64,000 nucleotides of DNA from contig NZ_VJZZ01000012.1 in assembly GCF_009659535.1 (NCBI RefSeq), positions 62,001 to 126,000 of the forward strand. Reading direction: 5' to 3'. This document shows positions 1 through 64,000 of this stretch, one piece after another. Made by a program: the position numbers and the translations under genes. The stretch is from Aggregicoccus sp. 17bor-14. GTDB taxonomy: Bacteria > Myxococcota > Myxococcia > Myxococcales > Myxococcaceae. The notes below the pieces were generated by a model. That model was given only the letters and a program-made list of their open reading frames with translations, was not told the DNA's origin and ran no database searches. Numbering within the stretch: position 1 is the first letter of the stretch; every line of letters begins with the position of its first letter.

Positions 1-2207
1 GGGTAGTCCTTGAAGCGCTTCTTGAACGACAGGTAGTGCTGCTGGGCGAGCACGGTGGTAGGCACGAGCACCGCCACCTGCTTGCGGTCCAGCGCCGCCT
101 TGAAGGCCGCGCGCATGGCGACCTCCGTCTTGCCGTAGCCCACGTCGCCGCAGACGAGCCGGTCCATCGGCTCGGGCTTCTGCATGTCCGCGAGCACGTC
201 CTCGATGGCCTTGAGCTGGTCCGGCGTCTCCTCGAACTCGAAGTCCGCCTCGAACTGGCTGAAGTAGCGGTCCGGCGCGCTGAAGGCGTGGCCGGGGTGC
301 GCCTTGCGCGCGGCGATGATCTGCAGGAGCTCCGCCGCCATCTTCAGCAGCTGCTCCTTCACCCGCCGCTTCGTCTTCTCCCAGCTGGTGCCGCCCAGCT
401 TGTCGAGCGCGACCTTGTCGGGGTCTCCGCCGGTGAACTTCTGGATGAGCCGCATGCGGCCCACCGGCAGGTAGATCTTGTCCTTGCCGGCGTACTCGAG
501 CACGAGGAAGTCCCCGGGCACGCCGTTCACCTGCATCTTCGTCAGGCCCGCGTAGCGCCCGATGCCGAAGTCGGTGTGGACGATGAGGTCCCCCTCCTTG
601 AGGTCCCCGAAGCCCGCGCTGAACGCGTCCGTCTTCTTGCTGCGGCGCACGCGGCGCCGCGCGCGCACGCCGAAGATCTCCTCGTCCGCGAGCAGCGCGA
701 GCCCGCTGCGCGCCCCCTCGAGCTGCGGCGCCACGAAGCCCGCGCTGATCTCCATGGGGAACAGGTGCGCGCTCACGCTGGGCTCGTAGAGCGCCGCGGG
801 GTCCCCGAGCGGCTCCTGGTGCACGCGCACCATCACGTTGCGGTCCAGGAGCAGTCGCTTGAGCCGGTCCGCCTGGGAGAGCGTGCCGCAGGCGACGGCC
901 AGCGCCACGCCGCTCTCGCGCCAGCGCTGCATGCGCTCGATGAGCGGGCTGAGCGCGCCCTCCTCGCCGTGGTGCGCGAGGATGGCCTCGCGCACGTCGT
1001 GGGTGGTGCCGAAGGAGAAGGCCACCGGCGCCGCGGCGTCCTCGGCCGCGGTGAGGCTGAGCCCGCCGCCCTCGAGCACCCGGAAGGCCTGCAGCTGCGC
1101 GCGCACCTGCTCGGGGGAGAGGAACAGCTCGGGCGGAGGCTGGGTGAGGTCGCCGCGCGCGTCCGCGTCCGCGCTCTCGCGGGCGAGCTCCTCCCAGAGC
1201 TCGCCGGCTGCCCGGTCCACGCTGACGGGGTCGTCCACGTAGAAGAGCGGCGCCTCCTTCGTCCACAGCCCCAGGTACTCGAACACCGTGCCCAGGCCGC
1301 CCTCGAAGAAGCCGGCGAGCAGCCCCTCCATGCCGAAGGGGGGAAGCCCCTCGCGGATGGCATCCAGGCGCTCGCGCAGCTTGATGGTGGGCAGGTTGAT
1401 GCGCTCGGCGGCGGCGCGCGCGGCGGCCTCGGCGCGGGGGCGCGTCTCGTCGTTGAAGAGCACCTCGCGCGCGGGGGCGAGATGGACCTCCTGCAGCGCG
1501 TCCGTGGTGCGCTGGGTGTCCGGGTCGAAGAGGCGCACGCTCTCGATGGTGTCGCCGAAGAACTCGAGCCGCACCGGCTGCGTGTACAGCGGGCTGAACA
1601 CGTCCAGGATGCCGCCGCGCACGCTGAAGGTGCCCGGGTCCTCCACCAGGGGGCTCGAGAGGTAGCCCATCGCGGCGAGCTTTCGCGCGAGCCCGTCGCG
1701 GTCGTGGTCCTCGCCCACGCGGATGCGCGCACTGAGGCTCGCCATCACCCCGGGCGGCACCATGCGCCGCATCAGCGCGCCCACGCTGAGCACCAGCGCG
1801 GGGAAGCGCGTGCCCTGCGCGAGGTGGAAGAGCGCGCCCAGCCGCTCACTCACCGTGACGGGCTCGGGGCTGAGCTCGTCGTAGGGCAGCACCTCGTCCG
1901 CCGGCAGCCGCACCACGCGTGGCGCGAGCGGGGTGCCCTCGCCGCCCAGGAAGAACGCCAGGTCGTGCGCCAGGCTCTCGGCCGAGTCCTCGTCCGCCGT
2001 GACGCAGACGAGCGGGACTTGGAGCTGCCCGGCGAGCTGCGAGAGCGCGAGCCCGCGCGCGGCGCCCTTCAGGCCCTGGGTGCGCACCCTGCGGCCCGGG
2101 CCGAGGAGCGCGCGCACGCGGGCGATGGGGTCCGAGACCTGCGGCAGTGCCCGGAGGCCCGCCGCATCACCTGTCACCTGGAGCTTCTGCGAGAAGGGAG
2201 TGTCCAT
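1..2207 (-). CDS. mfd: Transcription-repair coupling factor Mfd, C-terminal part outside the window
   Basis: Mfd removes RNA polymerase stalled at DNA lesions and recruits UvrA. The reading frame starts at the ATG whose first base is 2207 and runs off the left edge, giving 735 of the roughly 1,150-1,200 residues usual for the family. Visible in order are the UvrB-like N-terminal region (about residues 20-350), the RNA-polymerase-interacting CarD-like domain beginning near residue 537 (EGDLIVHTDFGIGRY), and the start of the translocase with Walker A GDVGYGKTE at residues 687-695. The rest of the helicase motor and the TRG/C-terminal module lie beyond the window. A good sigma-70-type promoter sits immediately upstream. 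The + strand of this region is also open for a long stretch, which is only a GC-rich shadow. Confidence 0.97.
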   Translation of the reverse strand, partial: MDTPFSQKLQVTGDAAGLRALPQVSDPIARVRALLGPGRRVRTQGLKGAARGLALSQLAGQLQVPLVCVTADEDSAESLAHDLAFFLGGEGTPLAPRVVRLPADEVLPYDELSPEPVTVSERLGALFHLAQGTRFPALVLSVGALMRRMVPPGVMASLSARIRVGEDHDRDGLARKLAAMGYLSSPLVEDPGTFSVRGGILDVFSPLYTQPVRLEFFGDTIESVRLFDPDTQRTTDALQEVHLAPAREVLFNDETRPRAEAAARAAAERINLPTIKLRERLDAIREGLPPFGMEGLLAGFFEGGLGTVFEYLGLWTKEAPLFYVDDPVSVDRAAGELWEELARESADADARGDLTQPPPELFLSPEQVRAQLQAFRVLEGGGLSLTAAEDAAAPVAFSFGTTHDVREAILAHHGEEGALSPLIERMQRWRESGVALAVACGTLSQADRLKRLLLDRNVMVRVHQEPLGDPAALYEPSVSAHLFPMEISAGFVAPQLEGARSGLALLADEEIFGVRARRRVRRSKKTDAFSAGFGDLKEGDLIVHTDFGIGRYAGLTKMQVNGVPGDFLVLEYAGKDKIYLPVGRMRLIQKFTGGDPDKVALDKLGGTSWEKTKRRVKEQLLKMAAELLQIIAARKAHPGHAFSAPDRYFSQFEADFEFEETPDQLKAIEDVLADMQKPEPMDRLVCGDVGYGKTEVAMRAAFKAALDRKQVAVLVPTTVLAQQHYLSFKKRFKDY

Positions 2208-2230
2208 CCGTCGGCCGGGGGCCGTACGGG

Positions 2231-2259
2231 TAAATAGGAGCCGGGCAGGGGTGGGTCAA
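2231..2259 (-). promoter_or_regulatory. Predicted housekeeping promoter of mfd
   Basis: Read on the minus strand there is a -35 TTGACC (2259-2254), a 17-base spacer and a -10 TATTTA (2236-2231). The expected transcription start is near 2224, leaving a leader of under 20 bases before the mfd ATG. Spacing is ideal and both hexamers stand out against the GC-rich background. Confidence 0.6.
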
Positions 2260-2313
2260 CGGAAGAGCAGCCCGCAGGGGCACCCCCGCGCGAGCTGCCT
2301 CCCCAGCGGGCGA

Positions 2314-2625
2314 CTAGTGCCGGGCGGCCAGGCGCAGCCGCAGCACGTCCTGGGCGGCGCCCGGGTCCACCAGCTCCAGCGCGGCGCGGCCCGTCACCCG
2401 CAGCTCCTCCTCGTCGCGCTCGTCGTCGTCGCCGCCCTTGTCCCCGCCCTTGTCGCCGCCGCTGCCGCCGTCCCCCTTGCCGCCGCCGTCCGCCAGCAGC
2501 TCAGGCGCCGCGAGGCCCCCGGGCGCGGAGGTGATGGCCACGCGGCTGCGGGCCTCGGCGCGCGCGGCGAGGCCCGCGCTGCACAGCGAGAGGGCGAAGA
2601 GGAGGGCGACGGCGAGGGTCTTCAT
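2314..2625 (-). CDS. Small secreted protein with a Gly/Asp/Lys-rich linker
   Basis: I do not recognise this 103-residue protein. It begins with a clear signal peptide (MKTLAVALLFALSLCSAGLAA) followed by a short mature region. The middle (about residues 45-72) is a low-complexity run of Gly, Asp and Lys rising to an acidic DDDERDEEE stretch, and the C-terminus is Leu/Arg-rich. Export to the periplasm or beyond is the only inference supported. It is separate from mfd (about 105 bp from its start) and stands alone between mfd and the GFA gene, all on the same strand. The signal peptide and stop position favour a real gene. Confidence 0.6.
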   Translation of the reverse strand: MKTLAVALLFALSLCSAGLAARAEARSRVAITSAPGGLAAPELLADGGGKGDGGSGGDKGGDKGGDDDERDEEELRVTGRAALELVDPGAAQDVLRLRLAARH

Positions 2626-2689
2626 GGGCGGGGCTCCGGGCTCTGGGACCTGGACGGCCCCATGCCCTGCGTATTCACGCGGGCCCGCG

Positions 2690-3061
2690 CTAACGGCTGC
2701 GGCCGTCGTAGGGATGGAGCTTCAGCCCCTCGAGCGCCACGCCCTCCAGGCAGCGCACGTTGACCGCGCGCATCTCCCGGCCGTCCGGCGTACGGCCGGT
2801 GGAGTAGGAGCGCACCCCGCAGGTGCGGCAGAAGAGGTGGTGGATGCTCTTCTTGCCGAACTGGTAGTCGCTCACCGCCTCCTCACCGGACTTCAGCTCG
2901 AAGTTCTCCACCGGCGCGAAGGCCAGCATCGAGCCGGTCTTCTGGCAGATGGAGCAGTTGCAGGTGACCACGGGCTGGCTCAGGTCCAGCTTCACGCTGT
3001 AGCGGACCTGGCCGCAGTGACACCCACCCTCGTAACGCTGGAGCTCGCTCATGGGCGGCAT
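2690..3061 (-). CDS. GFA-domain protein (glutathione-dependent formaldehyde-activating enzyme family)
   Basis: This 123-residue protein has the GFA/CENP-V zinc-binding pattern: GGCHCGQVRY near residue 13, CNCSICQKTG near residue 34 and HLFCRTCGVRSY near residue 76. Those seven or so cysteines bind structural and catalytic zinc in the family. Members include S-(hydroxymethyl)glutathione synthase, but most are uncharacterised, so the substrate here is unknown. The start may be this ATG or the one three codons later (MSELQRY); an AGG five bases upstream mildly favours the first. It is a free-standing gene with a short C-terminus and shows no oddities. Confidence 0.85.
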   Translation of the reverse strand: MPPMSELQRYEGGCHCGQVRYSVKLDLSQPVVTCNCSICQKTGSMLAFAPVENFELKSGEEAVSDYQFGKKSIHHLFCRTCGVRSYSTGRTPDGREMRAVNVRCLEGVALEGLKLHPYDGRSR

Positions 3062-3076
3062 CTTGCCTGCGCGCGC

Positions 3077-4156
3077 CTAGCGCAGCCACCACGTCCAGTG
3101 GTCGGTCGTGGGGTCCTGGCTGAAGCCGCTGAAGTTGGCGCGCGTGTCGGTCATGAACGGGTGGTAGAGGTGGCAGCCCTCGTACCACCAGCCGATGTTG
3201 CGGTGCACCGAGGCGCAGCTGCTCCCGGAGGTGTCGCTGTCGGTGGTGCTGAAGGGCGGCGCGAAGTTCAGGAAGCAGCCCGGGCTCTGGCCGCACAGGG
3301 CCGCGTTGACCTCGGTGGTGTTGGAGCCCGAGAGCCCGAGGTTCTCCGCCATCTTCACGTCGTCGAGCTGCGCGAGCCGGGGCGTCGCGTCCGACTCGAA
3401 GCGCAGCGTGGAGGCGCCGTCCGCGAGCTCGCGCCAGGTGTCCAGGGGCATCACGTAGAGGGGCGCGCTGCGGTGCCCGCCGTAGTCCGTCGCCTGGCCG
3501 ACGCCGCTGCTGCGCCACGCGGCGATGCCCTGGGTGAGCGCCGGGTGCGCGGGCACCACGCCGGTGAAGGCGCTGTGCAGCACCAGCGTCCAGCCGCCGC
3601 CGTCGTAGTTCATGTTGCAGTAGACCTGCAGCTCCCGGCCCCCGATCGTGAGGGTGTGGAGGCCCGTCGCGGCGTCGGGCTGGGTCTGCTTCAGCGTGCG
3701 GCAGCTGCCCACGAAGGGCGTCACGGTGTCGGAGGCCTCCGAGGTGGCCTCCCGGGTGCCCTCCGGCGTGCGCGCCGTCACCGTGAAGGCGTAGGGCTTG
3801 CCCGGAACGAGGCCGGTGAGGCGCACCTCGTTGTCCAGCGTGGTCAGCGGCTCCAGGGCGGTGGAGCCATCCGTCGTGCGCACCGTGTAGGAGTACCAAC
3901 GGGAGGGGTTCTCCCGGCTCCAGCGCAGCCGCACCTGACCGTCGCCCGCCACCGCCGAGGTGATGACCGGCGTCTGCCATCCCGGCTCCGTCGACGGCTC
4001 GGTGGGCGGGGGCGTCTGCTGCTCGGGCTGCGCGGGCTGGTCGGGAGGCGACTGCGTCTCGGGCTTCTCCGTGGGCGGCGGCGCGAGGCACGCGGCGGTG
4101 AGCAGCGGGAGCAGGAAGAAGGCAGAGACTCGGAAGCTGCGAAAGCCGGGCATCAT
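3077..4156 (-). CDS. Lipoprotein with fibronectin type III and fibrinogen-like (GGxW) domains
   Basis: The 359-residue product starts MMPGFRSFR and has a hydrophobic core ending in the lipobox LLTAAC, so it is a predicted outer-membrane or surface lipoprotein. A Pro/Thr/Glu-rich spacer (to about residue 55) leads to one FN3-like domain (about 60-145, with VRLRWSRE and YSYTVR strands). A C-terminal part of some 200 residues follows that contains VYCNMNYDGGGWTLVLHSAF, the hallmark of fibrinogen C-terminal/FReD-like domains, plus several cysteines. Such domains are usually adhesive or carbohydrate-binding in animals and sporadic in bacteria. A further in-frame ATG six codons upstream (4174) exists but has no spaced ribosome binding site. 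A role in surface recognition is inference. Confidence 0.8.
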   Translation of the reverse strand: MMPGFRSFRVSAFFLLPLLTAACLAPPPTEKPETQSPPDQPAQPEQQTPPPTEPSTEPGWQTPVITSAVAGDGQVRLRWSRENPSRWYSYTVRTTDGSTALEPLTTLDNEVRLTGLVPGKPYAFTVTARTPEGTREATSEASDTVTPFVGSCRTLKQTQPDAATGLHTLTIGGRELQVYCNMNYDGGGWTLVLHSAFTGVVPAHPALTQGIAAWRSSGVGQATDYGGHRSAPLYVMPLDTWRELADGASTLRFESDATPRLAQLDDVKMAENLGLSGSNTTEVNAALCGQSPGCFLNFAPPFSTTDSDTSGSSCASVHRNIGWWYEGCHLYHPFMTDTRANFSGFSQDPTTDHWTWWLR

Positions 4157-4348
4157 GGGGAGTGCGTTTAGCATCTCCCGCTGCGGGTTGCTCCCGGGGG
4201 CCCTGGCCTGCGGTGGGTGGAGGTGCGCGGTGTGCGATGCGGGTCGCCGGGGACCTCCCGGCCCCCTGTCGATTCCCGCACACTTCTATGGCTAGAGTGC
4301 GCGGCGTGGCGGCGGGCAGGCTCCGCGGCCAGCACCGGGGGGGAATCC

Positions 4349-4912
4349 ATGACGCAGGCCGCAGTGGAGCTGCAGCTGCCCGAGGGACACGTGAAGCAGA
4401 GCGTGTTCGAGGGGCTCTTCGTGCACGTGCTCAAGGTGCAGCCGGGCTCCCCGTTCGCGCGGGACCTGAAGGCCGTGGGCTTCGACCTCGCGCACCAGGA
4501 GGTGAGCTACCCCACGCCGGTGCTCAAGGCCGTGCTCGAGGTGGCCGCGCGCCACGTGCTGCCGGGCCGCCCGCTCGAGGAGGCGCAGCGCGAGCTGGGC
4601 CGGCGCTTCCTCGAGGGCTTCCTGCAGACGCTCGCGGGCAAGGCGCTGGGGCTGCTGCTGCCCGTCTTCGGTCCCGAGGGCATCATCAAGCGCCTGCCGC
4701 GCTTCTTCTCCATGGGCACGGTGGGCTCGGAGATGACCGTCTATCCGGACAGCCCGCAGTGCTGGCGCTTCGAGCTGCGCGACCGCCATCCGCTCGCGGA
4801 CTTCGACGCCGGCATCATCGAGGCGGCGCTGCTGCGCGTGGGCGTGCAGCCCGACATCACCGTGCACGCGCGCGGCGCACAGCACTTCGCCCTGCTGCTG
4901 CGCTGGAAGTGA
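4349..4912 (+). CDS. TIGR02265 (DUF2378) family protein
   Basis: This 187-residue protein (MTQAAVELQLPEGHVKQSVFEGLF...) matches the TIGR02265/DUF2378 family, which is characteristic of Myxococcaceae and present there in many paralogues. Its function is unknown. Typical features are the N-terminal SVFEGLFVHVLK segment, a central GRRFLEGFLQTLAGKALG helix and a C-terminal beta-rich part ending HFALLLRWK. There is no signal peptide or TM segment, so it is cytosolic. The ATG at 4349 is preferred because the upstream in-frame extension is low-complexity. A TAGAGT -10-like hexamer lies near 4290. The family assignment is firm and the role is open. Confidence 0.85.
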   Translation: MTQAAVELQLPEGHVKQSVFEGLFVHVLKVQPGSPFARDLKAVGFDLAHQEVSYPTPVLKAVLEVAARHVLPGRPLEEAQRELGRRFLEGFLQTLAGKALGLLLPVFGPEGIIKRLPRFFSMGTVGSEMTVYPDSPQCWRFELRDRHPLADFDAGIIEAALLRVGVQPDITVHARGAQHFALLLRWK

Positions 4913-4925
4913 GCCTGCGCGCGCG

Positions 4926-6488
4926 CTAGTCCGCGCGCACCAGCCACACCGACTGCAGGAAGCGCACGGCGCCCGCGTCCGCCGCATCGTGGCGGGCGCT
5001 CGCCGCGTGCAGCACGAGCACCGCCGCCACCACCGCGAGCCCCGCGGCCACGGCCGCCGGCGTGCGCGAGAGCCGCAGCAGCGCCCACGCCGCCATCGCG
5101 ACGACGCCGAGCACGAGCAGCGCCCCGGGCAGGGCCGACGCCACGCCGAAGAGCGAGAGCACCGTGGGCGGCAGGGACCCCGCGCGAAACAGCGGCAGCG
5201 CGAGCGCGAAGAGGCCGTCCGACACGTCGTCCGGGACGTAGTTCACGAGCGTGAGCAGCCCGGTGACGAGCACGCTCGCGGCGCACAGCCCCGCGCCCAC
5301 GCCGGCCCACGGCCCCCCTCGCCGCTGCAGCCCCGCGAGCGCGAGCCCCACGGGCAGCATCAGGAAGGGCACGAGCCCCGTGAGGTGGCGAGGCCCCGTC
5401 GTCCAGCCCCAGGACGCGTAGGAGAAGGACGCGGTGAAGTACGCGTAGCCGAGGCAGAGCACCCCCGTGAGCCAGAACAGCGCGCGCCCCTCGCTGTCCT
5501 TGCGTCGCCCGAGCAGCCACAGCCCGGGCAGCGCGAGCAGCAGCACGGGCGAGAGCGCGAAGAGGCCGCGCAGCGGGCTGAAGAGCGAGAGCTCGAGGGC
5601 GCGCGGGTCCGGCAGCCGGATGCCGAGGAAGCCCCCCAGGTGCCAGGGCTGGTAGGCCGCGTCCGCCAGGTGCTTGTAGCCGCTCTCCAGCGGGTGGCCG
5701 AAGGCGGCCTGGTGGTAGGCCATCAGTCCCAGCACGAAGGGCAGGGCGCCCACGAGCGCGAGCCCCCCTCCTCGCGCGAGCCGCACGAGCCGCTCGCGCA
5801 GCGGCAGCTCCGGGCGCAGCAGGACCTGAAGCGCCGCGTAGAGCACCAGCGCGAGCACCGCGAGCGCGCCCGTGTACTCGGCCGCGAGCGCCGCGCCCGC
5901 GCACGCGCCCGCGGCCAGGTAGCCGCGCTCGCGCCACGCGCCGCGCCCCACCTGCCACAGCGCGTAGAAGCCCGCGAAGAGCAGCACCGCGCTCGCCTGG
6001 TGGCTCATGAAGAGCAGCGAGTAGCTGAAGGCCAGCGTGCCCAGCGCGTACGTCGCCGTGAGCAGCAGGGGCAGGGGCCAGGGCAGGCCTTGCGCGGCGA
6101 GGAAGCGGTGCAGCAGCAGCAGGAGCGGCAGCGTGGGGGCCACCGTGAGCAGCAGGCGCGAGAGGTACACGAGCCACAGCTCGGACACGCGGTGCCCGTC
6201 CCCGCCCGCGAGCGCCTCCAGCGCCGCGTACACCGGCACCGCGGCGAGCGAGAGCAGCGGCGCCTTGGACGAGTAGTAGCGCCCGTCCTTCACCGAGAGG
6301 TCGCCCACGCGCCCGTAGTCCTGCAGCGCGCCGTTCATCTCGAGCGTGCCGTGGTCCACCCACGCGCGCGCCTGCCACAGGCGCGCCAGCTCGTTGGGGG
6401 AGCGCAGGCCGGGGTGGTACGGGAACGCGAGGACGTAGAGCGCGAGCAGGAGGGCCACGGGCGCTCGCGCTGCGCCCCTGCCGCTCAC
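4926..6488 (-). CDS. Polytopic membrane protein, glycosyltransferase-C-like
   Basis: The 520-residue product is almost entirely hydrophobic with about 11-13 predicted TM helices. After TM1 a long periplasmic-type loop contains SPNELARLW...RYYSSKAPLLSL, reminiscent of GT-C glycosyltransferases and Wzy-like proteins of myxobacteria in which an acidic loop acts on a lipid-linked sugar. I cannot assign a substrate. The GTG start at 6488 overlaps the TGA of the upstream gene by four bases (GTGA), so translation is coupled to the GT2-methyltransferase protein. The open frame continues upstream inside that gene, but those residues are a shadow. The C-terminus ends within 15 bases of the convergent TIGR02265 gene. 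Confidence 0.78.
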   Translation of the reverse strand: MSGRGAARAPVALLLALYVLAFPYHPGLRSPNELARLWQARAWVDHGTLEMNGALQDYGRVGDLSVKDGRYYSSKAPLLSLAAVPVYAALEALAGGDGHRVSELWLVYLSRLLLTVAPTLPLLLLLHRFLAAQGLPWPLPLLLTATYALGTLAFSYSLLFMSHQASAVLLFAGFYALWQVGRGAWRERGYLAAGACAGAALAAEYTGALAVLALVLYAALQVLLRPELPLRERLVRLARGGGLALVGALPFVLGLMAYHQAAFGHPLESGYKHLADAAYQPWHLGGFLGIRLPDPRALELSLFSPLRGLFALSPVLLLALPGLWLLGRRKDSEGRALFWLTGVLCLGYAYFTASFSYASWGWTTGPRHLTGLVPFLMLPVGLALAGLQRRGGPWAGVGAGLCAASVLVTGLLTLVNYVPDDVSDGLFALALPLFRAGSLPPTVLSLFGVASALPGALLVLGVVAMAAWALLRLSRTPAAVAAGLAVVAAVLVLHAASARHDAADAGAVRFLQSVWLVRAD

Positions 6489-7825
6489 CCCTGCGTCCCG
6501 CCGGTCACGCGCGCCACCGCGAACAGGCTCATGCCCACCGGCAGCTTCACGTGGCTCTCGGCCTCGGCGAGCAGCGGCGCGAGCCGGTCGTAGAGCTTGA
6601 GCTGCAGCTTGGGCACGCTGCGCCGGCGCATCACGCGGCTGTTCATGAACCAGCCGGGGATGCCCACCAGGTTCATCCACTCCAGCTGCTCCACCTCGAA
6701 GCCGTTCGCCTCGAGCAGCCCCTGCAGCTGGGGCCGGGTGTAGCGGCGGTGGTGGCCCACCGCCTCGTCGATCGCCCCGAACAGCGCGGGCAGCGCCGGC
6801 ACCAGGATGAGCACCCGGCCGCCCTCGGGGAGGATCTGCCGGAAGCGGCGCAGCGCAGCGGCGTCGTCCGGGATGTGCTCGAGCACGTTGGACAGCACGA
6901 TGGTGTCCAGCTTCTCCGCGCGCAGCTGCTCCCAGTCCGCGAGCGCCACGTCCGAGAGGTAGGGGCGCACGTGCGGCTTGCCGCGGAACTTGTTGCGCAG
7001 CCGCTCCACGTAGAAGCGCTCCACCTCCAGCGCGATGAGCAGCTCGAGCCCCGGCTCCAGCTCGCGGGTGATGGTGCCGATGCCCGCGCCGATCTCCAGC
7101 ACGCGCCGGCCCACGTGCGCCTTGAAGCGCCGGGCGATCCACTGGTTGTAGTTGACCGCGCCGTCCATGCGCTCGAGCGTGTTGTAGCCCTCGTGCTGGT
7201 TGTCCGCGTCGTTCTGCACCGTGGCGTAGCGCACCAGCGCCTTGAGCCGCGCGAGCTGCGCGCTCAAGCCCTGGCGCGGCGCGGTCACCAGCTCCACCGG
7301 CACCTCGGCGAGCCGGTACAGCTGCGCCGCCAGCTTCACCACGATCTCGGCGTCGATTGCCTCGTCGTCGCTCGAGAGCGCGAGCCCCTGCAGCGCCTCC
7401 GTGCGGAAGGCGCGCAGGCCGCTGAGCGGGTCCTGCAGCGCGAGGTCCGCCACGAAGCCCGTGAAGCGCCCCAGCGCCCGGTCCGCCACGGGCCCGCCCG
7501 CGCCCGAGCGGCACGCGAACACCGCGTCCGCGCTGTCCTGCTCCAGCGGGCGCAGCAGCTCGTCGTAGGCGGAGATGGGGTACGCCACGTCCGGGTCCTG
7601 CACGATGGTGAAGCGGCCCGCCGCCTGCGCGATGGCGCTGCGGATGGCGGCGCCCTTGCCGCCGGTGGCCGGCACCTGCAGCACGTTCGGCTGCTCGGGC
7701 ATGGCCAGGGGGGCATCACCCGCGAGCAGCACCTGCGCGCGCGGGGCCAGCTCGCGCGCGAAGAGCGCTGCGGCGCCAGAGGAACGGTGGCTGTAGGGGA
7801 TGATGACGGAGAGCGTGGGTTCCAA
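6485..7825 (-). CDS. Bifunctional protein: GT2-type glycosyltransferase fused to SAM-dependent methyltransferase
   Basis: The 446-residue protein joins two domains. Residues 1-215 resemble a dolichol-phosphate-mannose-synthase-like GT2 domain (LSVIIPYSHRS at the N-terminus, GGKGAAIRSAIAQAAGRFTIVQDPD with the acidic metal-binding motif, and DPLSGLRAFR). Residues 225-440 are a class I methyltransferase (VLEIGAGIGTITREL, then LSNVLEHIPDD and the HHRRYTRPQL helix). Similar fusions modify polyprenyl-linked sugars. It is followed, with a GTGA overlap, by a GT-C-like membrane protein, which supports a pathway that loads and transfers a lipid-linked sugar. The ATG start lies about 115 bp from the divergent nucleotidyltransferase-like gene. 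Confidence 0.85.
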   Translation of the reverse strand: MEPTLSVIIPYSHRSSGAAALFARELAPRAQVLLAGDAPLAMPEQPNVLQVPATGGKGAAIRSAIAQAAGRFTIVQDPDVAYPISAYDELLRPLEQDSADAVFACRSGAGGPVADRALGRFTGFVADLALQDPLSGLRAFRTEALQGLALSSDDEAIDAEIVVKLAAQLYRLAEVPVELVTAPRQGLSAQLARLKALVRYATVQNDADNQHEGYNTLERMDGAVNYNQWIARRFKAHVGRRVLEIGAGIGTITRELEPGLELLIALEVERFYVERLRNKFRGKPHVRPYLSDVALADWEQLRAEKLDTIVLSNVLEHIPDDAAALRRFRQILPEGGRVLILVPALPALFGAIDEAVGHHRRYTRPQLQGLLEANGFEVEQLEWMNLVGIPGWFMNSRVMRRRSVPKLQLKLYDRLAPLLAEAESHVKLPVGMSLFAVARVTGGTQG

Positions 7826-7940
7826 GGTGCCGCCTGCCTATCACACGCCGGGGCCGCCGCGCCTGCCTGCCTGTGCCGGGGGACCCCTCGCGCGCTTGTG
7901 CATTGCACCCGTGCGCCGTGCCCCGTAAGAGCCATGCCCC

Positions 7941-8915
7941 ATGGCGCCGCCCAGCCTCCTCGACACCGTCCGCGTCCTCGCCTCGCTCGACCCGCCCCGC
8001 ACGGACCTGCGCGGCGCCCCCTGGGAGCAATACGTGGACTGGTCCATCGGCCAGGGGCTCGCCCCGCTGGCCGCCTACAACCTGCAGTACCGGCTCGGCG
8101 CCGCGGGCGCGCCGGAGTGGGCGCGCGACCGGCTCCTGAGCATCTACCAGGGCTCGCTCAACGACAACGTGATGAAGCTGGTCAACTTCAAGCGCGCCGT
8201 GGACGAGCTCGAGGGGCGCCGGCTGCTCATGCTGGGCGGCGCCGCCTTCGCCGAGGCGCTCTACCCGCACGTGGGCTTCCGCCCGGTGCTGGAGATCCAG
8301 CTGCTGCTGCAGCGCACGGACCTGGACCCCTTCGCCGCCTTCCTCGGCCAGCACCAGTTCAAGCCCGAGCCGGACGACATGGGCTCGGGCGCGGCGCGCG
8401 TGCTCTCCGACGGGCGCACCCCCGTGTTCCTCTTCTCGGACGTGCTGGGCGCGCGCGGGCGCGAGGCGCTGCGCGGCGTGTTCGAGCGCGCGCGCCCCAT
8501 GCGCGTGTACGGGCCCTCCTTCTTCCGGCCCGAGCAGGAGGACGCGGTGCTGCTGCTGTGCCTCGAGCACGCGCGCCAGGGCTACGAGGTGCCGCTGCTG
8601 TCCTTCGTGGACCTGCGCGAGCTGGTGACGGGCGCGCAGGGGCTCAACGGCCCCTACTCGCGCCCGCTGGACGCAGCCAGCCTGCAGGAGCGCGCGCGCG
8701 CCTGGCGCCTCGAGCGCGCGCTCTACGCCTCGCTCGCGGTGGTGGCCGGGCTCTTCCCCGAGGCTGCCGCCGCCGCGCGCGCCGCCCAGCCGCCCCTGCG
8801 CGGCGCCACGCGCCAGCTGCTCGACCGGCTGGTGGTGGCGCCCACGCTCGCCCTCGGGCGCACCCGCACCCTGCGCGGCGGAGACCGCCTCCGCCGGCTG
8901 CTCACCGGGCAGTAG
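7941..8915 (+). CDS. Nucleotidyltransferase-like protein (NTP_transf_5 type), putative
   Basis: The 324-residue cytosolic protein has the layout of the uncharacterised nucleotidyltransferase family often found in polysaccharide clusters: an N-terminal helical part, then DELEGRRLLMLGGAAFAEALYP (where the family has an LKG..L..LYP motif), a beta segment VGFRPVLEIQLLLQ and a C-terminal helical half. The usual catalytic acidic pair after the second motif is not obvious (EIQLLL instead of DiDlLv), so it may be a degenerate, non-catalytic member. It is divergent from the GT2-methyltransferase operon and followed by ugd, consistent with surface-glycan work. The assignment is tentative. Confidence 0.6.
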   Translation: MAPPSLLDTVRVLASLDPPRTDLRGAPWEQYVDWSIGQGLAPLAAYNLQYRLGAAGAPEWARDRLLSIYQGSLNDNVMKLVNFKRAVDELEGRRLLMLGGAAFAEALYPHVGFRPVLEIQLLLQRTDLDPFAAFLGQHQFKPEPDDMGSGAARVLSDGRTPVFLFSDVLGARGREALRGVFERARPMRVYGPSFFRPEQEDAVLLLCLEHARQGYEVPLLSFVDLRELVTGAQGLNGPYSRPLDAASLQERARAWRLERALYASLAVVAGLFPEAAAAARAAQPPLRGATRQLLDRLVVAPTLALGRTRTLRGGDRLRRLLTGQ

Positions 8916-8937
8916 CCGCACCCCTCCCGGGGGGCCC

Positions 8938-8966
8938 TTGGCGCAGCCCCGTCCCGGGCGTATACC
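8938..8966 (+). promoter_or_regulatory. Predicted promoter of ugd
   Basis: A -35 TTGGCG (8938-8943), a 17-base spacer and a -10 TATACC (8961-8966) give an expected start near 8973. That leaves a leader of about 50 bases before the ugd ATG, with the Shine-Dalgarno GGAGTAGGA just ahead of it. Confidence 0.6.
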
Positions 8967-9023
8967 GCCCCCGCGCCGCGCCCCCCTGGCCGGCCCCTCG
9001 CTCGCTCCTGGAGTAGGAACACC

Positions 9024-10322
9024 ATGAAGATCTCCGTCATCGGCACCGGCTACGTGGGCCTGGTGGCCGGCACCTGCCTCGCGGACAGCGGCAACGACGT
9101 CGCGTGCGTGGACATCGACGCCGGCAAGATTGCGCGCCTCAACGCGGGCGAGGTGCCCATCTACGAGCCGGGGCTCGAGGAGCTCATCCGCCACAACGTG
9201 AAGGAGGAGCGCCTCTCCTTCACCACGGACCTCGCCAGCGCGGTGGCGCGCAGCCAGGTGGTGTTCATCGCCGTGGGCACGCCCGAGGGCGAGGACGGGG
9301 AGGCGGACCTCACCTACGTGCTCAGGGCGGCCGAGCAGGTGGGGCGCGCCATGACGGGCTACACCGTGGTGGTGGACAAGAGCACGGTGCCGGTGGGCAC
9401 GGCGAAGCGGGTGCGCGAGGCGATTCGCGCGGTGACGAAGCATGACTTCGACGTCGTCAGCAACCCCGAGTTCATGAAGGAGGGCGCGGCGCTCGAGGAC
9501 TTCCTCAAGCCGGACCGCGTCGTCATCGGCGCGGACAGCGAGCGCGCGGCGAAGGTGATGGGCGAGCTGTACGCGCCCTTCGTGCGCACCGAGAACCCCG
9601 TCCTCTTCATGGACACCGCGAGCGCGGAGCTGACGAAGTACGCGGCCAACGCGATGCTCGCCACCCGCATCTCCTTCATGAACGACATCGCGGCGCTCTG
9701 CGAGAAGGTGGGCGCGGACGTGGACTTCGTGCGCAAGGGGCTGGGGAGTGACAGCCGCATCGGCTACCCCTTCCTCTTCCCCGGCGTGGGCTACGGCGGC
9801 TCCTGCTTCCCCAAGGACGTGAAGGCGCTCGTCAGTACGGCGCGCGAGCACGGGGTGGAGTTCGACCTGCTGCGCGCGGTGGAGCGCACCAACGAGCGCC
9901 AGAAGCGCCTGCTGCTCAGCCGCGCCCTCAAGCACTTCGGCAGCCTCGAGGGCCGCCACTTCGCCGTGTGGGGCCTCGCCTTCAAGCCCAAGACGGACGA
10001 CATGCGCATGGCGCCCTCCATCGAGCTCATCGAGGGGCTGCTGGCCAAGGGCGCGCGCGTGAGCGCCCACGACCCCGTCGCCCACGGGACGGCCGCCCGC
10101 GTCTTCGGCAACCGCATCACCTACGCCCCCACGCCCTACGCGGCCCTCGAGGGCGCGGAAGCCCTCTTCGTCGTCACCGAGTGGAACGAGTTCCGCCACC
10201 CCGACTTCGAGCGCATGAAGCGCACCCTGAAGGCGCCGGTGGTGTTCGACGGCCGCAACGTCTTCAGCCCGCAGAAGATGCGCGAGCTGGGCTTCGAGTA
10301 CTTCGGGCTGGGGCGCAAGTAG
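9024..10322 (+). CDS. ugd: UDP-glucose 6-dehydrogenase
   Basis: This enzyme oxidises UDP-glucose to UDP-glucuronate with two NAD+, supplying uronic acid for exopolysaccharide or LPS. The 432-residue sequence has the N-terminal Rossmann motif GTGYVGLVAGTCLAD, the VPIYEPGLEEL signature, the catalytic cysteine at residue 261 in GVGYGGSCFPKD, and the C-terminal UDP-binding domain starting WGLAFKPKTDDMR. Length and motifs are standard. A promoter and a good ribosome binding site (GGAG) precede the ATG. It stands beside glycosyltransferase-type genes but is transcribed by itself. Confidence 0.96.
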   Translation: MKISVIGTGYVGLVAGTCLADSGNDVACVDIDAGKIARLNAGEVPIYEPGLEELIRHNVKEERLSFTTDLASAVARSQVVFIAVGTPEGEDGEADLTYVLRAAEQVGRAMTGYTVVVDKSTVPVGTAKRVREAIRAVTKHDFDVVSNPEFMKEGAALEDFLKPDRVVIGADSERAAKVMGELYAPFVRTENPVLFMDTASAELTKYAANAMLATRISFMNDIAALCEKVGADVDFVRKGLGSDSRIGYPFLFPGVGYGGSCFPKDVKALVSTAREHGVEFDLLRAVERTNERQKRLLLSRALKHFGSLEGRHFAVWGLAFKPKTDDMRMAPSIELIEGLLAKGARVSAHDPVAHGTAARVFGNRITYAPTPYAALEGAEALFVVTEWNEFRHPDFERMKRTLKAPVVFDGRNVFSPQKMRELGFEYFGLGRK

Positions 10323-10343
10323 CGCCCGGGTGGCGCCTCAGCC

Positions 10344-10685
10344 TCAGGGGGTCCCGGCGTCCGGGCCCGCTGCGGTGAGGCCGCAGGCCACCTTGCGGTC
10401 CACACTGCGCTCGAGCTCGTCGCAGAGCGCCACCCGGTCCTTGCCGCCGTTGGCGGCCGGGTCCGGGCAGGTGTCCAGCTTCTGCTCGCACAGGTCCTGC
10501 TGCTCGCTGCTGGGCTCGAGCCGCCCCTCGTTATTGCCGGCGTTCTGGGCGCAGGCCTCGCGCTCGATGCGCGTGTCGCGGCACTCGCACACCCGCTGGG
10601 ACAGCTCGCGGCAGGGACTCGTGCACGCGGCGAGCGAGAGGAGGGTGAGCGGCAGCAGGAGGGCGAGCGGGCGGCGGTGGAGCAT
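10344..10685 (-). CDS. Small cysteine-rich lipoprotein
   Basis: I do not recognise the family. The 113-residue product has a signal peptide ending in the lipobox LSLAAC. The mature part is hydrophilic with eight further cysteines (CRELSQRVCECRD..., CAQNAG, CEQKLDTCPD, LCDEL, ACGL), suggesting a disulfide-stabilised, helical, surface lipoprotein, a class abundant in myxobacteria. A GTG four codons upstream could also serve as the start. The gene is convergent with ugd (21 bp apart) and lies downstream of astB on the same strand. Confidence 0.7.
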   Translation of the reverse strand: MLHRRPLALLLPLTLLSLAACTSPCRELSQRVCECRDTRIEREACAQNAGNNEGRLEPSSEQQDLCEQKLDTCPDPAANGGKDRVALCDELERSVDRKVACGLTAAGPDAGTP

Positions 10686-10751
10686 GAGGGCCGGCACGAT
10701 GCCAGAAGGGGCGCGGGACGCAAGCGCACCTTCTCGGGGGCTCGCTGCTCC

Positions 10752-12074
10752 CTAGCGCTGGAAGTCGTACACCGGGCCCAGGCGCAGGATGCGCGTGAGC
10801 TCGTCGAGCGCCGTGAGCACCTCGCGCGCGAGCGCCGGGTCCTGCAGGTCTGCGGCGCGCAGGCTGTCGCGGTAGTGGCGGCGCACCCAGGCGGCGAGCT
10901 CCTGGTGCAGCGCCTCGCCGTAGAACACGTTCGCCCGCACGGCGCCGCGCTCCTCCTCGGTGAGCCAGATGCGCTGGCGCAGGCAGGCGGGGCCGCCGCC
11001 GTTGTTCATGCTCTGGCGCACGTCCAGGTAGTGCACCGCCTTCACCGGGTTGTCCTCGGCCACCACGCGCTCGAGGAAGGCGCGCGCGGCCGGGGTCTCC
11101 TTCGCCTCGAGCGGCGCCACGATCGCCATGCTCCCGTCCGGCAGCGTGAGCACCTGGGAGTTGAAGGGGTAGGCGCGCACCGCGTCCGCCGCGGGCAGCT
11201 CCTCGCGGCCCGCCATCGCCCACCGGAAGCGCTCGCCCAGCAGCGCCCGCAGCCGCGCGAGCAGCCCCTGCGCGTCCACGAAGGCGAGCTCGTGCAGCAT
11301 CAGGAAGCTGTCGTTGCCCACCGCGAGCACGTCCGTGTGGAAGGCGCCCGCGTCGATGCCCTCGGGCGCCTGCTGCGGAAAGAGGCTCTGGGCCGGGTCC
11401 ACCTGGTGCAGCCGCGCCAGCGCCTGGCTCGCCTCCAGCGTCTGGCGGGCGGGGAAGCGCTGCGGGCCCACCACGTCCTGGAAGGCGCTGCGGCCCCAGG
11501 CGAAGAGGTGCACCGCCTTGTGGCCCGGGGTGGCGAGCCGGGTGTGGTTCGCCGCCCCCTCGTCCGCGAACTGGCCGCCGCCCGGCAGGGGCTCGTGGAT
11601 GGCGAAGCGCGCCTCGTCCGCGAAGATGGCGCGGAAGACCGAGTGGGTGGTGTCCGCCTCCAGCATGCGGTGGAACATCTGGTGCAGGTTCGCCGGGGTC
11701 GCATGCATGCGCCCATCGGCCGTGTCGCAGGAGGGGGCCACGGTGGCGGCGTTCGCCGTCCACATGGCGGCGGCGCTCGAGGTGAGGCGCAGCAGGTGCT
11801 CGGCCTCCTTCGCCGCGCGGGTGATGACCTGCTCGTCCGTGCCGCTGAAGCCCAGGCGCCGCAGCATGCGCAGGGAGGGGCGCGGCTGCGGCGGGAGCAC
11901 CGCCTGGCCCACGCCCAGCGCCGCCACCGCCCGCATCTTCTCCAGCCCCTGCAGCGCCGCCTCGCGCGGGTTGCTCGCGCTGCCGCCGTGGCGGGCGCTG
12001 GCGAGGTTGCCCACCGAGAGGCCGCCGTAGTTGTGCGTCGGACCGACGAGGCCGTCGAAGTTGTATTCGCGCAT
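10752..12074 (-). CDS. astB: N-succinylarginine dihydrolase
   Basis: AstB hydrolyses N2-succinylarginine to succinylornithine, ammonia and CO2, the second step of the arginine succinyltransferase (AST) pathway. The 440-residue protein matches the family from the first residues (EYNFDGLVGPTHNYGGLSVGN) to the C-terminal region with the catalytic cysteine in NNGGGPACLRQRIW. Internal motifs such as FHTDVLAVGND, carrying a catalytic His, are present. No astA, C, D or E gene is near, so the pathway is either dispersed or the enzyme serves alone. It is divergent from the lpxL-like gene, and their 5' ends almost touch. Confidence 0.95.
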   Translation of the reverse strand: MREYNFDGLVGPTHNYGGLSVGNLASARHGGSASNPREAALQGLEKMRAVAALGVGQAVLPPQPRPSLRMLRRLGFSGTDEQVITRAAKEAEHLLRLTSSAAAMWTANAATVAPSCDTADGRMHATPANLHQMFHRMLEADTTHSVFRAIFADEARFAIHEPLPGGGQFADEGAANHTRLATPGHKAVHLFAWGRSAFQDVVGPQRFPARQTLEASQALARLHQVDPAQSLFPQQAPEGIDAGAFHTDVLAVGNDSFLMLHELAFVDAQGLLARLRALLGERFRWAMAGREELPAADAVRAYPFNSQVLTLPDGSMAIVAPLEAKETPAARAFLERVVAEDNPVKAVHYLDVRQSMNNGGGPACLRQRIWLTEEERGAVRANVFYGEALHQELAAWVRRHYRDSLRAADLQDPALAREVLTALDELTRILRLGPVYDFQR

Positions 12075-12129
12075 GGCTCAGGCCTCCCTTAGCAGACCCG
12101 CCCCGGACGGTGTACACCCGGGGCCGCCC

Positions 12130-13077
12130 GTGTCCTCGTCCCCACCCCTCAAGCGCCTCAAACGCCTGCTGCGCTACGGCCTCGTGCGCCTGGCGCTCGC
12201 CCTGGTGCGCCCGCTGCCGCTCTCGCTCGCCCGGCCGCTGGGGCTCTGGCTCGGCGCCGTGGCCTACCGGCTCGCCGGGGGCGAGCGGAGGAAGGCCCTC
12301 GCTTCGCTCGCGCGCGCCTTCCCGGAGGCGGCGCAGGCGGAGCGCGAGCGGCTCGCGCGCGCCTGCTTCGGGCACCTGGGGCGCGCGCTCTTCGAGGCGG
12401 CGTGCGTGGACGCGGCGGACCGGCACCTCGCGCAGCTCGTGCGCTGGGAGCCCGCGGACCGCGCCGTGCTGGACGGGGCGCTCGCGCGGGGGCGGGGCGT
12501 GGTCTTCGTCTCCGGGCACGTGGGCAACTGGGAGCTGCTCGCGCGGCGGGTGGCGCGCGCGGGCTACCCCTCGCAGAGCATCGCCAAGGAGACGAGCGAC
12601 CCGCGCCTCACGGGGCTCGTGGAGCGCTTCCGGGCGCGCGGCGGGGTGCGCAGCATCTGGCGCGGCCACGAGGGGGCGGCGAAGCAGATGCTGCGCGCGC
12701 TCAAGGCGGGGGAGATATTGGGCCTGCTCATCGACCAGGACACGCGCGCCCAGAACCTCTTCGTGCCCTTCTTCGGGCTGCCGGCCGCCACCCCCCGCGC
12801 CGCCGCGGACCTCGCCCTGCGCACGGGCGCCGCCGTGGTGGTGGGCTTCTGCCAGCGCGAGGGGGGCCCCGTGGGCCGCGAGCCCGGCTACCGCCTGCGC
12901 ATGGAGGAGGTGGCGGTGCCGCAGGCCGGCCCGGACGCGGCCGCGCGCGAGGCGGCGGCGCTCGCGCTCACCGCGGCGCTCTCCGCGCGCATCGAGGCGG
13001 CCATCCGCCGCGCCCCCGAGCAGTGGGTGTGGATGCACCAGCGCTGGAAGACCCGCCCCAGGGGCGGGGCGGGGTGA
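12130..13077 (+). CDS. LpxL/HtrB-family lipid A acyltransferase
   Basis: The 315-residue protein belongs to the lysophospholipid/Kdo-lipid A acyltransferase family at the inner membrane. It has a basic, hydrophobic N-terminus (LKRLLRYGLVRLALALVRPLPL), the catalytic HX4E-type motif GHVGNWELL, then IDQDTRAQNLFVPFFGLPA and the C-terminal WMHQRWKTR. The GTG at 12130 is chosen; an in-frame ATG at 12073 would overlap the start of astB and adds a low-complexity stretch. Its TGA overlaps the GTG of lptC (GTGA), placing it as the first gene of a coupled envelope operon with lptC-lptA-lptB. Which acyl chain it adds cannot be told. Confidence 0.88.
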   Translation: MSSSPPLKRLKRLLRYGLVRLALALVRPLPLSLARPLGLWLGAVAYRLAGGERRKALASLARAFPEAAQAERERLARACFGHLGRALFEAACVDAADRHLAQLVRWEPADRAVLDGALARGRGVVFVSGHVGNWELLARRVARAGYPSQSIAKETSDPRLTGLVERFRARGGVRSIWRGHEGAAKQMLRALKAGEILGLLIDQDTRAQNLFVPFFGLPAATPRAAADLALRTGAAVVVGFCQREGGPVGREPGYRLRMEEVAVPQAGPDAAAREAAALALTAALSARIEAAIRRAPEQWVWMHQRWKTRPRGGAG

Positions 13078-13739
13078 TAGAGAAGAGCGCCGTGCCCTCC
13101 TGCCTCCGCCCCCTCGCCGCCTTCCTGCTGCTGCTCGGGCCCGCCGCCTGCGGCCCGGGCGCGGGGAGCGCGGCCGGCGGCCCGCCGCCCGAGCAGGTGC
13201 CGGACGTGACGCTGTACGGGGTGCGGCTGCAGTCCTTCGAGGGCGAGCAGCTGGTGGCGGCCGGCCGCGCCGAGCGCGCCACCTACCAGCGCGGCACCGG
13301 CGGCGTGGTCGCCTCGCAGATGGTGCTGCGGCTGCCCAGCCGCCCCGGCGCGGGCGGCGCCGCGGCGAGCTCGTCCCATGCCGGCCTGGAGGTGCGCGCG
13401 GTGCGGCTCGAGGGCAACCTCGGCAGCCGCCAGGCGGTGGCGGGCGGGGGCGTGGTGCTGCGCACCAGCACCGGCATCGTGGCGCGCAGCGCGAGCGCCG
13501 CCCTGGTCACCTCGCCGGACGGCCACCAGCGGAATATCCGCGGCCAGGAGCCCGTCACCGTGCAGGGCCCGAACTACCGCCACCGCGCGGACGCCTTCGA
13601 CCTCGCGCTGGGCAGCGAGGTCTTCACCTTCTCGGGCAACGTGCAGAGCGAGTTCGAGGGCGTGAGCCCCACCGCCTCGAGCGGCCCGAAGCCTGCTGCG
13701 GGTCCGGCCCCCCGGTCCCAGAACGGAGCGATGCAGTGA
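13074..13739 (+). CDS. lptC: LPS export protein LptC, lipoprotein form
   Basis: LptC bridges the inner-membrane LptBFG transporter to periplasmic LptA. This 221-residue protein has the family's beta-jellyroll character ([28 protein letters not shown] and later [32 protein letters not shown]). Instead of a plain TM anchor it has a signal sequence ending [10 protein letters not shown], a lipobox-like site. The start is the GTG overlapping the TGA of the acyltransferase gene. A C-terminal Pro/Ala/Ser tail of about 30 residues follows the conserved fold. Assignment rests on position before lptA and lptB as well as on sequence. Confidence 0.82.
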
Positions 13740-14323
13740 TCGAGTTCTTCGCCTCGGCCCTCCTGCTCGTGCAGCCCGGCGCCCCGGGCGGCGCGCCGGC
13801 CGCTGCCGCCGTGGCCGCGCCCGCCGCGGCCGCTTCCGCCCCGGCTGCGGCCCCGGGCACCCCGAAGGCCGCCGCCACCCCGGCCCAGCGGCTGAAGAAC
13901 CCGGTGGACATCAAGGCCCAGCTCTTCGAGCTGCTGGGCAACAAGAACCAGGCCTCCTACAAGGGCAACGTGGTGGTGCGCCACCGCACGCTGGTGCTCA
14001 AGTGCGACGAGCTCACCAGCTTCTACTCCAACGGCAACGCCCAGCAGGTGCGGCGCGTGGAGTGCGTGGGCAACGTGGAGGCGGTGGACGGCGACCGCAC
14101 CGCCAAGGGCGAGCGCGCCGACTTCGACGTGGCCAGCGGCATGCTGGTCGTCACCGGCGCTCCCGAGGCGCGCCAGGGCAACAACTACATGCGCGGCACC
14201 AAGGTGACGCTCACCCTGGGCAACCGGCGCATCCTGGTGGAGAACGCCGAGACCCTCTTCGAGACCACGCCGGGGGGGATGCCGCAGCTGCCCGCGCCGG
14301 CGGGTGGGGCCAGCCGGCCGTGA
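13736..14323 (+). CDS. lptA: LPS transport periplasmic protein LptA
   Basis: LptA forms the periplasmic bridge carrying LPS to LptD. The 195-residue product has a short hydrophobic N-terminus ([17 protein letters not shown]) and an unusually long Ala/Pro linker to about residue 48. The OstA-like repeat follows: [38 protein letters not shown], then [28 protein letters not shown] and [18 protein letters not shown]. The GTG start overlaps the TGA of lptC and its own TGA overlaps the lptB GTG. The signal peptide is weak, but the fold and context are clear. Confidence 0.88.
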
Positions 14324-15054
14324 GCGCGCTGCTGCAGGCAGAGGGCCTGCACAAGGCCTTCCGCGGCCGCAAGGTCGTGGACGGCGTGAGCTTCCAGGTG
14401 CGCCAGGGCGAGGTGGTGGGCTTGCTGGGCCCCAACGGCGCGGGCAAGACCACCAGCTTCAACATGGTGGTGGGGCTGGTGGCGGCGGACGCGGGGAGGG
14501 TGCAGCTGGAGGGCGAGGACCTCACCCGCCTGCCCATGCACCGCCGCGCGCGCCAGGGCCTCGGGTACCTTCCGCAGGAGGCGAGCATCTTCCGCAAGCT
14601 CACCGTGCGGCAGAACTTCCTCGCGGTGCTCGAGCTGCAGCGCCGCTACGACCGGCGCGCCCGCGAGGCGCGCGCCCAGGAGCTGCTCGAGGAGTTCGGC
14701 CTCACCCACGTGGCGGACAGCCTGGGCGAGACGCTCTCGGGCGGCGAGCGGCGGCGCGCCGAGATCGCCCGCTCGCTCATCCCCGGCCCCCGCTTCATCC
14801 TCTTCGACGAGCCCTTCGCCGGCGTGGACCCCATCAACGTGGGCGACCTGCAGCGCCAGATCTTCCTGCTCAAGCAGCGCGGGCTCGGGGTCCTCATCAC
14901 CGACCACAACGTGCAGGACACCCTCGGCATCTGCGACCGGGCCTACATCATCGCCCAGGGCCGCATCCTCGAGGAGGGCACCCCGGAGCAGATCGCCGCG
15001 AGCCCCCGCGCCCGCGCCGTGTACCTGGGAGAGCGCTTCCGGCTCTACTCCTGA
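14320..15054 (+). CDS. lptB: LPS export ABC transporter ATP-binding protein LptB
   Basis: LptB is the cytoplasmic ATPase of the LptB2FG complex that extracts LPS from the inner membrane. The 244-residue protein has Walker [12 protein letters not shown] (about residues 36-46), the Q-loop [16 protein letters not shown], signature [15 protein letters not shown], Walker [14 protein letters not shown] and H-loop ITDHNVQ, all with the LptB-specific wording. The start is a GTG overlapping the lptA stop by four bases. The membrane partners lptF and lptG are not in the window. rpoN follows after a 311-bp regulatory gap. Confidence 0.95.
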
Positions 15055-15140
15055 GTCGCGAAAGCCCCGGGCCCGGCCCGGGCTGCCGCCCGGTGGCGCG
15101 AAGCCCCCGGAGTGTTCAGCGGCGGGCCCGCTACAGCCCT

Positions 15141-15156
15141 TGGCCCGGCATTTGCG
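15141..15156 (+). promoter_or_regulatory. Sigma-54-type promoter upstream of rpoN
   Basis: TGGCCCG-N4-TTGCG matches the -24/-12 consensus TGGCACG-N4-TTGCA with the invariant GG (15142-15143) and GC (15154-15155) exactly 12 bases apart. The predicted start is near 15167, giving a leader of about 200 bases to the rpoN ATG. It suggests RpoN-dependent transcription of rpoN itself. Confidence 0.6.
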
Positions 15157-15202
15157 TTGCCTGTTGAACGTCCAGGGGGTGTCCAACCAGGGCCCGCAAG
15201 TG

Positions 15203-15225
15203 CCCGATTCTCAAGAGGAATCGGG
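15203..15225. repeat. Inverted repeat in the rpoN leader
   Basis: CCCGATTC (15203-15210), a 7-base spacer and GAATCGGG (15218-15225) form a perfect 8-bp inverted repeat. It lies between the sigma-54-type promoter and rpoN. No T-tract follows, so it is more likely an operator or an RNA hairpin than a terminator. Confidence 0.6.
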
Positions 15226-15286
15226 GCTATGCAAGCAGGGGACCAGGCGGTGGTGGGCTTTACGCCCTTGCGCCGTCTTGATAGCT

Positions 15287-15302
15287 TGGCACGGTCCTTG
15301 AG
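15287..15302 (+). promoter_or_regulatory. Second, imperfect sigma-54-like element before rpoN
   Basis: A full TGGCACG -24 element is followed after four bases by TTGAG. The -12 GC is changed to GA, which normally cripples sigma-54 recognition. It lies 64 bases before the rpoN ATG and may be a weak promoter, a holoenzyme decoy or chance. Confidence 0.25.
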
Positions 15303-15365
15303 GCGGTGGTCGCCATCAGGGAGCACGGACTGCAGCCGTCCGCACACCGAGGTCGAGCAAGCCCC

Positions 15366-16880
15366 ATGGCGATGGAACTCAAGCAGAGCCTGAAGTTGAG
15401 CCAGCAGCTGGTGATGACGCCCCAGCTCCAGCAGGCGATCAAGCTTCTGCAGCTGTCCCGGATGGAGCTGCTCGAGCAGGTGCGCGAGGAGATGGAGCAG
15501 AACCCCCTGCTCGAGCAGCCGGACGAGCAGGCGGTCGGCGACGTCACGGACAAGGAGCCCGGCGAGGCCTCGCTCGAGGCGGAGAACCTGGAGGCCCCCC
15601 GCGACCTGGAGGCCCCCCAGCCCGAGACCGCCCAGGAGTTCAAGCCGGAGAACAGCGACGGCCCCCCCGAGATCGACTGGGAGGCCTACCTCAACAGCTA
15701 CCAGTTCAACGAGCAGACCACCGCGTCCAACAAGGGCAACGTGGCCACGGACGACCTGCCGTCGTTCGAGGCCAACCTCGTGGAGAAGGAGGACCTGGTC
15801 GACCACCTGCAGGAGCAGCTGGGCACCCTGCGCCTCAACGAGGCCGAGCGCCGCATCGGCATGCTCATCCTGGGCAACCTGGACGACGACGGCTACCTCA
15901 AGCTGCCGGACGTGGAGGGCGACCCGCTCATCCGGCTCGCCAACGAGGCGGACGTGCCCATGCACGTGGCCGAGCGCACCCTGCGCCGCATCCAGAGCCT
16001 GGACCCCAAGGGCTGCGGCGCGCGCGACCTGCAGGAGTGCCTCCTCATCCAGGTGACCGCGCTCAAGGACCCGCACTCGGCGCTGCTCGGCACCATCATC
16101 AAGCGCCACATGCGCCACCTGGAGAGCAAGAACCTGCCGGCCATCGCCAAGGAGCTGAAGGTCTCCCTGGACGAGGTGGTGGCCGCCGCGAAGCTGCTCA
16201 CCAAGCTGGACCCCAAGCCGGGCCGCAACTTCAGCGGGGACGACGCGCAGTACATCTCCCCGGACGTCTTCGTCTACAAGATGGGGGAGGAGTACACGGT
16301 CGTCCTCAACGACGACGGCCTCTCCAAGCTCCGCATCTCCGGCACCTACCGCAACGCGCTGAAGAACGGCGCCGTGGGCCCCGGGCAGACCAAGGACTTC
16401 ATCCAGGACAAGCTGCGCAGCGCGATGTGGCTCATCCGCTCCATCCACCAGCGGCAGCGGACCATCTACAAGGTCACCGAGAGCATCGTGAAGTTCCAGA
16501 AGGACTTCTTCGACAAGGGCATCGCCCACCTCAAGCCGCTCATCCTGCGCGACGTGGCCGAGGACATCGGGATGCACGAGTCCACCGTCTCGCGCGTGAC
16601 CACCGCGAAGTACGTGCACACCCCGCAGGGCATCTTCGAGCTGAAGTACTTCTTCAACTCCTCCATCGCGCGCGTGAGCGGCGAGGACACCGCGAGCGAG
16701 GCGGTGAAGCACCACATCAAGCAGCTCGTGGCGCAGGAGGATCCGAAGAACCCCTACTCGGACCAGAAGCTGGTGGAGCTGCTGCGCGCGCAGGGCACCG
16801 AGATCGCCCGGCGCACCGTGGCCAAGTACCGCGAGGTGCTGGGCATCCTCCCCAGCAGCAAGCGCAAGCGCTACTTCTAG
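15366..16880 (+). CDS. rpoN: RNA polymerase sigma-54 factor RpoN
   Basis: Sigma-54 directs RNA polymerase to -24/-12 promoters and needs NtrC-type activators. The 504-residue protein begins with the Gln/Leu-rich region I (MAMELKQSLKLSQQLVMTPQ). An acidic region II (about residues 55-125) follows, then the core-binding and HTH regions. It ends with the RpoN box ARRTVAKYRE at about residue 482. The ATG at 15366 matches the conserved family start; upstream codons belong to the leader. The gene follows lptB, as in many proteobacteria. In M. xanthus rpoN is reported to be essential, and here several sigma-54 elements, including the pxr promoter, lie in the same window. Confidence 0.98.
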   Translation: MAMELKQSLKLSQQLVMTPQLQQAIKLLQLSRMELLEQVREEMEQNPLLEQPDEQAVGDVTDKEPGEASLEAENLEAPRDLEAPQPETAQEFKPENSDGPPEIDWEAYLNSYQFNEQTTASNKGNVATDDLPSFEANLVEKEDLVDHLQEQLGTLRLNEAERRIGMLILGNLDDDGYLKLPDVEGDPLIRLANEADVPMHVAERTLRRIQSLDPKGCGARDLQECLLIQVTALKDPHSALLGTIIKRHMRHLESKNLPAIAKELKVSLDEVVAAAKLLTKLDPKPGRNFSGDDAQYISPDVFVYKMGEEYTVVLNDDGLSKLRISGTYRNALKNGAVGPGQTKDFIQDKLRSAMWLIRSIHQRQRTIYKVTESIVKFQKDFFDKGIAHLKPLILRDVAEDIGMHESTVSRVTTAKYVHTPQGIFELKYFFNSSIARVSGEDTASEAVKHHIKQLVAQEDPKNPYSDQKLVELLRAQGTEIARRTVAKYREVLGILPSSKRKRYF

Positions 16881-16981
16881 CCGGCGCGCCCGGCGCTCAG
16901 GCTGCGGCCGGGGCGCCTGCGCGCCCGTGTCTTGCCCCGGGCCGCGCCCGTGGCCACCGCGAGGGCAGGAGGACCTGCCCC

Positions 16982-17233
16982 ATGCCCCGCAAGATGATCG
17001 ACTGTCGCGACCAGCCCAGCGAGTCGAACTGCACCCTCACCATCGCCGGCGAGCCCGACGAGGTGCTGCGCGCCGCCACCCAGCACGCCATCTCCGTGCA
17101 CGGCCACCAGGACGGCCCCGAGCTGCGCGAGGGGCTGCGCGCCGCGCTCAAGGACGACCCGTCGGCAGACGCGGCGAGGATGCCGGGCCGCGGCGCCCCC
17201 GCCGCCTCGCCGGACCTGTCCGCCCGCCACTAG
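16982..17233 (+). CDS. DUF1059 family small protein
   Basis: The 83-residue protein carries the DUF1059 pattern (MIDCRDQPSESNCTLTIAGEPDEVLRAATQHAISVHG) with two conserved cysteines and a terminal His-Gly. The family is widespread and uncharacterised. The mature core ends near residue 60, and the remaining Ala/Pro/Arg-rich tail is probably disordered. The ribosome binding site AGGAGG lies nine bases ahead of the ATG. It sits about 100 bp after rpoN and may be co-transcribed, though it is not part of the usual rpoN neighbourhood. Confidence 0.8.
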   Translation: MPRKMIDCRDQPSESNCTLTIAGEPDEVLRAATQHAISVHGHQDGPELREGLRAALKDDPSADAARMPGRGAPAASPDLSARH

Positions 17234-17252
17234 CAGGTGCTAGAGGAGGCGC

Positions 17253-18017
17253 ATGAAGCCTGCCTCGCTCACCGCGCTGCTCCTCCTCGCCACCGCCTGC
17301 GGCTCGGCCGCCCAGCCGGAGCCCACCTCGCTCGGAGCGCTCTCCGGGCGCAGCGTGCGGCTCGTCCTCAACGACACGGACGTCGCCGACCGGGCCACCG
17401 CCGTGCTCGGCGACCACCGGGTGACGGTGGTGCTGCAGGACCTGCCGGACGGCACCTGCACCCGGCTCGCGGAAGGGGTGAGCGCCACGCTCGGCGGCGA
17501 GCCGATGCGCCTGGAGCGCGGCGGAGTCGCCAGCACCCCCGGACGCACGGTGTGCGTGCAGCCTGCCGCGACCTTCGACTTCGACCCGGCGGTGTGGGCC
17601 GCCGAGCCCGCGGCGGACCTCGAGGTCCTCCTGCAGGAGGCGGGGCAGCCCACCGTGCGCCTGCGCGTGCTGGGGGGCAAGGCCAAGCGCCGCTTCACCA
17701 TCGTGCCGCCCACCCCCGCGGGCACCGTGCGCCCGGGCCAGACGCGCCTCTACACCTACGCGCCGGGCACGGACGCGGGCGGCGAGGTGGCGGCGAGCCT
17801 CAGCCAGGTGGGCAGCAGCGTGGGGGGCCCGCTCACGGCCTCGCTGGACCCCGACGGGCGGGTGCGCGTGGGGGTGCCCACCACGGTGCCCGCGGGCACG
17901 CAGGAGCTGCACCTGAGCCGCACCGCGCCCGCCACCTTCCTCGCCTGCGAGGGGCTCGCTGCGTGCGAGGGCGCGCTGTTCCACGCCGAGACGGTGCCCG
18001 TGGATATCGTCCCCTGA
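17253..18017 (+). CDS. Putative lipoprotein of unknown function
   Basis: This 254-residue protein has a short signal peptide with lipobox LLATACGSA. The mature part is rich in beta-type sequence (SVRLVLNDTDVADRATAVLGDHRVTVVLQD, VRLRVLGGKAKRRFTIVPP, AGTQELHLSRTAPATFLAC). It also has four or so cysteines near residues 70, 97, 230 and 236, suggesting disulfide-linked immunoglobulin-like domains. I do not recognise a family. The ATG is preceded by AGAGGAGG. It lies between the DUF1059 gene and the SDR gene, interrupting the rpoN-hpf pair. Confidence 0.65.
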   Translation: MKPASLTALLLLATACGSAAQPEPTSLGALSGRSVRLVLNDTDVADRATAVLGDHRVTVVLQDLPDGTCTRLAEGVSATLGGEPMRLERGGVASTPGRTVCVQPAATFDFDPAVWAAEPAADLEVLLQEAGQPTVRLRVLGGKAKRRFTIVPPTPAGTVRPGQTRLYTYAPGTDAGGEVAASLSQVGSSVGGPLTASLDPDGRVRVGVPTTVPAGTQELHLSRTAPATFLACEGLAACEGALFHAETVPVDIVP

Positions 18018-18116
18018 AGGGCTTCCTGAGCCGGGCCGCAGGCCAGGGGGGCAGGGTGCACCCCCCGCGCGGGGCCACCGTTGCCCGCCCCGGCGCGCGC
18101 GCTCAGCTTCAGGGGC

Positions 18117-18998
18117 ATGGCCAAGAACCCGGACCCCCGCAGCGTCGAGCAGAAGCCTCCGTTCCCCCCGCAGCACCAGGACTCCCCCGGGAGCGAGGCG
18201 GCGATGCGCCCCGCGCCGGACTTCGGAGAGCAGAGCTACAAGGGCATGGGCCGGCTCACCGGCCGCGTGGCGCTGATCACCGGCGCAGACAGCGGCATCG
18301 GGCGCGCGGTCGCGCTCGCCTTCGCGCGCGAGGGCGCGGACGTGGCGATCGCCTACCTCGACGAGCACGAGGACGCGAAGGAGACGCAGCGGGTGGTGGA
18401 GGCCGCGGGGCGCAAGGCGCTGCTCTTGCCCGGTGACCTCGGCGACCCCGCCCACGCCGAGCGCGTGGTGAAGCAGACGCTCGAGCGCCTGGGCAAGCTG
18501 GACATCCTGGTGAACAACGCGGCCTACCAGGGCGAGGCGGTGCAGAAGCTCGAGGAGATCACCCCCGAGCGCGTGGAGCGCACCTTCCGCACCAACATCA
18601 TGGCGATGTTCTTCCTCACCCGCGCCGCGCTCCCGCACCTGAAAGCCGGCGCCTCCGTCATCAACACCGCGAGCATCCAGGCCTACCAGCCCTCGCCCAA
18701 CATCCTCGACTACGCCAGCACGAAGGGCGCCATCGTCGCCTTCACCAAGGGGCTCGCGGGCGAGCTGGTCGAGCGCGGCATGCGGGCGAACGCGGTCGCC
18801 CCGGGCCCCGTGTGGACCCCGCTCATCGCCCAGTCCTACGACGCCAAGAAGGTGAGCGAGTTCGGCAAGCAGTCGCCCATGGGACGGCCCGCCCAGCCCG
18901 CCGAGCTCGCCCCCTCCTACGTGTTCCTCGCCTCCGACGAGAGCCGCTACGTGAACGGGGACATCCTGGGCGTGACGGGTGGAATGCTGCTGGCCTGA
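18117..18998 (+). CDS. Short-chain dehydrogenase/reductase, YghA/GSP39-like
   Basis: The 293-residue protein is an SDR with the extended hydrophilic N-terminus (QKPPFPPQHQDSPGSEAAMRP, about 45 residues) typical of the YghA/YhdG general-stress group of NAD(P)-dependent oxidoreductases. Motifs are TGADSGIG at residues 55-62, LVNNAA, the catalytic serine in INTASIQAY, YASTK, and the C-terminal VTGGMLLA. The natural substrate is not predictable; related enzymes act on sugars and alcohols. The ATG at 18117 is preferred over an upstream in-frame start because of a nearby AGGGG. It is followed by hpf after about 95 bp. Confidence 0.9.
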   Translation: MAKNPDPRSVEQKPPFPPQHQDSPGSEAAMRPAPDFGEQSYKGMGRLTGRVALITGADSGIGRAVALAFAREGADVAIAYLDEHEDAKETQRVVEAAGRKALLLPGDLGDPAHAERVVKQTLERLGKLDILVNNAAYQGEAVQKLEEITPERVERTFRTNIMAMFFLTRAALPHLKAGASVINTASIQAYQPSPNILDYASTKGAIVAFTKGLAGELVERGMRANAVAPGPVWTPLIAQSYDAKKVSEFGKQSPMGRPAQPAELAPSYVFLASDESRYVNGDILGVTGGMLLA

Positions 18999-19004
18999 GG
19001 CGAA

Positions 19005-19014
19005 TTGCTTTCGG
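19005..19014. repeat. TTGCTTTCGG motif between the SDR gene and hpf
   Basis: This decamer also forms the tail of the ssb and nuoN terminators elsewhere in the window. Here no matching GC-rich hairpin lies immediately upstream, so its role is uncertain. Confidence 0.35.
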
Positions 19015-19030
19015 TGGGCCGAAGGTCTCT

Positions 19031-19058
19031 GATCCGTCCCGCAGCGCTTGGACGGGTC
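19031..19058 (+). other. Hairpin in the hpf leader
   Basis: GATCCGTCC and GGACGGGTC (one G-U pair) are separated by ten bases, giving a 9-bp stem 35 bases ahead of the hpf ATG. It could be an operator or an mRNA hairpin. No U-tract follows. Confidence 0.4.
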
Positions 19059-19093
19059 TTCAACCTCGCAGGCATCACCGGAGGCAGGCACGC

Positions 19094-19783
19094 ATGCAGC
19101 TGACCATCACGTTTCGCCAGTTCGGTACGTCGGAGGCGCTCAAGGAGTACGCGAAGGAGCGCGTGGAGCGGGTGAGCCGCCTGCTGGACCGGGCCAGCGA
19201 GGCGCACGTGGTGCTCTCGCTCGAGCGCCACCTGCACCACGCGGACATCACGCTGCACTCGGGCGCCTGGGTGCTGCGCGGGCGCGACAAGAGCGACGAC
19301 ATGTACGCCTCCATCGATCTCGCGATGGACAAGATCGAGCGCCAGCTGCGCCGCTACAAGGACAAGCTCAAGACCCGCCACGGCCCCGAGCGCACGCACC
19401 ACCACCACGGGGTGATGAACGCGCTGCGCGTGCGCCACGACGTGCTCGAGCTGCCGTTCGAGGTGGAGGAAACGGAGGCCATGGCGGCCGCCGACGCCCC
19501 GGCCCCCGCCGCGCCCGCCTCCCCGCCGCGCGTGGTGCGCTCCAACGAGTTCCTCGCGCGCGCCATGACGGTGGAGGACGCGCTCATGCAGATGGACCTC
19601 ATGGGCAACGACTTCCTCGTCTTCCAGAACGTCGCCTCCAACGAGATGAACGTCGTGTACCGGCGCAAGGACGGCCAGTACGGCCTGCTCGAGGCCCGGC
19701 CCGCTGCGGCCGCCGCCACCGCACAGCCCGGCGCGCCGGCGGGAGCCGCGACGGCCGCCGCCGCTCCGCCCCCGGCCCGCTGA
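19094..19783 (+). CDS. hpf: Ribosome hibernation-promoting factor, long form
   Basis: HPF binds the 30S decoding region and pairs ribosomes into inactive 100S dimers during starvation. The 229-residue length marks the long type: an N-terminal S30AE domain (MQLTITFRQFGTSEALKEYA to about residue 100), a linker containing a run of four histidines near residue 103 and Ala/Pro, then the dimerisation domain (VVRSNEFLARAMTVEDALMQMDLMGNDFLVFQN, about 150-205). An Ala-rich tail ends the protein. GGAGG lies about 9 bases before the ATG. The gene belongs to the conserved rpoN-hpf-ptsN group but here is separated from rpoN by three genes. Confidence 0.95.
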   Translation: MQLTITFRQFGTSEALKEYAKERVERVSRLLDRASEAHVVLSLERHLHHADITLHSGAWVLRGRDKSDDMYASIDLAMDKIERQLRRYKDKLKTRHGPERTHHHHGVMNALRVRHDVLELPFEVEETEAMAAADAPAPAAPASPPRVVRSNEFLARAMTVEDALMQMDLMGNDFLVFQNVASNEMNVVYRRKDGQYGLLEARPAAAAATAQPGAPAGAATAAAAPPPAR

Positions 19784-19890
19784 GCGCGCCCGTTCCGGGC
19801 GCCCGTTGCTCACGTTGGCCCACCTCGGCGCTGATCGCAGGCCGCAGGCGCCTGCGATAGGCTGTCCGCTGCGCAACAGGCTCCACGGGG

Positions 19891-20841
19891 GTGGACGTCG
19901 TGCGCGACGGGAGCCGTGCGGTGGGTTCGTGGAGGCACCAGGCGAGGGACGGAGGGTGCTGCGGCGCCTGGCTGCGGGCACTCGCGTGCCTGCTGCTGGT
20001 GGGCGCTGCGGGCTCGGCCCGGGCGGCCGGAGGGGTGCTGGTGGTGCGCTCGCAGGACCTCCCCCCCTACGCCGCGGTGGACCAGGCCTTCACCCAGAGC
20101 ATCGGCCAGAGCGTGACCCACCTCACGCTGGGCGGCGCGAAGAACGAGCTCGCGCGCGCGCTCGCCGAGCGCCCCACGCTGGTGCTCGCGCTGGGCCAGG
20201 AGGCGGCGAGCCGGGTGGCCGCGCTGCGGCCGGCGGCGCCCGTGCTCTGCGCGCTGGTGCCCTTCCCGGCGAAGATCGACGGGCGGCTGCTCCCGGTACC
20301 CATGTTCGCCTCGCCCCAGCGCCAGGCGCAGGCGCTGCGCCAGGCGGTGCCCTCGGCGCGGCGGGTGGGGCTGGTGTACGTGCCGGGCAACAGCCGCGCC
20401 CTGGCGGACGCGTACGCGCGCGCCGCCGAGACCGCGGGGCTGGTGCCGGTGCGCCACGAGGTGGCGGGGCTCAAGGACTTCGCCGGCGCGGTGCGCACGC
20501 TGGTGGGGCGCGTGGACGCGCTCTGGCTGGTGCCCGACCCCAGCCTCATCAACGCCGAGACCTTCAAGTTCCTCGTGCAGACCTCCTTCGAGTCGAAGCT
20601 GCCGCTGCTCGCCTACAGCCAGGCGATGGTGAAGGCGGGGGCGCTGATCGCGATGGAGGCCGGGTACGCGGACATGGGCAAGCGCGCGGGGGCCACCGGC
20701 CGGCGGCTGCTGGGCGGCGATGCCGGCGCCACGCCCGAGCACCCCGAGGCCGCGCTCTACGTGAACCGCCGCAGCGCGCGGCTGCTGGGCGTGGACCTGC
20801 CGGACGCGGTGCGCGCCCAGGCCGCCCAGGTCTTCGAGTAG
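19891..20841 (+). CDS. ABC transporter substrate-binding-like protein (ABC_sub_bind/TrpX type)
   Basis: The 316-residue protein has a signal peptide (WLRALACLLLVGAAGSARA) and a periplasmic-binding fold of the PF04392 type: LVLALGQEAASRVAALRPAAPVLCALVPFP, RRVGLVYVPGNSRALADAYARAAE, GRVDALWLVPDPSLINAETFKFLVQTSFESKLPLLAYSQAMVKAGAL. Family members bind tryptophan or other small ligands, but many myxobacterial copies are orphans without permease genes, as here. The GTG start at 19891 is not certain. It separates hpf from ptsN. Confidence 0.8.
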   Translation: MDVVRDGSRAVGSWRHQARDGGCCGAWLRALACLLLVGAAGSARAAGGVLVVRSQDLPPYAAVDQAFTQSIGQSVTHLTLGGAKNELARALAERPTLVLALGQEAASRVAALRPAAPVLCALVPFPAKIDGRLLPVPMFASPQRQAQALRQAVPSARRVGLVYVPGNSRALADAYARAAETAGLVPVRHEVAGLKDFAGAVRTLVGRVDALWLVPDPSLINAETFKFLVQTSFESKLPLLAYSQAMVKAGALIAMEAGYADMGKRAGATGRRLLGGDAGATPEHPEAALYVNRRSARLLGVDLPDAVRAQAAQVFE

Positions 20842-20996
20842 CGCACGCTCCGCGGGGTCCGGCCGCACCCTTGCGTTTCGCTCGCGGCGTTGCCCTCCGG
20901 ACGCTGGACAGCGCGCGCCGCGCCGCGCTTGCGCTCTGCGGGGACGAGGAGTAATTGCCCGGGGTTCGCAGCAGCGCCATCGCGGGAGCGCCCCGT

Positions 20997-21458
20997 TTGA
21001 GAATCGCCGAGTTCCTCAGCCCCGAAGCGGTCGTTGCGAGTCTCTCCGCGCGCAGCAAGCAGGACGTCCTGCGCGAGCTGAGCGCGGCGCTGGCGCGGGC
21101 CCACCCCTCGCTCCAGGAGGAGCGGCTGGGCACGGTGCTGCGCGAGCGCGAGAAGCTGGGCTCCACCGGCATCGGCGAGGGCGTGGCCATCCCCCACGGG
21201 AAGCTGCCCGGGATGGACCGGCTCCTGGCCACCTTCGGCGTCAGCCGCGAGGGCGTGGACTTCGAGTCCATCGACGGCAAGCCCACGCACCTCTTCTTCG
21301 CGCTGGTGGCCCCGGAGAACAGCGCCGGCGTGCACCTCAAGGCGCTCGCGCGCATCTCGCGCCTCTTCAAGAACCCGCGCTTCCGCAGCTCCATCCTCGG
21401 GGCGAAGAGCGCCCAGGAGATCTACGCGCTGATCCTCCAGGAGGACGCGGGACCCTGA
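20997..21458 (+). CDS. ptsN: PTS IIA-like nitrogen-regulatory protein PtsN
   Basis: PtsN (EIIA-Ntr) is the terminal phosphoacceptor of the nitrogen PTS and regulates potassium, nitrogen and envelope functions. The 153-residue protein has the fold-2 EIIA pattern with the active-site histidine in GIGEGVAIPHGKLPGM and the FFALVAPENSAGVHLKALARISRLF helix region. I chose the TTG at 20997: it gives the family-typical start MRIAEFLSPEAV and has GGGAG eight bases upstream. A second TTG at 20955 has GAGGAG only three bases away. Its placement after rpoN and hpf, with one gene interposed, is the classical association. Confidence 0.9.
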   Translation: MRIAEFLSPEAVVASLSARSKQDVLRELSAALARAHPSLQEERLGTVLREREKLGSTGIGEGVAIPHGKLPGMDRLLATFGVSREGVDFESIDGKPTHLFFALVAPENSAGVHLKALARISRLFKNPRFRSSILGAKSAQEIYALILQEDAGP

Positions 21459-21483
21459 GGTCTGCTGCAGCCCGGGCGCAGCC

Positions 21484-21879
21484 CTAGAGCGCGCGCCAGC
21501 GGCGCCACACCTGGGCGTCCTCGCGCGTCTCGGCGGCGCGGTAGTTGGTGAGCACCCACACCGCCGCGACCGCGAGCCCCATCCCCACGAAGAAGTTGCG
21601 CGCGCGCGGCTCGCCCCCGAAGCGCAGCAGCCACGGCGCGGCGACGAGCGCCGCGGCCACCACCGCCTCCAGCCGCCCGTGCGCCACGAAGGGCACCCGG
21701 TGCACCCGCCCCAGCGGGAAGTGGGTGAAGAGGGTGAGCCCCAAGTGGACGAGGGCGAGCAGCCAGCACAGTGCCCCGGGCAGCCCCCTCAGCCCGAAGG
21801 CGAGCGGGCCCAGCGCGAAGAGCGCGGAGGTCGCATAGTCGAGCAGGCCGTGGGCGCGCGGGGTGAGGAGGCGGTGCAT
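21484..21879 (-). CDS. Small integral membrane protein with an HGxxDY motif
   Basis: The 131-residue protein has about four TM helices and an N-terminal RAHGLLDYATSALFALGPLAFG motif seen in small SPW-like/HGxxDY membrane proteins of unknown function. A basic C-terminus (REDAQVWRRWRAL) ends it. The ATG at 21879 is the natural start, and the frame upstream of it is a shadow of the noncoding gap. It lies convergent to ptsN (25 bp) and downstream of dtd on the same strand. Confidence 0.72.
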   Translation of the reverse strand: MHRLLTPRAHGLLDYATSALFALGPLAFGLRGLPGALCWLLALVHLGLTLFTHFPLGRVHRVPFVAHGRLEAVVAAALVAAPWLLRFGGEPRARNFFVGMGLAVAAVWVLTNYRAAETREDAQVWRRWRAL

Positions 21880-21920
21880 GGGCCCAAGAATTCCGGGGAG
21901 CCTGCCGCCGCGCAGCGCTT

Positions 21921-22382
21921 TCAGGCAGGGGGGCGGGCAGGGGGCGGGCTGTCCAGCAGCAGGGTGACGGGACCGTCGTTCACCAGCGCCACCTGCATGT
22001 CCGCGGCGAAGCGGCCCGTGCCCACGCTGAGGCCGCGCGCGCGCAGCCCCGCGCACACCTGCTCGTAGAGGGCACGCGCCCGCTCCGGCTCCTCCGCGTC
22101 CGTGAAGCTGGGGCGGCGCCCCTTGCGCGCATCCGCATAGAGCGTGAACTGGCTCACCACGATGAGCGCGCGGTGGGTGTCCTCGAGCGAGAGGTTCATC
22201 TTGCCCGCGGCGTCCTCGAAGATGCGCAGCGTGGCGAGCTTCTCCACCATCCACGCCACGTCCGCGCTGCCATCGCCCCTGCCCACGCCCAGCAGCACGA
22301 GCAGGCCCGGGCCCTGCGCGCTCACGCGCTCGCCCTCCACCGTCACGCTCGCCTCCTTCACCCGCTGCACCACCGCCCTCAT
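21921..22382 (-). CDS. dtd: D-aminoacyl-tRNA deacylase
   Basis: DTD removes D-amino acids (and glycine from tRNA-Ala) from charged tRNA. The 153-residue sequence has the family start [18 protein letters not shown], the conserved [17 protein letters not shown] active-site region and the Gly-cisPro motif in [11 protein letters not shown] near residue 140. The start is set by AGGAG six bases upstream of the ATG at 22382; an open extension further upstream lacks family similarity. The C-terminal tail is slightly proline-rich. Confidence 0.96.
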
Positions 22383-22417
22383 CGCGCGCTCCTGTCGGCT
22401 CCGGCTCTCACGCCTGG

Positions 22418-22520
22418 CTCCCCACACCGTGCGTGGGGGCGCGCAGGTTGCGGCACCCGGGGGCGTCCCTGCAACCGCGCAGCGGCCCGCGCGCGGGCGG
22501 AAGAGAACGCGCGCGGGCGG
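22418..22520. repeat. Repeats in the dtd-dacB divergent intergenic region
   Basis: The 310-bp gap holds three elements. CCCCAC and GTGGGG flank a 7-base spacer near 22418-22438. GCGCAGGTTGC (22441-22451) pairs with GCAACCGCGC (22471-22480) apart from one bulged base. The 12-mer GCGCGCGGGCGG is directly repeated at 22489 and 22509, a 20-bp period. They may be operators for either gene. No clear promoter hexamers are visible. Confidence 0.4.
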
Positions 22521-22692
22521 GGTTTGTCCGCAGCCTCAGCCCCCGAACGCACGGCCGCTCTTCGTGCGTACCGGAGCTTTCCAGTCCGGCGGCAGGACAA
22601 GCACTCTGCCAAGCACGCGGGAATGGGGCGCGCTTGCTCTGAAACGTCTTTCATCTTCTCATCCGCCCGTGAGTTTCCCCTTCGGAGTGCGA

Positions 22693-24996
22693 GTGCTGCG
22701 CCCCCGCCTGACCCTCCCCGCCACCGCCCTCGGAGTTGCCCTCGCGCTGGGCAGCGCCCACGCCGCCCCGGCCCCCGCGCCCATCGCCGCGGCGACCGCC
22801 TCCCCGTCGGCCGCGTCGAAGGCCGCCGAGCGCGAGGCGCTCAAGGCCACGCTGCTGCAGGTGCTCGAGCGCCAGCCGCTGAAGCAGAGCCACGTGAGCA
22901 TCCACCTGCAGAGCCTGGATGACGGCAGCGTGGTGTTCAGCCAGAACGCGGACGACCTGCTCAACCCCGCCTCCAACGTGAAGCTGGTCACGGCCGCCGC
23001 GGCCCTGGTGACGCTGGGGCCCGAGTACCGCTTCGACACCGAGTTCCTCGTGGAGCCGGAGCTCTCCGGCGGCCGCGCGAAGACGCTCTACGTGCGCGGC
23101 AAGGGCGACCCCTCCATGACCACCGAGCGCCTCTACGGCGTGGTGGGAGAGTTGGTGCACGCGGGCCTGCGCGAGGTGGGGGACATCGTGCTGGACGACA
23201 CCTGGTTCGACGCCGAGCGCACCGCGCCCGGCTACGACCAGGAGGACACCGACCGCGCGTACATGGCGCCCACCGGCGCGCTCAGCCTCAACGCGAACAC
23301 CGTGGGCATCTACCTGCGCCCCGCCGAGGCCCCCGGCCAGAAGGCCTCCGTGGAGGTGGAGCCCGCGAGCGAGTTCTTCCTCGTGGAGGGCGGCCTCGCC
23401 ACCGGCAGCCGCCGCGCGCGCCGCATCAGCGTGAGCAGCGAGGCGGCCGGCGACAAGCAGAAGCTGGTGGTGCGCGGCGTGCTGCCCGCGGACAAGAGCG
23501 GCGCGGTGAGCGTGTGGAAGAAGGTGGACAACCCGCCCATGTACTTCGGCTACACGCTCAAGAGCCTGCTCGCGCAGCGCGGCGTGAAGGTGAAGGGCAA
23601 GGTGAAGCTCGGCGGAGTGAGCGCGAACGCGCGCCTGCTGCACGTGAGCCAGAGCGAGACCTTCGACCTCGTGCTCAAGCGCCTCAACAAGCACTCCTCC
23701 AACTTCGTCGCCGAGACGCTGGTGAAGACCATGGGCGCCGAGGTCCACGGCGCGCCGGGCAGCTTCATGAAGGGCATCGACGTGGTCGAGGGCTTCCTCG
23801 AGCGCGACGTGGGCATCCCGCGCGGCAGCTACGTGATGAAGAACGGCAGCGGCCTCAACGACACCAACCGCTTCAGCAGCAGCCAGCTGGACCGCATCCT
23901 GCGCCACATGTGGGTGCGCTTCCCGCTCGCCCCCGAGTACCTGAGCTCGCTGGGCATCGCGGGCAAGGACGGCACGCTCAAGTACCGCTTCGAGGGCTCG
24001 GACGCGGTGGGCCGGCTGCGCGCCAAGACGGGCACGCTCGCCAACGTGTCCGCGCTCAGCGGCTACGTGCAGGCGGCCGGCGGCGAGCGCTTCACCTTCT
24101 CCATGATGGTGAACGACTTCCCGGGCCGCACCGGCGCCGTGGTGCAGGGGCTGGACGCGCTGGGCGCGGCGGTGGCCGCGGCGGGCAGCGCCAGCGGGCC
24201 GCAGCGCGCCGTGGCGCAGCTCACCCCGGGTGCGGGCGACGTGAGCCCGCTCGCGCAGGTGAAGGGCCACATCGTCACCTACCTCGCGATGAGCAAGCAG
24301 CGCGACCCGCGCAACCTGGGCTTCCTGCGCACCGCGTGGCGCAGCGAGAAGGACCCCGCCGTGCGCGCCGTCGTCGCCGAGGCGCTCTACCAGTCCAGCT
24401 CGAGCGACTACCAGGGCGTGCGCGCGCTGCTGGACAGCTTCAGCGCGGGCGACGAGGTGTACGGGCGGCTGCGCGCGGTCGCCCGCGAGCTCAACGTCGA
24501 GGTGCCCGGCGTGGGCAGCGTGATGGAGCTCGCGGCGGGCGGCAACGCCGAGGCGCTCACCCGCGCGGTGGAGCTCTCGCGCGCGGCGAACAAGGACGCG
24601 CAGGCGCAGGGCGAGCTCGCCACCAGCCTCGCCGAGGTGGCCCGCACGGCGCCCCACGAGCTGCTGGGCACGCTCAAGGGCGCCGCCGAGGCGGACCGCA
24701 CCGCGGCCGTGGCGCTGCTCGCCCAGGGCCTGGTGCGCAGCGACGACGCGGACCACCCCTTCTGGCGCGCGCTGCGCCAGAGCCAGGGCGCCCAGGACGC
24801 GGAGCTCGCCACCTTCGCGCGCAACCTGGACGGCTCGCTCTCGCAGGCCGTGGCCCAGGCGAAGGCGCCCGCGGCAGGAGGCTCTACCGTCACGGTGAGC
24901 GCCACGGCCGGCGCGGTGCCGGTGCTCACCCCGGACCTCAAGGGCTTCCTCAACGCGCTGCCGCAGACCACCGCGGTGGACCGTCCGGGCGGGTAG
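22693..24996 (+). CDS. dacB: D-alanyl-D-alanine carboxypeptidase/endopeptidase (PBP4, DacB) with long C-terminal extension
   Basis: DacB trims and cleaves peptidoglycan cross-links in the periplasm. The 767-residue protein has a signal peptide (MLRPRLTLPATALGVALALGSAHA) and the S13 penicillin-binding motifs: SNVK at residues 94-97, SSN in KHSSNFVAETL and KTG in RAKTGTLANVSALSGY. That domain ends near residue 495. About 270 more residues follow, mostly Ala-rich helices (KGHIVTYLAMSKQRDPRNLG, DPAVRAVVAEALYQ, LARGLV-like repeats) that look HEAT-like and are not part of standard DacB of about 480 residues. The GTG at 22693 is preferred because GGAG lies five bases upstream; GTGs at 22669 and 22687 are alternatives. 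Confidence 0.92.
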   Translation: MLRPRLTLPATALGVALALGSAHAAPAPAPIAAATASPSAASKAAEREALKATLLQVLERQPLKQSHVSIHLQSLDDGSVVFSQNADDLLNPASNVKLVTAAAALVTLGPEYRFDTEFLVEPELSGGRAKTLYVRGKGDPSMTTERLYGVVGELVHAGLREVGDIVLDDTWFDAERTAPGYDQEDTDRAYMAPTGALSLNANTVGIYLRPAEAPGQKASVEVEPASEFFLVEGGLATGSRRARRISVSSEAAGDKQKLVVRGVLPADKSGAVSVWKKVDNPPMYFGYTLKSLLAQRGVKVKGKVKLGGVSANARLLHVSQSETFDLVLKRLNKHSSNFVAETLVKTMGAEVHGAPGSFMKGIDVVEGFLERDVGIPRGSYVMKNGSGLNDTNRFSSSQLDRILRHMWVRFPLAPEYLSSLGIAGKDGTLKYRFEGSDAVGRLRAKTGTLANVSALSGYVQAAGGERFTFSMMVNDFPGRTGAVVQGLDALGAAVAAAGSASGPQRAVAQLTPGAGDVSPLAQVKGHIVTYLAMSKQRDPRNLGFLRTAWRSEKDPAVRAVVAEALYQSSSSDYQGVRALLDSFSAGDEVYGRLRAVARELNVEVPGVGSVMELAAGGNAEALTRAVELSRAANKDAQAQGELATSLAEVARTAPHELLGTLKGAAEADRTAAVALLAQGLVRSDDADHPFWRALRQSQGAQDAELATFARNLDGSLSQAVAQAKAPAAGGSTVTVSATAGAVPVLTPDLKGFLNALPQTTAVDRPGG

Positions 24997-25035
24997 CAGC
25001 GAGTCCTCCCTGTGAGGGTGCCGGGCGAAGCCGCG

Positions 25036-25695
25036 TCAATGCGCCACTCGCCCGGCGCTGCGCGTCCGGCGCCTCGCATGGGGCAGCATGCTGCGGCCGC
25101 TGCTGGACGAGCGCCGCACCGGGGCCTCCTGCTCGATGGCCGTCGCGGGGTAGGTGACGCGCAGTCCGCGGATGCGGGCGAACGCCGTGGGCACGTGCTC
25201 GCGCACGCGCGTGAGGCTCTCGATGTGCCCCACCACCACCCCGCGCGCCCACAGCGCGTCGGCGAGCAGCGAGCGGTGGCAGCGCCAGCGCAGCGCCTCG
25301 GCGCACATCACGGCCACCGGCCCGTGCTGGGCGAGCTCGCGCAGGCGCTCGAGCCCGCGGGCGAACTCCTCCGTGAGCATGTGGTCCGCGTAGCCCTGGA
25401 AGCTGCGGTTGCGCCACGCGCCGTTGGGAGAGCCCGGCTGCGGGCGGCGCAGGCCTCCGAGCTCCGCGAGGTGCAGGTGCCCCAGGTCGTGCGCCGCGAG
25501 CGTGCGCGCGAAGGGCTGCAGGTTGAACTGGGGGTTGGTGCGCGAGCGCGGCACCGTGCGGATGTCGGCGAGCGTGCGCACCCCGTGCGCCTCGAGCAGC
25601 GCGATGAGCTCCTCCGCGCTGCGGGTGGAGTGCCCTACGGCATACACGCGCACGCCCTCCCAGCCGTGTGCGCACTTTCGCCTCCGCGCTGCCAT
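25036..25695 (-). CDS. DUF488 family protein
   Basis: The 219-residue protein matches DUF488: VRVYAVGHSTRSAEELIALLEAHGVRTLADIRTVPRSRTNPQFN at residues 16-60, then LGGLRRPQ, FQGYADHM and VAVMCAEALRWRCHRSLLADAL with the conserved Cys and His. Some members are linked to stress or nucleic-acid biology, but no activity is established. The start is probably the ATG at 25695; the frame continues upstream with low-complexity sequence. It is convergent with dacB and divergent from ampG. Confidence 0.85.
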   Translation of the reverse strand: MAARRRKCAHGWEGVRVYAVGHSTRSAEELIALLEAHGVRTLADIRTVPRSRTNPQFNLQPFARTLAAHDLGHLHLAELGGLRRPQPGSPNGAWRNRSFQGYADHMLTEEFARGLERLRELAQHGPVAVMCAEALRWRCHRSLLADALWARGVVVGHIESLTRVREHVPTAFARIRGLRVTYPATAIEQEAPVRRSSSSGRSMLPHARRRTRSAGRVAH

Positions 25696-25866
25696 CGTCC
25701 CGGGAAGGTGCGCCCTGCGGAGGCGTGTTGCAGCGGCCTGCCCGCCCGCCGCGGGCCCCGGGCCATCAGTGGCCTGCCACACGGCCGGGCAGACGACCGC
25801 GCGGCGCCCGGGTGTCACGCCCCTCGCATCCCCCTATAGTCGGCCCCCTCCGTGCCCCAGCCCTCC

Positions 25867-27198
25867 ATGCCCTCCTCGTCCCCGTCCGCTCCGCGCTCCG
25901 TCTACCTCAGCCCGCGCGTGTGGCTCATGTTCGCGCTCGGCTTCTCCTCCGGGCTGCCGCTGTACCTGACGCGCACCACGCTGACGGCGTGGCTGACGAC
26001 CATGGGGCTGAGCCTCAAGACCATTGGCTACTTCTCGCTGGTGGGCACCGCCTACACGCTCAAGTTCCTCTGGGCGCCGCTGATGGACCGCTACGTCCCT
26101 CCCTTCCTGGGACGGCGGCGTGGCTGGATGCTCGTCACCCAGGTGCTGCTCGCGGTGGGGCTGCTGGTGATGGCGTCCATCAACCCGCAGGCCACGCCCG
26201 GCCTGATGGCGGCCGTCGCCGTGGCGGTGGCCTTCTTCGCTGCGAGCCAGGACATCTCCATCGACGCCTTCCGCACCGACTCCCTCACGGAGGAGGAGCG
26301 TTCGATGGGCATCGCCACCTTCAACGTGGGCTACCGCGTGGGCATGGTGGTGGCGATGTCGCTCGCGCTGATCATCGCGGCCAAGGCCAGCTGGCGCGTC
26401 AGCTACAGTGTGATGGCCGCCTTCATGCTCGTGGGCGTGGTGGCCACCTTCCTCGCGCGCGAGCCGCTCGCGCTGCGCCCGCCGCGCAATCTGGTGCAGG
26501 CGGTGGTGCTGCCCTTCCGCGAGTTCATGTCGCGCGGCTGGGCTGCGCTGGTCGCCATCGCCTTCATCCTCATCTTCCGGGTGGGCGACGCGGTGGCAGC
26601 GGCGATGAATACGCCCTACGTGCTGCGGCTGGGCTTCACCCTCATCCAGGTAGGCACCATCCAGAAGGGCGTAGGCATGGCCTGCGCCATCGGCGGCGCG
26701 GTGCTGGGCGGCATGCTGGTGAGCCGCCTGGGCGTGCGGCGCAGCCTGCTGCTCTTCGGCTCGGCGCAGGCGGCCACCAACCTGCTCTACATCGCGCTGG
26801 GCACGCGCGGAACGGACGCCGTCTTCCTCGGCTTCGCCGTGGGCGCGGACAACTTCGCGGGCGGCCTGGGCAGCGCGGCCATCACCGTGTTCATCACGGC
26901 GCTGTGCAACAAGAACTTCTCCGCGACCCAGTACGCGCTGCTCTCCAGCCTCTCCGCGGTGCCGCTGCAGCTGCTGGGCGGCTTCTCCGGCGTGCTCGTG
27001 GAGTGGCTGGGCTGGCCCGCCTTCTTCACCGCCACCGCGCTCGCCATGGCGCCCGCGCTGCTGCTGCTCCTGCTGCTGCCGCCGGACCTGGGCGCGCCGA
27101 AGCCGGACCCGGAGCTCGCCCCCGAGCTTCCCGAGGCGGACGACACCGGCACCGCCGCGGCCCCGCGCCTGGGCGAGACCGGCACCGCGCGCCGCTAG
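25867..27198 (+). CDS. ampG: AmpG-type muropeptide permease (MFS)
   Basis: AmpG imports anhydro-muropeptides from the periplasm for cell-wall recycling. The 443-residue protein has twelve predicted TM helices and AmpG wording: GFSSGLPLYLTRTTLTAWLTTMGLSLKTIGYFSLVGTAYTLKFLWAPLMDR, the cytoplasmic GRRRGWM loop and AASQDISIDAFRTDSLTEEERSMG. The C-terminal 40 residues are acidic and Pro-rich. A GTG five codons upstream (25852) is an alternative start. Proximity to dacB supports peptidoglycan turnover as the shared theme. Confidence 0.9.
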   Translation: MPSSSPSAPRSVYLSPRVWLMFALGFSSGLPLYLTRTTLTAWLTTMGLSLKTIGYFSLVGTAYTLKFLWAPLMDRYVPPFLGRRRGWMLVTQVLLAVGLLVMASINPQATPGLMAAVAVAVAFFAASQDISIDAFRTDSLTEEERSMGIATFNVGYRVGMVVAMSLALIIAAKASWRVSYSVMAAFMLVGVVATFLAREPLALRPPRNLVQAVVLPFREFMSRGWAALVAIAFILIFRVGDAVAAAMNTPYVLRLGFTLIQVGTIQKGVGMACAIGGAVLGGMLVSRLGVRRSLLLFGSAQAATNLLYIALGTRGTDAVFLGFAVGADNFAGGLGSAAITVFITALCNKNFSATQYALLSSLSAVPLQLLGGFSGVLVEWLGWPAFFTATALAMAPALLLLLLLPPDLGAPKPDPELAPELPEADDTGTAAAPRLGETGTARR

Positions 27199-27324
27199 CG
27201 CCCCCGCTGCACCACAGCCCTGTAGCGAAAGAGGGGGCAGGCAGCCGACCGGACGCTTCCGGAGCCGATTTACCGGCCTGGAATTCGCGGCGTGTCAGCC
27301 CCCGCTGCTATAGCTCTCCTTCAG

Positions 27325-27345
27325 CCGCCGGGGAGGTCCCGGCGG
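27325..27345 (+). other. Perfect hairpin in the ssb leader
   Basis: CCGCCGGG, a 5-base loop and CCCGGCGG form an 8-bp stem about 50 bases upstream of the ssb ATG, shortly after a TATAGC -10-like hexamer near 27309. A second inverted repeat, AACCGG...CCGGTT with an 11-base spacer, lies between it and the ATG. These may stabilise or regulate the ssb mRNA. Confidence 0.4.
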
Positions 27346-27394
27346 TACGTACAACCGGCCCGCAACGGACCGGTTCTCGAAAGGAAGGGCAGTC

Positions 27395-27901
27395 ATGGCT
27401 GGAGGCGTGAACAAGGTCATCCTCATCGGCAATCTCGGCGCGGACCCGGAGGTGCGCTTCACCCCAGGCGGGCAGGCGGTCGCGAACTTCCGCATCGCCA
27501 CGAGCGAGAGCTGGCAGGACAAGAATGGCCAGAAGCAGGAGCGGACCGAGTGGCACCGCATCGTCGTCTGGGGAAAGCTCGCGGAGCTCTGCGGCGAGTA
27601 CCTGAAGAAGGGGCGGCAGTGCTACATCGAGGGCCGCCTGCAGACGCGCGAGTGGACGGACAAGGAGAACAAGAAGAACTACACCACCGAGGTGGTGGCC
27701 AACACCGTCCAGTTCCTCGGCAGCCGTGACGGCGCGGGCGCAGAGGGTGGCGGTGGCTTCAGCCGCGGCCCGCGCACGGGCGGCGGTGGCGGCGGCGGGG
27801 CCTCTCGCGGCGGCGGGGACGACTACGGCGCGCCGCCCCCCGGCATGGACGACCACAACCAGGGCGGCCACGGCGGCGGGGACGACGACATCCCGTTCTA
27901 G
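27395..27901 (+). CDS. ssb: Single-stranded DNA-binding protein
   Basis: SSB coats single-stranded DNA during replication and repair. The 168-residue protein has the OB-fold ([36 protein letters not shown] to about residue 112), a Gly-rich linker with Arg-Gly and His/Gly segments, and the acidic partner-binding tip DDDIPF at the C-terminus. The start [12 protein letters not shown] is canonical, with AAGGAAGGG nearby. A REP-like palindrome and a strong terminator follow, so it is monocistronic at its 3' end. Confidence 0.97.
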
Positions 27902-27909
27902 GCGCCTCC

Positions 27910-27931
27910 GCCCTCTCCTCCGGGAGAGGGC
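27910..27931. repeat. REP-like palindrome, copy 1
   Basis: GCCCTCTCC, a 4-base spacer and GGAGAGGGC. A closely related palindrome occurs at 50405-50425. It resembles the short CCCTCTCC/GGAGAGGG palindromes scattered between genes of many GC-rich bacteria. Confidence 0.5.
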
Positions 27932-27952
27932 ACCGAACCCCTGAAAAGCGAA

Positions 27953-27994
27953 ACGGCCGCTCCGGACTCTCCGGGGCGGCCGTCTTGCTTTCGG
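27953..27994 (+). terminator. Intrinsic terminator after ssb
   Basis: ACGGCCGCTCCGG (27953-27965), loop ACTCT and CCGGGGCGGCCGT (27971-27983) form a 13-bp stem with one G-U pair. The tail is TCTTGCTTTCGG. The tail is shared with the nuoN terminator. Confidence 0.85.
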
Positions 27995-28010
27995 ACCCTC
28001 GCGGGAGCGA

Positions 28011-28682
28011 CTACCCGCCGAAGGCCTCACCCGCGCGGTACAGCGCGTAGACCGCGCCCCAGCTCATCGCGAGCAGGAGGGCGAAGAAGCCGAGCGCCAC
28101 CGGCTCGAAGCGGCGCATGGAGCGCTCGGTGGCGAGGATGCCCCAGCTCATGCAGAAGCCCTGGATGCCATTGGCCAGGTGGTAGCTCACGGCGAGGGTG
28201 CCCAGCAGGTAGACGATGAGCGTAGGGGTGTGGTGGTGCATCTCGCCCGCGATGTCGCTGAAGGCCTCGGGGGCGCCGCCGCCCAGGCGCGGGTGGAGGA
28301 AGGCCAGGTAGATGTGCGCGCAGAGGAACGCGAGCAGGCCCACTGCGCTCAGGCGCTGCAGGATGTACTTGGTGTTGCCGTAGTTGTTGTAGCTGCCGTT
28401 GTTGGGGCGGAAGCTGAAGAGGCGCTGGATGCCCCAGCCGGTGTGCATGAGCAGGGGCAGCAGCACCACGAGCCAGGTGAGCACCTGGGCGAAGGGGTGC
28501 TTGTACTCGGTCACCGAGCGCTGCCACGCGCTCGCGCCCTGGAAGGCGGCGAGGTTGTTCCACAGGTGCACCACCGTCCACACGCCCAGCGGCACCACCG
28601 AGAGGAAGCTGCCCAGGCGGGAGGTGAGGAGCGAGTTCTTCTGCGGGACGGCGGAGGCGGCAGGGGTGCTCGGGGTGCTCAT
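28011..28682 (-). CDS. sdhC: Succinate dehydrogenase cytochrome b subunit
   Basis: The 223-residue protein is a five-TM diheme-type cytochrome b of the b558/Bacillus SdhC family, which anchors the flavoprotein and iron-sulfur subunits and passes electrons to quinone. Heme-ligand histidines are visible in VWTVVHLWNNL, LLPLLMHTGWG, LCAHIYLAFLHP and VSYHLANGIQGF. It starts [26 protein letters not shown] with GGAG six bases upstream. sdhA and sdhB are not adjacent on this side; the next gene upstream (hslO) is divergent. A TATAAG -10 hexamer on the minus strand at 28753-28748 probably belongs to its promoter, though the -35 is poor. Confidence 0.9.
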   Translation of the reverse strand: MSTPSTPAASAVPQKNSLLTSRLGSFLSVVPLGVWTVVHLWNNLAAFQGASAWQRSVTEYKHPFAQVLTWLVVLLPLLMHTGWGIQRLFSFRPNNGSYNNYGNTKYILQRLSAVGLLAFLCAHIYLAFLHPRLGGGAPEAFSDIAGEMHHHTPTLIVYLLGTLAVSYHLANGIQGFCMSWGILATERSMRRFEPVALGFFALLLAMSWGAVYALYRAGEAFGG

Positions 28683-28911
28683 CGGAGGCTCCAGCGAGGC
28701 CGGGCGCGCGCGCGGGGGCGCTCGCCCGGGGATGACGTCGTACGGGGCTTATATCCGCACCCCCCGGCCGCCCTGATCGCCTTTTTCGCGCCGGGCGCCC
28801 GCAGTGCCCGTCCCAAGCATTAGCCCCACCCGGGGGCTCCAATGAGGCTTGAACGGGCCCTGGGTGAGCCCCCGCCCTCCAGGCACAAGGGCGGCAGGGC
28901 GTGCTTTCGCG

Positions 28912-28941
28912 TTGGCGGCGGGGCAGGGCGCAGGCTAGTGA
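28912..28941 (+). promoter_or_regulatory. Possible promoter of hslO, start near the ATG
   Basis: A -35 TTGGCG (28912-28917), an 18-base spacer and a -10 TAGTGA (28936-28941) lie only nine bases ahead of the hslO ATG, which has no ribosome binding site. If used, the mRNA would be leaderless or nearly so. Confidence 0.35.
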
Positions 28942-28950
28942 ACCGTCCCT

Positions 28951-29835
28951 ATGGCCGACGAACTCGTCAGTGGACTTCTCAAGGACGTGGACCTGCGCGT
29001 GGTGCTGGTCACCGCCGGGACCCTCGTGCGCAAGGCGCGCGCCCTGCACTCCGCGGAGCCCGCGGCCGCGGCGCTGCTCGCGCAGGGGCTCACGGGCGCC
29101 GCGCTGCTCGCGGCGCTGCAGAAGGAGAAGGGCCGCATCAACCTGCAGCTCGAGTGCGACGGGCCGGTGCGCGGCATGTTCGCGGACGCCGAGGCGGGCG
29201 GCACCGTGCGCGGCTACCTCAAGAACCCCTACGTGAGCTTCACCGGCGGCGAGGGCCGCTACCACTGGCGCCCGGTGCTCGGGAACAGCGGCTTCCTCTC
29301 CGTGCTGCGCGACCTGGGCAAGGGCGAGTACTACCGCTCGAGCGTGGAGCTGCAGGCCTTCGACTTCCCGCAGGACCTCGAGCGCTACTTCACCACGTCC
29401 GAGCAGGTGCAGACGCGCCTCGCCATCGAGCTGCTGCCTTCGGGCAGCGAGCCCCTGGGCCAGGTGGTGGGCGTGCTCGTGCAGCCGCTGCCGGACGGGG
29501 ACCTGGAGGCCTTCCGCGAGCTGGGCGCCGGGCTCTCGGAGCGGCTGGTGCGCGCCGCGACCGAGCAGGCGGGCGAGGGCGGGGCGGCCGGCCTCCTGCG
29601 CGCGCTCTTCCCCCGGCCCGACCTCGAGGTGATGAGCCGCTACCCGCTCGACTTCGAGTGCGGCTGCAGCCGCGAGCGGGTGAAGCGCGCGCTGCTCGCC
29701 ATGGGCCGCGCGGAGCTCGAGGACGTGCTCGCCACGGACAAGAAGGCCGAGGCCACCTGCCAGTTCTGCACGACGCAGTACGTCATCTCCGAGGAGGAGA
29801 TCCGCGAGCTGGTGGAGAGCGCCACCAAGCCCTGA
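28951..29835 (+). CDS. hslO: Redox-regulated chaperone Hsp33
   Basis: Hsp33 is a cytosolic holdase activated by oxidation. The 294-residue protein begins DELVSGLLKDVDLRVVLVTAGTLVRKAR, contains the conserved linker and SSVELQAF core, and ends with the zinc-binding redox switch: FECGCSRERVKRALL followed by ATCQFCTTQYVISEEEI, the CxC...CxxC arrangement. Length and order are typical. No Shine-Dalgarno sequence precedes the ATG. It stands alone between sdhC (divergent) and leucine dehydrogenase. Confidence 0.96.
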   Translation: MADELVSGLLKDVDLRVVLVTAGTLVRKARALHSAEPAAAALLAQGLTGAALLAALQKEKGRINLQLECDGPVRGMFADAEAGGTVRGYLKNPYVSFTGGEGRYHWRPVLGNSGFLSVLRDLGKGEYYRSSVELQAFDFPQDLERYFTTSEQVQTRLAIELLPSGSEPLGQVVGVLVQPLPDGDLEAFRELGAGLSERLVRAATEQAGEGGAAGLLRALFPRPDLEVMSRYPLDFECGCSRERVKRALLAMGRAELEDVLATDKKAEATCQFCTTQYVISEEEIRELVESATKP

Positions 29836-29887
29836 GCAGGGCGGGAAAGGGCTCCGGGCAGGCCTGCCGGCGCCCGTGCGTGGGCGA

Positions 29888-29916
29888 TTGACTCGCGGCG
29901 GAGCGCCCGCTACAGC
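29888..29916 (+). promoter_or_regulatory. Predicted promoter of leucine dehydrogenase
   Basis: A -35 TTGACT (29888-29893), a 17-base spacer and a -10 TACAGC (29911-29916) end eight bases before the ATG at 29925. The expected start is therefore at or next to the A of the initiation codon, implying a leaderless transcript. Confidence 0.5.
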
Positions 29917-29924
29917 GCGCCGCC

Positions 29925-30956
29925 ATGAACTACTTCACGCACCTGCTCGAGGGCAGCTTCGAGGCCCTCCACTTCCTGAGCGACAAGAAGACGGGCCTGC
30001 GCGCGCTGGTGGGCGTGCACTCCACGAAGCTGGGCCCTGCGCTCGGCGGCACCCGCGCGCTCGCCACCTACGCGTCCGAGGAGGACGCGGTGATCGACGT
30101 GCTGCGGCTCGCGCGCGGCATGACCTACAAGGCGGCGCTCGCGGGGCTGCCGCACGGCGGCGGCAAGGCCGTCATCATGCTGCCCAAGGGCAGCTTCGAC
30201 CGCGCCGCGCTCTTCGAGGCCTTCGGCCGCGGGGTGGAGTCGCTCGGCGGGCGCTACATCACCACCGAGGACAGCGGCACCAGCCCGGACGACATGGAGT
30301 TCGTGAAGCGGCGCACCGACAGCGTGGTGGGCCTGCGCGGCAAGTCGGACGACCCCTCGCCCGTCACCGCCTACGGCGTGGTGCGCGGCATGGAGGCCAC
30401 CGCGAAGCACGTGTTCGGCACCGCGGACCTCAAGGGGATGCGCGTGACGGTGCTCGGCGTGGGGCACGTGGGCATGCCGCTGGTGAAGGAGCTGCACCAG
30501 CGCGGCGCGAAGATCTTCGTGAGCGACATCAACGCGGCCGCCGCCGAGCACGCGGTGAAGACCTACGGCGCCACCGCGCTGAGCGCCGAGCAGCTGCTGC
30601 GCCAGGAGGCGGACATCTTCGCCCCCTGCGCGCTGGGCGGGGCGATCAACGACAGCACGCTGCCGCTGCTGCGGGTGAAGGCGGTGGCGGGCGCGGCGAA
30701 CAACCAGCTGCTCGAGCCGCGCCACGGCCAGCTGCTCGCGGAGAGGGGCATCGTGTACGCGCCGGACTACGCCATCAACGCCGGCGGCCTCATCAACGTG
30801 GCCCAGGAGGTGGTGGGCTACGACCGCGACAAGGCGTACGCGCGCGCCGAGAAGATCTACGACACCATCGAGATGGTGCTCACCCGCGCCAAGTCGAGCG
30901 GCCAGCGCCCCGAGCAGGTGGCGGACCGCATCGTCGAGGAGCGGCTCGCGGCCTGA
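29925..30956 (+). CDS. Leucine/branched-chain amino acid dehydrogenase
   Basis: This Glu/Leu/Phe/Val dehydrogenase family member reversibly deaminates branched-chain amino acids with NAD+. That matters in myxobacteria, which feed on amino acids and make leucine-derived iso-branched lipids. The 343-residue protein has the substrate domain with [18 protein letters not shown] and the catalytic lysine in [19 protein letters not shown], then the Rossmann motif [14 protein letters not shown], and [15 protein letters not shown]. Length fits leucine dehydrogenase rather than the longer glutamate dehydrogenases. No ribosome binding site is seen. Confidence 0.9.
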
Positions 30957-30978
30957 GTGCCCAGCGCCGGGCACTCGG

Positions 30979-31015
30979 GCGCCCCCGCCCCCCGCACGGC
31001 AGTGGCGGGGGGCGC
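30979..31015. other. GC-rich hairpin between leucine dehydrogenase and the phosphoribosyltransferase gene
   Basis: GCGCCCCCGCC and GGCGGGGGGCGC (one bulged G) flank a 14-base loop. It lacks a U-tract but may end or attenuate transcription. A TAAGAC -10-like hexamer at 31026-31031 just beyond it probably belongs to the next gene. Confidence 0.4.
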
Positions 31016-31067
31016 GCCCCGCGGCTAAGACTGGGGCCTCCACCCGACGTTCAGAGGCGACACAGCC

Positions 31068-31760
31068 GTGGCGATCAAGCGGGCATTGACGAAGGGCAAG
31101 ACCTCCGGGGCCAAGGCTCCGGAGCAGAAGGCGTCCCGGAAGGTCTCCGAAAAGGCCGGTGGGCGCGAGCAGGCCCAGCGCATCGTCTCCGTGCCTGCGG
31201 ACTTCGTCTACGCGCCCCAGGTGGAGGTGCCGCGCCAGCTCACCGGGCGCGACCAGAGCCGCCAGAAGACGAGCGTGCAGGAGCTGACCTGGGCGGACTT
31301 CGACCGCCACGTGCAGGGGCTCGCGCGCTCGGTGCAGGCGGTGTTCAAGCCGCAGGCGGTGGTGGGCGTCGCGCACGGCGGGGTGTTCGTGGGCGGCGCG
31401 CTCTCCAGCGCGCTGGGCTGCGAGTTCTTCCCCGTGCGCATCAGCCGCCGCAGCCGCGACAAGGCGGTGCGCAAGCAGCCGCGGCTCGCCGGCGAGATGC
31501 CCGCGGAGCTCGCCGGCAAGCGCGTGCTCGTGGTGGACGACGTGGCGAGCAGCGGCGACACGCTGGAGCTCGCGGTGGAGCTCGCGCGCAAGGTGGGCGC
31601 GAAGGAGACGCGCACCGCGGTGATGGTGGCGCGCCCCGGCGGCTTCGCCCCGGACCACCACGCGCTGAGCACCCAGGGGCTGGTGGTGTTCCCCTGGGAC
31701 TACGAGCAGGTGAGTGAGGACGCCCGCTTCGACGTGGACCCGGACAAGGCGGGCGCCTGA
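31068..31760 (+). CDS. Phosphoribosyltransferase family protein
   Basis: The 230-residue cytosolic protein has a basic, Lys/Ser-rich N-terminus of about 45 residues and then a type I phosphoribosyltransferase domain. [25 protein letters not shown] is the first strand-loop, and [26 protein letters not shown] near residues 154-178 is the PRPP-binding loop. It resembles xanthine/hypoxanthine-type or uncharacterised PRTases, and the base is not predictable. The start is a GTG (31068) with GAGG further upstream. selB begins 25 bp after its stop, so co-transcription is likely. Confidence 0.85.
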
Positions 31761-31785
31761 CCCTCCCGCAGCGCCACACCCGCCC

Positions 31786-33702
31786 ATGATCATCGGGACC
31801 GCCGGCCACGTCGACCACGGCAAGACGGCGCTGGTGAAGGCACTCACCGGCGTGGACACGGACCGGCTGCCCGAGGAGAAGCGGCGCGGCATCACGCTGG
31901 AGCTCGGCTTCGCGCAGCTGCGGCTGCCGGACGGGCGGCTCGCGGGCGTGGTGGACGTGCCGGGCCACGAGCGCTTCGTGCGCGCCATGGCCGCGGGCGC
32001 GGGCGGCGTGGACCTCGCGCTCTTCGTCGTCGCCGCGGACGAGGGCGTGATGCCCCAGACCCGCGAGCACCTGGACATCTGCCGCCTGCTGGGCGTGCAG
32101 GCCGGGGTGGTGGCGCTGACCAAGAGCGACCTGCTGCCGGAGCTGGGCGAGGAGTGGCTCGCGCTCCTGCGCGCAGACCTCGCGGAGCTCACCCGCGGCA
32201 GCTTCCTCGAGAGCGCCCCCGTGCTCCCGGTCTCCGCGCGCACCGGCGAGGGGCTGGACGCCCTGCGCGAGGCGCTGGGCCGCGCCGCCGCGCACCCGGG
32301 CGCGCGCCCCGCGGAAGGGCCCGTGTTCCTCCCGGTGGACCGCGCCTTCAGCCTCAAGGGCTTCGGCACGGTGGTCACCGGCACGCTGCTGTCCGGCACG
32401 CTCGCGGCCGAGGACGCGGCGGCGCTGCTGCCGGGGCTGGGCGGCCCTTTCCGCGTCCGCGGGCTGCAGCAGCACGGCGCCGCGCAGGCGCGCGTCGCGG
32501 CTGGCTCGCGCGTGGCGGTGAACCTCGCCGGCGTGGAGCCGCAGCAGGTGCGGCGCGGCATGGTGCTCACGCGCGAGGGGGAGCTGCCCGAGGTGCGCAC
32601 CCTGGACGTGGAGCTCACGGCGCTCGCCGCGCTCGAGCGCCCGCTGCCGCGCCGCCAGAAGCTGCTGCTGCACCTGGGCACCGCGCAGGTGCAGGCCTCC
32701 GTGGCGCTGCTGGACCTGCCCCAGCTCGCCCCCGGGGAGACGGGGCTCGCGCAGCTGCGGCTGGAGGAGCCGCTCGCGGCGCTGGTGGGCCAGCGCTTCA
32801 TCCTGCGCGCCGCGCGCGCGCTGCCGGGGCGCGGCGCCACGGTGGCCGGAGGCCGCGTGCTCGCGGTCGGCACGCCGCGCCGGCGCCGCGGCGCCTCCGC
32901 GCTGCTCGCGCCCCTGCAGGCGGGGGACGCGGGGAGCCAGCTGCAGTGGCTGCTCGAGCAGGCCGGCTACCGCGGCCTCACCCAGGCCGAGCTGTTCGGG
33001 CGCTCGGGGCTGGCGCCGCGCACCCTCGCGCGCACGCTGGAGCTGCTGGGCGCGCGCGGCGCCGCGGTGCTGGTGGACCGCGAGCGCCGCCTCTACCTCG
33101 CGGGCGCCGTGCTCCACGCGCTGCAGGCGCGCGCGCTCGCGCTGCTCGAGCGCTTCCACCAGGAGGCCCCCGCGGCGGAAGGGCTGCCGAAGGAGGAGCT
33201 GCGCCAGCGGCTCTCGGACGCGCTGGACCCGCGCGCCTTTGCCCGCGTGCTCGCGGCGCTGCAGGAGGGGGGCCGGGTGGAGCTCGCGCACGAGCGGCTG
33301 CGGCTGCCGGGGCAGGGCGGGAGGCTGAGCGGGGACGAGGCGGGCGTGCAGGCCCGGGCGCTCGAGCGCTTCCGGGCGGCGCAGCTCGCCCCGCCCACGC
33401 TCGCCGAGCTCGCGGCCGCCCTGGGTCAGCCCGGCCCCCGGCTCCTGCCCCTGCTGCTGCAGCTCGCGGGCACGGGCGCGCTGGTGCGGGTGAGCGAGGA
33501 GCTCTTCTTCGATGCGGCCGCGCTCGCGGCCTTGCGCGAGCGGCTGGTTGCTCACCTTCGTGAGAAGAAGGACATTTCCACCCAGGCGTTCAAGGAGATG
33601 GTGGGGCAGACGCGCAAGTACGTCATCCCGCTGTCCGAGTACTTCGATCGGGAGAAGGTGACCTTGCGGGTGGGCGACAAGCGGGTCCTGCGACGCGGAT
33701 GA
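31786..33702 (+). CDS. selB: Selenocysteine-specific translation elongation factor SelB
   Basis: SelB delivers Sec-tRNA to UGA codons with a SECIS hairpin. The 638-residue protein starts [42 protein letters not shown], which shows G1 and the SelB-specific switch region. [13 protein letters not shown] and LTKSD follow, then EF-Tu-like beta-barrels and C-terminal winged-helix domains ending [36 protein letters not shown]. Its presence implies selenoprotein synthesis, but no selA, selC or selenoprotein gene is recognised here. The ATG at 31786 is the family start. Its TGA overlaps the following kinase ATG (ATGA). Confidence 0.97.
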
Positions 33703-36217
33703 CGACCAAGCGCTACAGCCGGGAGGAGCTGGCCGCGGGGGTGGAGCTGATGCCCAACCCCGTGGTCTGCGTCCACGAGGAGCGCATCTGGGTGGCCAAC
33801 GCCGCCTGGCTGCAGCTCGTGGGCGTCACGCGCGAGCAGGCGCTGGGCCGGCCCTACACGCAGTTCACCGCGCCCGAGGAGCGCAGCCGCCTCGCCGCGC
33901 AGCACGCCGCGCGCAGGGCCGGCGAGCTCGTGCCCGCGCCGGGCCCGGTGGCCTACACGCTGCGCACCCCGGACGGCCGGCTCGTCGACCTGTTCATCGA
34001 GCACCGCCAGGTGGAGGTGGAGGGCGGCGGCAAGGCGGTGCTCGCGAGCCTCGTGCGCACCGCGGAGCAGCGGCCCGAGGTGGGGCTCGCCGAGCACCTG
34101 GTGGAGATGTCCGCCTCGCTCGTGTCCGCGCACTCGGAGGCGGCGGTGCGCCGCGTCGCCTGCGACACGCTCTCGCGCCTGGGCTTCACCTGCCGCTTCT
34201 TCCCCTTCGACGGCGGAGCGCTGGTGGCGCAGGACGGCGGGCCGCTGCCCGAGGACCTGGGCCTGGGGCTGGAGGCGCTCGCCGAGGAGCGTCCTACCTT
34301 CGGCGGCACGGAGGGCGCGCAGCCCGGGCACGTGTACCTGCCGCTGGTGAGCGCGCAGCCGGAGGTGCTGCGGCTCGAGGGGGCGGGGCTCTCGCTCGCG
34401 CACACCAGCGTGCTCAGCCTCTTCGCGAAGGTGGTGGCCGCCTCGCTCTCGGACGCGCGGCTGCTGGGCAGCGTGGAGCGCAGCAAGTGGGAGATGGAGG
34501 CGGTGGCGGACGTGGCGCGCTTCGTCGCGCAGCCGGTGCCGCCCGCGCCCGAGGCCTTCCTCGCGCGCATCGCGGGGCCGCTCGCCGCGGACGCGGTGGC
34601 GCTGCACCTGCCGGAGGCCGGCACGGGCGACTACGTGCTGCTCGCCGAGTACTGCCTGGACGCGGACGAGCGCGTGGCGCTCGAGCGCGAGCGCAGCGGG
34701 CAGGGGCTGTCCGCGGCCGCCGCGGCGCGCGAGGGCGGGGTGCTCTCGGACGTGCTGGGCGAGGCCGAGCGGGCGCGGGCGCTGGGCACGCGCTTTCGCT
34801 CGGGGGCGGCGGTGCGCCTCACGCGCGGCGGCCAGGTGCGCGGCGTGCTGCAGGCGCTGCGCGGCCCCGGGTCGCCCCCCTTCGGCCCGGATGACCTGCG
34901 CCTCATGGGCACCTTCGGGGACCTGCTCGTGGCGCTGCTCGAGCAGCGGCGGCTGCGCAGCGAGAGCGCGCGCCAGCTCTCGGACACGCGGCTGCTGCTG
35001 GACCTCGCGCGCACCACCTCCGGCACGCTGGAGACGGCGAGCATCCTGGACGTGGCGGCCGACTTCCTGGTGAAGCTGCTGGACGTCTCCAACTGCTTCA
35101 TCATGCTCTACGACGAGAAGGCCAACCTGCTGCGCGGCGCGGCGGCGAGCGCGGCGCACCGCGAGGGCTTCCGCGACGTGGTGGCCCCGCTCACCGCGAA
35201 CACGGTGGCGGCGCGCGCGGGGCGCGAGCGCCGGCCGGTCGCCGTGGAGGACGTGTCGCGCGCGGGCGGCCAGGTGAACCAGGAGCTGGTGCAGCGCTAC
35301 GGCGAGAAGGCGCTCCTGGGCGTGCCGCTCACCAGCCGCGAGGAGCTGATCGGCGTGGTGATCGTGGACGACGTGCGCGGCCCCCGCGCCTTCACGCCCG
35401 CGCTCATCGAGCTCGCCGAGGCCACCTGCGGCCAGCTCGCGCTCAGCATCGCCAACGCGCGCCTCTACGAGAGCCTGTGGGCGAGCTACGCGGAGCTCGC
35501 GGCCACACGCGCGGAGATGGTGAAGCGCGAGCGGCTCGCGGCGCTCGGCGAGCTCTCCGCCATCGTGGCCCACGAGGTGCGCAATCCGCTGGGCGTCATC
35601 TTCAACGCCGTGTCCAGCTTGCGCCGGCTGCTGCACCCGCACGGGGACGCGGCGATGCTCCTGGACATCCTCGCGGAGGAGAGCGACCGGCTCAACCGCA
35701 TGGTGGGAGACCTGCTGGACTACACCCGCCCGCGCGACCCGGTGCTACAGCCCGAGGACCTCGCGCGGGTGCTGCAGGACTCGCTGGACGCCGCCTGCCA
35801 GCAGACGCCCGGCGCCGGTGAGCGCCACGTGACCATCGACCAGGAGGTGGAGCCGGGGCTGCCGCACGTGCCCATGGACCGCCGCCTCATCCGCCAGGCG
35901 CTGGTGAACGTGGCCGTGAACGCGCTGCAGTCCATGCCCCAGGGCGGCAAGCTCCAGGTGCGCGCGAGCCGCGAGGACCGGGACGGGCGGCCGCTCCTGC
36001 GCATCGACGTGGCGGACGAGGGCCCGGGCATCCCCGCCGAGCTGGTGCACCGCGTGTTCGAGCCCTTCTTCACCACCAAGGCCCAGGGCACCGGCCTCGG
36101 CCTCGCGGTGGTCAAGCGCATCCTGGACGAGCACCACGGGGAGATCGCCGTGGCCAGCACCCCGGGGCGCGGCACCACCTTCACCTTCCGCCTTCCCCTC
36201 GCTCCCCCGGAGGCCCC

Positions 36218-36221
<4 letters not shown>
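33699..36221 (+). CDS. pxrK: Sensor histidine kinase PxrK-like (PAS-GAF-HisKA-HATPase)
   Basis: The 840-residue soluble kinase has a PAS domain (about 10-110, MPNPVVCVHEERIWVANAAW), a long middle region with GAF-like segments and a clear GAF domain (about 435-590). The H-box with His625 is in LSAIVAHEVRNPLGV, and the ATPase domain has N-box VNVAVNALQSMPQGG, G1 DVADEGPGIP and G2 GTGLGLAVVKRI. It has no TM segments. Its ATG overlaps the selB stop and its TGA overlaps the regulator ATG, so all three are translationally coupled. Position directly upstream of an NtrC-type gene and a sigma-54-driven RNA identifies it as the orthologue of M. xanthus PxrK, a regulator of the developmental sRNA pxr. 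Confidence 0.88.
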
Positions 36222-37735
<1,514 letters not shown>

Positions 37736-37780
37736 TCCGGCTGTGGCGCGGGCGCTGCAAACGTGAAAAAGCCAAGTGCC

Positions 37781-37835
37781 CGAGATTGCTCGAAATTTTC
37801 AGAGTTGAAACCCCATTGCAGCGATGAAATGGGGT
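37781..37835. promoter_or_regulatory. AT-rich palindromic upstream activating region of pxr
   Basis: Three palindromes are packed into 55 bp: CGAG-ATTG-CTCG (37781-37792), TTTCA-GAGT-TGAAA (37797-37810), and ACCCCATT (37810-37817) paired with AATGGGGT (37828-37835). They begin 73-127 bp upstream of the sigma-54 promoter, the normal distance for NtrC-type enhancer sites. The stretch is far richer in A/T than its surroundings. Binding by PxrR is inferred. Confidence 0.55.
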
Positions 37836-37907
37836 CGGGGGGCCCCTTCAGTGTCGCTTGCTGATCTAAACCCTTGAGATCGCTCGGGTGGGCCACTTCC
37901 GGGGCGC

Positions 37908-37923
37908 TGGCACGCAGCCTGCT
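37908..37923 (+). promoter_or_regulatory. Consensus sigma-54 promoter of the pxr small RNA
   Basis: TGGCACG-CAGC-CTGCT matches -24/-12 almost perfectly, with GG at 37909-37910 and GC at 37921-37922, 12 bases apart. The predicted start is near 37934. It is the best sigma-54 promoter seen in the window. Confidence 0.85.
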
Positions 37924-37933
37924 AAGACACTCC

Positions 37934-38055
37934 CCGGGACACATCGAAGGCCCGCTGAAGGCGGTTCCCCCCCACCCCTTCAGCACTTCAGGTGCGTTTC
38001 CTGTAGAAGACCCGCGGCCCGACGCTCCTCGTGAGTGTCGGGCCGCCTTCTTTTT
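37934..38055 (+). ncRNA. pxr: Pxr small RNA (developmental repressor sRNA)
   Basis: The sigma-54 promoter start and an intrinsic terminator delimit about 120 nt with no coding potential. Predicted stems are CCGC-TGAAG-GCGG (37952-37964), GCAC-TTCAG-GTGC (37983-37995) and the 13-bp terminator stem. The first two loops carry complementary-looking TGAAG and TTCAG pentamers. Gene order kinase, NtrC-type regulator, sRNA is that described for pxr in M. xanthus, where Pxr blocks fruiting-body development while nutrients last. Identification is by synteny, promoter and three-stem architecture, since I cannot align to the M. xanthus sequence here. Confidence 0.8.
38015..38055 (+). terminator. Intrinsic terminator of pxr
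   Basis: CGGCCCGACGCTC (38015-38027), loop CTCGT, and GAGTGTCGGGCCG (38033-38045) form a 13-bp stem with one G-U pair. CCTTCTTTTTC follows. It is also the third stem-loop of the sRNA and sits 30 bp from the convergent catalase-like gene. Confidence 0.9.
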
Positions 38056-38084
38056 CGGGGCCTGGGTCCTACCACGCCCCCCTG

Positions 38085-38834
38085 TCAGTGCCGCGCCCGC
38101 GCCGCCTGGCTCTCGCGGTAGGGCAGCACCCGCAGGGAGTGCACGAAGCCCACCGGCCTCAGCCCCCGCCCGCTGCGAAAGGGGCTGAAGCGCAGGCGCG
38201 CCGGGTCCAGCTGCAGCTCGCGTCCCAGGACGAGCTGGACGACGGGGGACCACACCCCGGCGCTCGCTCCGCCCAGCGGCTGCACCTCCAGCGCGAAGCG
38301 GGCGTGGCCCTCCCCGGCCGCGGCGAGCAGGCGCTGCACGCGGCTCGTGCCCAGCGCCCCCTGGGAGCCCGGCCCCTGGGCGACGAGCCTCAGCTTCGCG
38401 CGGCCCAGGCCCTCCACCTCGAAGGGGGACACGCCGTAGTAGTCGTTGGCGAGCCAGTCGTGCACCTGGGTGGTGAGGGGGGCGAGCCCCAGCGTCCAGG
38501 GCGAGCGAAGGGTCGCGCAGAGCAGGTCCTGGTCGCCCGGCTGCGCCTCCTCGGTGAGGGGGCCTTCCTTCCGGAAGCGCACCGCGAGCCCGAGGATGTC
38601 CGGCCACTCGCGCCCCCCGCGCCAGAGCGCCGTGGACAGGCGCACCAGGGCCGCGCCCGAGAGCCGCTGTGCGAGGGGCGCGAGGGCGGGGCGAACCGGC
38701 ACCGGCTGCACGTGGGCCTGCATCATCAGCCCCTCGGGGTGCAGCACCCGCGCGTGGCGCAGGGTGGAGCCCACGCGCGCGGCCGGCGCCCACGTCGCCC
38801 CCACCCACTTGCCCAGCGTCTCCTGCACCCCCAT
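38085..38834 (-). CDS. Catalase-like-fold protein, putative
   Basis: The 249-residue protein has the wording of the catalase-like superfamily: LRHARVLHPEGLMMQAHVQPV (family: His then Gly near the N-terminus), ALVRLSTALWRGGREWPDILGLAVRFR, GDQDLLCATLRSPWTL and DYYGVSPFEVEGLGRAKLRLVAQ. It is much shorter than a true catalase (about 480), and the canonical heme-binding tyrosine is not evident, so hydrogen peroxide activity should not be assumed. GGGAGG lies seven bases before the ATG at 38834. It is convergent with pxr and has a long gene-free upstream region. Confidence 0.55.
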   Translation of the reverse strand: MGVQETLGKWVGATWAPAARVGSTLRHARVLHPEGLMMQAHVQPVPVRPALAPLAQRLSGAALVRLSTALWRGGREWPDILGLAVRFRKEGPLTEEAQPGDQDLLCATLRSPWTLGLAPLTTQVHDWLANDYYGVSPFEVEGLGRAKLRLVAQGPGSQGALGTSRVQRLLAAAGEGHARFALEVQPLGGASAGVWSPVVQLVLGRELQLDPARLRFSPFRSGRGLRPVGFVHSLRVLPYRESQAARARH

Positions 38835-39235
38835 GCGTGCGCCTCCCGCGCGGACCGTGGGGGGAAGGTGGCGTGGGAACGGCGGGGGAGGAAGGGGAGC
38901 GCCCTGCGGGGTCGGCTGCTCGCCCGACGGCCGGCACCTGAGGGGCACGCGCGCTCGACGCGCCGAGCGCGCTCGGAGGCGGCGCTACGTCGCGCCATCT
39001 CCCGGGACGCAGCGGAGTGGGGGCTGCGTCGATGCGGGGATGCGGTGCGCGCCCCTCCGGTGTCGCAAGTCGAGCCCGGGCCGCTTCGGCTCGATCGGTT
39101 TCCGCGCTTGAGCGCAGAGTTCAGGGCGCTGACGGCACAGACGCGCGAGAGTGGCGCGAGGGGCACGGCTCAAGAGGGAGAGGCCGGGTAGGGGACGAGG
39201 CATCTCCGGATGGGTGAAGCCGTCCGCGGAGGCCT

Positions 39236-39250
39236 CTCTCAAAGTGAGAG
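39236..39250. promoter_or_regulatory. Palindrome A, CTCTCA-AAG-TGAGAG
   Basis: A perfect 6-bp inverted repeat with a 3-base spacer. It is closely related to palindrome B, whose centre is 32 bp away. It looks like a dimeric regulator's operator in a gene-free region. Confidence 0.55.
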
Positions 39251-39267
39251 CCACCCCTCGGACGCCC

Positions 39268-39282
39268 TTCTCAAAATGAGAG
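39268..39282. promoter_or_regulatory. Palindrome B, TTCTCA-AAA-TGAGAG
   Basis: It differs from palindrome A at two positions only. The 32-bp centre spacing is about three helical turns, placing both on the same DNA face. Confidence 0.55.
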
Positions 39283-39311
39283 GCCCCTCCAGAGGCCGAG
39301 GGTCGCGTGAT

Positions 39312-39344
39312 GCAAAAACGTAAAATCCTATTTTACGTTCTTGC
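39312..39344. repeat. 33-bp AT-rich inverted repeat
   Basis: GCAAAAACGTAAAA and TTTTACGTTCTTGC are inverted copies (13 of 14 pairs) around the spacer TCCTA. Such an AT-rich, near-perfect palindrome is exceptional in this genome. No T-tract is suitably placed for a terminator, so a protein-binding site is the best guess. Confidence 0.6.
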
Positions 39345-39739
39345 GCGAGCCGGCCGTCCGCTCCCGAGGGGGGACACACGCAGCGTGAAGCGCGGCATCG
39401 AGGCGCAGCCCTCGCGAGGGGAACGGACGTTTCGCTCCACGCGGGAGGCCGCGCGCGCGGGCGTGTCACCCCTGAGCGCGGCATGCGGGCAGCGCCCCAC
39501 CGCGAGGGGCGCAGGCGCTCCGCCACCCTTCCGGTCCCGACGCCCCATCGGGCAGGTCAGCGCCCCGTGCGGGAGACGACGCCTGGGAAGCGGCGATGCC
39601 TGCGCAGACTCGCCGCGGTGGCGAGCGTCTGTTGGACGAGCCTTCCAGTCCGTGACGCCGGTGCTCCTTTCGCGACCCACCTGAAGCGGGCCAGCGCCAT
39701 CGCATGTGACCCGCCCCTCGCGATGCGGGAGTCGGAAGA

Positions 39740-39789
39740 CCGAAAGCAAGAGCCCCGGGAGGCCTCCGCGAAGAGGCCTGCCGGGGCTC
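39740..39789 (-). terminator. Intrinsic terminator of the nuo operon
   Basis: Read on the minus strand, GAGCCCCGG-C-AGGCCTC and GAGGCCT-C-CCGGGGCTC form a 16-bp stem with one mismatch around a 6-base loop (39750-39789). The tail is TCTTGCTTTCGG (39751-39740). It lies about 25 bases after the nuoN stop. Confidence 0.85.
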
Positions 39790-39812
39790 GGGGAGCTGCG
39801 GCCCGCTCGGGG

Positions 39813-41372
39813 CTAGCGCGTGAAGATCGTGCTCGCGGTCTGCAGCCAGCCGGTGAGGGGGCCGGGGAGGATGCCCAGCACCACCACCGCGAGCGAGCAC
39901 GCCACCAGCGCCACCTCGGTGGCCACGCTGCGCTCGAGCGCATGCGCGCCGTCCGCCACCGGGCGCATGTACATGTAGACCACCACGCGCAGGTAGTAAT
40001 AGACGCCCGCGGCGCTGGAGAGCACGCCCACGATGGCGAGGCCCACCAGGCCCGCGTCCACCGCGCTCTGGAAGATGAGCAGCTTGCCCAGGAAGCCGAT
40101 GGTGGGCGGGATGCCGCCCAGCGACAGCATGAACACCGCCATCGCCAGCGCCCAGCCCGGCTTGCGCTGCGCGAGGCCGCTGAAGCGCTCCAGGTCCCAC
40201 GCAGTGCCGCGGTCCTCGTCCTCGCGGCGCTCGAGCGCCGAGAGCAGGCCGAAGGCGCCCACCGCGCTCACCGTGTAGGCGAAGAGGTAGAAGAGGATGC
40301 CGCGCAGCGCGTCCGCGCGCATCCCGGCGCCCTGCAGGCTGCCGGTGAGCTGCGTGCTGCCCAGCAGGCTGAACTTCTCGCCGGGTGCCGTGACGAAGAG
40401 CGCCGCCACCGCCACCAGCACGTAGCCCGCGTGCGCGATGGAGGAGTAGGCCAGCATGCGCTTCACGTTGCGCTGCGGCAGCGCGAGCAGGTTGCCCGCG
40501 ATCATGGTGAGGAAGGCGAGCGCGCTGAACAGCATCATCGGCGCCTGCGGATCAAGCCCCGCGCCCAGCGTGACGAACACGCGCACCAGCGCCGCGAAGG
40601 CGGCCGCCTTCACGCCCGCGCTCATCAGCGCGGTGACCGGGGTGGGGGCGCCCTCGTACACGTCCGGCGTCCACATGTGGAAGGGCACCGCCGCCACCTT
40701 GAACGCGAAGCCCGCGCCCACCAGCAGCATGCCGCAGTACACGAGCGCCGCGTTGTCCTGCAGCGCCGCGCGAAGCGGGCCGCTCATGTTGCCCAGCAGC
40801 GTGGTGCCGGTGGCGCCGTAGAGCAGCGCCGCGCCGTACAGCAGCACCGCGGAGGAGAAGGCGCCGAGGATGAAGTACTTGAAGCCCGCCTCGGAGGGGC
40901 GCGTGCCGCGGCGCAGGTAGCTGGTCAGCGCGTAGGTGGCCACCGAGAGCACCTCGATGTTCACGAACACCGTGATGAGCTCGTTGCTGATGGCCAGCAG
41001 GCTCATGCCCGCGGAGGCGAAGAGCATCAGCGCGTAGAACTCACCGCGCTCGGCGCCGCGCCGGCGCAGGAAGCCCTGCGCGGTGAGCGTGGCCAGCGCG
41101 AGCCCCACGCACACCGTGAAGGTGAGGAAGGAGCTGAAGGGGTCCAGCACCGCGAAGCCCAGCAGCACCTCGCGCGCCGGCTCGAACACCAGCTTCAGCG
41201 CGAGCGCCGCGGCGAGCGCCGCCGTGACCGCGGTGAGCACCGCCTGGTAGCCGCGGCTGGAGCCCGGGCGGAGGAAGACCTCCGAGAGCAGCAGCACGCA
41301 GGCCCCGACGACCAGCAGCAGCGCCGGCAGCAGCGGGAGGAAGTCTGCCTGGGAGAGAGAGGGGAGGTTCAT
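39813..41372 (-). CDS. nuoN: NADH-quinone oxidoreductase subunit N
   Basis: NuoN is one of three antiporter-like proton-pumping subunits of complex I. The 519-residue protein has about 14 TM helices with the conserved FKVAAVPFHMWTPDVYEGAPTPVTALMSAGVKAAAF segment, the lysine and glutamate channel residues (VNIEVLSVATYAL with the TM5 Glu) and YSSIAHAGYVLVA. It is the last gene of a minus-strand operon, with the terminator 25 bases past its stop. Confidence 0.96.
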   Translation of the reverse strand: MNLPSLSQADFLPLLPALLLVVGACVLLLSEVFLRPGSSRGYQAVLTAVTAALAAALALKLVFEPAREVLLGFAVLDPFSSFLTFTVCVGLALATLTAQGFLRRRGAERGEFYALMLFASAGMSLLAISNELITVFVNIEVLSVATYALTSYLRRGTRPSEAGFKYFILGAFSSAVLLYGAALLYGATGTTLLGNMSGPLRAALQDNAALVYCGMLLVGAGFAFKVAAVPFHMWTPDVYEGAPTPVTALMSAGVKAAAFAALVRVFVTLGAGLDPQAPMMLFSALAFLTMIAGNLLALPQRNVKRMLAYSSIAHAGYVLVAVAALFVTAPGEKFSLLGSTQLTGSLQGAGMRADALRGILFYLFAYTVSAVGAFGLLSALERREDEDRGTAWDLERFSGLAQRKPGWALAMAVFMLSLGGIPPTIGFLGKLLIFQSAVDAGLVGLAIVGVLSSAAGVYYYLRVVVYMYMRPVADGAHALERSVATEVALVACSLAVVVLGILPGPLTGWLQTASTIFTR

Positions 41373-41399
41373 GGCAGGTCGGCTTTCGGGGCGCGAGCC

Positions 41400-43100
41400 T
41401 TACGGCCGGGTAGAGGGGAGGTGGGGGGCGGCGTCCGCAGCCACGGCGAGGCCGGGCGTGCCGGAGTCCTCGGCGGGCAGCGCCATCGCCTGGATGCGCA
41501 GGGTGTCGTCCGCGGCGGGGCGGGCGCCCTTCAGGCCGAGCCCCGCGCGGGCGATGAAGCGCTCCGTGGAGGGGTTGAGGCGGTCCAGGAAGGGCTGCGG
41601 GCGCAGGCCCATCACCAGCACCAGCACGAGGAAGGGCAGCACGGTGACGAGCTCGCGGCCGTTCATGTCCCGCAAGGACATGTTCTCGCGGTGGGTGAGG
41701 CTGCCGAAGAACACCTTCTGCACCATCCACAGCATGTACGCCGCGCCGAGGATGACGCCCGTGGCGGCGAAGACGCCGAAGGGCAGGTGCAGGCTGCTCT
41801 TGAAGGTGCCCAGCAGCACCAGGAACTCACCGACGAAGCCGTTGGTGCCCGGCACCGCGATGGAGCTGAAGGTGGTGATGAGGAAGGCCGTGGTGAACAC
41901 CGGCATCACCTTGGCGATGCCGCCGTAGTCGCTCATCAGGCGCGTGTGGCGACGCTCGTAGAGGAAGCCGAAGAGGAGGAAGAGCGCGCCCGTGCTGATG
42001 CCGTGGTTGAGCATCTGGTACGCGCTGCCCGTCGCGCCCTCCGCCGTGATGGCGAGCATGCCCAGCATGCAGTAGCCCAGGTGGCTCACGGACGAGTAGG
42101 CGATGAGCTTCTTGATGTCGCGCTGGGCGAGGCACATCAGCGCCCCGTACACGATGCCGATGACGGCGAGCGTGGCGAGCAGCGTGCGCGCGCCGGCGGT
42201 CGCGTTGGGGAAGAAGGGCATGGCGAAGCGCCAGAAGCCGAAGGTGCCCATCTTCAGCATCACGCCGGCGAGGATCATGGAGCCTGCCACCGGCGCCTGC
42301 ACGTGCGCGTCCGGCAGCCACGTGTGCACCGGGAACATCGGCACCTTGATCGCGAACGCGAGCGCGAAGGCCGCGAACATCCACGGCCCCCAGGTGTGCA
42401 GCGTGCGCGCGAGCCCGGTGAGGCTCTCGCAGGTGCCGGCCGCGGCGCAACCCGCCACCTCGCGGTTCGCGGGCAAGAGCGCGTTGTAGATGCTCGCGTA
42501 GTCGAAGGAGCGGCCGCCCGGAGGACCCGAGAGGAAGTAAAGCGCCACCACCGCGACCAGCATCACCAGCGAGCCGGCCAGCGTGTAGAGGAAGAACTTC
42601 ATCGCCGCCATCTGGCGGTCCTCGCTGCCCCACACCCCCACCAGCAGGTACATGGGGATGAGCATGGCCTCGAAGAAGATGTAGAAGAGCAGCACGTCCA
42701 GGCTGACCAGCGCGCCCAGCATCACGGTCTGCAGCACCAGCAGCGCGAGGTGGAACTCCTTGCGCCGCTCGGTAATGTACGTGGTGGAGGCGAGCACGAC
42801 GAGCGGCCCGAGGAACACGGTGAGCAGCAGCAGGCTCGCCGCGAGCCCGTCCACGCCCACGTGGTAGCTCACGCCCAGGCTGTCGATCCAGCGCGCGCGC
42901 TGCTCGAGCTGGAACTCGGGGCCCGCGGGGTCGTAGGCCAGGTAGGCCCACACGCCGAGCGCCGCGTCCACCAGCATGCCGATGAAGGTGACGGTGCGGA
43001 TCTGCCCGTGCTCGCTCGCCGGCAGCAGGGCCACCAGCAGCGCGAACGCGAGGGGGACGAAGACGACGAGGCTGAGCAGGTGGGAGTCGAAGAAGCTCAT
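41400..43100 (-). CDS. nuoM: NADH-quinone oxidoreductase subunit M
   Basis: The 566-residue antiporter-like subunit starts MSFFDSHLLSLVVFVPLAFALL and has the NuoM hallmarks FYIFFEAMLIPMYLLVGVWGSEDR (the TM5 Glu), AIKVPMFPVHTWLPDAHVQAPVAGSMILAGVMLKMG and YSSVSHLGYCMLGM. The ATG overlaps the nuoL stop (ATGA). About 55 C-terminal residues after the last helix are hydrophilic and Ala/Pro-rich, longer than usual. nuoN follows after 27 bp. Confidence 0.96.
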   Translation of the reverse strand: MSFFDSHLLSLVVFVPLAFALLVALLPASEHGQIRTVTFIGMLVDAALGVWAYLAYDPAGPEFQLEQRARWIDSLGVSYHVGVDGLAASLLLLTVFLGPLVVLASTTYITERRKEFHLALLVLQTVMLGALVSLDVLLFYIFFEAMLIPMYLLVGVWGSEDRQMAAMKFFLYTLAGSLVMLVAVVALYFLSGPPGGRSFDYASIYNALLPANREVAGCAAAGTCESLTGLARTLHTWGPWMFAAFALAFAIKVPMFPVHTWLPDAHVQAPVAGSMILAGVMLKMGTFGFWRFAMPFFPNATAGARTLLATLAVIGIVYGALMCLAQRDIKKLIAYSSVSHLGYCMLGMLAITAEGATGSAYQMLNHGISTGALFLLFGFLYERRHTRLMSDYGGIAKVMPVFTTAFLITTFSSIAVPGTNGFVGEFLVLLGTFKSSLHLPFGVFAATGVILGAAYMLWMVQKVFFGSLTHRENMSLRDMNGRELVTVLPFLVLVLVMGLRPQPFLDRLNPSTERFIARAGLGLKGARPAADDTLRIQAMALPAEDSGTPGLAVAADAAPHLPSTRP

Positions 43101-45316
43101 GAGAGCACCCGGATGAGCGCGTAGGCCACCCCGCCCAGCAGGGCGAGCGCCATCACCGCGGCATAGGACTGCGCATCCCCCGTCTGCACGTAGCGCAGCG
43201 CGCTGCCGACGCGGGTGGTCACCCAGGCCGTGCCGCGCACCATCACCGTGTCGATGAGGAGCGCGTCGAACACCCGGTAGAGGATCATGCTGAGGAACTT
43301 GAGCGGGCGGATGACGACGAACTCGTACGCCTCGTCCACGTAGAACTTGTTCTGCGCCGCGCGCCGGATGGCGCGCGCCCACGCCGGAGCGGGCTTGCCC
43401 GCCTGCGCCGGGAAGAAGCGCATGTAGAGGAAGGCCGCCAGCGCGCCGCCCGCGAGCGCGATGAGCCACGCGATGAAGTAGTCCAGCGCGTGCGGCAGCT
43501 CGTGCTCGAGGCGCAGCTCGCGGCCCGCCGCCGCGATGCGCTCGGCGCTCGCGAACACCGGGTTGAGGAAGTTCTCGAACACCGGCTGGTGCTCACCCGA
43601 GGGCAGCTGCATCAGCGGGAAGGCGTACACGGCCGCCACCACGCTGAGCACCGCGAGGATGACCAGCGGCAGCGTCATCAGCCAGCTGCTCTCGTGCGCG
43701 TGCGCGAGCCGCGCTTCGCTGCTGCGGCGGCCCTCGAAGGTGAGCAGGTAGAGGCGCGTCATGTAGAACGCGGTGCTCGCGGCGATGACGTAGCCGAGGA
43801 TGCCGCACAGGTGGCTCACCCACTCGAGGCTCTCGCCCAGCTGGTTGTGGTGCACGCCGTGGAGGATGGCGTCCTTCGAGAAGAAGCCGGAGAGCGGCAC
43901 GATGCCGGTGATGGCCAGGGTGGCGATCATGAAGGTCACCCAGGTCCAGCGCATCTCGGTGCGCAGGCCGCCCAGCTTCTTGATGTCCGTCTCGTCCCCG
44001 TTGCCGTGCATCACGCTGCCCGCACCGAGGAAGAGGCAGGCCTTGAAGAAGGCGTGCGTCACCAGGTGCAGCGCCGCGGCCCAGAAGATGCCCGCGCCCA
44101 CGCCCATGAACATGATGCCCAGCTGGCTCACCGTGGAGTAGGCGAGCACCTTCTTGATGTCGTCCTGGGCGAACGCGATGAGCGCCGCGAGCAGGCTGGT
44201 CAGCGTGCCGATGATGAGGATCACGGCCATGGCCGTGGGGCTGAGCACGAGCAGGAAGCTCATGCGGCAGAAGAGGTACACGCCCGCGGTCACCATGGTG
44301 GCCGCGTGGATGAGCGCGGAGACCGGGGTGGGGCCGGCCATCGCGTCCGGCAGCCACACGTACAGCGGCAGCTGCGCGCTCTTGCCGCTCGCCCCCAGCA
44401 GGAAGAGCAGGAGGATGGCGGTGATGACGCCGCCGAAGGTGTAGCCCGCGAGCGGACCCTCGACGATCTCGGAGTGCAGCGTCACCTTCGCCGCGCCCTC
44501 GTGCGGCAGCGCGTTGGCCATGGCCTCCAGGCCCTGGAAGGTGAGCGGGCCCTTGGCGGACAGGCCCTGCGCGTAGCGCTCGGGGCGGTTGTTGTCCGGG
44601 GCGAAGTTGGTGTTGTCCGCCTGGCGCTGGAAGGCGCCCACGGTGAGCACCAGCAGGAAGGTGGCGATGAGGAACGCGAAGTCACCCACGCGGTTGGCGA
44701 TGAACGCCTTGCGCCCCGCCCAGGCCTTGGCCGCGTCGTTGTACCAGAACCCGATGAGCAGGTAGCTGCACATGCCCACGCCCTCCCAGCCCACGAAGAG
44801 CAGGACGAGGTTGTCGGCGAGCACCAGCGTGAGCATCGCGGCGACGAAGAGGTTGAGGTACGCGAAGTAGCGCCAGTAGCCTTCGTCGTGCTCCATGTAG
44901 CTGGTGGAGTACAGGTGGATGAGGAAGCCCACGCCGGTGATGACCAGCAGCAGGATGGCGTTGAGGTGGTCCACCATCAGCCCGAAGTTCACGCGGAAGT
45001 CGCCCGCGCTGAACCAGGTGCCGAAGTCGTGCGCCATCGCGTAGCGCACCGAGTTGAAGCTGAAGGAGCTGGTGAGCGACACGGGGCGGCCGCCCTGCAC
45101 GTGGCTCACCGCCCAGAACGCGAGCACGCTCAGGACGAAGGAGCCCGCGACGGCGCCCAGCGCCACGAGGTGCACGTTGCCGCGGCCCAGCTTGCGGCCG
45201 AACACGCCGCAGATGAACGCGCCGAGCAGGGGCAGCGCGATGATCAGCCACAGCGAGGGCGCCAGGGTGTCGGGAGGCACCGGGGCGGTCATGAAGAACT
45301 GGCGGATTGCGTCCAT
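43097..45316 (-). CDS. nuoL: NADH-quinone oxidoreductase subunit L
   Basis: The 739-residue antiporter-like subunit carries the long lateral helix at its C-terminus. Visible are LVLLFVGWEGVGMCSYLLIGFWY (TM5 Glu), GKSAQLPLYVWLPDAMAGPTPVSALIHAATMVTAGVYL and YSTVSQLGIMFMGVGAG. It is longer than E. coli NuoL (613), mainly through periplasmic loops near residues 230-270 and an extended C-terminal part. Starts at the ATG 45316, 33 bp after the nuoK stop. Confidence 0.96.
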   Translation of the reverse strand: MDAIRQFFMTAPVPPDTLAPSLWLIIALPLLGAFICGVFGRKLGRGNVHLVALGAVAGSFVLSVLAFWAVSHVQGGRPVSLTSSFSFNSVRYAMAHDFGTWFSAGDFRVNFGLMVDHLNAILLLVITGVGFLIHLYSTSYMEHDEGYWRYFAYLNLFVAAMLTLVLADNLVLLFVGWEGVGMCSYLLIGFWYNDAAKAWAGRKAFIANRVGDFAFLIATFLLVLTVGAFQRQADNTNFAPDNNRPERYAQGLSAKGPLTFQGLEAMANALPHEGAAKVTLHSEIVEGPLAGYTFGGVITAILLLFLLGASGKSAQLPLYVWLPDAMAGPTPVSALIHAATMVTAGVYLFCRMSFLLVLSPTAMAVILIIGTLTSLLAALIAFAQDDIKKVLAYSTVSQLGIMFMGVGAGIFWAAALHLVTHAFFKACLFLGAGSVMHGNGDETDIKKLGGLRTEMRWTWVTFMIATLAITGIVPLSGFFSKDAILHGVHHNQLGESLEWVSHLCGILGYVIAASTAFYMTRLYLLTFEGRRSSEARLAHAHESSWLMTLPLVILAVLSVVAAVYAFPLMQLPSGEHQPVFENFLNPVFASAERIAAAGRELRLEHELPHALDYFIAWLIALAGGALAAFLYMRFFPAQAGKPAPAWARAIRRAAQNKFYVDEAYEFVVIRPLKFLSMILYRVFDALLIDTVMVRGTAWVTTRVGSALRYVQTGDAQSYAAVMALALLGGVAYALIRVLS

Positions 45317-45349
45317 GAGGGGGCTCTGGGGAGGCGCAGAAGGTTTCGA

Positions 45350-45652
45350 CTAGTGCTTCATCGTCTTCATGTCGTCGATGTTGACGCTGCCGCGGCTGCG
45401 GAACACCGCGATGACGATCGCGAGCCCGATGGCAGCCTCCGCGGCAGCCACCGCGATGACGAAGAAGGCAGAGATGTGGCCGATGCTGTCACCGCGCTGG
45501 CGCGCGAACGCGAGGAAGGTGAGGTTCGCGGCGTTGAGCATCAGCTCCACGCACATGAACACCACCAGCGCGTTGCGGCGGGTGAGCACGCCGAACATGC
45601 CCATGCAGAAGAGGGCCGCGGCGAGGAAGAGGTAGTATTGGGTGGGGACCAT
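45350..45652 (-). CDS. nuoK: NADH-quinone oxidoreductase subunit K
   Basis: The 100-residue, three-TM subunit ([44 protein letters not shown]) carries the two conserved membrane glutamates of the E-channel, in [11 protein letters not shown] and [12 protein letters not shown]. Length is exactly that of the family. It lies 30 bp after nuoJ in the operon. Confidence 0.96.
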
Positions 45653-45682
45653 TCGCGCGCGCTCGTTGAGGGTCGTTGAAGT

Positions 45683-46192
45683 TTAGATACGGCTCTTGGA
45701 GACGACGACCGCGCCGACCATGGACACCAGCAGGAGCAGGCTCACCGCCTCGAAGGGGAAGAGCCAGCGGGTGTAGAGGTCCACGCCCAGGGCGCGCAGC
45801 GTGCCGAAGCTGGCGGCGCTGCCCGCGTCCATCACGCCGGCCACCTGCGGCGCATGCGCGATGGCGAGCGCGAGGCCCGCGAAGAGGCCGAGCGCCGCGA
45901 GCCCGCCCGCGATGCGGCTGAGCGTGAGGCGAGGGGCCCCCAGCTCCGTCTCGCCCAGGTTCAGGAGCATGATGACGAAGAGGAAGAGCACCATGATGGC
46001 GCCCGCGTACACGAGCACCTGCAGCGCCGCGATGGTGTGCGCCCACAGCAGCACGTAGATGCCGGCGAGGAAGAAGAAGCTCGCCACCAGGCTCATCGCC
46101 GAGTTGATGGGGTTCTTGGCGAAGATGACCAGCCCCGCGGACAGCAGGGTGGCGACCGCGAAGACGAAGAAGAGGACCAGCTCGACGTTCAC
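45683..46192 (-). CDS. nuoJ: NADH-quinone oxidoreductase subunit J
   Basis: The 169-residue, five-TM subunit starts at a GTG (NVELVLFFVFAVATLLSAGLVIFAKNPINSAMSLV) that overlaps the nuoF TGA by four bases. The conserved TM3 segment ALQVLVYAGAIMVLFLFVIMLLNL is present. In most bacteria nuoJ follows nuoI. Here it is coupled directly to nuoF, because nuoG, nuoH and nuoI are missing from the operon. The frame is open upstream inside nuoF, but that is shadow. Confidence 0.94.
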   Translation of the reverse strand: MNVELVLFFVFAVATLLSAGLVIFAKNPINSAMSLVASFFFLAGIYVLLWAHTIAALQVLVYAGAIMVLFLFVIMLLNLGETELGAPRLTLSRIAGGLAALGLFAGLALAIAHAPQVAGVMDAGSAASFGTLRALGVDLYTRWLFPFEAVSLLLLVSMVGAVVVSKSRI

Positions 46193-47523
46193 GACCACTC
46201 TCCGAACTCGCCCCACGGCTTGTCGCCGAACGGGCAGCGCTTCTCGTGGATGTGCGCCTCGAACTCGGCGCGGAACCGCATGAGGAACGAATGGGTGGGC
46301 AGCGCCGCCGCATCGCCCAGGGCGCAGATGGTGTTGCCCAGGCCGATGGGGGGGTAGGGCGCGATGGAGGTGGCCACGTTGGAGAGCAGCTCCAGGTCCT
46401 CCATGTCCGCGCGCCCCTCCTCGATCTTGCGCAGCAGGCGCGTCTGCCACGGGGTGCCCTCGCGGCAGGGGGTGCACTGGCCGCAGCTCTCCTCGGCGTA
46501 GAAGCGCGCCACGCGCCACAGGCTGCGCACCATGCAGGTGCGGTCGTCCATGACGATGACGCCGCCGCTGCCCGCCATGCTCTGCAGGGGCTTGAGCGCC
46601 TCGAACTCCATCGCGGTGCCGAGCTCGTGCGGGCTGAGCACCGGCGCGCTGGAGCCGCCGGGGATGACCGCCTTCACCTTGCGGCCGTTGGGCAGGCCCC
46701 GGCCGTACGCGTCCCCGAAGATGAGGTCGTTGAAGGTGGTGTGCATGCTGCACTCGTAGACGCCCGGGCGGTTCACCGTGCCCGAGAGGCAGACGAGGCG
46801 CGTGCCGCCGCTCTTGTCCGTGCCCAGCTTCGCGTACTTCTCCGGGCCCATGGCGAACACGTGCGGCACGCTCGCGAGCGTCTCCACGTTGTTCACCACC
46901 GTGGGGCAGCCGAAGAGGCCGACGACGGCGGGGAACGGAGGCTTGAGCCGGGGCCAGCCCTTCTTGCCCTCGAGGCTCTCGAGCAGCGCCGTCTCCTCGC
47001 CGCAGATGTACGCGCCCGCGCCGCGCACCAGGTAGCAGTTGAGCTCGAAGTCCTTGCCCAGCACCTTCTTGCCGAAGATGCCGGCCTTGTAGGCCTCGTC
47101 GATGGCGGCCTGGCAGCGCTCGGCGGGGAACTTGAACTCGCCGCGCAGGTACACGTAGCAGGTGTGCACGCCCAGCGCCCACGCGGCGATGGCGATGCCC
47201 TCGAGCATCATGTGCGGGTCCAGCTCGAGGATGTAGCGGTCTTTAAAAGTCCCCGGCTCGCTCTCGTCACCGTTGACGGCGAGGTACTTGGGCTTGGGGC
47301 TGTCCTTGGGGACGAAGCTCCACTTGAGGCCGGTGGGGAAGCCCGCGCCGCCGCGGCCGCGCAGGTTGCTCTTCTTCACCTCGTCGATGACGGCGGCCGG
47401 GGCCATCTCGAGCGCCTTCTTCAGGCCCTCGTAGCCGCCGCGCTTGCGGTAGGCGTCCAGCGTCCAGGACTGGGGGCTGCCCCAGTACTTGGAGATGAGC
47501 GGTTCGATCACGGGTGCCGCCAT
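46189..47523 (-). CDS. nuoF: NADH-quinone oxidoreductase subunit F
   Basis: NuoF is the peripheral-arm subunit binding NADH, FMN and the N3 [4Fe-4S] cluster. The 444-residue protein contains the NADH/FMN motif LRGRGGAGFPTGLKWSF, GDESEPGTFKDR, the FMN segment GAGAYICGEETALLESLEG, and cluster ligands in ESCGQCTPCREGTPW and GNTICALGDAAA. It follows nuoE by 42 bp and is coupled to nuoJ by a GTGA overlap. Confidence 0.97.
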   Translation of the reverse strand: MAAPVIEPLISKYWGSPQSWTLDAYRKRGGYEGLKKALEMAPAAVIDEVKKSNLRGRGGAGFPTGLKWSFVPKDSPKPKYLAVNGDESEPGTFKDRYILELDPHMMLEGIAIAAWALGVHTCYVYLRGEFKFPAERCQAAIDEAYKAGIFGKKVLGKDFELNCYLVRGAGAYICGEETALLESLEGKKGWPRLKPPFPAVVGLFGCPTVVNNVETLASVPHVFAMGPEKYAKLGTDKSGGTRLVCLSGTVNRPGVYECSMHTTFNDLIFGDAYGRGLPNGRKVKAVIPGGSSAPVLSPHELGTAMEFEALKPLQSMAGSGGVIVMDDRTCMVRSLWRVARFYAEESCGQCTPCREGTPWQTRLLRKIEEGRADMEDLELLSNVATSIAPYPPIGLGNTICALGDAAALPTHSFLMRFRAEFEAHIHEKRCPFGDKPWGEFGEWS

Positions 47524-47565
47524 GGGATGGGTCTTCCTCGGCTGAGCTGAAAGGAAAGGAATGCG

Positions 47566-48066
47566 CTACGGGAGCTTGTCGATCAGCGCGTCCAGCTTGG
47601 CGCGCGTGAGGCTCTCGTGGTGGTCTTCGTTGATCTGCAGGCAGGGGGCGGTGCCGCAGGAGGCGAGGCACTCGGTCTCGCGCAGGAAGAAGCGCTCGTT
47701 GGCCTCGCCCGCCTTGAGGCCCAGCTTCTGCTCCAGGTAGGCGAGCATCTTCTCCGCGCCCCAGAGGCTGCAGGAGAGGTTGGTGCACACGTCCACCGTG
47801 TACTTGCCGGGCTTCTTCAGGTGGTACATCACGTAGAAGCTGGCCACCTCGTAGGCGCGCTCGCGCGTGGTGCCGAGGCGCTCGGCGACGAGCGCGAGGC
47901 CCTCGGGAGGGCACCACCCCTTGATGGCCTGCAGCGCGCGCAGCGCGGGCAGCATCGCGGCGCTCTTGCGGTCCGCGGGGTAGTGGCTCAGGAGCTCAGC
48001 GATCTCCGCGTCGAACTTCTTCTGCTCGTCGGGAGTAAAGAGGGGGGTGTTCAGGGGCTCCGCCAT
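47566..48066 (-). CDS. nuoE: NADH-quinone oxidoreductase subunit E
   Basis: NuoE carries the N1a [2Fe-2S] cluster. The 166-residue thioredoxin-like protein has ligands in VCTNLSCSLWGAE (Cys-x4-Cys) and ECLASCGTAPCLQIN (Cys-x3-Cys). It is the first gene of the nuoEFJKLMN operon. The ATG at 48066 has no Shine-Dalgarno sequence, and a promoter ends about ten bases upstream, so the transcript may be almost leaderless. Confidence 0.96.
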   Translation of the reverse strand: MAEPLNTPLFTPDEQKKFDAEIAELLSHYPADRKSAAMLPALRALQAIKGWCPPEGLALVAERLGTTRERAYEVASFYVMYHLKKPGKYTVDVCTNLSCSLWGAEKMLAYLEQKLGLKAGEANERFFLRETECLASCGTAPCLQINEDHHESLTRAKLDALIDKLP

Positions 48067-48076
48067 GGCGGGCGGG

Positions 48077-48106
48077 TACGTAGGCCCCCGGGCCCCGCCT
48101 TGTCAA
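48077..48106 (-). promoter_or_regulatory. Predicted promoter of the nuo operon
   Basis: On the minus strand a perfect -35 TTGACA (48106-48101) is followed by an 18-base GC-rich spacer and TACGTA (48082-48077). The latter is ten bases before the nuoE ATG. The -10 is only fair. Confidence 0.45.
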
Positions 48107-48355
48107 TGAAAAGCCTGATCGCCCGGGCGGCATTCCATCAGTGATTTGCCCAGGGATTCCAAGCCCTTGTTATGGAAGAGGGGCGGGGAGGCCCGGCGGC
48201 GGGGGCGCATTCCGTGACTTTCTTTCCCGAAGGGCGCCTATCGGGTACAAGGCGGGTCTCCCCGTACACGGCGCGGCGGCGGGCAGGCCTCCCGACGCCC
48301 GTTTTGGCAGCTGTAGAGACGCCCTCTGGCGCCGAGGCCCGGCAGGTAGGACCCC

Positions 48356-48805
48356 TTGAGCTCGGCAGGATCTGACGCGCGCGGAAGCAGCAGCCCGGCC
48401 CTCCCGGCCGAGGGCTACCGCGTGCTCATCGTCGAGGACAACCCGCACATCATCGAGATGTACAGCTACGTGCTCAAGAAGCTGGCGAGCGGCGAGCTGG
48501 CGGGCAAGGTGCCGCTCGAGGTGCACTTCGCCCCGGACGGGCACCACGCGCTCTTGCAGCTGCGCGAGGGCACCTTCCACCTGGTGATGACGGACCTCTA
48601 CATGCCGGTGATGGACGGCTTCGCCCTGGTGGAGCGCATCCGGCACGAGGAGGCGCTCAAGAACATCCCCATCATCGCGATCAGCGCGGGGGGCAAGGAG
48701 GCGCAGGAGCGCGCGCTCGAGCTCGGGGTGGACATCTACCTGCGCAAGCCGGTGCGCTTCGTGGAAGTGCTGGAGACGGTGAAGCAGCTGTTGCGCATCA
48801 AGTAG
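48356..48805 (+). CDS. Single-domain response regulator
   Basis: The 149-residue protein is a lone receiver: RVLIVEDNPHIIEMYSYVLKKL near residue 22, the phospho-acceptor aspartate in LVMTDLYMPVMDGFALVERI, ISAGGK in place of the usual Thr/Ser-Ala switch region, and YLRKPVRFVEVLETV with the conserved Lys. It has no output domain. It starts at a TTG (48356) preceded by TAGGA; no ATG is available. It is separated from nuoE by a 290-bp divergent gap and followed 10 bp later by serB, so the two may share a transcript. Its partner kinase is not nearby. Confidence 0.85.
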   Translation: MSSAGSDARGSSSPALPAEGYRVLIVEDNPHIIEMYSYVLKKLASGELAGKVPLEVHFAPDGHHALLQLREGTFHLVMTDLYMPVMDGFALVERIRHEEALKNIPIIAISAGGKEAQERALELGVDIYLRKPVRFVEVLETVKQLLRIK

Positions 48806-48815
48806 GGTGGCGGCC

Positions 48816-50048
48816 ATGTCCGCGCCCTCCGGCTCTCCCTCCGCTCCGCTGCTGCTCACCGTCACCGGGCGCGACCACCCGGGAATCGCCGCGCGCCTCA
48901 CCGGGCTGCTCGCGCACGCCGGGGCGCAGCTCCTGGACGTGGAGCAGGTGGTGGTGCAGGGGCAGCTCACGCTGTGCCTCCTGGTGCGCCTGCCCAGCGC
49001 GCGCAGCGTGCTCGCCGAGCTGCTCTTCGCGGCGAAGGAGCTGGGGGTGGCGCTGGACTTCCAGGTGATGGACGCGCCCGCCACGCCCCCGGCCCCGCGC
49101 GGCCGCTACGTGGCCACGCTGGTGGGCCGCGGCCTGGGCGCGGGCGCGCTGCACGCGTTCGCCACCTGCGTGGCGGAGCACGGGGGCAACATCGTGCAGG
49201 TGAGCCGGCTGAGCGACGGCGAGGCGCTGGAGCGCGGGGCGCTCGCGGCGGTGGAGGTGCGGCTCACGCTCGCGCCGGGAGCGAGCAGCGAGCCGCTCAA
49301 GCGGGGGCTCTTGCAGCTGGCCATGGCGGCGCAGGGCGCCACCCAGGGTGCCTTCGACGTGGCGCTGCAGCGCGAGGGGCTGTACCGGCGCAGCAAGCGG
49401 ATGGTGGTGATGGACATGGACTCCACGCTCATCCGCATCGAGGTCATCGACGAGCTGGCGCGCGCGCACGGCGTCTACGAGCAGGTGAGCCGCATCACCG
49501 AGCGCGCGATGCACGGGGAGATGGACTACGACGAGAGCCTGCGCCAGCGCGTGGCGCTGCTCGCCGGGCTGGAGGTGGGCGTGCTGGAGCAGCTCGCCGC
49601 GCAGCTGCCGCTCACCGAAGGAGCGGAGACGCTGGTGCGCGTGCTCAAGCGCCTGGGCTACCGCACCGCCGTCATCAGCGGGGGCTTCTCCGTCGCGGCC
49701 GAGGCGCTGCAGCGGCGGCTCGGCATCGACTTCGCCTTCAGCAACGTGCTGGAGGCGAAGGACGGCAAGCTCACCGGGCGCACCGTGGGCCCCATCGTGA
49801 ACGCGCGGCGCAAGGCGGAGCTGCTGGAGAAGCTCGCGGCCGAGCAGGGGCTCTTGCTGGACCAGGTCATCGCCGTGGGGGACGGCGCGAACGACCTGCT
49901 CATGCTGCAGCGCGCGGGGCTGGGCATTGCGTTCCGCGCGAAGCCCAAGCTGCGGGAGGCGGCCGACACCTCCATCTCCGCGGGCGGCCTGGACACCATC
50001 CTGTACCTCCTGGGCCTCAGCGCCCGCGAGCTGCAGGAGGTGGGGTAG
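48816..50048 (+). CDS. serB: Phosphoserine phosphatase SerB with N-terminal ACT domains
   Basis: SerB makes serine from phosphoserine. The 410-residue protein has two ACT-like domains at the N-terminus (LLLTVTGRDHPGIAARLTGLLAHAGAQLLDVEQ and YVATLVGRGLGAGALHAFATCVAEHGGNIVQ, about 10-170). The HAD phosphatase follows with DMDSTLIRIEVIDELA, SGGFSVAAE and VGDGANDLLML. Two ACT domains make it longer than E. coli SerB (322), as in mycobacterial SerB2. The ATG at 48816 is preferred to a GTG three codons upstream. Confidence 0.95.
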   Translation: MSAPSGSPSAPLLLTVTGRDHPGIAARLTGLLAHAGAQLLDVEQVVVQGQLTLCLLVRLPSARSVLAELLFAAKELGVALDFQVMDAPATPPAPRGRYVATLVGRGLGAGALHAFATCVAEHGGNIVQVSRLSDGEALERGALAAVEVRLTLAPGASSEPLKRGLLQLAMAAQGATQGAFDVALQREGLYRRSKRMVVMDMDSTLIRIEVIDELARAHGVYEQVSRITERAMHGEMDYDESLRQRVALLAGLEVGVLEQLAAQLPLTEGAETLVRVLKRLGYRTAVISGGFSVAAEALQRRLGIDFAFSNVLEAKDGKLTGRTVGPIVNARRKAELLEKLAAEQGLLLDQVIAVGDGANDLLMLQRAGLGIAFRAKPKLREAADTSISAGGLDTILYLLGLSARELQEVG

Positions 50049-50053
50049 GGGCC

Positions 50054-50404
50054 GTGAGCGCCGCGCAGGAGGCCGCGCTGCAGGAGGGCGTGCGCCTCTT
50101 CAACGCAGGCGCGCACTGGGAGGCGCACGAGGCGTGGGAGGGGGCGTGGCGCGAGGCCGGGGGCGAGCGGCGCGCGCTCCTGCACGGGCTCATCCTCGCG
50201 GCCGCCGGCTGGGTGCAGCGGGGCCGCGGGCGCGAGGCCGGTGCGCACACGCTGTTCGGCCGGGCGCTGCAAAGGTTGAAGGGGCTGCCCGCGGACTGTG
50301 GCGGGCTCGACGTGGCGGCGCTGCGCGCGGACCTCGAGGCGTGGCGCGCGGGGGACCTCGCTCACCCCGCCCGCGTCCGCGCGTCCGTCCATCCCTCACC
50401 CTGA
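50054..50404 (+). CDS. DUF309 family protein
   Basis: The 116-residue helical protein fits DUF309: EGVRLFNAGAHWEAHEAWEGAWREAGGERRALLHGLILAAAGWVQ with the paired His-Glu residues that suggest a metal or phosphate site, then a GALQRLKGLP-like helix. Function is unknown. It begins at a GTG five bases after the serB stop and is probably co-transcribed. A REP-like palindrome directly follows the stop. Confidence 0.85.
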   Translation: MSAAQEAALQEGVRLFNAGAHWEAHEAWEGAWREAGGERRALLHGLILAAAGWVQRGRGREAGAHTLFGRALQRLKGLPADCGGLDVAALRADLEAWRAGDLAHPARVRASVHPSP

Positions 50405-50425
50405 CCCTCTCCCAGAGGGAGAGGG
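50405..50425. repeat. REP-like palindrome, copy 2
   Basis: CCCTCTCCC-AGA-GGGAGAGGG, a perfect 9-bp inverted repeat between convergent genes. It is closely related to copy 1 after ssb. Confidence 0.55.
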
Positions 50426-50436
50426 GACTCTCCTGC

Positions 50437-51573
50437 TCACGCCTCGAGCAGGAAGCGCAGGGTGCGGCGCAGCGGCTCGGCGGCGCCCCACAGCAGCTGG
50501 TCGCCGATGGTGAAGGCGCCCAGGTACTCGGGGCCCATGGCGAGCTTGCGCAGGCGGCCCACCGGGATGGTGAGGGTGCCGCTCACGGCGACGGGGGTGA
50601 GCTCGCGCAGCGTGGCCTCGCGGTCGTTGGGCACCACCTTCACCCAGGGGTTGCCGCCCGCGATGAGCGCCTCGAGCTCGGGCAGGGGCACGTCCCGCTT
50701 GAGCTTGAAGGTGAGCGCCTGGCTGTGGCAGCGCATCGCGCCGATGCGCACGCAGAAGCCGTCCACCGGGACGGCCGGCGTGCCGAAGCCCTCGCCCTGG
50801 CCGAGGATGCGGTTGGTCTCGGCCATGCCCTTCCACTCCTCGCGGCTGGTGCCGTTGCCGAGGTCGCGGTCGATCCACGGGATGAGCGAGCCGCCCAGCG
50901 GCACGCCGAAGTTCTTCGTCTCGCTGGCACTCAGCGCGCGCTGCTTCGCGACCACCTGGCGGTCGATGTCCAGGATGGCGCTCGCGGGGTCCGCGAGCAG
51001 GTCCTTCACCTCGGCGTGCAGGGTGCCGAACTGGGTGAGCAGCTCGCGCATGTGCTGCGCGCCGCCGCCGGAGGCCGCCTGGTAGGTCTGGGTACTCATC
51101 CACTCGACGAGCCCCGCCTTGAAGAGCGCGCCAAGGCCCATGAGCATGCAGCTCACGGTGCAGTTGCCGCCGATCCAGTTGCGGCCGCCGCGCTCGAGCG
51201 CGCGCTGCATCACCGGGAGGTTCACCGGGTCCAGGCAGATGACCGCGTCGTCGCGCATGCGCAGCGTGGAGGCGGCGTCGATCCAGTGGCCGTTCCAGCC
51301 CGTGCCGCGCAGCTTGGGGAACACCTCCTGGGTGTAGTCGCCGCCCTGCGCCGTGATGACCACGTCGCAGGCCGCGAGCGCCTTGAGGTCGAACGCGTCC
51401 TGGAGGCGGGGCTCGCCCTTCGCGAAGGCCGGCGCCGCGCCCCCGGCGTTGCTCGTGCTGAAGAACACGGGCTCGATGACGGCGAAGTCGCCCTCCGCCT
51501 GCATCCGCTCCATCAGCACGGAGCCGACCATCCCGCGCCACCCGACGATTCCTACGCGCTTCATCCCGGCCAT
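50437..51573 (-). CDS. asd: Aspartate-semialdehyde dehydrogenase
   Basis: Asd makes aspartate semialdehyde, the branch point to lysine/diaminopimelate, threonine and methionine. The 378-residue enzyme is of the Gram-negative type: [21 protein letters not shown], the phosphate loop TLRMRDD, catalytic cysteine in [13 protein letters not shown] and the later [17 protein letters not shown] and [11 protein letters not shown] motifs with the base-catalyst His. A start at the next ATG (51564) would equal the E. coli start; GAGGAG is three bases from the first ATG and twelve from the second. It is divergent from the ABC transporter pair. Confidence 0.95.
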
Positions 51574-51798
51574 GGGCTCCTCAACACGCGGGACCTGCCC
51601 CGCGTTCGCGGCCCGCATGCTCTCCTCCGGGGCACCGGCAGGCAAGCACGCGCAGGGGGAGTTCCTTCCCGCCAGGCGGCCGAGCCCCCGGGTGTCCTCG
51701 CGGCCAGGGCCGGGCCCGGGCGCGCAATCGGGGCAGCGGACCCTGCGTAGGGAGCACTGAGGCGCCCCCGCGCCCCCTTGCCCCTCTCGAGGAACGCC

Positions 51799-52668
51799 GT
51801 GCTCCAGCTGCAGAACGTCACCAAGACCTACGGGAAGAGCGTGCACGCGGTGGCCGGCGTCTCGCTCACGCTCGAGCGCGGCGTCATCGGGCTCATCGGC
51901 CACAACGGGGCGGGCAAGACCACGCTGATGCAGATGGTGGCCACGCTCACGCGCCCCACGAGCGGCCGCATCCTCTTCGACGGCGTGGACATCGCGGCGA
52001 AGCCGGAGGCGATCCGGCGCCGGCTGGGCTTCCTGCCGCAGGACTTCGGCGTGTACGCGAACCTCACGGCGCTCGAGTTCATGCAGTACTTCGCGGCGCT
52101 CAAGGGCGTGCGCGACCCGGCGCGCATCCGCCAGCTGCTCGAGCGGGTGAACCTGCACGACCAGGCGCACCGGCCCGCGGCCGCGTTCTCGGGCGGGATG
52201 CGGCGGCGGCTCGGCATCGCCCAGGCGCTGCTCAACGACCCGGACATCCTCGTGGTCGACGAGCCCACCGCGGGGCTCGACCCCGAGGAGCGGCTGCGCT
52301 TCCGGCACCTGCTCGCCGAGGTCGGCTTCCAGAAGCTGGTCATCCTCTCCACGCACATCGTCTCGGACGTGGAGAGCATCGCGAGCGAGCTGGCCATCCT
52401 GCGCGCGGGGCGGCTCGTGGCCTTCGAGACGCCCGAGGCCATCCTCCAGAACGCGCGCGGCCAGGTCTGGTCCGCACGCGTGGAGGCGGAAGCCTACGAG
52501 GCGCTGCGCGAGCGCGTGCACGTGCTGCAGGCCCAGCGCCAGGGCAGCGCCATCAGCCTGCGCATCGCGCACCCGCGCCAGCCCTGCCCCGGCGCCTCGC
52601 TCGCAGAGCCCACGCTCGAGGAGGCGCTGATGGCCCAGCGCTACGCCGTGCAGGCGGTGGCGGCGTGA
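51799..52668 (+). CDS. ABC transporter ATP-binding protein
   Basis: The 289-residue ATPase has Walker [15 protein letters not shown]-loop [26 protein letters not shown], signature [16 protein letters not shown], Walker [14 protein letters not shown] and H-loop [10 protein letters not shown], the drug/bacteriocin-export subgroup. A C-terminal segment after residue 215 is typical of these exporters. GAGGA lies seven bases before the GTG at 51799. Its TGA overlaps the permease GTG. The cargo is unknown. Confidence 0.9.
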
Positions 52669-54230
52669 ACCTCCCGCTCCTCGCGACGCTCGCGCATGCC
52701 GAGGTGCGCCTGCGCATGCGGCGCCTCTCGACGCTGGTGGTGCTGCTCGGCGTGGTCGCCCTCAGCTGGCTGATGATCGGAGACCCCGCGGACGGGGTGA
52801 CGCTCATCTCGGTGGGCAATGCGCGCGTGCTCTACACCAGCTCCGCGCTCGCGCTGGGCGGCGCTGGGCTCGGAGGGATGCTCTTCAGCCTCGCGGGCTT
52901 CTTCCTCGTGCGAGGGCGCATCGCGGAGGACCTGCGCAGCGGCACGGGCGGCGTCATCGCGGCCACCCCGGTGGGCAACGCGGGCTTCCTCCTCTCGCGC
53001 TGGCTGGGCGGCGTGGCCTACCTCGGGGCGCTGGTGCTCGCCTTCCTCGGCGCCCTGCTCGTGTGCCACGCGCTGCGCGGGGACGGCCCCATCCAGCCCG
53101 GGGTCTATCTGGCGACCTTCCTCCTGGTGTTGCTGCCCACCGTGCTCTTCGCGGTGAGCTGCGCGGTGCTCTTCGACGCCTGGGCGCCCCTGATGGGCAA
53201 GCGCGGCGACGTGCTCTACTTCCTGCTGTGGATGGCGCAGCTCGCGCTCGCCTCGCAGCTCGCGGGCGCGGTCCACGGCGAGGTGCCGGGCGGGTTCGTC
53301 TTCGACTTCCCGGGCATCGCGACCGCCGGAGTCCTCTTCCAGGCCACGCTGCACACGGACCAGCTCATGCTGGGCGGCGCGTCCTTCGATCCACACGTGG
53401 CGCCCGTGACCCTGCCCGCGCAGCTGTGGACGGGGTCCGCGGTGCTCGTGCGCGCGGTGTGCGCCGCGCTGGCCCTGCTGCCGCTGCTACCGGCCGCGGG
53501 CCTGTTCCACCGCTTCTCTCCGGACCGGGCGAGGCCCGCGCACGCGCGCAGGCGCCGCTCGCCGCTCGCGCTGCTGAACGCGTGGCTGCGCCCGCTCGCG
53601 CGGCTCGCGCAGCCCCTGTTCCGGCTCGCCGCGCTGCTGCCCGGGACGGCGGGGCAGGTGCTCGCAGACGTGGCCCTCACGCTCACGATGGCCCCCGCGG
53701 CCATCGCCGCGCTGCTCGGGTTCTGGCTCGTCTCGCTGTGCGCGGCGCCGGCGTCCCTCGGGGGCGTGCTCGCGGCGGCGGTGGCCGTGTGGGGCGTGCT
53801 CGTCAGTGAGCTGGGTGCGCGCGATGCGCAGGCAGGCGCGCTGGAGCTGACGGGGGCGGTGCGCGGCGGCCTGCAGCGCAGGGACCTGCGCCTCACCGCC
53901 GCCACCTTCGTGCTCGGGCTGCTCTTCACGGGCGTCATCGCCCTGCGCTGGGCCCCGCTCTCCCCGGTGCGTGCGTGCGCCGTGGTTTCCGGAGTCTTCG
54001 CGCTGAGCGCGGTTGCCACCCTGCTGGGCCGCCTCACCGAGACCTCGCGCGCCTTCCTCGCGCTGTTCCTCTTCGGCCTCTACGTGGCGCTCAACGCGAC
54101 CCGGGTCCCGGCGCTCGACGTGGTGGGCTTCAACGGCGTGGCGCACGCGGGCACGGTGCTGGGCGTGCTCGTCACGGGGCTGGCGGCGCTCGCGGGTGCC
54201 ACGGCCTGGAGCCAACGTCGCTGGGCCTGA
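52665..54230 (+). CDS. ABC transporter permease, multi-TM
   Basis: The 521-residue membrane protein has about 12 TM helices and starts (GTG) inside the stop of the ATPase gene (GTGA). The N-terminal half is laid out like ABC-2 export permeases: an N-terminal cytoplasmic segment, [20 protein letters not shown], an [33 protein letters not shown] cytosolic loop and further helices. It is larger than ordinary ABC-2 permeases and may be a fused, full-length transporter subunit. Substrate is unknown. Confidence 0.82.
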
Positions 54231-54319
54231 ATCTGCTGCGCTGCCGGGTTGCCGAGCAGGCGGGGGTGCCCTATGTGTGCGCCCATGACGACCTACGAGA
54301 GCGGCAGTGGAGGTGGCGT

Positions 54320-54943
54320 ATGAGCGCGCAGGAGCAGACGGAGGCCCTGCAGCGGCTGCGCGACGGCAACGCGCGGTTCGTGGCGCACGTGCGCAGCGCC
54401 GAGACGCTCGCGCGCCAGCTGCTGCGCGCCGAGCTCGCCCTGGGCCAGAAGCCCTTCGCGGTGCTGCTGGGCTGCTCGGACTCGCGGGTGCCCGCGGAGC
54501 TCGTCTTCGACCAGGGGCTCGGCGACCTCTTCGTCATCCGCGTGGCGGGTAACATCGTCGCGCCCTCGCAGATCGGCAGCGTGGAGTTCGCCGTGGAGGC
54601 CTTCGGCACCCAGCTGGTGGTGGTGCTCGGCCACACGCTGTGCGGAGCCATCACCGCCACGCTCTCGACGCTGCTGGACGGCGCCACGCCCTCCACCCGC
54701 AACCTCAACTCGATCGTGAACCGCATCCGCCCCGCGCTCGAGGGCTGGGTCACCAAGGGGAGCACGGAGTCCCGCGAGGAGCTGCGCACGCGCGCGGTGC
54801 GCGCCAACGTGCGCGCGTCGGTGAGCCAGCTGCGCCACGGCTCCGAGCTGCTCGAGGCCCGCGTGCTCGCGGGCGAGCTGCTCATCGTGGGCGCGGAGTA
54901 CGACCTCGAGACGGGCGTGGTCGACTTCTTCGAGATCCCCTGA
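54320..54943 (+). CDS. Beta-class carbonic anhydrase
   Basis: The 207-residue enzyme interconverts CO2 and bicarbonate. Zinc ligands Cys52, His105 and Cys108 and catalytic Asp54 are in LLGCSDSRVPAELVFDQGLGDLFVIRVAGN and VVLGHTLCGAI. An ideal Shine-Dalgarno GGAGGT lies five bases before the ATG, which excludes the longer upstream frame inside the permease gene. The C-terminal DLETGVVDFFE is typical. It follows the ABC pair by about 90 bp. Confidence 0.95.
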   Translation: MSAQEQTEALQRLRDGNARFVAHVRSAETLARQLLRAELALGQKPFAVLLGCSDSRVPAELVFDQGLGDLFVIRVAGNIVAPSQIGSVEFAVEAFGTQLVVVLGHTLCGAITATLSTLLDGATPSTRNLNSIVNRIRPALEGWVTKGSTESREELRTRAVRANVRASVSQLRHGSELLEARVLAGELLIVGAEYDLETGVVDFFEIP

Positions 54944-54976
54944 GCGCCGGGCGGCGGCGTGCCCCGGCGCTGGCCC

Positions 54977-55911
54977 TCAGGCCGGCTGGGGCCGCCGGCG
55001 CCGCCGGATGTAGTAGGGCGGGCGCGGCTTCTTGTGCTCGCCGTCGTCCTTCCCGGCACTGCCCTCGTCGAGGTCGCGCGCGGCAGCGCTCTGCTCCTTG
55101 CGCTGGTGGGCGAGCACGTCGTTGATCTCCGCGCCCAGCAGCAGCGAGAGGTTCGACAGCCACAGCCACGTGAGGAAGACGATGACGCCCGCGAGCGTGC
55201 CGTAGGTCTTCTCGTAGCTGCCGAAGTGCGACGCGTAGAGCGCGAACAGCTTGCTCCCCGCGAGCCAGAACAGCACCCCGACGAAGGCGCCCACGGTGAA
55301 GACCTTGAGGGGTGCCTTCGTGTTGGGGAGCCAGCGGTAGAGCAGGGCCCAGACGAGCATGATGAGTGCTCCAGCGCCTACCCAGCGCACCAGGCCCCAG
55401 ACCACGTCGAAGGCCGTTCCCAGCCCGAAGCGGTCCGCGAGGGCGTGGCCCACCAGGGGCCCGGCGAACAGGAGCCCCAGCGCGAGCAGGATGAGCGCGG
55501 CCACGGCGAGCGTGGTGCCCACCGCGACGAGCTGCCGCTTCCACCACGGCCGCGTCTCCTCCTTGTCGTACAGGTCGTTGAGCGCGACGGAGAGCGACGC
55601 GGAGCCGCGCGAGGCGCTCCACAGCGCGAGCAGCGCGCTGCCGATGGCGAAGCCGCCGTGCGCCGCCTCCTTCATCCGCGCCATCTGCTGGGCGAGCAGC
55701 TGGCCGGCGTCCCCCGGGATGGCGCCCTTGGCCAGGTTCAGGCCCTGGTCGAACACCGAGTCGGGCATCACCAGGAGCCCCACCGTGATGACGAAGACGA
55801 TCATGGGAAGAGGGCAAAGAGGGCGTAGTACGTCATCATCGCGGCCACGTCGCCGATGCGGTCGTCCGTGGCCTCCTGCTTCAGCTGCTTGAGGAAGGGG
55901 CCGAGTTTCAT
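54977..55911 (-). pseudogene. BrkB/YihY-family membrane protein, frameshifted near the N-terminus
   Basis: Read on the minus strand, the frame from the ATG at 55911 gives MKLGPFLKQLKQEATDDRIG and on to YYALFALFP, then stops at TGA (55803-55801). The following frame, MIVFVITVGLLV onward (275 residues from 55804), is the rest of a YihY/BrkB protein: ALWSASRGSASLSVALNDLYDKEE, LRVVWGLVRW-like helices and VIVFLTWLWLSNLSLLLGAEIN. Inserting one C in the CCC run (55807-55805) would restore a single protein of about 311 residues. TM1 is split by the shift. It is either a sequencing error, a recent mutation, or a split pair joined by the ATGA overlap. YihY proteins are inner-membrane and of unknown transport role. 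Confidence 0.8.
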
Positions 55912-56069
55912 GCGTTCAAGGTGTGACCGCGCCCGCCCGTGCAAACCCTGGCCGCGCGGCGGGGACGCGCTTCCCACGCCCGTCCGTCCGCCGGTGCGGG
56001 GCGCAGGCGGCCAGAGGGGGGGTGAGGCCCCGGGAATACGCAGCGGCGACGCTGCGATGCGCTCAGGGC

Positions 56070-56086
56070 ATTACCTCGCAGGTAAT
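56070..56086. promoter_or_regulatory. Palindromic operator upstream of the alpha/beta-hydrolase gene
   Basis: ATTACCT-CGC-AGGTAAT is a perfect 7-bp inverted repeat 57 bp before the ATG. TTACCT/AGGTAA half-sites are typical of HxlR or related winged-helix repressors, so the hydrolase gene is probably regulated. No regulator gene is adjacent. Confidence 0.55.
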
Positions 56087-56142
56087 CGCGGCTGCGCTGC
56101 GGGGTGGCGAGAGTAGCGCCGTCACCCTCTCAGGAGCCCTCG

Positions 56143-56961
56143 ATGCCCTCTCTCCAGACCTCCGATGGAACCCGCCTTGCGTACGAGGACTACGGCAGCG
56201 GCCCCGTGCTGGTGTTCGTCTCCAGCTGGGCGCTCAACGCGGACATGTGGGAGTACCAGGTCCCCTTCTTCCTCGAGCGCGGCTACCGCTGCGTGCTGCT
56301 GGACCGGCGCGGTCACGGCCGCTCGGAGCGGCCCTCGCGCGGCTACGACGTGGACACGGGCGCGGACGACCTCGCGGCGCTGCTCGCGCACCTGGACCTG
56401 CGCGGCGTGACGCTCGTGGGCCACTCGGTGGGGGGCGCCGAGGCCGCGCGCTACCTCGCGCGCCACGGCGAGGCCCGCGTGGCGCGCGTCGCCTTCGTGT
56501 CCGCGCTGCTGCCCTTCCTGAAGCAGACGCCAGACAACCCCGAGGGCCTGCCCGCGCTCGCGTGCGACGCCACGATTGCCCAGTTCCACCGCGACCGGCC
56601 CCGCTGGTTCGCCGACCGCGCGCAGGGCTTCTTCGCCACCCACCTGGGCAACGACGTCTCGCCCGCGCTCATCGAGCACACGCTGCGCCAGTGCCTCTCC
56701 GCCTCGCCCGTGGCCACCTCGCAGCTGTTCCGCTCCGCCTTCGAGACGGACCACCGCAGCGCCCTGCGCGACCTGCGCCTGCCGACCCTGGTGCTGCACG
56801 GCGGCGCGGACCAGTCCACGCCCCTGGAGCTCACCGGCCGGCGCACCGCGGCGCTGGTGCGCGGCGCCGAGCTCAAGGTCTATCCCACCGCCGGCCACGG
56901 CCTCTTCGTCACCCACCGCGAGCAGCTCAACGCGGACCTGCTCGCGTGGATGGAGGGCTGA
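56143..56961 (+). CDS. Alpha/beta hydrolase, non-heme haloperoxidase-like
   Basis: The 272-residue protein fits the serine-hydrolase fold of the cofactor-free chloroperoxidase/arylesterase group. It starts MPSLQTSDGTRLAYEDYGSGPVLVF, the oxyanion-hole region is SSWALNADMWEYQ, the nucleophile is the serine of VGHSVGGAEAARY, and the acid and histidine are in LHGGADQSTP and TAGHGLFVTHREQL. Physiological substrate is unknown; esters or lactones are likely. AGGAG lies six bases ahead of the ATG at 56143. It is preceded by a perfect palindrome. Confidence 0.88.
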   Translation: MPSLQTSDGTRLAYEDYGSGPVLVFVSSWALNADMWEYQVPFFLERGYRCVLLDRRGHGRSERPSRGYDVDTGADDLAALLAHLDLRGVTLVGHSVGGAEAARYLARHGEARVARVAFVSALLPFLKQTPDNPEGLPALACDATIAQFHRDRPRWFADRAQGFFATHLGNDVSPALIEHTLRQCLSASPVATSQLFRSAFETDHRSALRDLRLPTLVLHGGADQSTPLELTGRRTAALVRGAELKVYPTAGHGLFVTHREQLNADLLAWMEG

Positions 56962-57132
56962 GCGTGAGGACGAGTGCAGCGACGCGCAGCCGACAGTGAC
57001 GGTGTAGGCACCGTGATGCGGGTGTCCAGCCCCAGGCGCTCGCGGCCGGCCGGCGCTGGGGAGTGCGCCGCGCGCGACCTAGGTTGAACGGTGGGCGCAC
57101 CCCTCGCACCGGGTGCGCCGGAGGCCACGCGT

Positions 57133-57330
57133 ATGCAGCCCTTCGTCGCGGACGAGAACGTGCAGCAGTGCCCCTACTGCGGCGAGCCGGTGGACGTGAC
57201 GGCCGACGCCGTGGGCCCCTCCTCGGAGACCTACGTGGAGGACTGTCCCGTGTGCTGCCGCCCCTGGCGCGTGCACGTCACGCGGCAGGGCGAGGACGTC
57301 CTCGTGCGGCTCGAGCACGAGGACTCCTAG
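57133..57330 (+). CDS. CPXCG motif-containing cysteine-rich protein
   Basis: The 65-residue protein is a small zinc-ribbon-like member of the CPXCG family: QQCPYCGEPVDVTAD near residue 10 and VEDCPVCCRPWRVHV near residue 36, giving two Cys-x2-Cys knuckles. Function is unknown. The ATG at 57133 is the family-typical start; an earlier in-frame ATG (57091) adds unrelated residues. Its last bases overlap the end of the convergent acidic-protein gene by four. Confidence 0.85.
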   Translation: MQPFVADENVQQCPYCGEPVDVTADAVGPSSETYVEDCPVCCRPWRVHVTRQGEDVLVRLEHEDS

Positions 57331-57530
57331 CGCTCGTCCTCCCGGTGCTTGTTCTCCGCGTGGGTGGCCTCGTCGTGCTCGGCGTCCTGGCTGTAGTCGC
57401 TGCGCTGGTAGTCCACGCCGTAGTCGCCGCTGTTGAGCGCGTCGCGCAAGGAGCCCTCCACCACCTCGGGCTCGGTGCGCGCCGGGCCCTCCGCCGCCTC
57501 GCCCTGCTGCTTCTTCTCCGCCGTCGCCAT
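57327..57530 (-). CDS. Small acidic, hydrophilic protein
   Basis: I do not recognise this 67-residue protein. It is highly charged and disordered-looking (EKKQQGEAAEGPARTEPEVVEGSLRDALNSGD), with a Tyr/Asp/His-rich C-terminus (YGVDYQRSDYSQDAEHDEATHAENKHRED). The ATG at 57530 has a strong GGAGG five bases upstream, which argues for a genuine gene. It has no cysteine, signal peptide or TM segment. It is convergent and slightly overlapping with the CPXCG gene. Confidence 0.6.
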   Translation of the reverse strand: MATAEKKQQGEAAEGPARTEPEVVEGSLRDALNSGDYGVDYQRSDYSQDAEHDEATHAENKHREDER

Positions 57531-57641
57531 CACGTCCTCCGGTTCCGGGTCACTGCTCCTGCCCTCAAGGTGAGGGCGCAGCGCGCGCGGCGGCAGCGGC
57601 CGCGGGACGTACCTGCCCGGGCGTGGGGCAGGCGGGCGGGC

Positions 57642-58136
57642 CTAGTGGCCTGCGCGGGCGAGCGCGTCGAAGGCGCTCACCACCTCGGGCGGCGCCTGCA
57701 CCAGCTCGATGAGCACGCCCTCGCCGGAGAGTGGGAACTGCTCGTTGCCACGCGGGTGCACGAAGGTGACGTCGAAGCCCGCCGCGCCCTTGCGGATGCC
57801 GCCGGGCGCGAAGCGCAGCCCCTGGGCCTCGAGCCACTTCACCGCCGCCGCCAGGTCGTCCACCCACAGCCCCACGTGGTTGAGCGGGGGCTCGTCCACC
57901 TTGGGCTTCTTCGCGGGGTCCAGGGGCTGCATCAGGTCCACCTCGACGCGGAAGGGGCCTGCGCCGGCGACCGTGATGTCCTCGTCCACGTTCTCCTTCT
58001 CGCTGCGGTAGGTGCCGTGCGGGGCGAGCCCCAGCAGGTCCACCCAGAGGCGGCGCAGGCGGGTCTTGTCGGCGGCGCCCACGGCAATCTGCTGCAGGCC
58101 GAGGACGCGGAAGGGGCGGGCGGCGGGGCTGGTCAT
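57642..58136 (-). CDS. VOC (glyoxalase/bleomycin-resistance) superfamily protein
   Basis: The 164-residue protein has two beta-alpha-beta-beta-beta modules: [33 protein letters not shown] and [33 protein letters not shown]. Candidate metal ligands are Gln/Glu in the first and His/Glu in the second ([14 protein letters not shown]). It is close to lactoylglutathione lyase and methylmalonyl-CoA epimerase-like enzymes, but the substrate is not predictable. It stands alone, divergent from hsp20, with a hairpin GCCCTC-AAGGT-GAGGGC (57561-57577) some 65 bp beyond its stop. Confidence 0.82.
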
Positions 58137-58303
58137 GGCGCCGCACCCTGCCGCAGCGCCCCGGGCCTTTCCAGCGCCCCGTGCGCCGCCCTGTCCGGAG
58201 CAGGCAGGCAGGCGCGGTCAGCGGGGGACGCCGGACGCGCGCCCTGCGCGCCTTGACAGGTCCCGAAGCATGGTTCTGTTGAGGGTGTCGGAGCGATGCC
58301 CCC

Positions 58304-58329
58304 GGCGCCGGCCCCCGACAGCCGGCGCC
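58304..58329 (+). other. Strong hairpin in the hsp20 leader
   Basis: GGCGCCGGC (58304-58312), an 8-base loop and GCCGGCGCC (58321-58329) form a perfect 9-bp GC stem 100 bases ahead of the hsp20 ATG. A TTGACA hexamer lies upstream at 58253-58258, though its -10 is unclear. The stem is too stable for a simple thermometer. Confidence 0.45.
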
Positions 58330-58428
58330 CGCGGGGGCGACACGAGAGACACGCAGTCCCTTCTTTTCCACGCACCCCTCTTCACCCACCGCGTGCGCCC
58401 TGCTGCGCGCGCGCGACAGGAGACGTCC

Positions 58429-58878
58429 ATGCTCAGCCGCTACAACAGCCGCACCGCCAACACCCCCGACAGCACCCATCCCTTCGACGCGCTGCTGCGC
58501 GACTTCGCCCTGCCGTTCAACAGCGCCTGGGGCTTCGCCGAGCCGCGCTCGCTCGCGCCGGCCGCCGACATCCAGGAGACCGAGGCGGGCCTCACGCTCG
58601 AGCTCGACATGCCCGGCCACGCGCCCGAGGGCATCGAGGTGAAGGTGGAGAACGACCGCCTCACCGTGCGCTCCGAACGCAAGAGCACCCGGAATCCCGA
58701 GCAGAGCGGGCAGCTGCTGAGCGAGCGCCGCTTCGGCACCTTCGAGCGCGCCTTCGTGCTGCCGCGCACCGTGGACGCAGGCCGCGTCGAGGCCCGCTAC
58801 GAGCACGGCGTGCTCACCCTGGTGCTGCCGCGCCGCGAGGAGTCCAAGCCCCGCACCGTGCAGGTGCAGGTGAAGTAG
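58429..58878 (+). CDS. Small heat-shock protein Hsp20
   Basis: The 149-residue protein is an alpha-crystallin-type holdase: a variable N-terminus (MLSRYNSRTANTPDSTHPFDALLRDF), the crystallin domain (PAADIQETEAGLTLELDMPGHAPEGIEVKVENDRLTVRSERK to ARYEHGVLTLVLPR with the signature A-x-x-x-n-G-v-L) and a short tail. AGGAG lies seven bases before the ATG at 58429. It is monocistronic, with a long leader of more than 150 bp containing a strong hairpin. Confidence 0.95.
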   Translation: MLSRYNSRTANTPDSTHPFDALLRDFALPFNSAWGFAEPRSLAPAADIQETEAGLTLELDMPGHAPEGIEVKVENDRLTVRSERKSTRNPEQSGQLLSERRFGTFERAFVLPRTVDAGRVEARYEHGVLTLVLPRREESKPRTVQVQVK

Positions 58879-58914
58879 TCCGGCGCACCGGGCGCAACCG
58901 GGTTGCAAATGCGA

Positions 58915-58946
58915 ACGGGCCGCGGGGGTTCTCCCTCGCGGCCCGT
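58915..58946. terminator. Bidirectional terminator-like hairpin between hsp20 and the HTH-receiver gene
   Basis: ACGGGCCGCG (58915-58924) and CGCGGCCCGT (58937-58946) form a 10-bp perfect stem with a 12-base loop. The flanks are only moderately T-rich on either strand. It sits 37 bases past hsp20 and 25 past the convergent gene. Confidence 0.6.
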
Positions 58947-58970
58947 CGTGTCTCTGCAGGGGTTTCCCGC

Positions 58971-59558
58971 CTACTTCTTGGGGGCGTTGAGGGCGAGCGG
59001 GACGCGGAACAGCTCGAGCACCTGCTGCACCTCGAAGGGCTTGGCGAGGCACGCGAGCGCGCCGGCCTCGCGGCTCTGCTCCTCGAGGTCGGGGGTGAGG
59101 TTGCTCGTCATGGTGATGAGCCGCACGCTCTCGAGCGGCTTGCGCGCGCGGATGCGGCGGCACACCTCGAGGCCGTCGATGTCCGGCATGTTCAGGTCGA
59201 TGAGCATGCCGTGCGGCTTGTTCTCGCTCACCACGAGCAGCGCCTCGACGCCGCTGCTGGTGAGCGTGAGCTCCACCTGGCTCGCGTAGGGCTTGAAGGC
59301 GCGCTTGATGGCATCCAGCTGCTGGCGCTCGTCGTCCACCACCAGGAGCTTCACCGTGCCGCTGCCCAGCTCCTCGGGCACCGGCATCTGGTGCGTGATG
59401 AGGAAGGTGCGCAGGTCCGCGGAGCGGACGCGGCGGTGACCGCCCGGCGTGCGGAACGCGAGCAGGATGCCCCGGTCGATCCACTTGCTCACGGTCGAGG
59501 GATCCACCTGGAGGAGGCGGCTGATGTCGTGCGTCGTGTACAGCGTGTCCGTTGCCAT
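58971..59558 (-). CDS. DNA-binding response regulator with N-terminal MerR/excisionase-type HTH
   Basis: The 195-residue protein has an unusual order. Residues 1-55 are a MerR/excisionase helix-turn-helix (LYTTHDISRLLQVDPSTVSKWIDRGILLAFRTPGGHRRVRSADLRTFL). Residues 75-195 are a receiver (KLLVVDDERQQLDAIKRAF, phospho-acceptor Asp in GMLIDLNMPDIDGLEVCRRI, MTSN, and the conserved Lys in ACLAKPFEVQQVLELF). Most response regulators have the receiver first. It is probably a phosphorylation-controlled transcription factor. The ATG at 59558 is preferred; the upstream frame is not conserved-looking. No kinase is adjacent. Confidence 0.88.
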   Translation of the reverse strand: MATDTLYTTHDISRLLQVDPSTVSKWIDRGILLAFRTPGGHRRVRSADLRTFLITHQMPVPEELGSGTVKLLVVDDERQQLDAIKRAFKPYASQVELTLTSSGVEALLVVSENKPHGMLIDLNMPDIDGLEVCRRIRARKPLESVRLITMTSNLTPDLEEQSREAGALACLAKPFEVQQVLELFRVPLALNAPKK

Positions 59559-59600
59559 TTTCCTGCTCTCCCTCGGCCCCCCAGGCCTACAGCACTGTCG

Positions 59601-59629
59601 CAATTAGTGGATAATGCAGGATTGCGCAA
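59601..59629 (-). promoter_or_regulatory. Predicted promoter of the HTH-receiver gene
   Basis: On the minus strand, TTGCGC (59629-59624), a 17-base AT-containing spacer and TAATTG (59606-59601). TTGCGCAA overlapping the -35 is a perfect palindrome, and GCAAT...ATTGC repeats flank the spacer. These may be autoregulatory sites. Confidence 0.45.
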
Positions 59630-59660
59630 ATGCTCGCGAATGGGGGTATCCCCTAGCCTC

Positions 59661-60209
59661 TCAGGTCGCTCGCATGAGATCCAGTACGGCGGACCAGCGC
59701 CCGGTTGCCCTTAAGCACAATTCCACCAGCTCCCGGACCGCGCCATGGCCGCCGGCGCTGCGGGAGACGAGGTGCACGGCCTGGCGCACCTCGGGCACGG
59801 CGTCCGCCGGGCAGGCGCTGAGCCCCACGCGCGAGAGTACGCCCAGGTCGTTGAGGTCGTCGCCCATGTAGCTGCAGGCCTCGGGGGGCACCTGGAGCTG
59901 GGCGCACAGCTCGTCCAGGGCCTCGCTCTTGTGGCGGCGGCCCTGGAGGATGGCGGCGAGCCCCAGCTCCTTGCCGCGCACCTCCACGATGCGCGAGGTG
60001 CGGGCGGTGATGATGGCCGCGGGCAGGCCGGTGAGGCGCGCGAGCACGAGCGCGTGGCCGTCCTTCACGTCGAAGCGCTTGAGCAGCTCGCCCGCGTCCC
60101 CGTAGTACATGCCGCCGTCGGTGAGCACGCCGTCCACGTCGAACACCATGAGGCGCACCTGGGCGGCGCGCCTCATCAGCTCGTCGGCAGAAGGCTTGTC
60201 GGGGCCCAT
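59661..60209 (-). CDS. kdsC: 3-deoxy-D-manno-octulosonate 8-phosphate phosphatase
   Basis: KdsC dephosphorylates Kdo-8-phosphate in lipopolysaccharide core synthesis. The 182-residue HAD phosphatase has VRLMVFDVDGVLTDGGMYYGDAGE, the DVKDGHALVLARLTGLPAAIITARTS motif and MGDDLNDLGVLSRVGLSACPADA. These are the KdsC-type tetrameric wording, without the cap domain. The ATG at 60209 is 18 bases after the kdsA stop, so both belong to a pyrG-kdsA-kdsC transcript. The frame is open further upstream through kdsA, but that is shadow. Confidence 0.94.
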   Translation of the reverse strand: MGPDKPSADELMRRAAQVRLMVFDVDGVLTDGGMYYGDAGELLKRFDVKDGHALVLARLTGLPAAIITARTSRIVEVRGKELGLAAILQGRRHKSEALDELCAQLQVPPEACSYMGDDLNDLGVLSRVGLSACPADAVPEVRQAVHLVSRSAGGHGAVRELVELCLRATGRWSAVLDLMRAT

Positions 60210-60226
60210 GGGCGGGGTCGGCGGGC

Positions 60227-62838
<2,612 letters not shown>

Positions 62839-62852
62839 CTAGCAGCCGCTCA

Positions 62853-63086
62853 TCAGGGCGCCTCGTAGCTGCGCGGGCGCGAGTGCGCGAAATCCTTGGC
62901 CGTGGGCTCGTGCCCCTTCTGGCCGTGGAACACGCAGGCGCGGCAGGTCCAGCCCTCCCAGCCCTTCTTCACCGCCACGTGCAGGCAGGTGTCGTAGCTG
63001 GGGCAGAAGAGGTTGCGCTCCTGGTGGACCGCCGCCTCGTCGCGCAGGGCGGCCGAGAGGGGACTGGGACAGGGAGTAGTGGACAC
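62853..63086 (-). CDS. Small cysteine-rich protein
   Basis: I do not recognise a family. The 77-residue protein has a hydrophilic N-terminus and a compact Cys cluster, FCPSYDTCLHVAVKKGWEGWTCRACVFHG: Cys-x5-Cys, then Cys-x2-Cys and a His, resembling a zinc finger. The C-terminus is charged. The GTG at 63086 is chosen because GGAG lies six bases upstream; a longer frame upstream has no ribosome binding site. It precedes pyrG on the same strand by about 120 bp and follows a short terminated transcript. Confidence 0.65.
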   Translation of the reverse strand: MSTTPCPSPLSAALRDEAAVHQERNLFCPSYDTCLHVAVKKGWEGWTCRACVFHGQKGHEPTAKDFAHSRPRSYEAP

Positions 63087-63234
63087 GGAATTCTCCAGAC
63101 GGAAAGAAGCGGGCCCCCCCACTCGTACCGGCCGCGACTGAACGCGGCCGTCACGGGTTCATTCCCGGGTGCCGGTGGCCCGGCGAGAGTGTGGGCAAAG
63201 AGCGGGGTGCAGCGGGAGGGGGAGGCTCGGACAT

Positions 63235-63285
63235 AAAAACGGGCCCGCTCCGCCTGCGTATCGCTACGCGAGAAGGAACGGGCCC
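63235..63285 (-). terminator. Intrinsic terminator of a short minus-strand transcript
   Basis: On the minus strand GGGCCCGTTCC (63285-63275) pairs with GGAGCGGGCCC (63251-63241, one G-U pair). It encloses an inner hairpin GCGTA-GCGA-TACGC, and GTTTTTAT follows. No gene of ordinary size lies between it and the ABC exporter 220 bp upstream. Confidence 0.85.
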
Positions 63286-63323
63286 TTGCAGCTCTTTTGG
63301 CGTCAGCCTTCCGCTGGGCGGTC

Positions 63324-63374
63324 TTAGCGAACCGTGCCAGCGGAGGTGGACGCCTGACAGTTGCTATCGGTCAA
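63324..63374 (-). CDS. Candidate 16-residue leader or small peptide with a full-length Shine-Dalgarno
   Basis: TTG at 63374 opens a 16-codon frame, MTDSNCQASTSAGTVR, ending at TAA (63326-63324). It is preceded by AAAGGAGGTGAT (63389-63378), complementary to the 16S 3' tail over 12 bases and correctly spaced. The stop codon lies in the loop of an extended hairpin (CCTCCGCTGG with CCAGCGGAAGG, inner CGGT/ACCG), and an intrinsic terminator follows 38 bases later. A TTGGCG...TACACA promoter-like pair lies just upstream near 63396-63425. Function is unknown: leader peptide, toxin-like small protein or regulatory RNA are all possible. Confidence 0.5.
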   Translation of the reverse strand: MTDSNCQASTSAGTVR

Positions 63375-63442
63375 GGCATCACCTCCTTTGCGGCCGCATG
63401 TGTAACGGAGCGCGCCGCGCCGCGCCAATGAGTCGCGCGCGA

Positions 63443-63466
63443 CCTGTGCGCCCGGCTACGCACAGG
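63443..63466. repeat. Inverted repeat downstream of the ABC exporter
   Basis: CCTGTGCG, an 8-base spacer and CGCACAGG, a perfect 8-bp inverted repeat 43 bp past the exporter stop. No T-tract follows on the minus strand. Confidence 0.45.
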
Positions 63467-63508
63467 GCAGGCGGGCAGGCGTGCAGGGCGGTGTAGGTGG
63501 ATGGGCGC

Positions 63509-64000
63509 TCAGGCCGCGACGAACTGGCGCTCGACGAGGCGGCGGTAGAGCCCGTCCTCGGCCATGAGGCTCTGGTGGCTGCCGCTCTGCACCACGCGGC
63601 CCTTCTCCAGGACGAGCACGCGGTGGGCGCCGGCCACGGTGGAGAGGCGGTGGGCGATGATCAGCGTGGTGCGCCCACGCATCAGGTGGTCGAGCGCGTC
63701 CTTCACCAGGTGCTCGCTCTCGGCGTCCAGGGCGCTCGTCGCCTCGTCCAGGACGAGCAGGCGCGGGTCCTTGAGCACCGCGCGCGCAATGGCCACGCGC
63801 TGCTTCTGCCCGCCCGACAGCTGCACGCCGCGTTCGCCCACGCGCGTCTCGTAGCCCTGCGGGAAGTGGCTGATGAACTCGTGCGCATGCGCGGCGCGCG
63901 CGGCCGCCTCCACCTCCGCGTCGCTCGCGCCGGGGCGCCCGTAGCGGATGTTCTCCGCGAGGCTCGCGCTGAAGAGCAGCGGCTCCTGCGCGACGATGCC
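63509..64000 (-). CDS. MsbA-type ABC exporter, C-terminal nucleotide-binding domain only
   Basis: The last 163 residues of an ABC exporter are visible, and the membrane domain and Walker A lie beyond the right edge. Motifs are [21 protein letters not shown] (Q-loop and following helix), the signature [18 protein letters not shown], Walker [17 protein letters not shown] with the D-loop, and the H-loop [19 protein letters not shown]. These identify a half-transporter fused to its ATPase, of the MsbA/lipid or multidrug type. The substrate is not determinable from this fragment. It ends [15 protein letters not shown]-like, as is usual. Confidence 0.93.

Follow-up and report, generated by a model that had tools for sequence, protein, structure and literature searches.

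The leader of rpoN in the Myxococcaceae carries a conserved sigma-54-type element that, judging from its position, overlaps what looks like the housekeeping promoter of the gene in every family member examined, suggesting that RpoN probably restrains its own synthesis. The reading that we favor is negative autoregulation by occlusion, to which we assign a probability of roughly 0.5; sigma-A would transcribe rpoN, and a parked RpoN holoenzyme would limit that transcription.

The window, that is, the whole stretch of DNA analyzed, comprises 64,000 nucleotides (contig 12, positions 62001 to 126000, from a 6.9-Mb genome). On its plus strand, a gene for an lptB-like ABC transporter ATPase (14320 to 15054, stop codon at 15052 to 15054; Pfam ABC_tran and BCA_ABC_TP_C) lies upstream of rpoN (15366 to 16880, ATG at 15366). 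The 504-aa rpoN product harbors the activator-interacting, core-binding, and DNA-binding domains, all found by Pfam (Sigma54_AID, Sigma54_CBD, and Sigma54_DBD). The leader between the end of the lptB-like gene and the ATG measures 311 bp, and a pattern search found no intrinsic terminator between the two genes. A riboswitch or other known RNA was ruled out for the leader, as its plus strand gave no Rfam match and a match in lptB was only at chance level; the fold energy of the leader is ordinary (z of -1.5). The leader is also distinct from the pxr small RNA locus, which is located 22 kb downstream within the window. There, the Pxr developmental sRNA (Rfam RF01812, 86.9 bits) occupies positions 37947 to 38054 of the plus strand, and a canonical sigma-54 site at Pxr (TGGCACGCAGCCTGCT, 37908 to 37923), the top-scoring one in the window, follows the 3' end of an NtrC-like regulator gene. 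By inspection, we dismissed a short upstream reading frame that would begin at the ATG in ATGCAAG, since this ATG is lost in genus g26 and the frame shifts across genera.

We compared the rpoN leaders of 69 genomes from 24 genera of the family (f1, Myxococcaceae in the wide sense), together with 40 leaders from outside the family but within the same order and phylum; a second outside set of 60 rpoN leaders was checked for strong sigma-54-type sites. The relatives in the public genome set were Myxococcus, Pyxidicoccus, Corallococcus, Citreicoccus, Hyalangium, and Archangium-like genomes. Sites were scored with an approximate sigma-54 matrix, whose frequencies were set from the published consensus and not fitted, and the genome-wide counts correspond to pattern matches.

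The strongest and most conserved element of the leader, which was absent from the preliminary description, is TTGGCACGGTCCTTGAG, located on the plus strand at 15286 to 15302. This proximal element lies 79 bp before the ATG in the window and 24 to 79 bp before it over the 69 leaders; if it is a promoter, its predicted start is near 15313. The pattern TTGGCA[CT]-N6-TTG was found in 69/69 leaders and in all 24 family genera. In register, every one of the 69 reads TTGGCA[CT][GA]-N4-TTG, and the -24 GG within TGGCA is correctly spaced to the -12 region throughout. The next base, at -12, is A in 60 leaders, T in 6, G in 2, and C in 1; at -13/-12, where a canonical site has GC, the G is present in 69/69 and the C in 1/69. 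Because of this rarity of C at -12, we call the element sigma-54-type and avoid the term canonical promoter. Its -24 letters and TTG are fixed, while the 4-bp spacer is free to vary between distant genera, which is the pattern of constraint expected of a sigma-54 site. M. xanthus also carries the element (TAGACGAAGTCAGGGCTCCTTGTTACGTTGGCACGGTCTTTGATGG, L124). Among the 40 rpoN leaders from outside the family, no plus-strand TTGGCAC-type element was found at this position except for one isolated match, a look-alike near the start codon (TGGCACGATTTTCGCA, G101), and strong sites were only sporadic in the second set of 60 outside leaders. Within the genome, TGGCACG-N4-TTG occurs in 3 places, the proximal element being one of them.

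The proximal element overlaps a putative sigma-A promoter on the plus strand, consisting of a -35-like hexamer (TTTACG, 15259 to 15264) and a -10-like hexamer (TAGCTT, 15282 to 15287) directly preceded by TGA (TGn, as in an extended -10), with a predicted start near 15294. TAGCTT shares its last two bases with the start of the sigma-54 element, and in 67/69 leaders a TAnnnT adjoins TGGCA, ending on the first T's of TTGGCA. A -35 followed by a TAnnnT -10 at 17 ± 1 bp is found, with the -35-like hexamer exactly 17 bp upstream in most genera. This hexamer is mostly TAGACG or TGGACG in the relatives, with TTGTNN in g5, TCGACG in g13, and TGACG forms in g2 and g18, and TGn precedes the -10 in many family leaders. 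The sigma-A-like -35 is poor in g16, g19, and g22, and in two genomes of g20 a TATTCT or TATCCT is displaced somewhat further upstream. Both hexamers would count as weak in E. coli, and a strict E. coli-type consensus scan reported no promoter in the leader; therefore, the sigma-A promoter call rests on conservation. The predicted sigma-A start lies within the sigma-54 element; if it is real, the two holoenzymes are unable to occupy the leader at the same time.

The leader holds two more sigma-54-type sites. The middle one (TGGTCCCCTGCTTGCA, GG-N8-TTGCA) lies on the minus strand at 15230 to 15245, 57 bp upstream of the proximal element, and its predicted start, if used, is near 15219, heading left. 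GG-N8-TTGCA is present 56 to 59 bp upstream of the proximal element in 12/24 genera, versus at most 3 genera at unrelated offsets. Its plus-strand letters TGCAA and CC are invariant in the core alignment, and in the divergent genus g10 the flanks of the site are changed, the GG and TTGCA are kept, and the -24 letters are improved (AGGCATACCGGTTGCA).

The distal site (TTGGCCCGGCATTTGCG, 15140 to 15156, plus strand), with a predicted start, if used, near 15167, is the one reported at the outset. The described TGGCCCG-N4-TTGCG ahead of rpoN is present letter for letter (TGGCCCGGCATTTGCG, 15141 to 15156); its distance of about 210 bp from the ATG holds when counted from the end of the site; the site itself lies 225 bp before the ATG. 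The exact motif has 2 occurrences in the genome, and under the approximate matrix the distal site ranks 4th of about 128,000 window positions, the third being TGGCACGGTCCTTGAG (15287 to 15302) in the same leader. The canonical GC at -12 is retained by this site. A distal -24/-12-like site (GG-N10-GC) is kept in 6/24 Myxococcaceae genera (g1, g14, g15, g17, g23, and g26), and it is missing in g4, g8, g10, and g11 by alignment and from most genera. In the 16 aligned carrier leaders, TTGGCC and TTGCG are invariant; 12/17 positions of the site are invariant versus 51/210 over the whole block, a contrast that is partly circular since the carriers were chosen for having the site. A TGAAC block (TTGAACGTCC in the window, 15162 to 15171) located 3' of the distal site is conserved even in genera without that site.

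The 8-bp inverted repeat CCCGATTC-TCAAGAG-GAATCGGG (15203 to 15225, without strand), with its N7 spacer, lies 3' of the distal site exactly as first described. A repeat as good appeared in 85/1000 letter shuffles of the leader, which is close to chance, and the window contains 81 such perfect 8-bp repeats. When 20 sequences were aligned, pairing at the eight positions was preserved in 63% of cells versus 61% in shuffles (104/500 shuffles were as high), and the partner slid by one column pairs equally well. The earlier suggestion that the repeat is a repressor site is not supported, as pairing in the 19 relatives is no better than in shuffles and one repeat of this kind is expected in the leader nearly by chance; the same pairing and shuffle comparisons led us to reject a conserved hairpin or dyad. 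On these alignments, the inverted repeat is particular to this genome and lies outside the conserved design of the leader. Conservation upstream of rpoN in other myxobacteria, which had been proposed as a check on both elements, extends to the six genera mentioned for the distal site and is not seen for the dyad.

Sites of the proximal type were also counted across 58 family genomes. The pattern TTGGCACG-N4-TTG gave 104 matches versus 48 for the reversed control; by reading of the list, about 43 of them are the rpoN site, and without the rpoN sites the count is near background. In the same genomes, sites with C at -12 (TTGGCAYR-N4-YTGCW) gave 180 matches versus 42 reversed, and the commonest -12 form among them is CTGCT, not TTGCA. 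As judged from such matches, active promoters of the group seem to keep the -12 C, in contrast to the proximal rpoN site. Nevertheless, loss of this C alone is no proof of silence, because a second conserved site with a non-C -12 exists, TTGGCACA-N4-TTGGA (L199:1732-1748, corresponding to 207131 to 207147 of contig 4 of the genome that contains the window). It is found in genera g1, g8, g11, g14, g15, and g17, downstream of an NtrC-like regulator and between it and a gene starting MHSFNRPLGPIGSNVV, and it may be an active promoter. Four more distant MAGs, three labeled Myxococcales and one labeled Proteobacteria (L158, L160, L165, and L179), carry a canonical minus-strand sigma-54 site, TGGTAC-N5-TTGCT, approximately 106 to 126 bp ahead of rpoN; this may be a separate instance of an rpoN leader that has RpoN sites.

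From the sequences described above, with their conservation, spacing, overlap, and genomic rarity, we infer the occupancy of the leader by RpoN, the sigma-A start, and the sign of the regulation. A sigma-54 holoenzyme is unable to open DNA without an activator. In the mechanism we propose, the sigma-A promoter (TNGACG-N17-TAnnnT, often with an extended -10) would constitutively transcribe rpoN. The RpoN element, TTGGCACG-N4-YTTGA, would begin inside the sigma-A -10 hexamer and cover the sigma-A start region, and RpoN holoenzyme on this proximal site would form a closed complex, unable to open without an activator, so that the sigma-A holoenzyme would be excluded. The parked RpoN holoenzyme would perhaps also stop read-through from lptB. 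Such a block would scale with RpoN abundance, more RpoN resulting in less rpoN transcription. The middle minus-strand site, joined in some genera by the distal one, would bind extra RpoN holoenzyme, which may reinforce the block or supply a conditional promoter. We offer only tentatively the fuller version of this model, in which the RpoN level would be set by a poised-holoenzyme switch, with RpoN as a repressor on a non-firing -12 site located within its own sigma-A promoter and with the back-to-back site 57 bp upstream assisting.

Overlap by itself leaves the net effect, negative or positive, undefined. The preliminary description had suggested RpoN autoregulation through an NtrC-type activator; action of RpoN on its own gene is a well-supported hypothesis, mainly through the element at 15286 to 15302 (24/24 genera), while the distal site is restricted to 6/24 and no activator site was identified. 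The overlap with the housekeeping promoter, together with the non-consensus -12, favors occlusion over NtrC-type activation. A dual promoter with positive autoregulation, in which sigma-A would provide basal expression and an NtrC-type activator would fire the proximal or distal RpoN promoter when more RpoN is needed, e.g., during development, is less likely than occlusion. It would fit with the TTGGCC and TTTGCG kept at the distal site in 6 genera, with the many activators of the family and the control of rpoN via sigma-54 promoters predicted in several other classes (PMC12316311), and with the possibility that non-C -12 sites are active. However, the -12 C is gone from 68/69 proximal sites, most genera are without the distal site, the reported repeat is unconserved as an activator dyad, and an Nla28 half site was found in 1/69 family leaders.

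It is also conceivable, although improbable, that the main role of these sites is in divergent transcription, with the one on the minus strand driving an RpoN-dependent antisense RNA through the leader toward lptB that would tune lptB or rpoN read-through. The canonical minus-strand GG-N8-TTGCA in 12 genera, AT-rich just 3' of the -12, would be in keeping with this, but the site is missing in half of the genera, the sequence to its left varies by genus, and the stretch has no Rfam match and no terminator. Very improbable, in our view, is that something other than RpoN binding, such as a role in the sigma-A promoter and the mRNA 5' end, explains the retention of the proximal motif, and that its likeness to sigma-54 sites is coincidental. 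The motif does coincide with the predicted sigma-A start region; however, the retained letters (TTGGCA and TTG) are those that sigma-54 needs while the 4-bp spacer varies, the motif precedes rpoN itself, and two more conserved sigma-54-type sites lie alongside.

Autoregulation of rpoN and competition between sigma-54 and sigma-70 are both already known, and every step of the proposed mechanism has a precedent (PMC3844500, PMC6755734, PMC3538637, PMC2725144). In Rhizobium leguminosarum, RpoN lowers the expression of its own gene, a negative autoregulation as cited in PMC3538637; this case belongs to another bacterial class, and the parallel drawn concerns the proposed sign of regulation. Sigma-54 promoters predicted ahead of rpoN itself (PMC12316311; Geobacter is another case) likewise place rpoN within its own regulon. 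In that survey of sigma-54 regulons, rpoN autoregulation was enriched in Bacilli, Clostridia, Proteobacteria, and others and was not significant elsewhere, with Myxococcia unlisted (PMC12316311); the Myxococcaceae gene differs from the surveyed ones in the sigma-A overlap and the non-consensus -12. At glmY/glmZ of Salmonella, as cited in PMC3844500, sigma-70 and sigma-54 promoters overlap, two holoenzymes compete before one gene, and glmZ is up in an rpoN mutant. There, the target is an sRNA gene and the sigma-54 promoter is known to fire, whereas the Myxococcaceae site lies ahead of rpoN, has lost the -12 C, and has no known activator. At pilE of Neisseria, a sigma-N site lies near or overlaps a sigma-70 promoter, and bound sigma-N is proposed to block that promoter when there is no activation (PMC6755734); pilE, however, is a pilin gene, and the RpoN of N. 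meningitidis is reported as non-functional or non-canonical (PMC6755734). In the mostly open-access literature covered, we found no description of a fused architecture that is fixed in a single family, lacks the -12 C, and includes a second site placed back to back, nor of the control of RpoN abundance in this group.

The rpoN gene is reported to be essential in M. xanthus (PMC12316311, PMC2725144), and excess RpoN is harmful in Geobacter (PMC2725144). Many RpoN activators in these bacteria run development and other behaviors. If negative autoregulation by occlusion is true, RpoN would bind DNA to repress the gene that encodes it, a natural clean case of an alternative-sigma holoenzyme acting as a repressor. 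Overall, the family-wide overlap of an RpoN site with the rpoN housekeeping promoter would amount to a simple and directly testable feedback rule.
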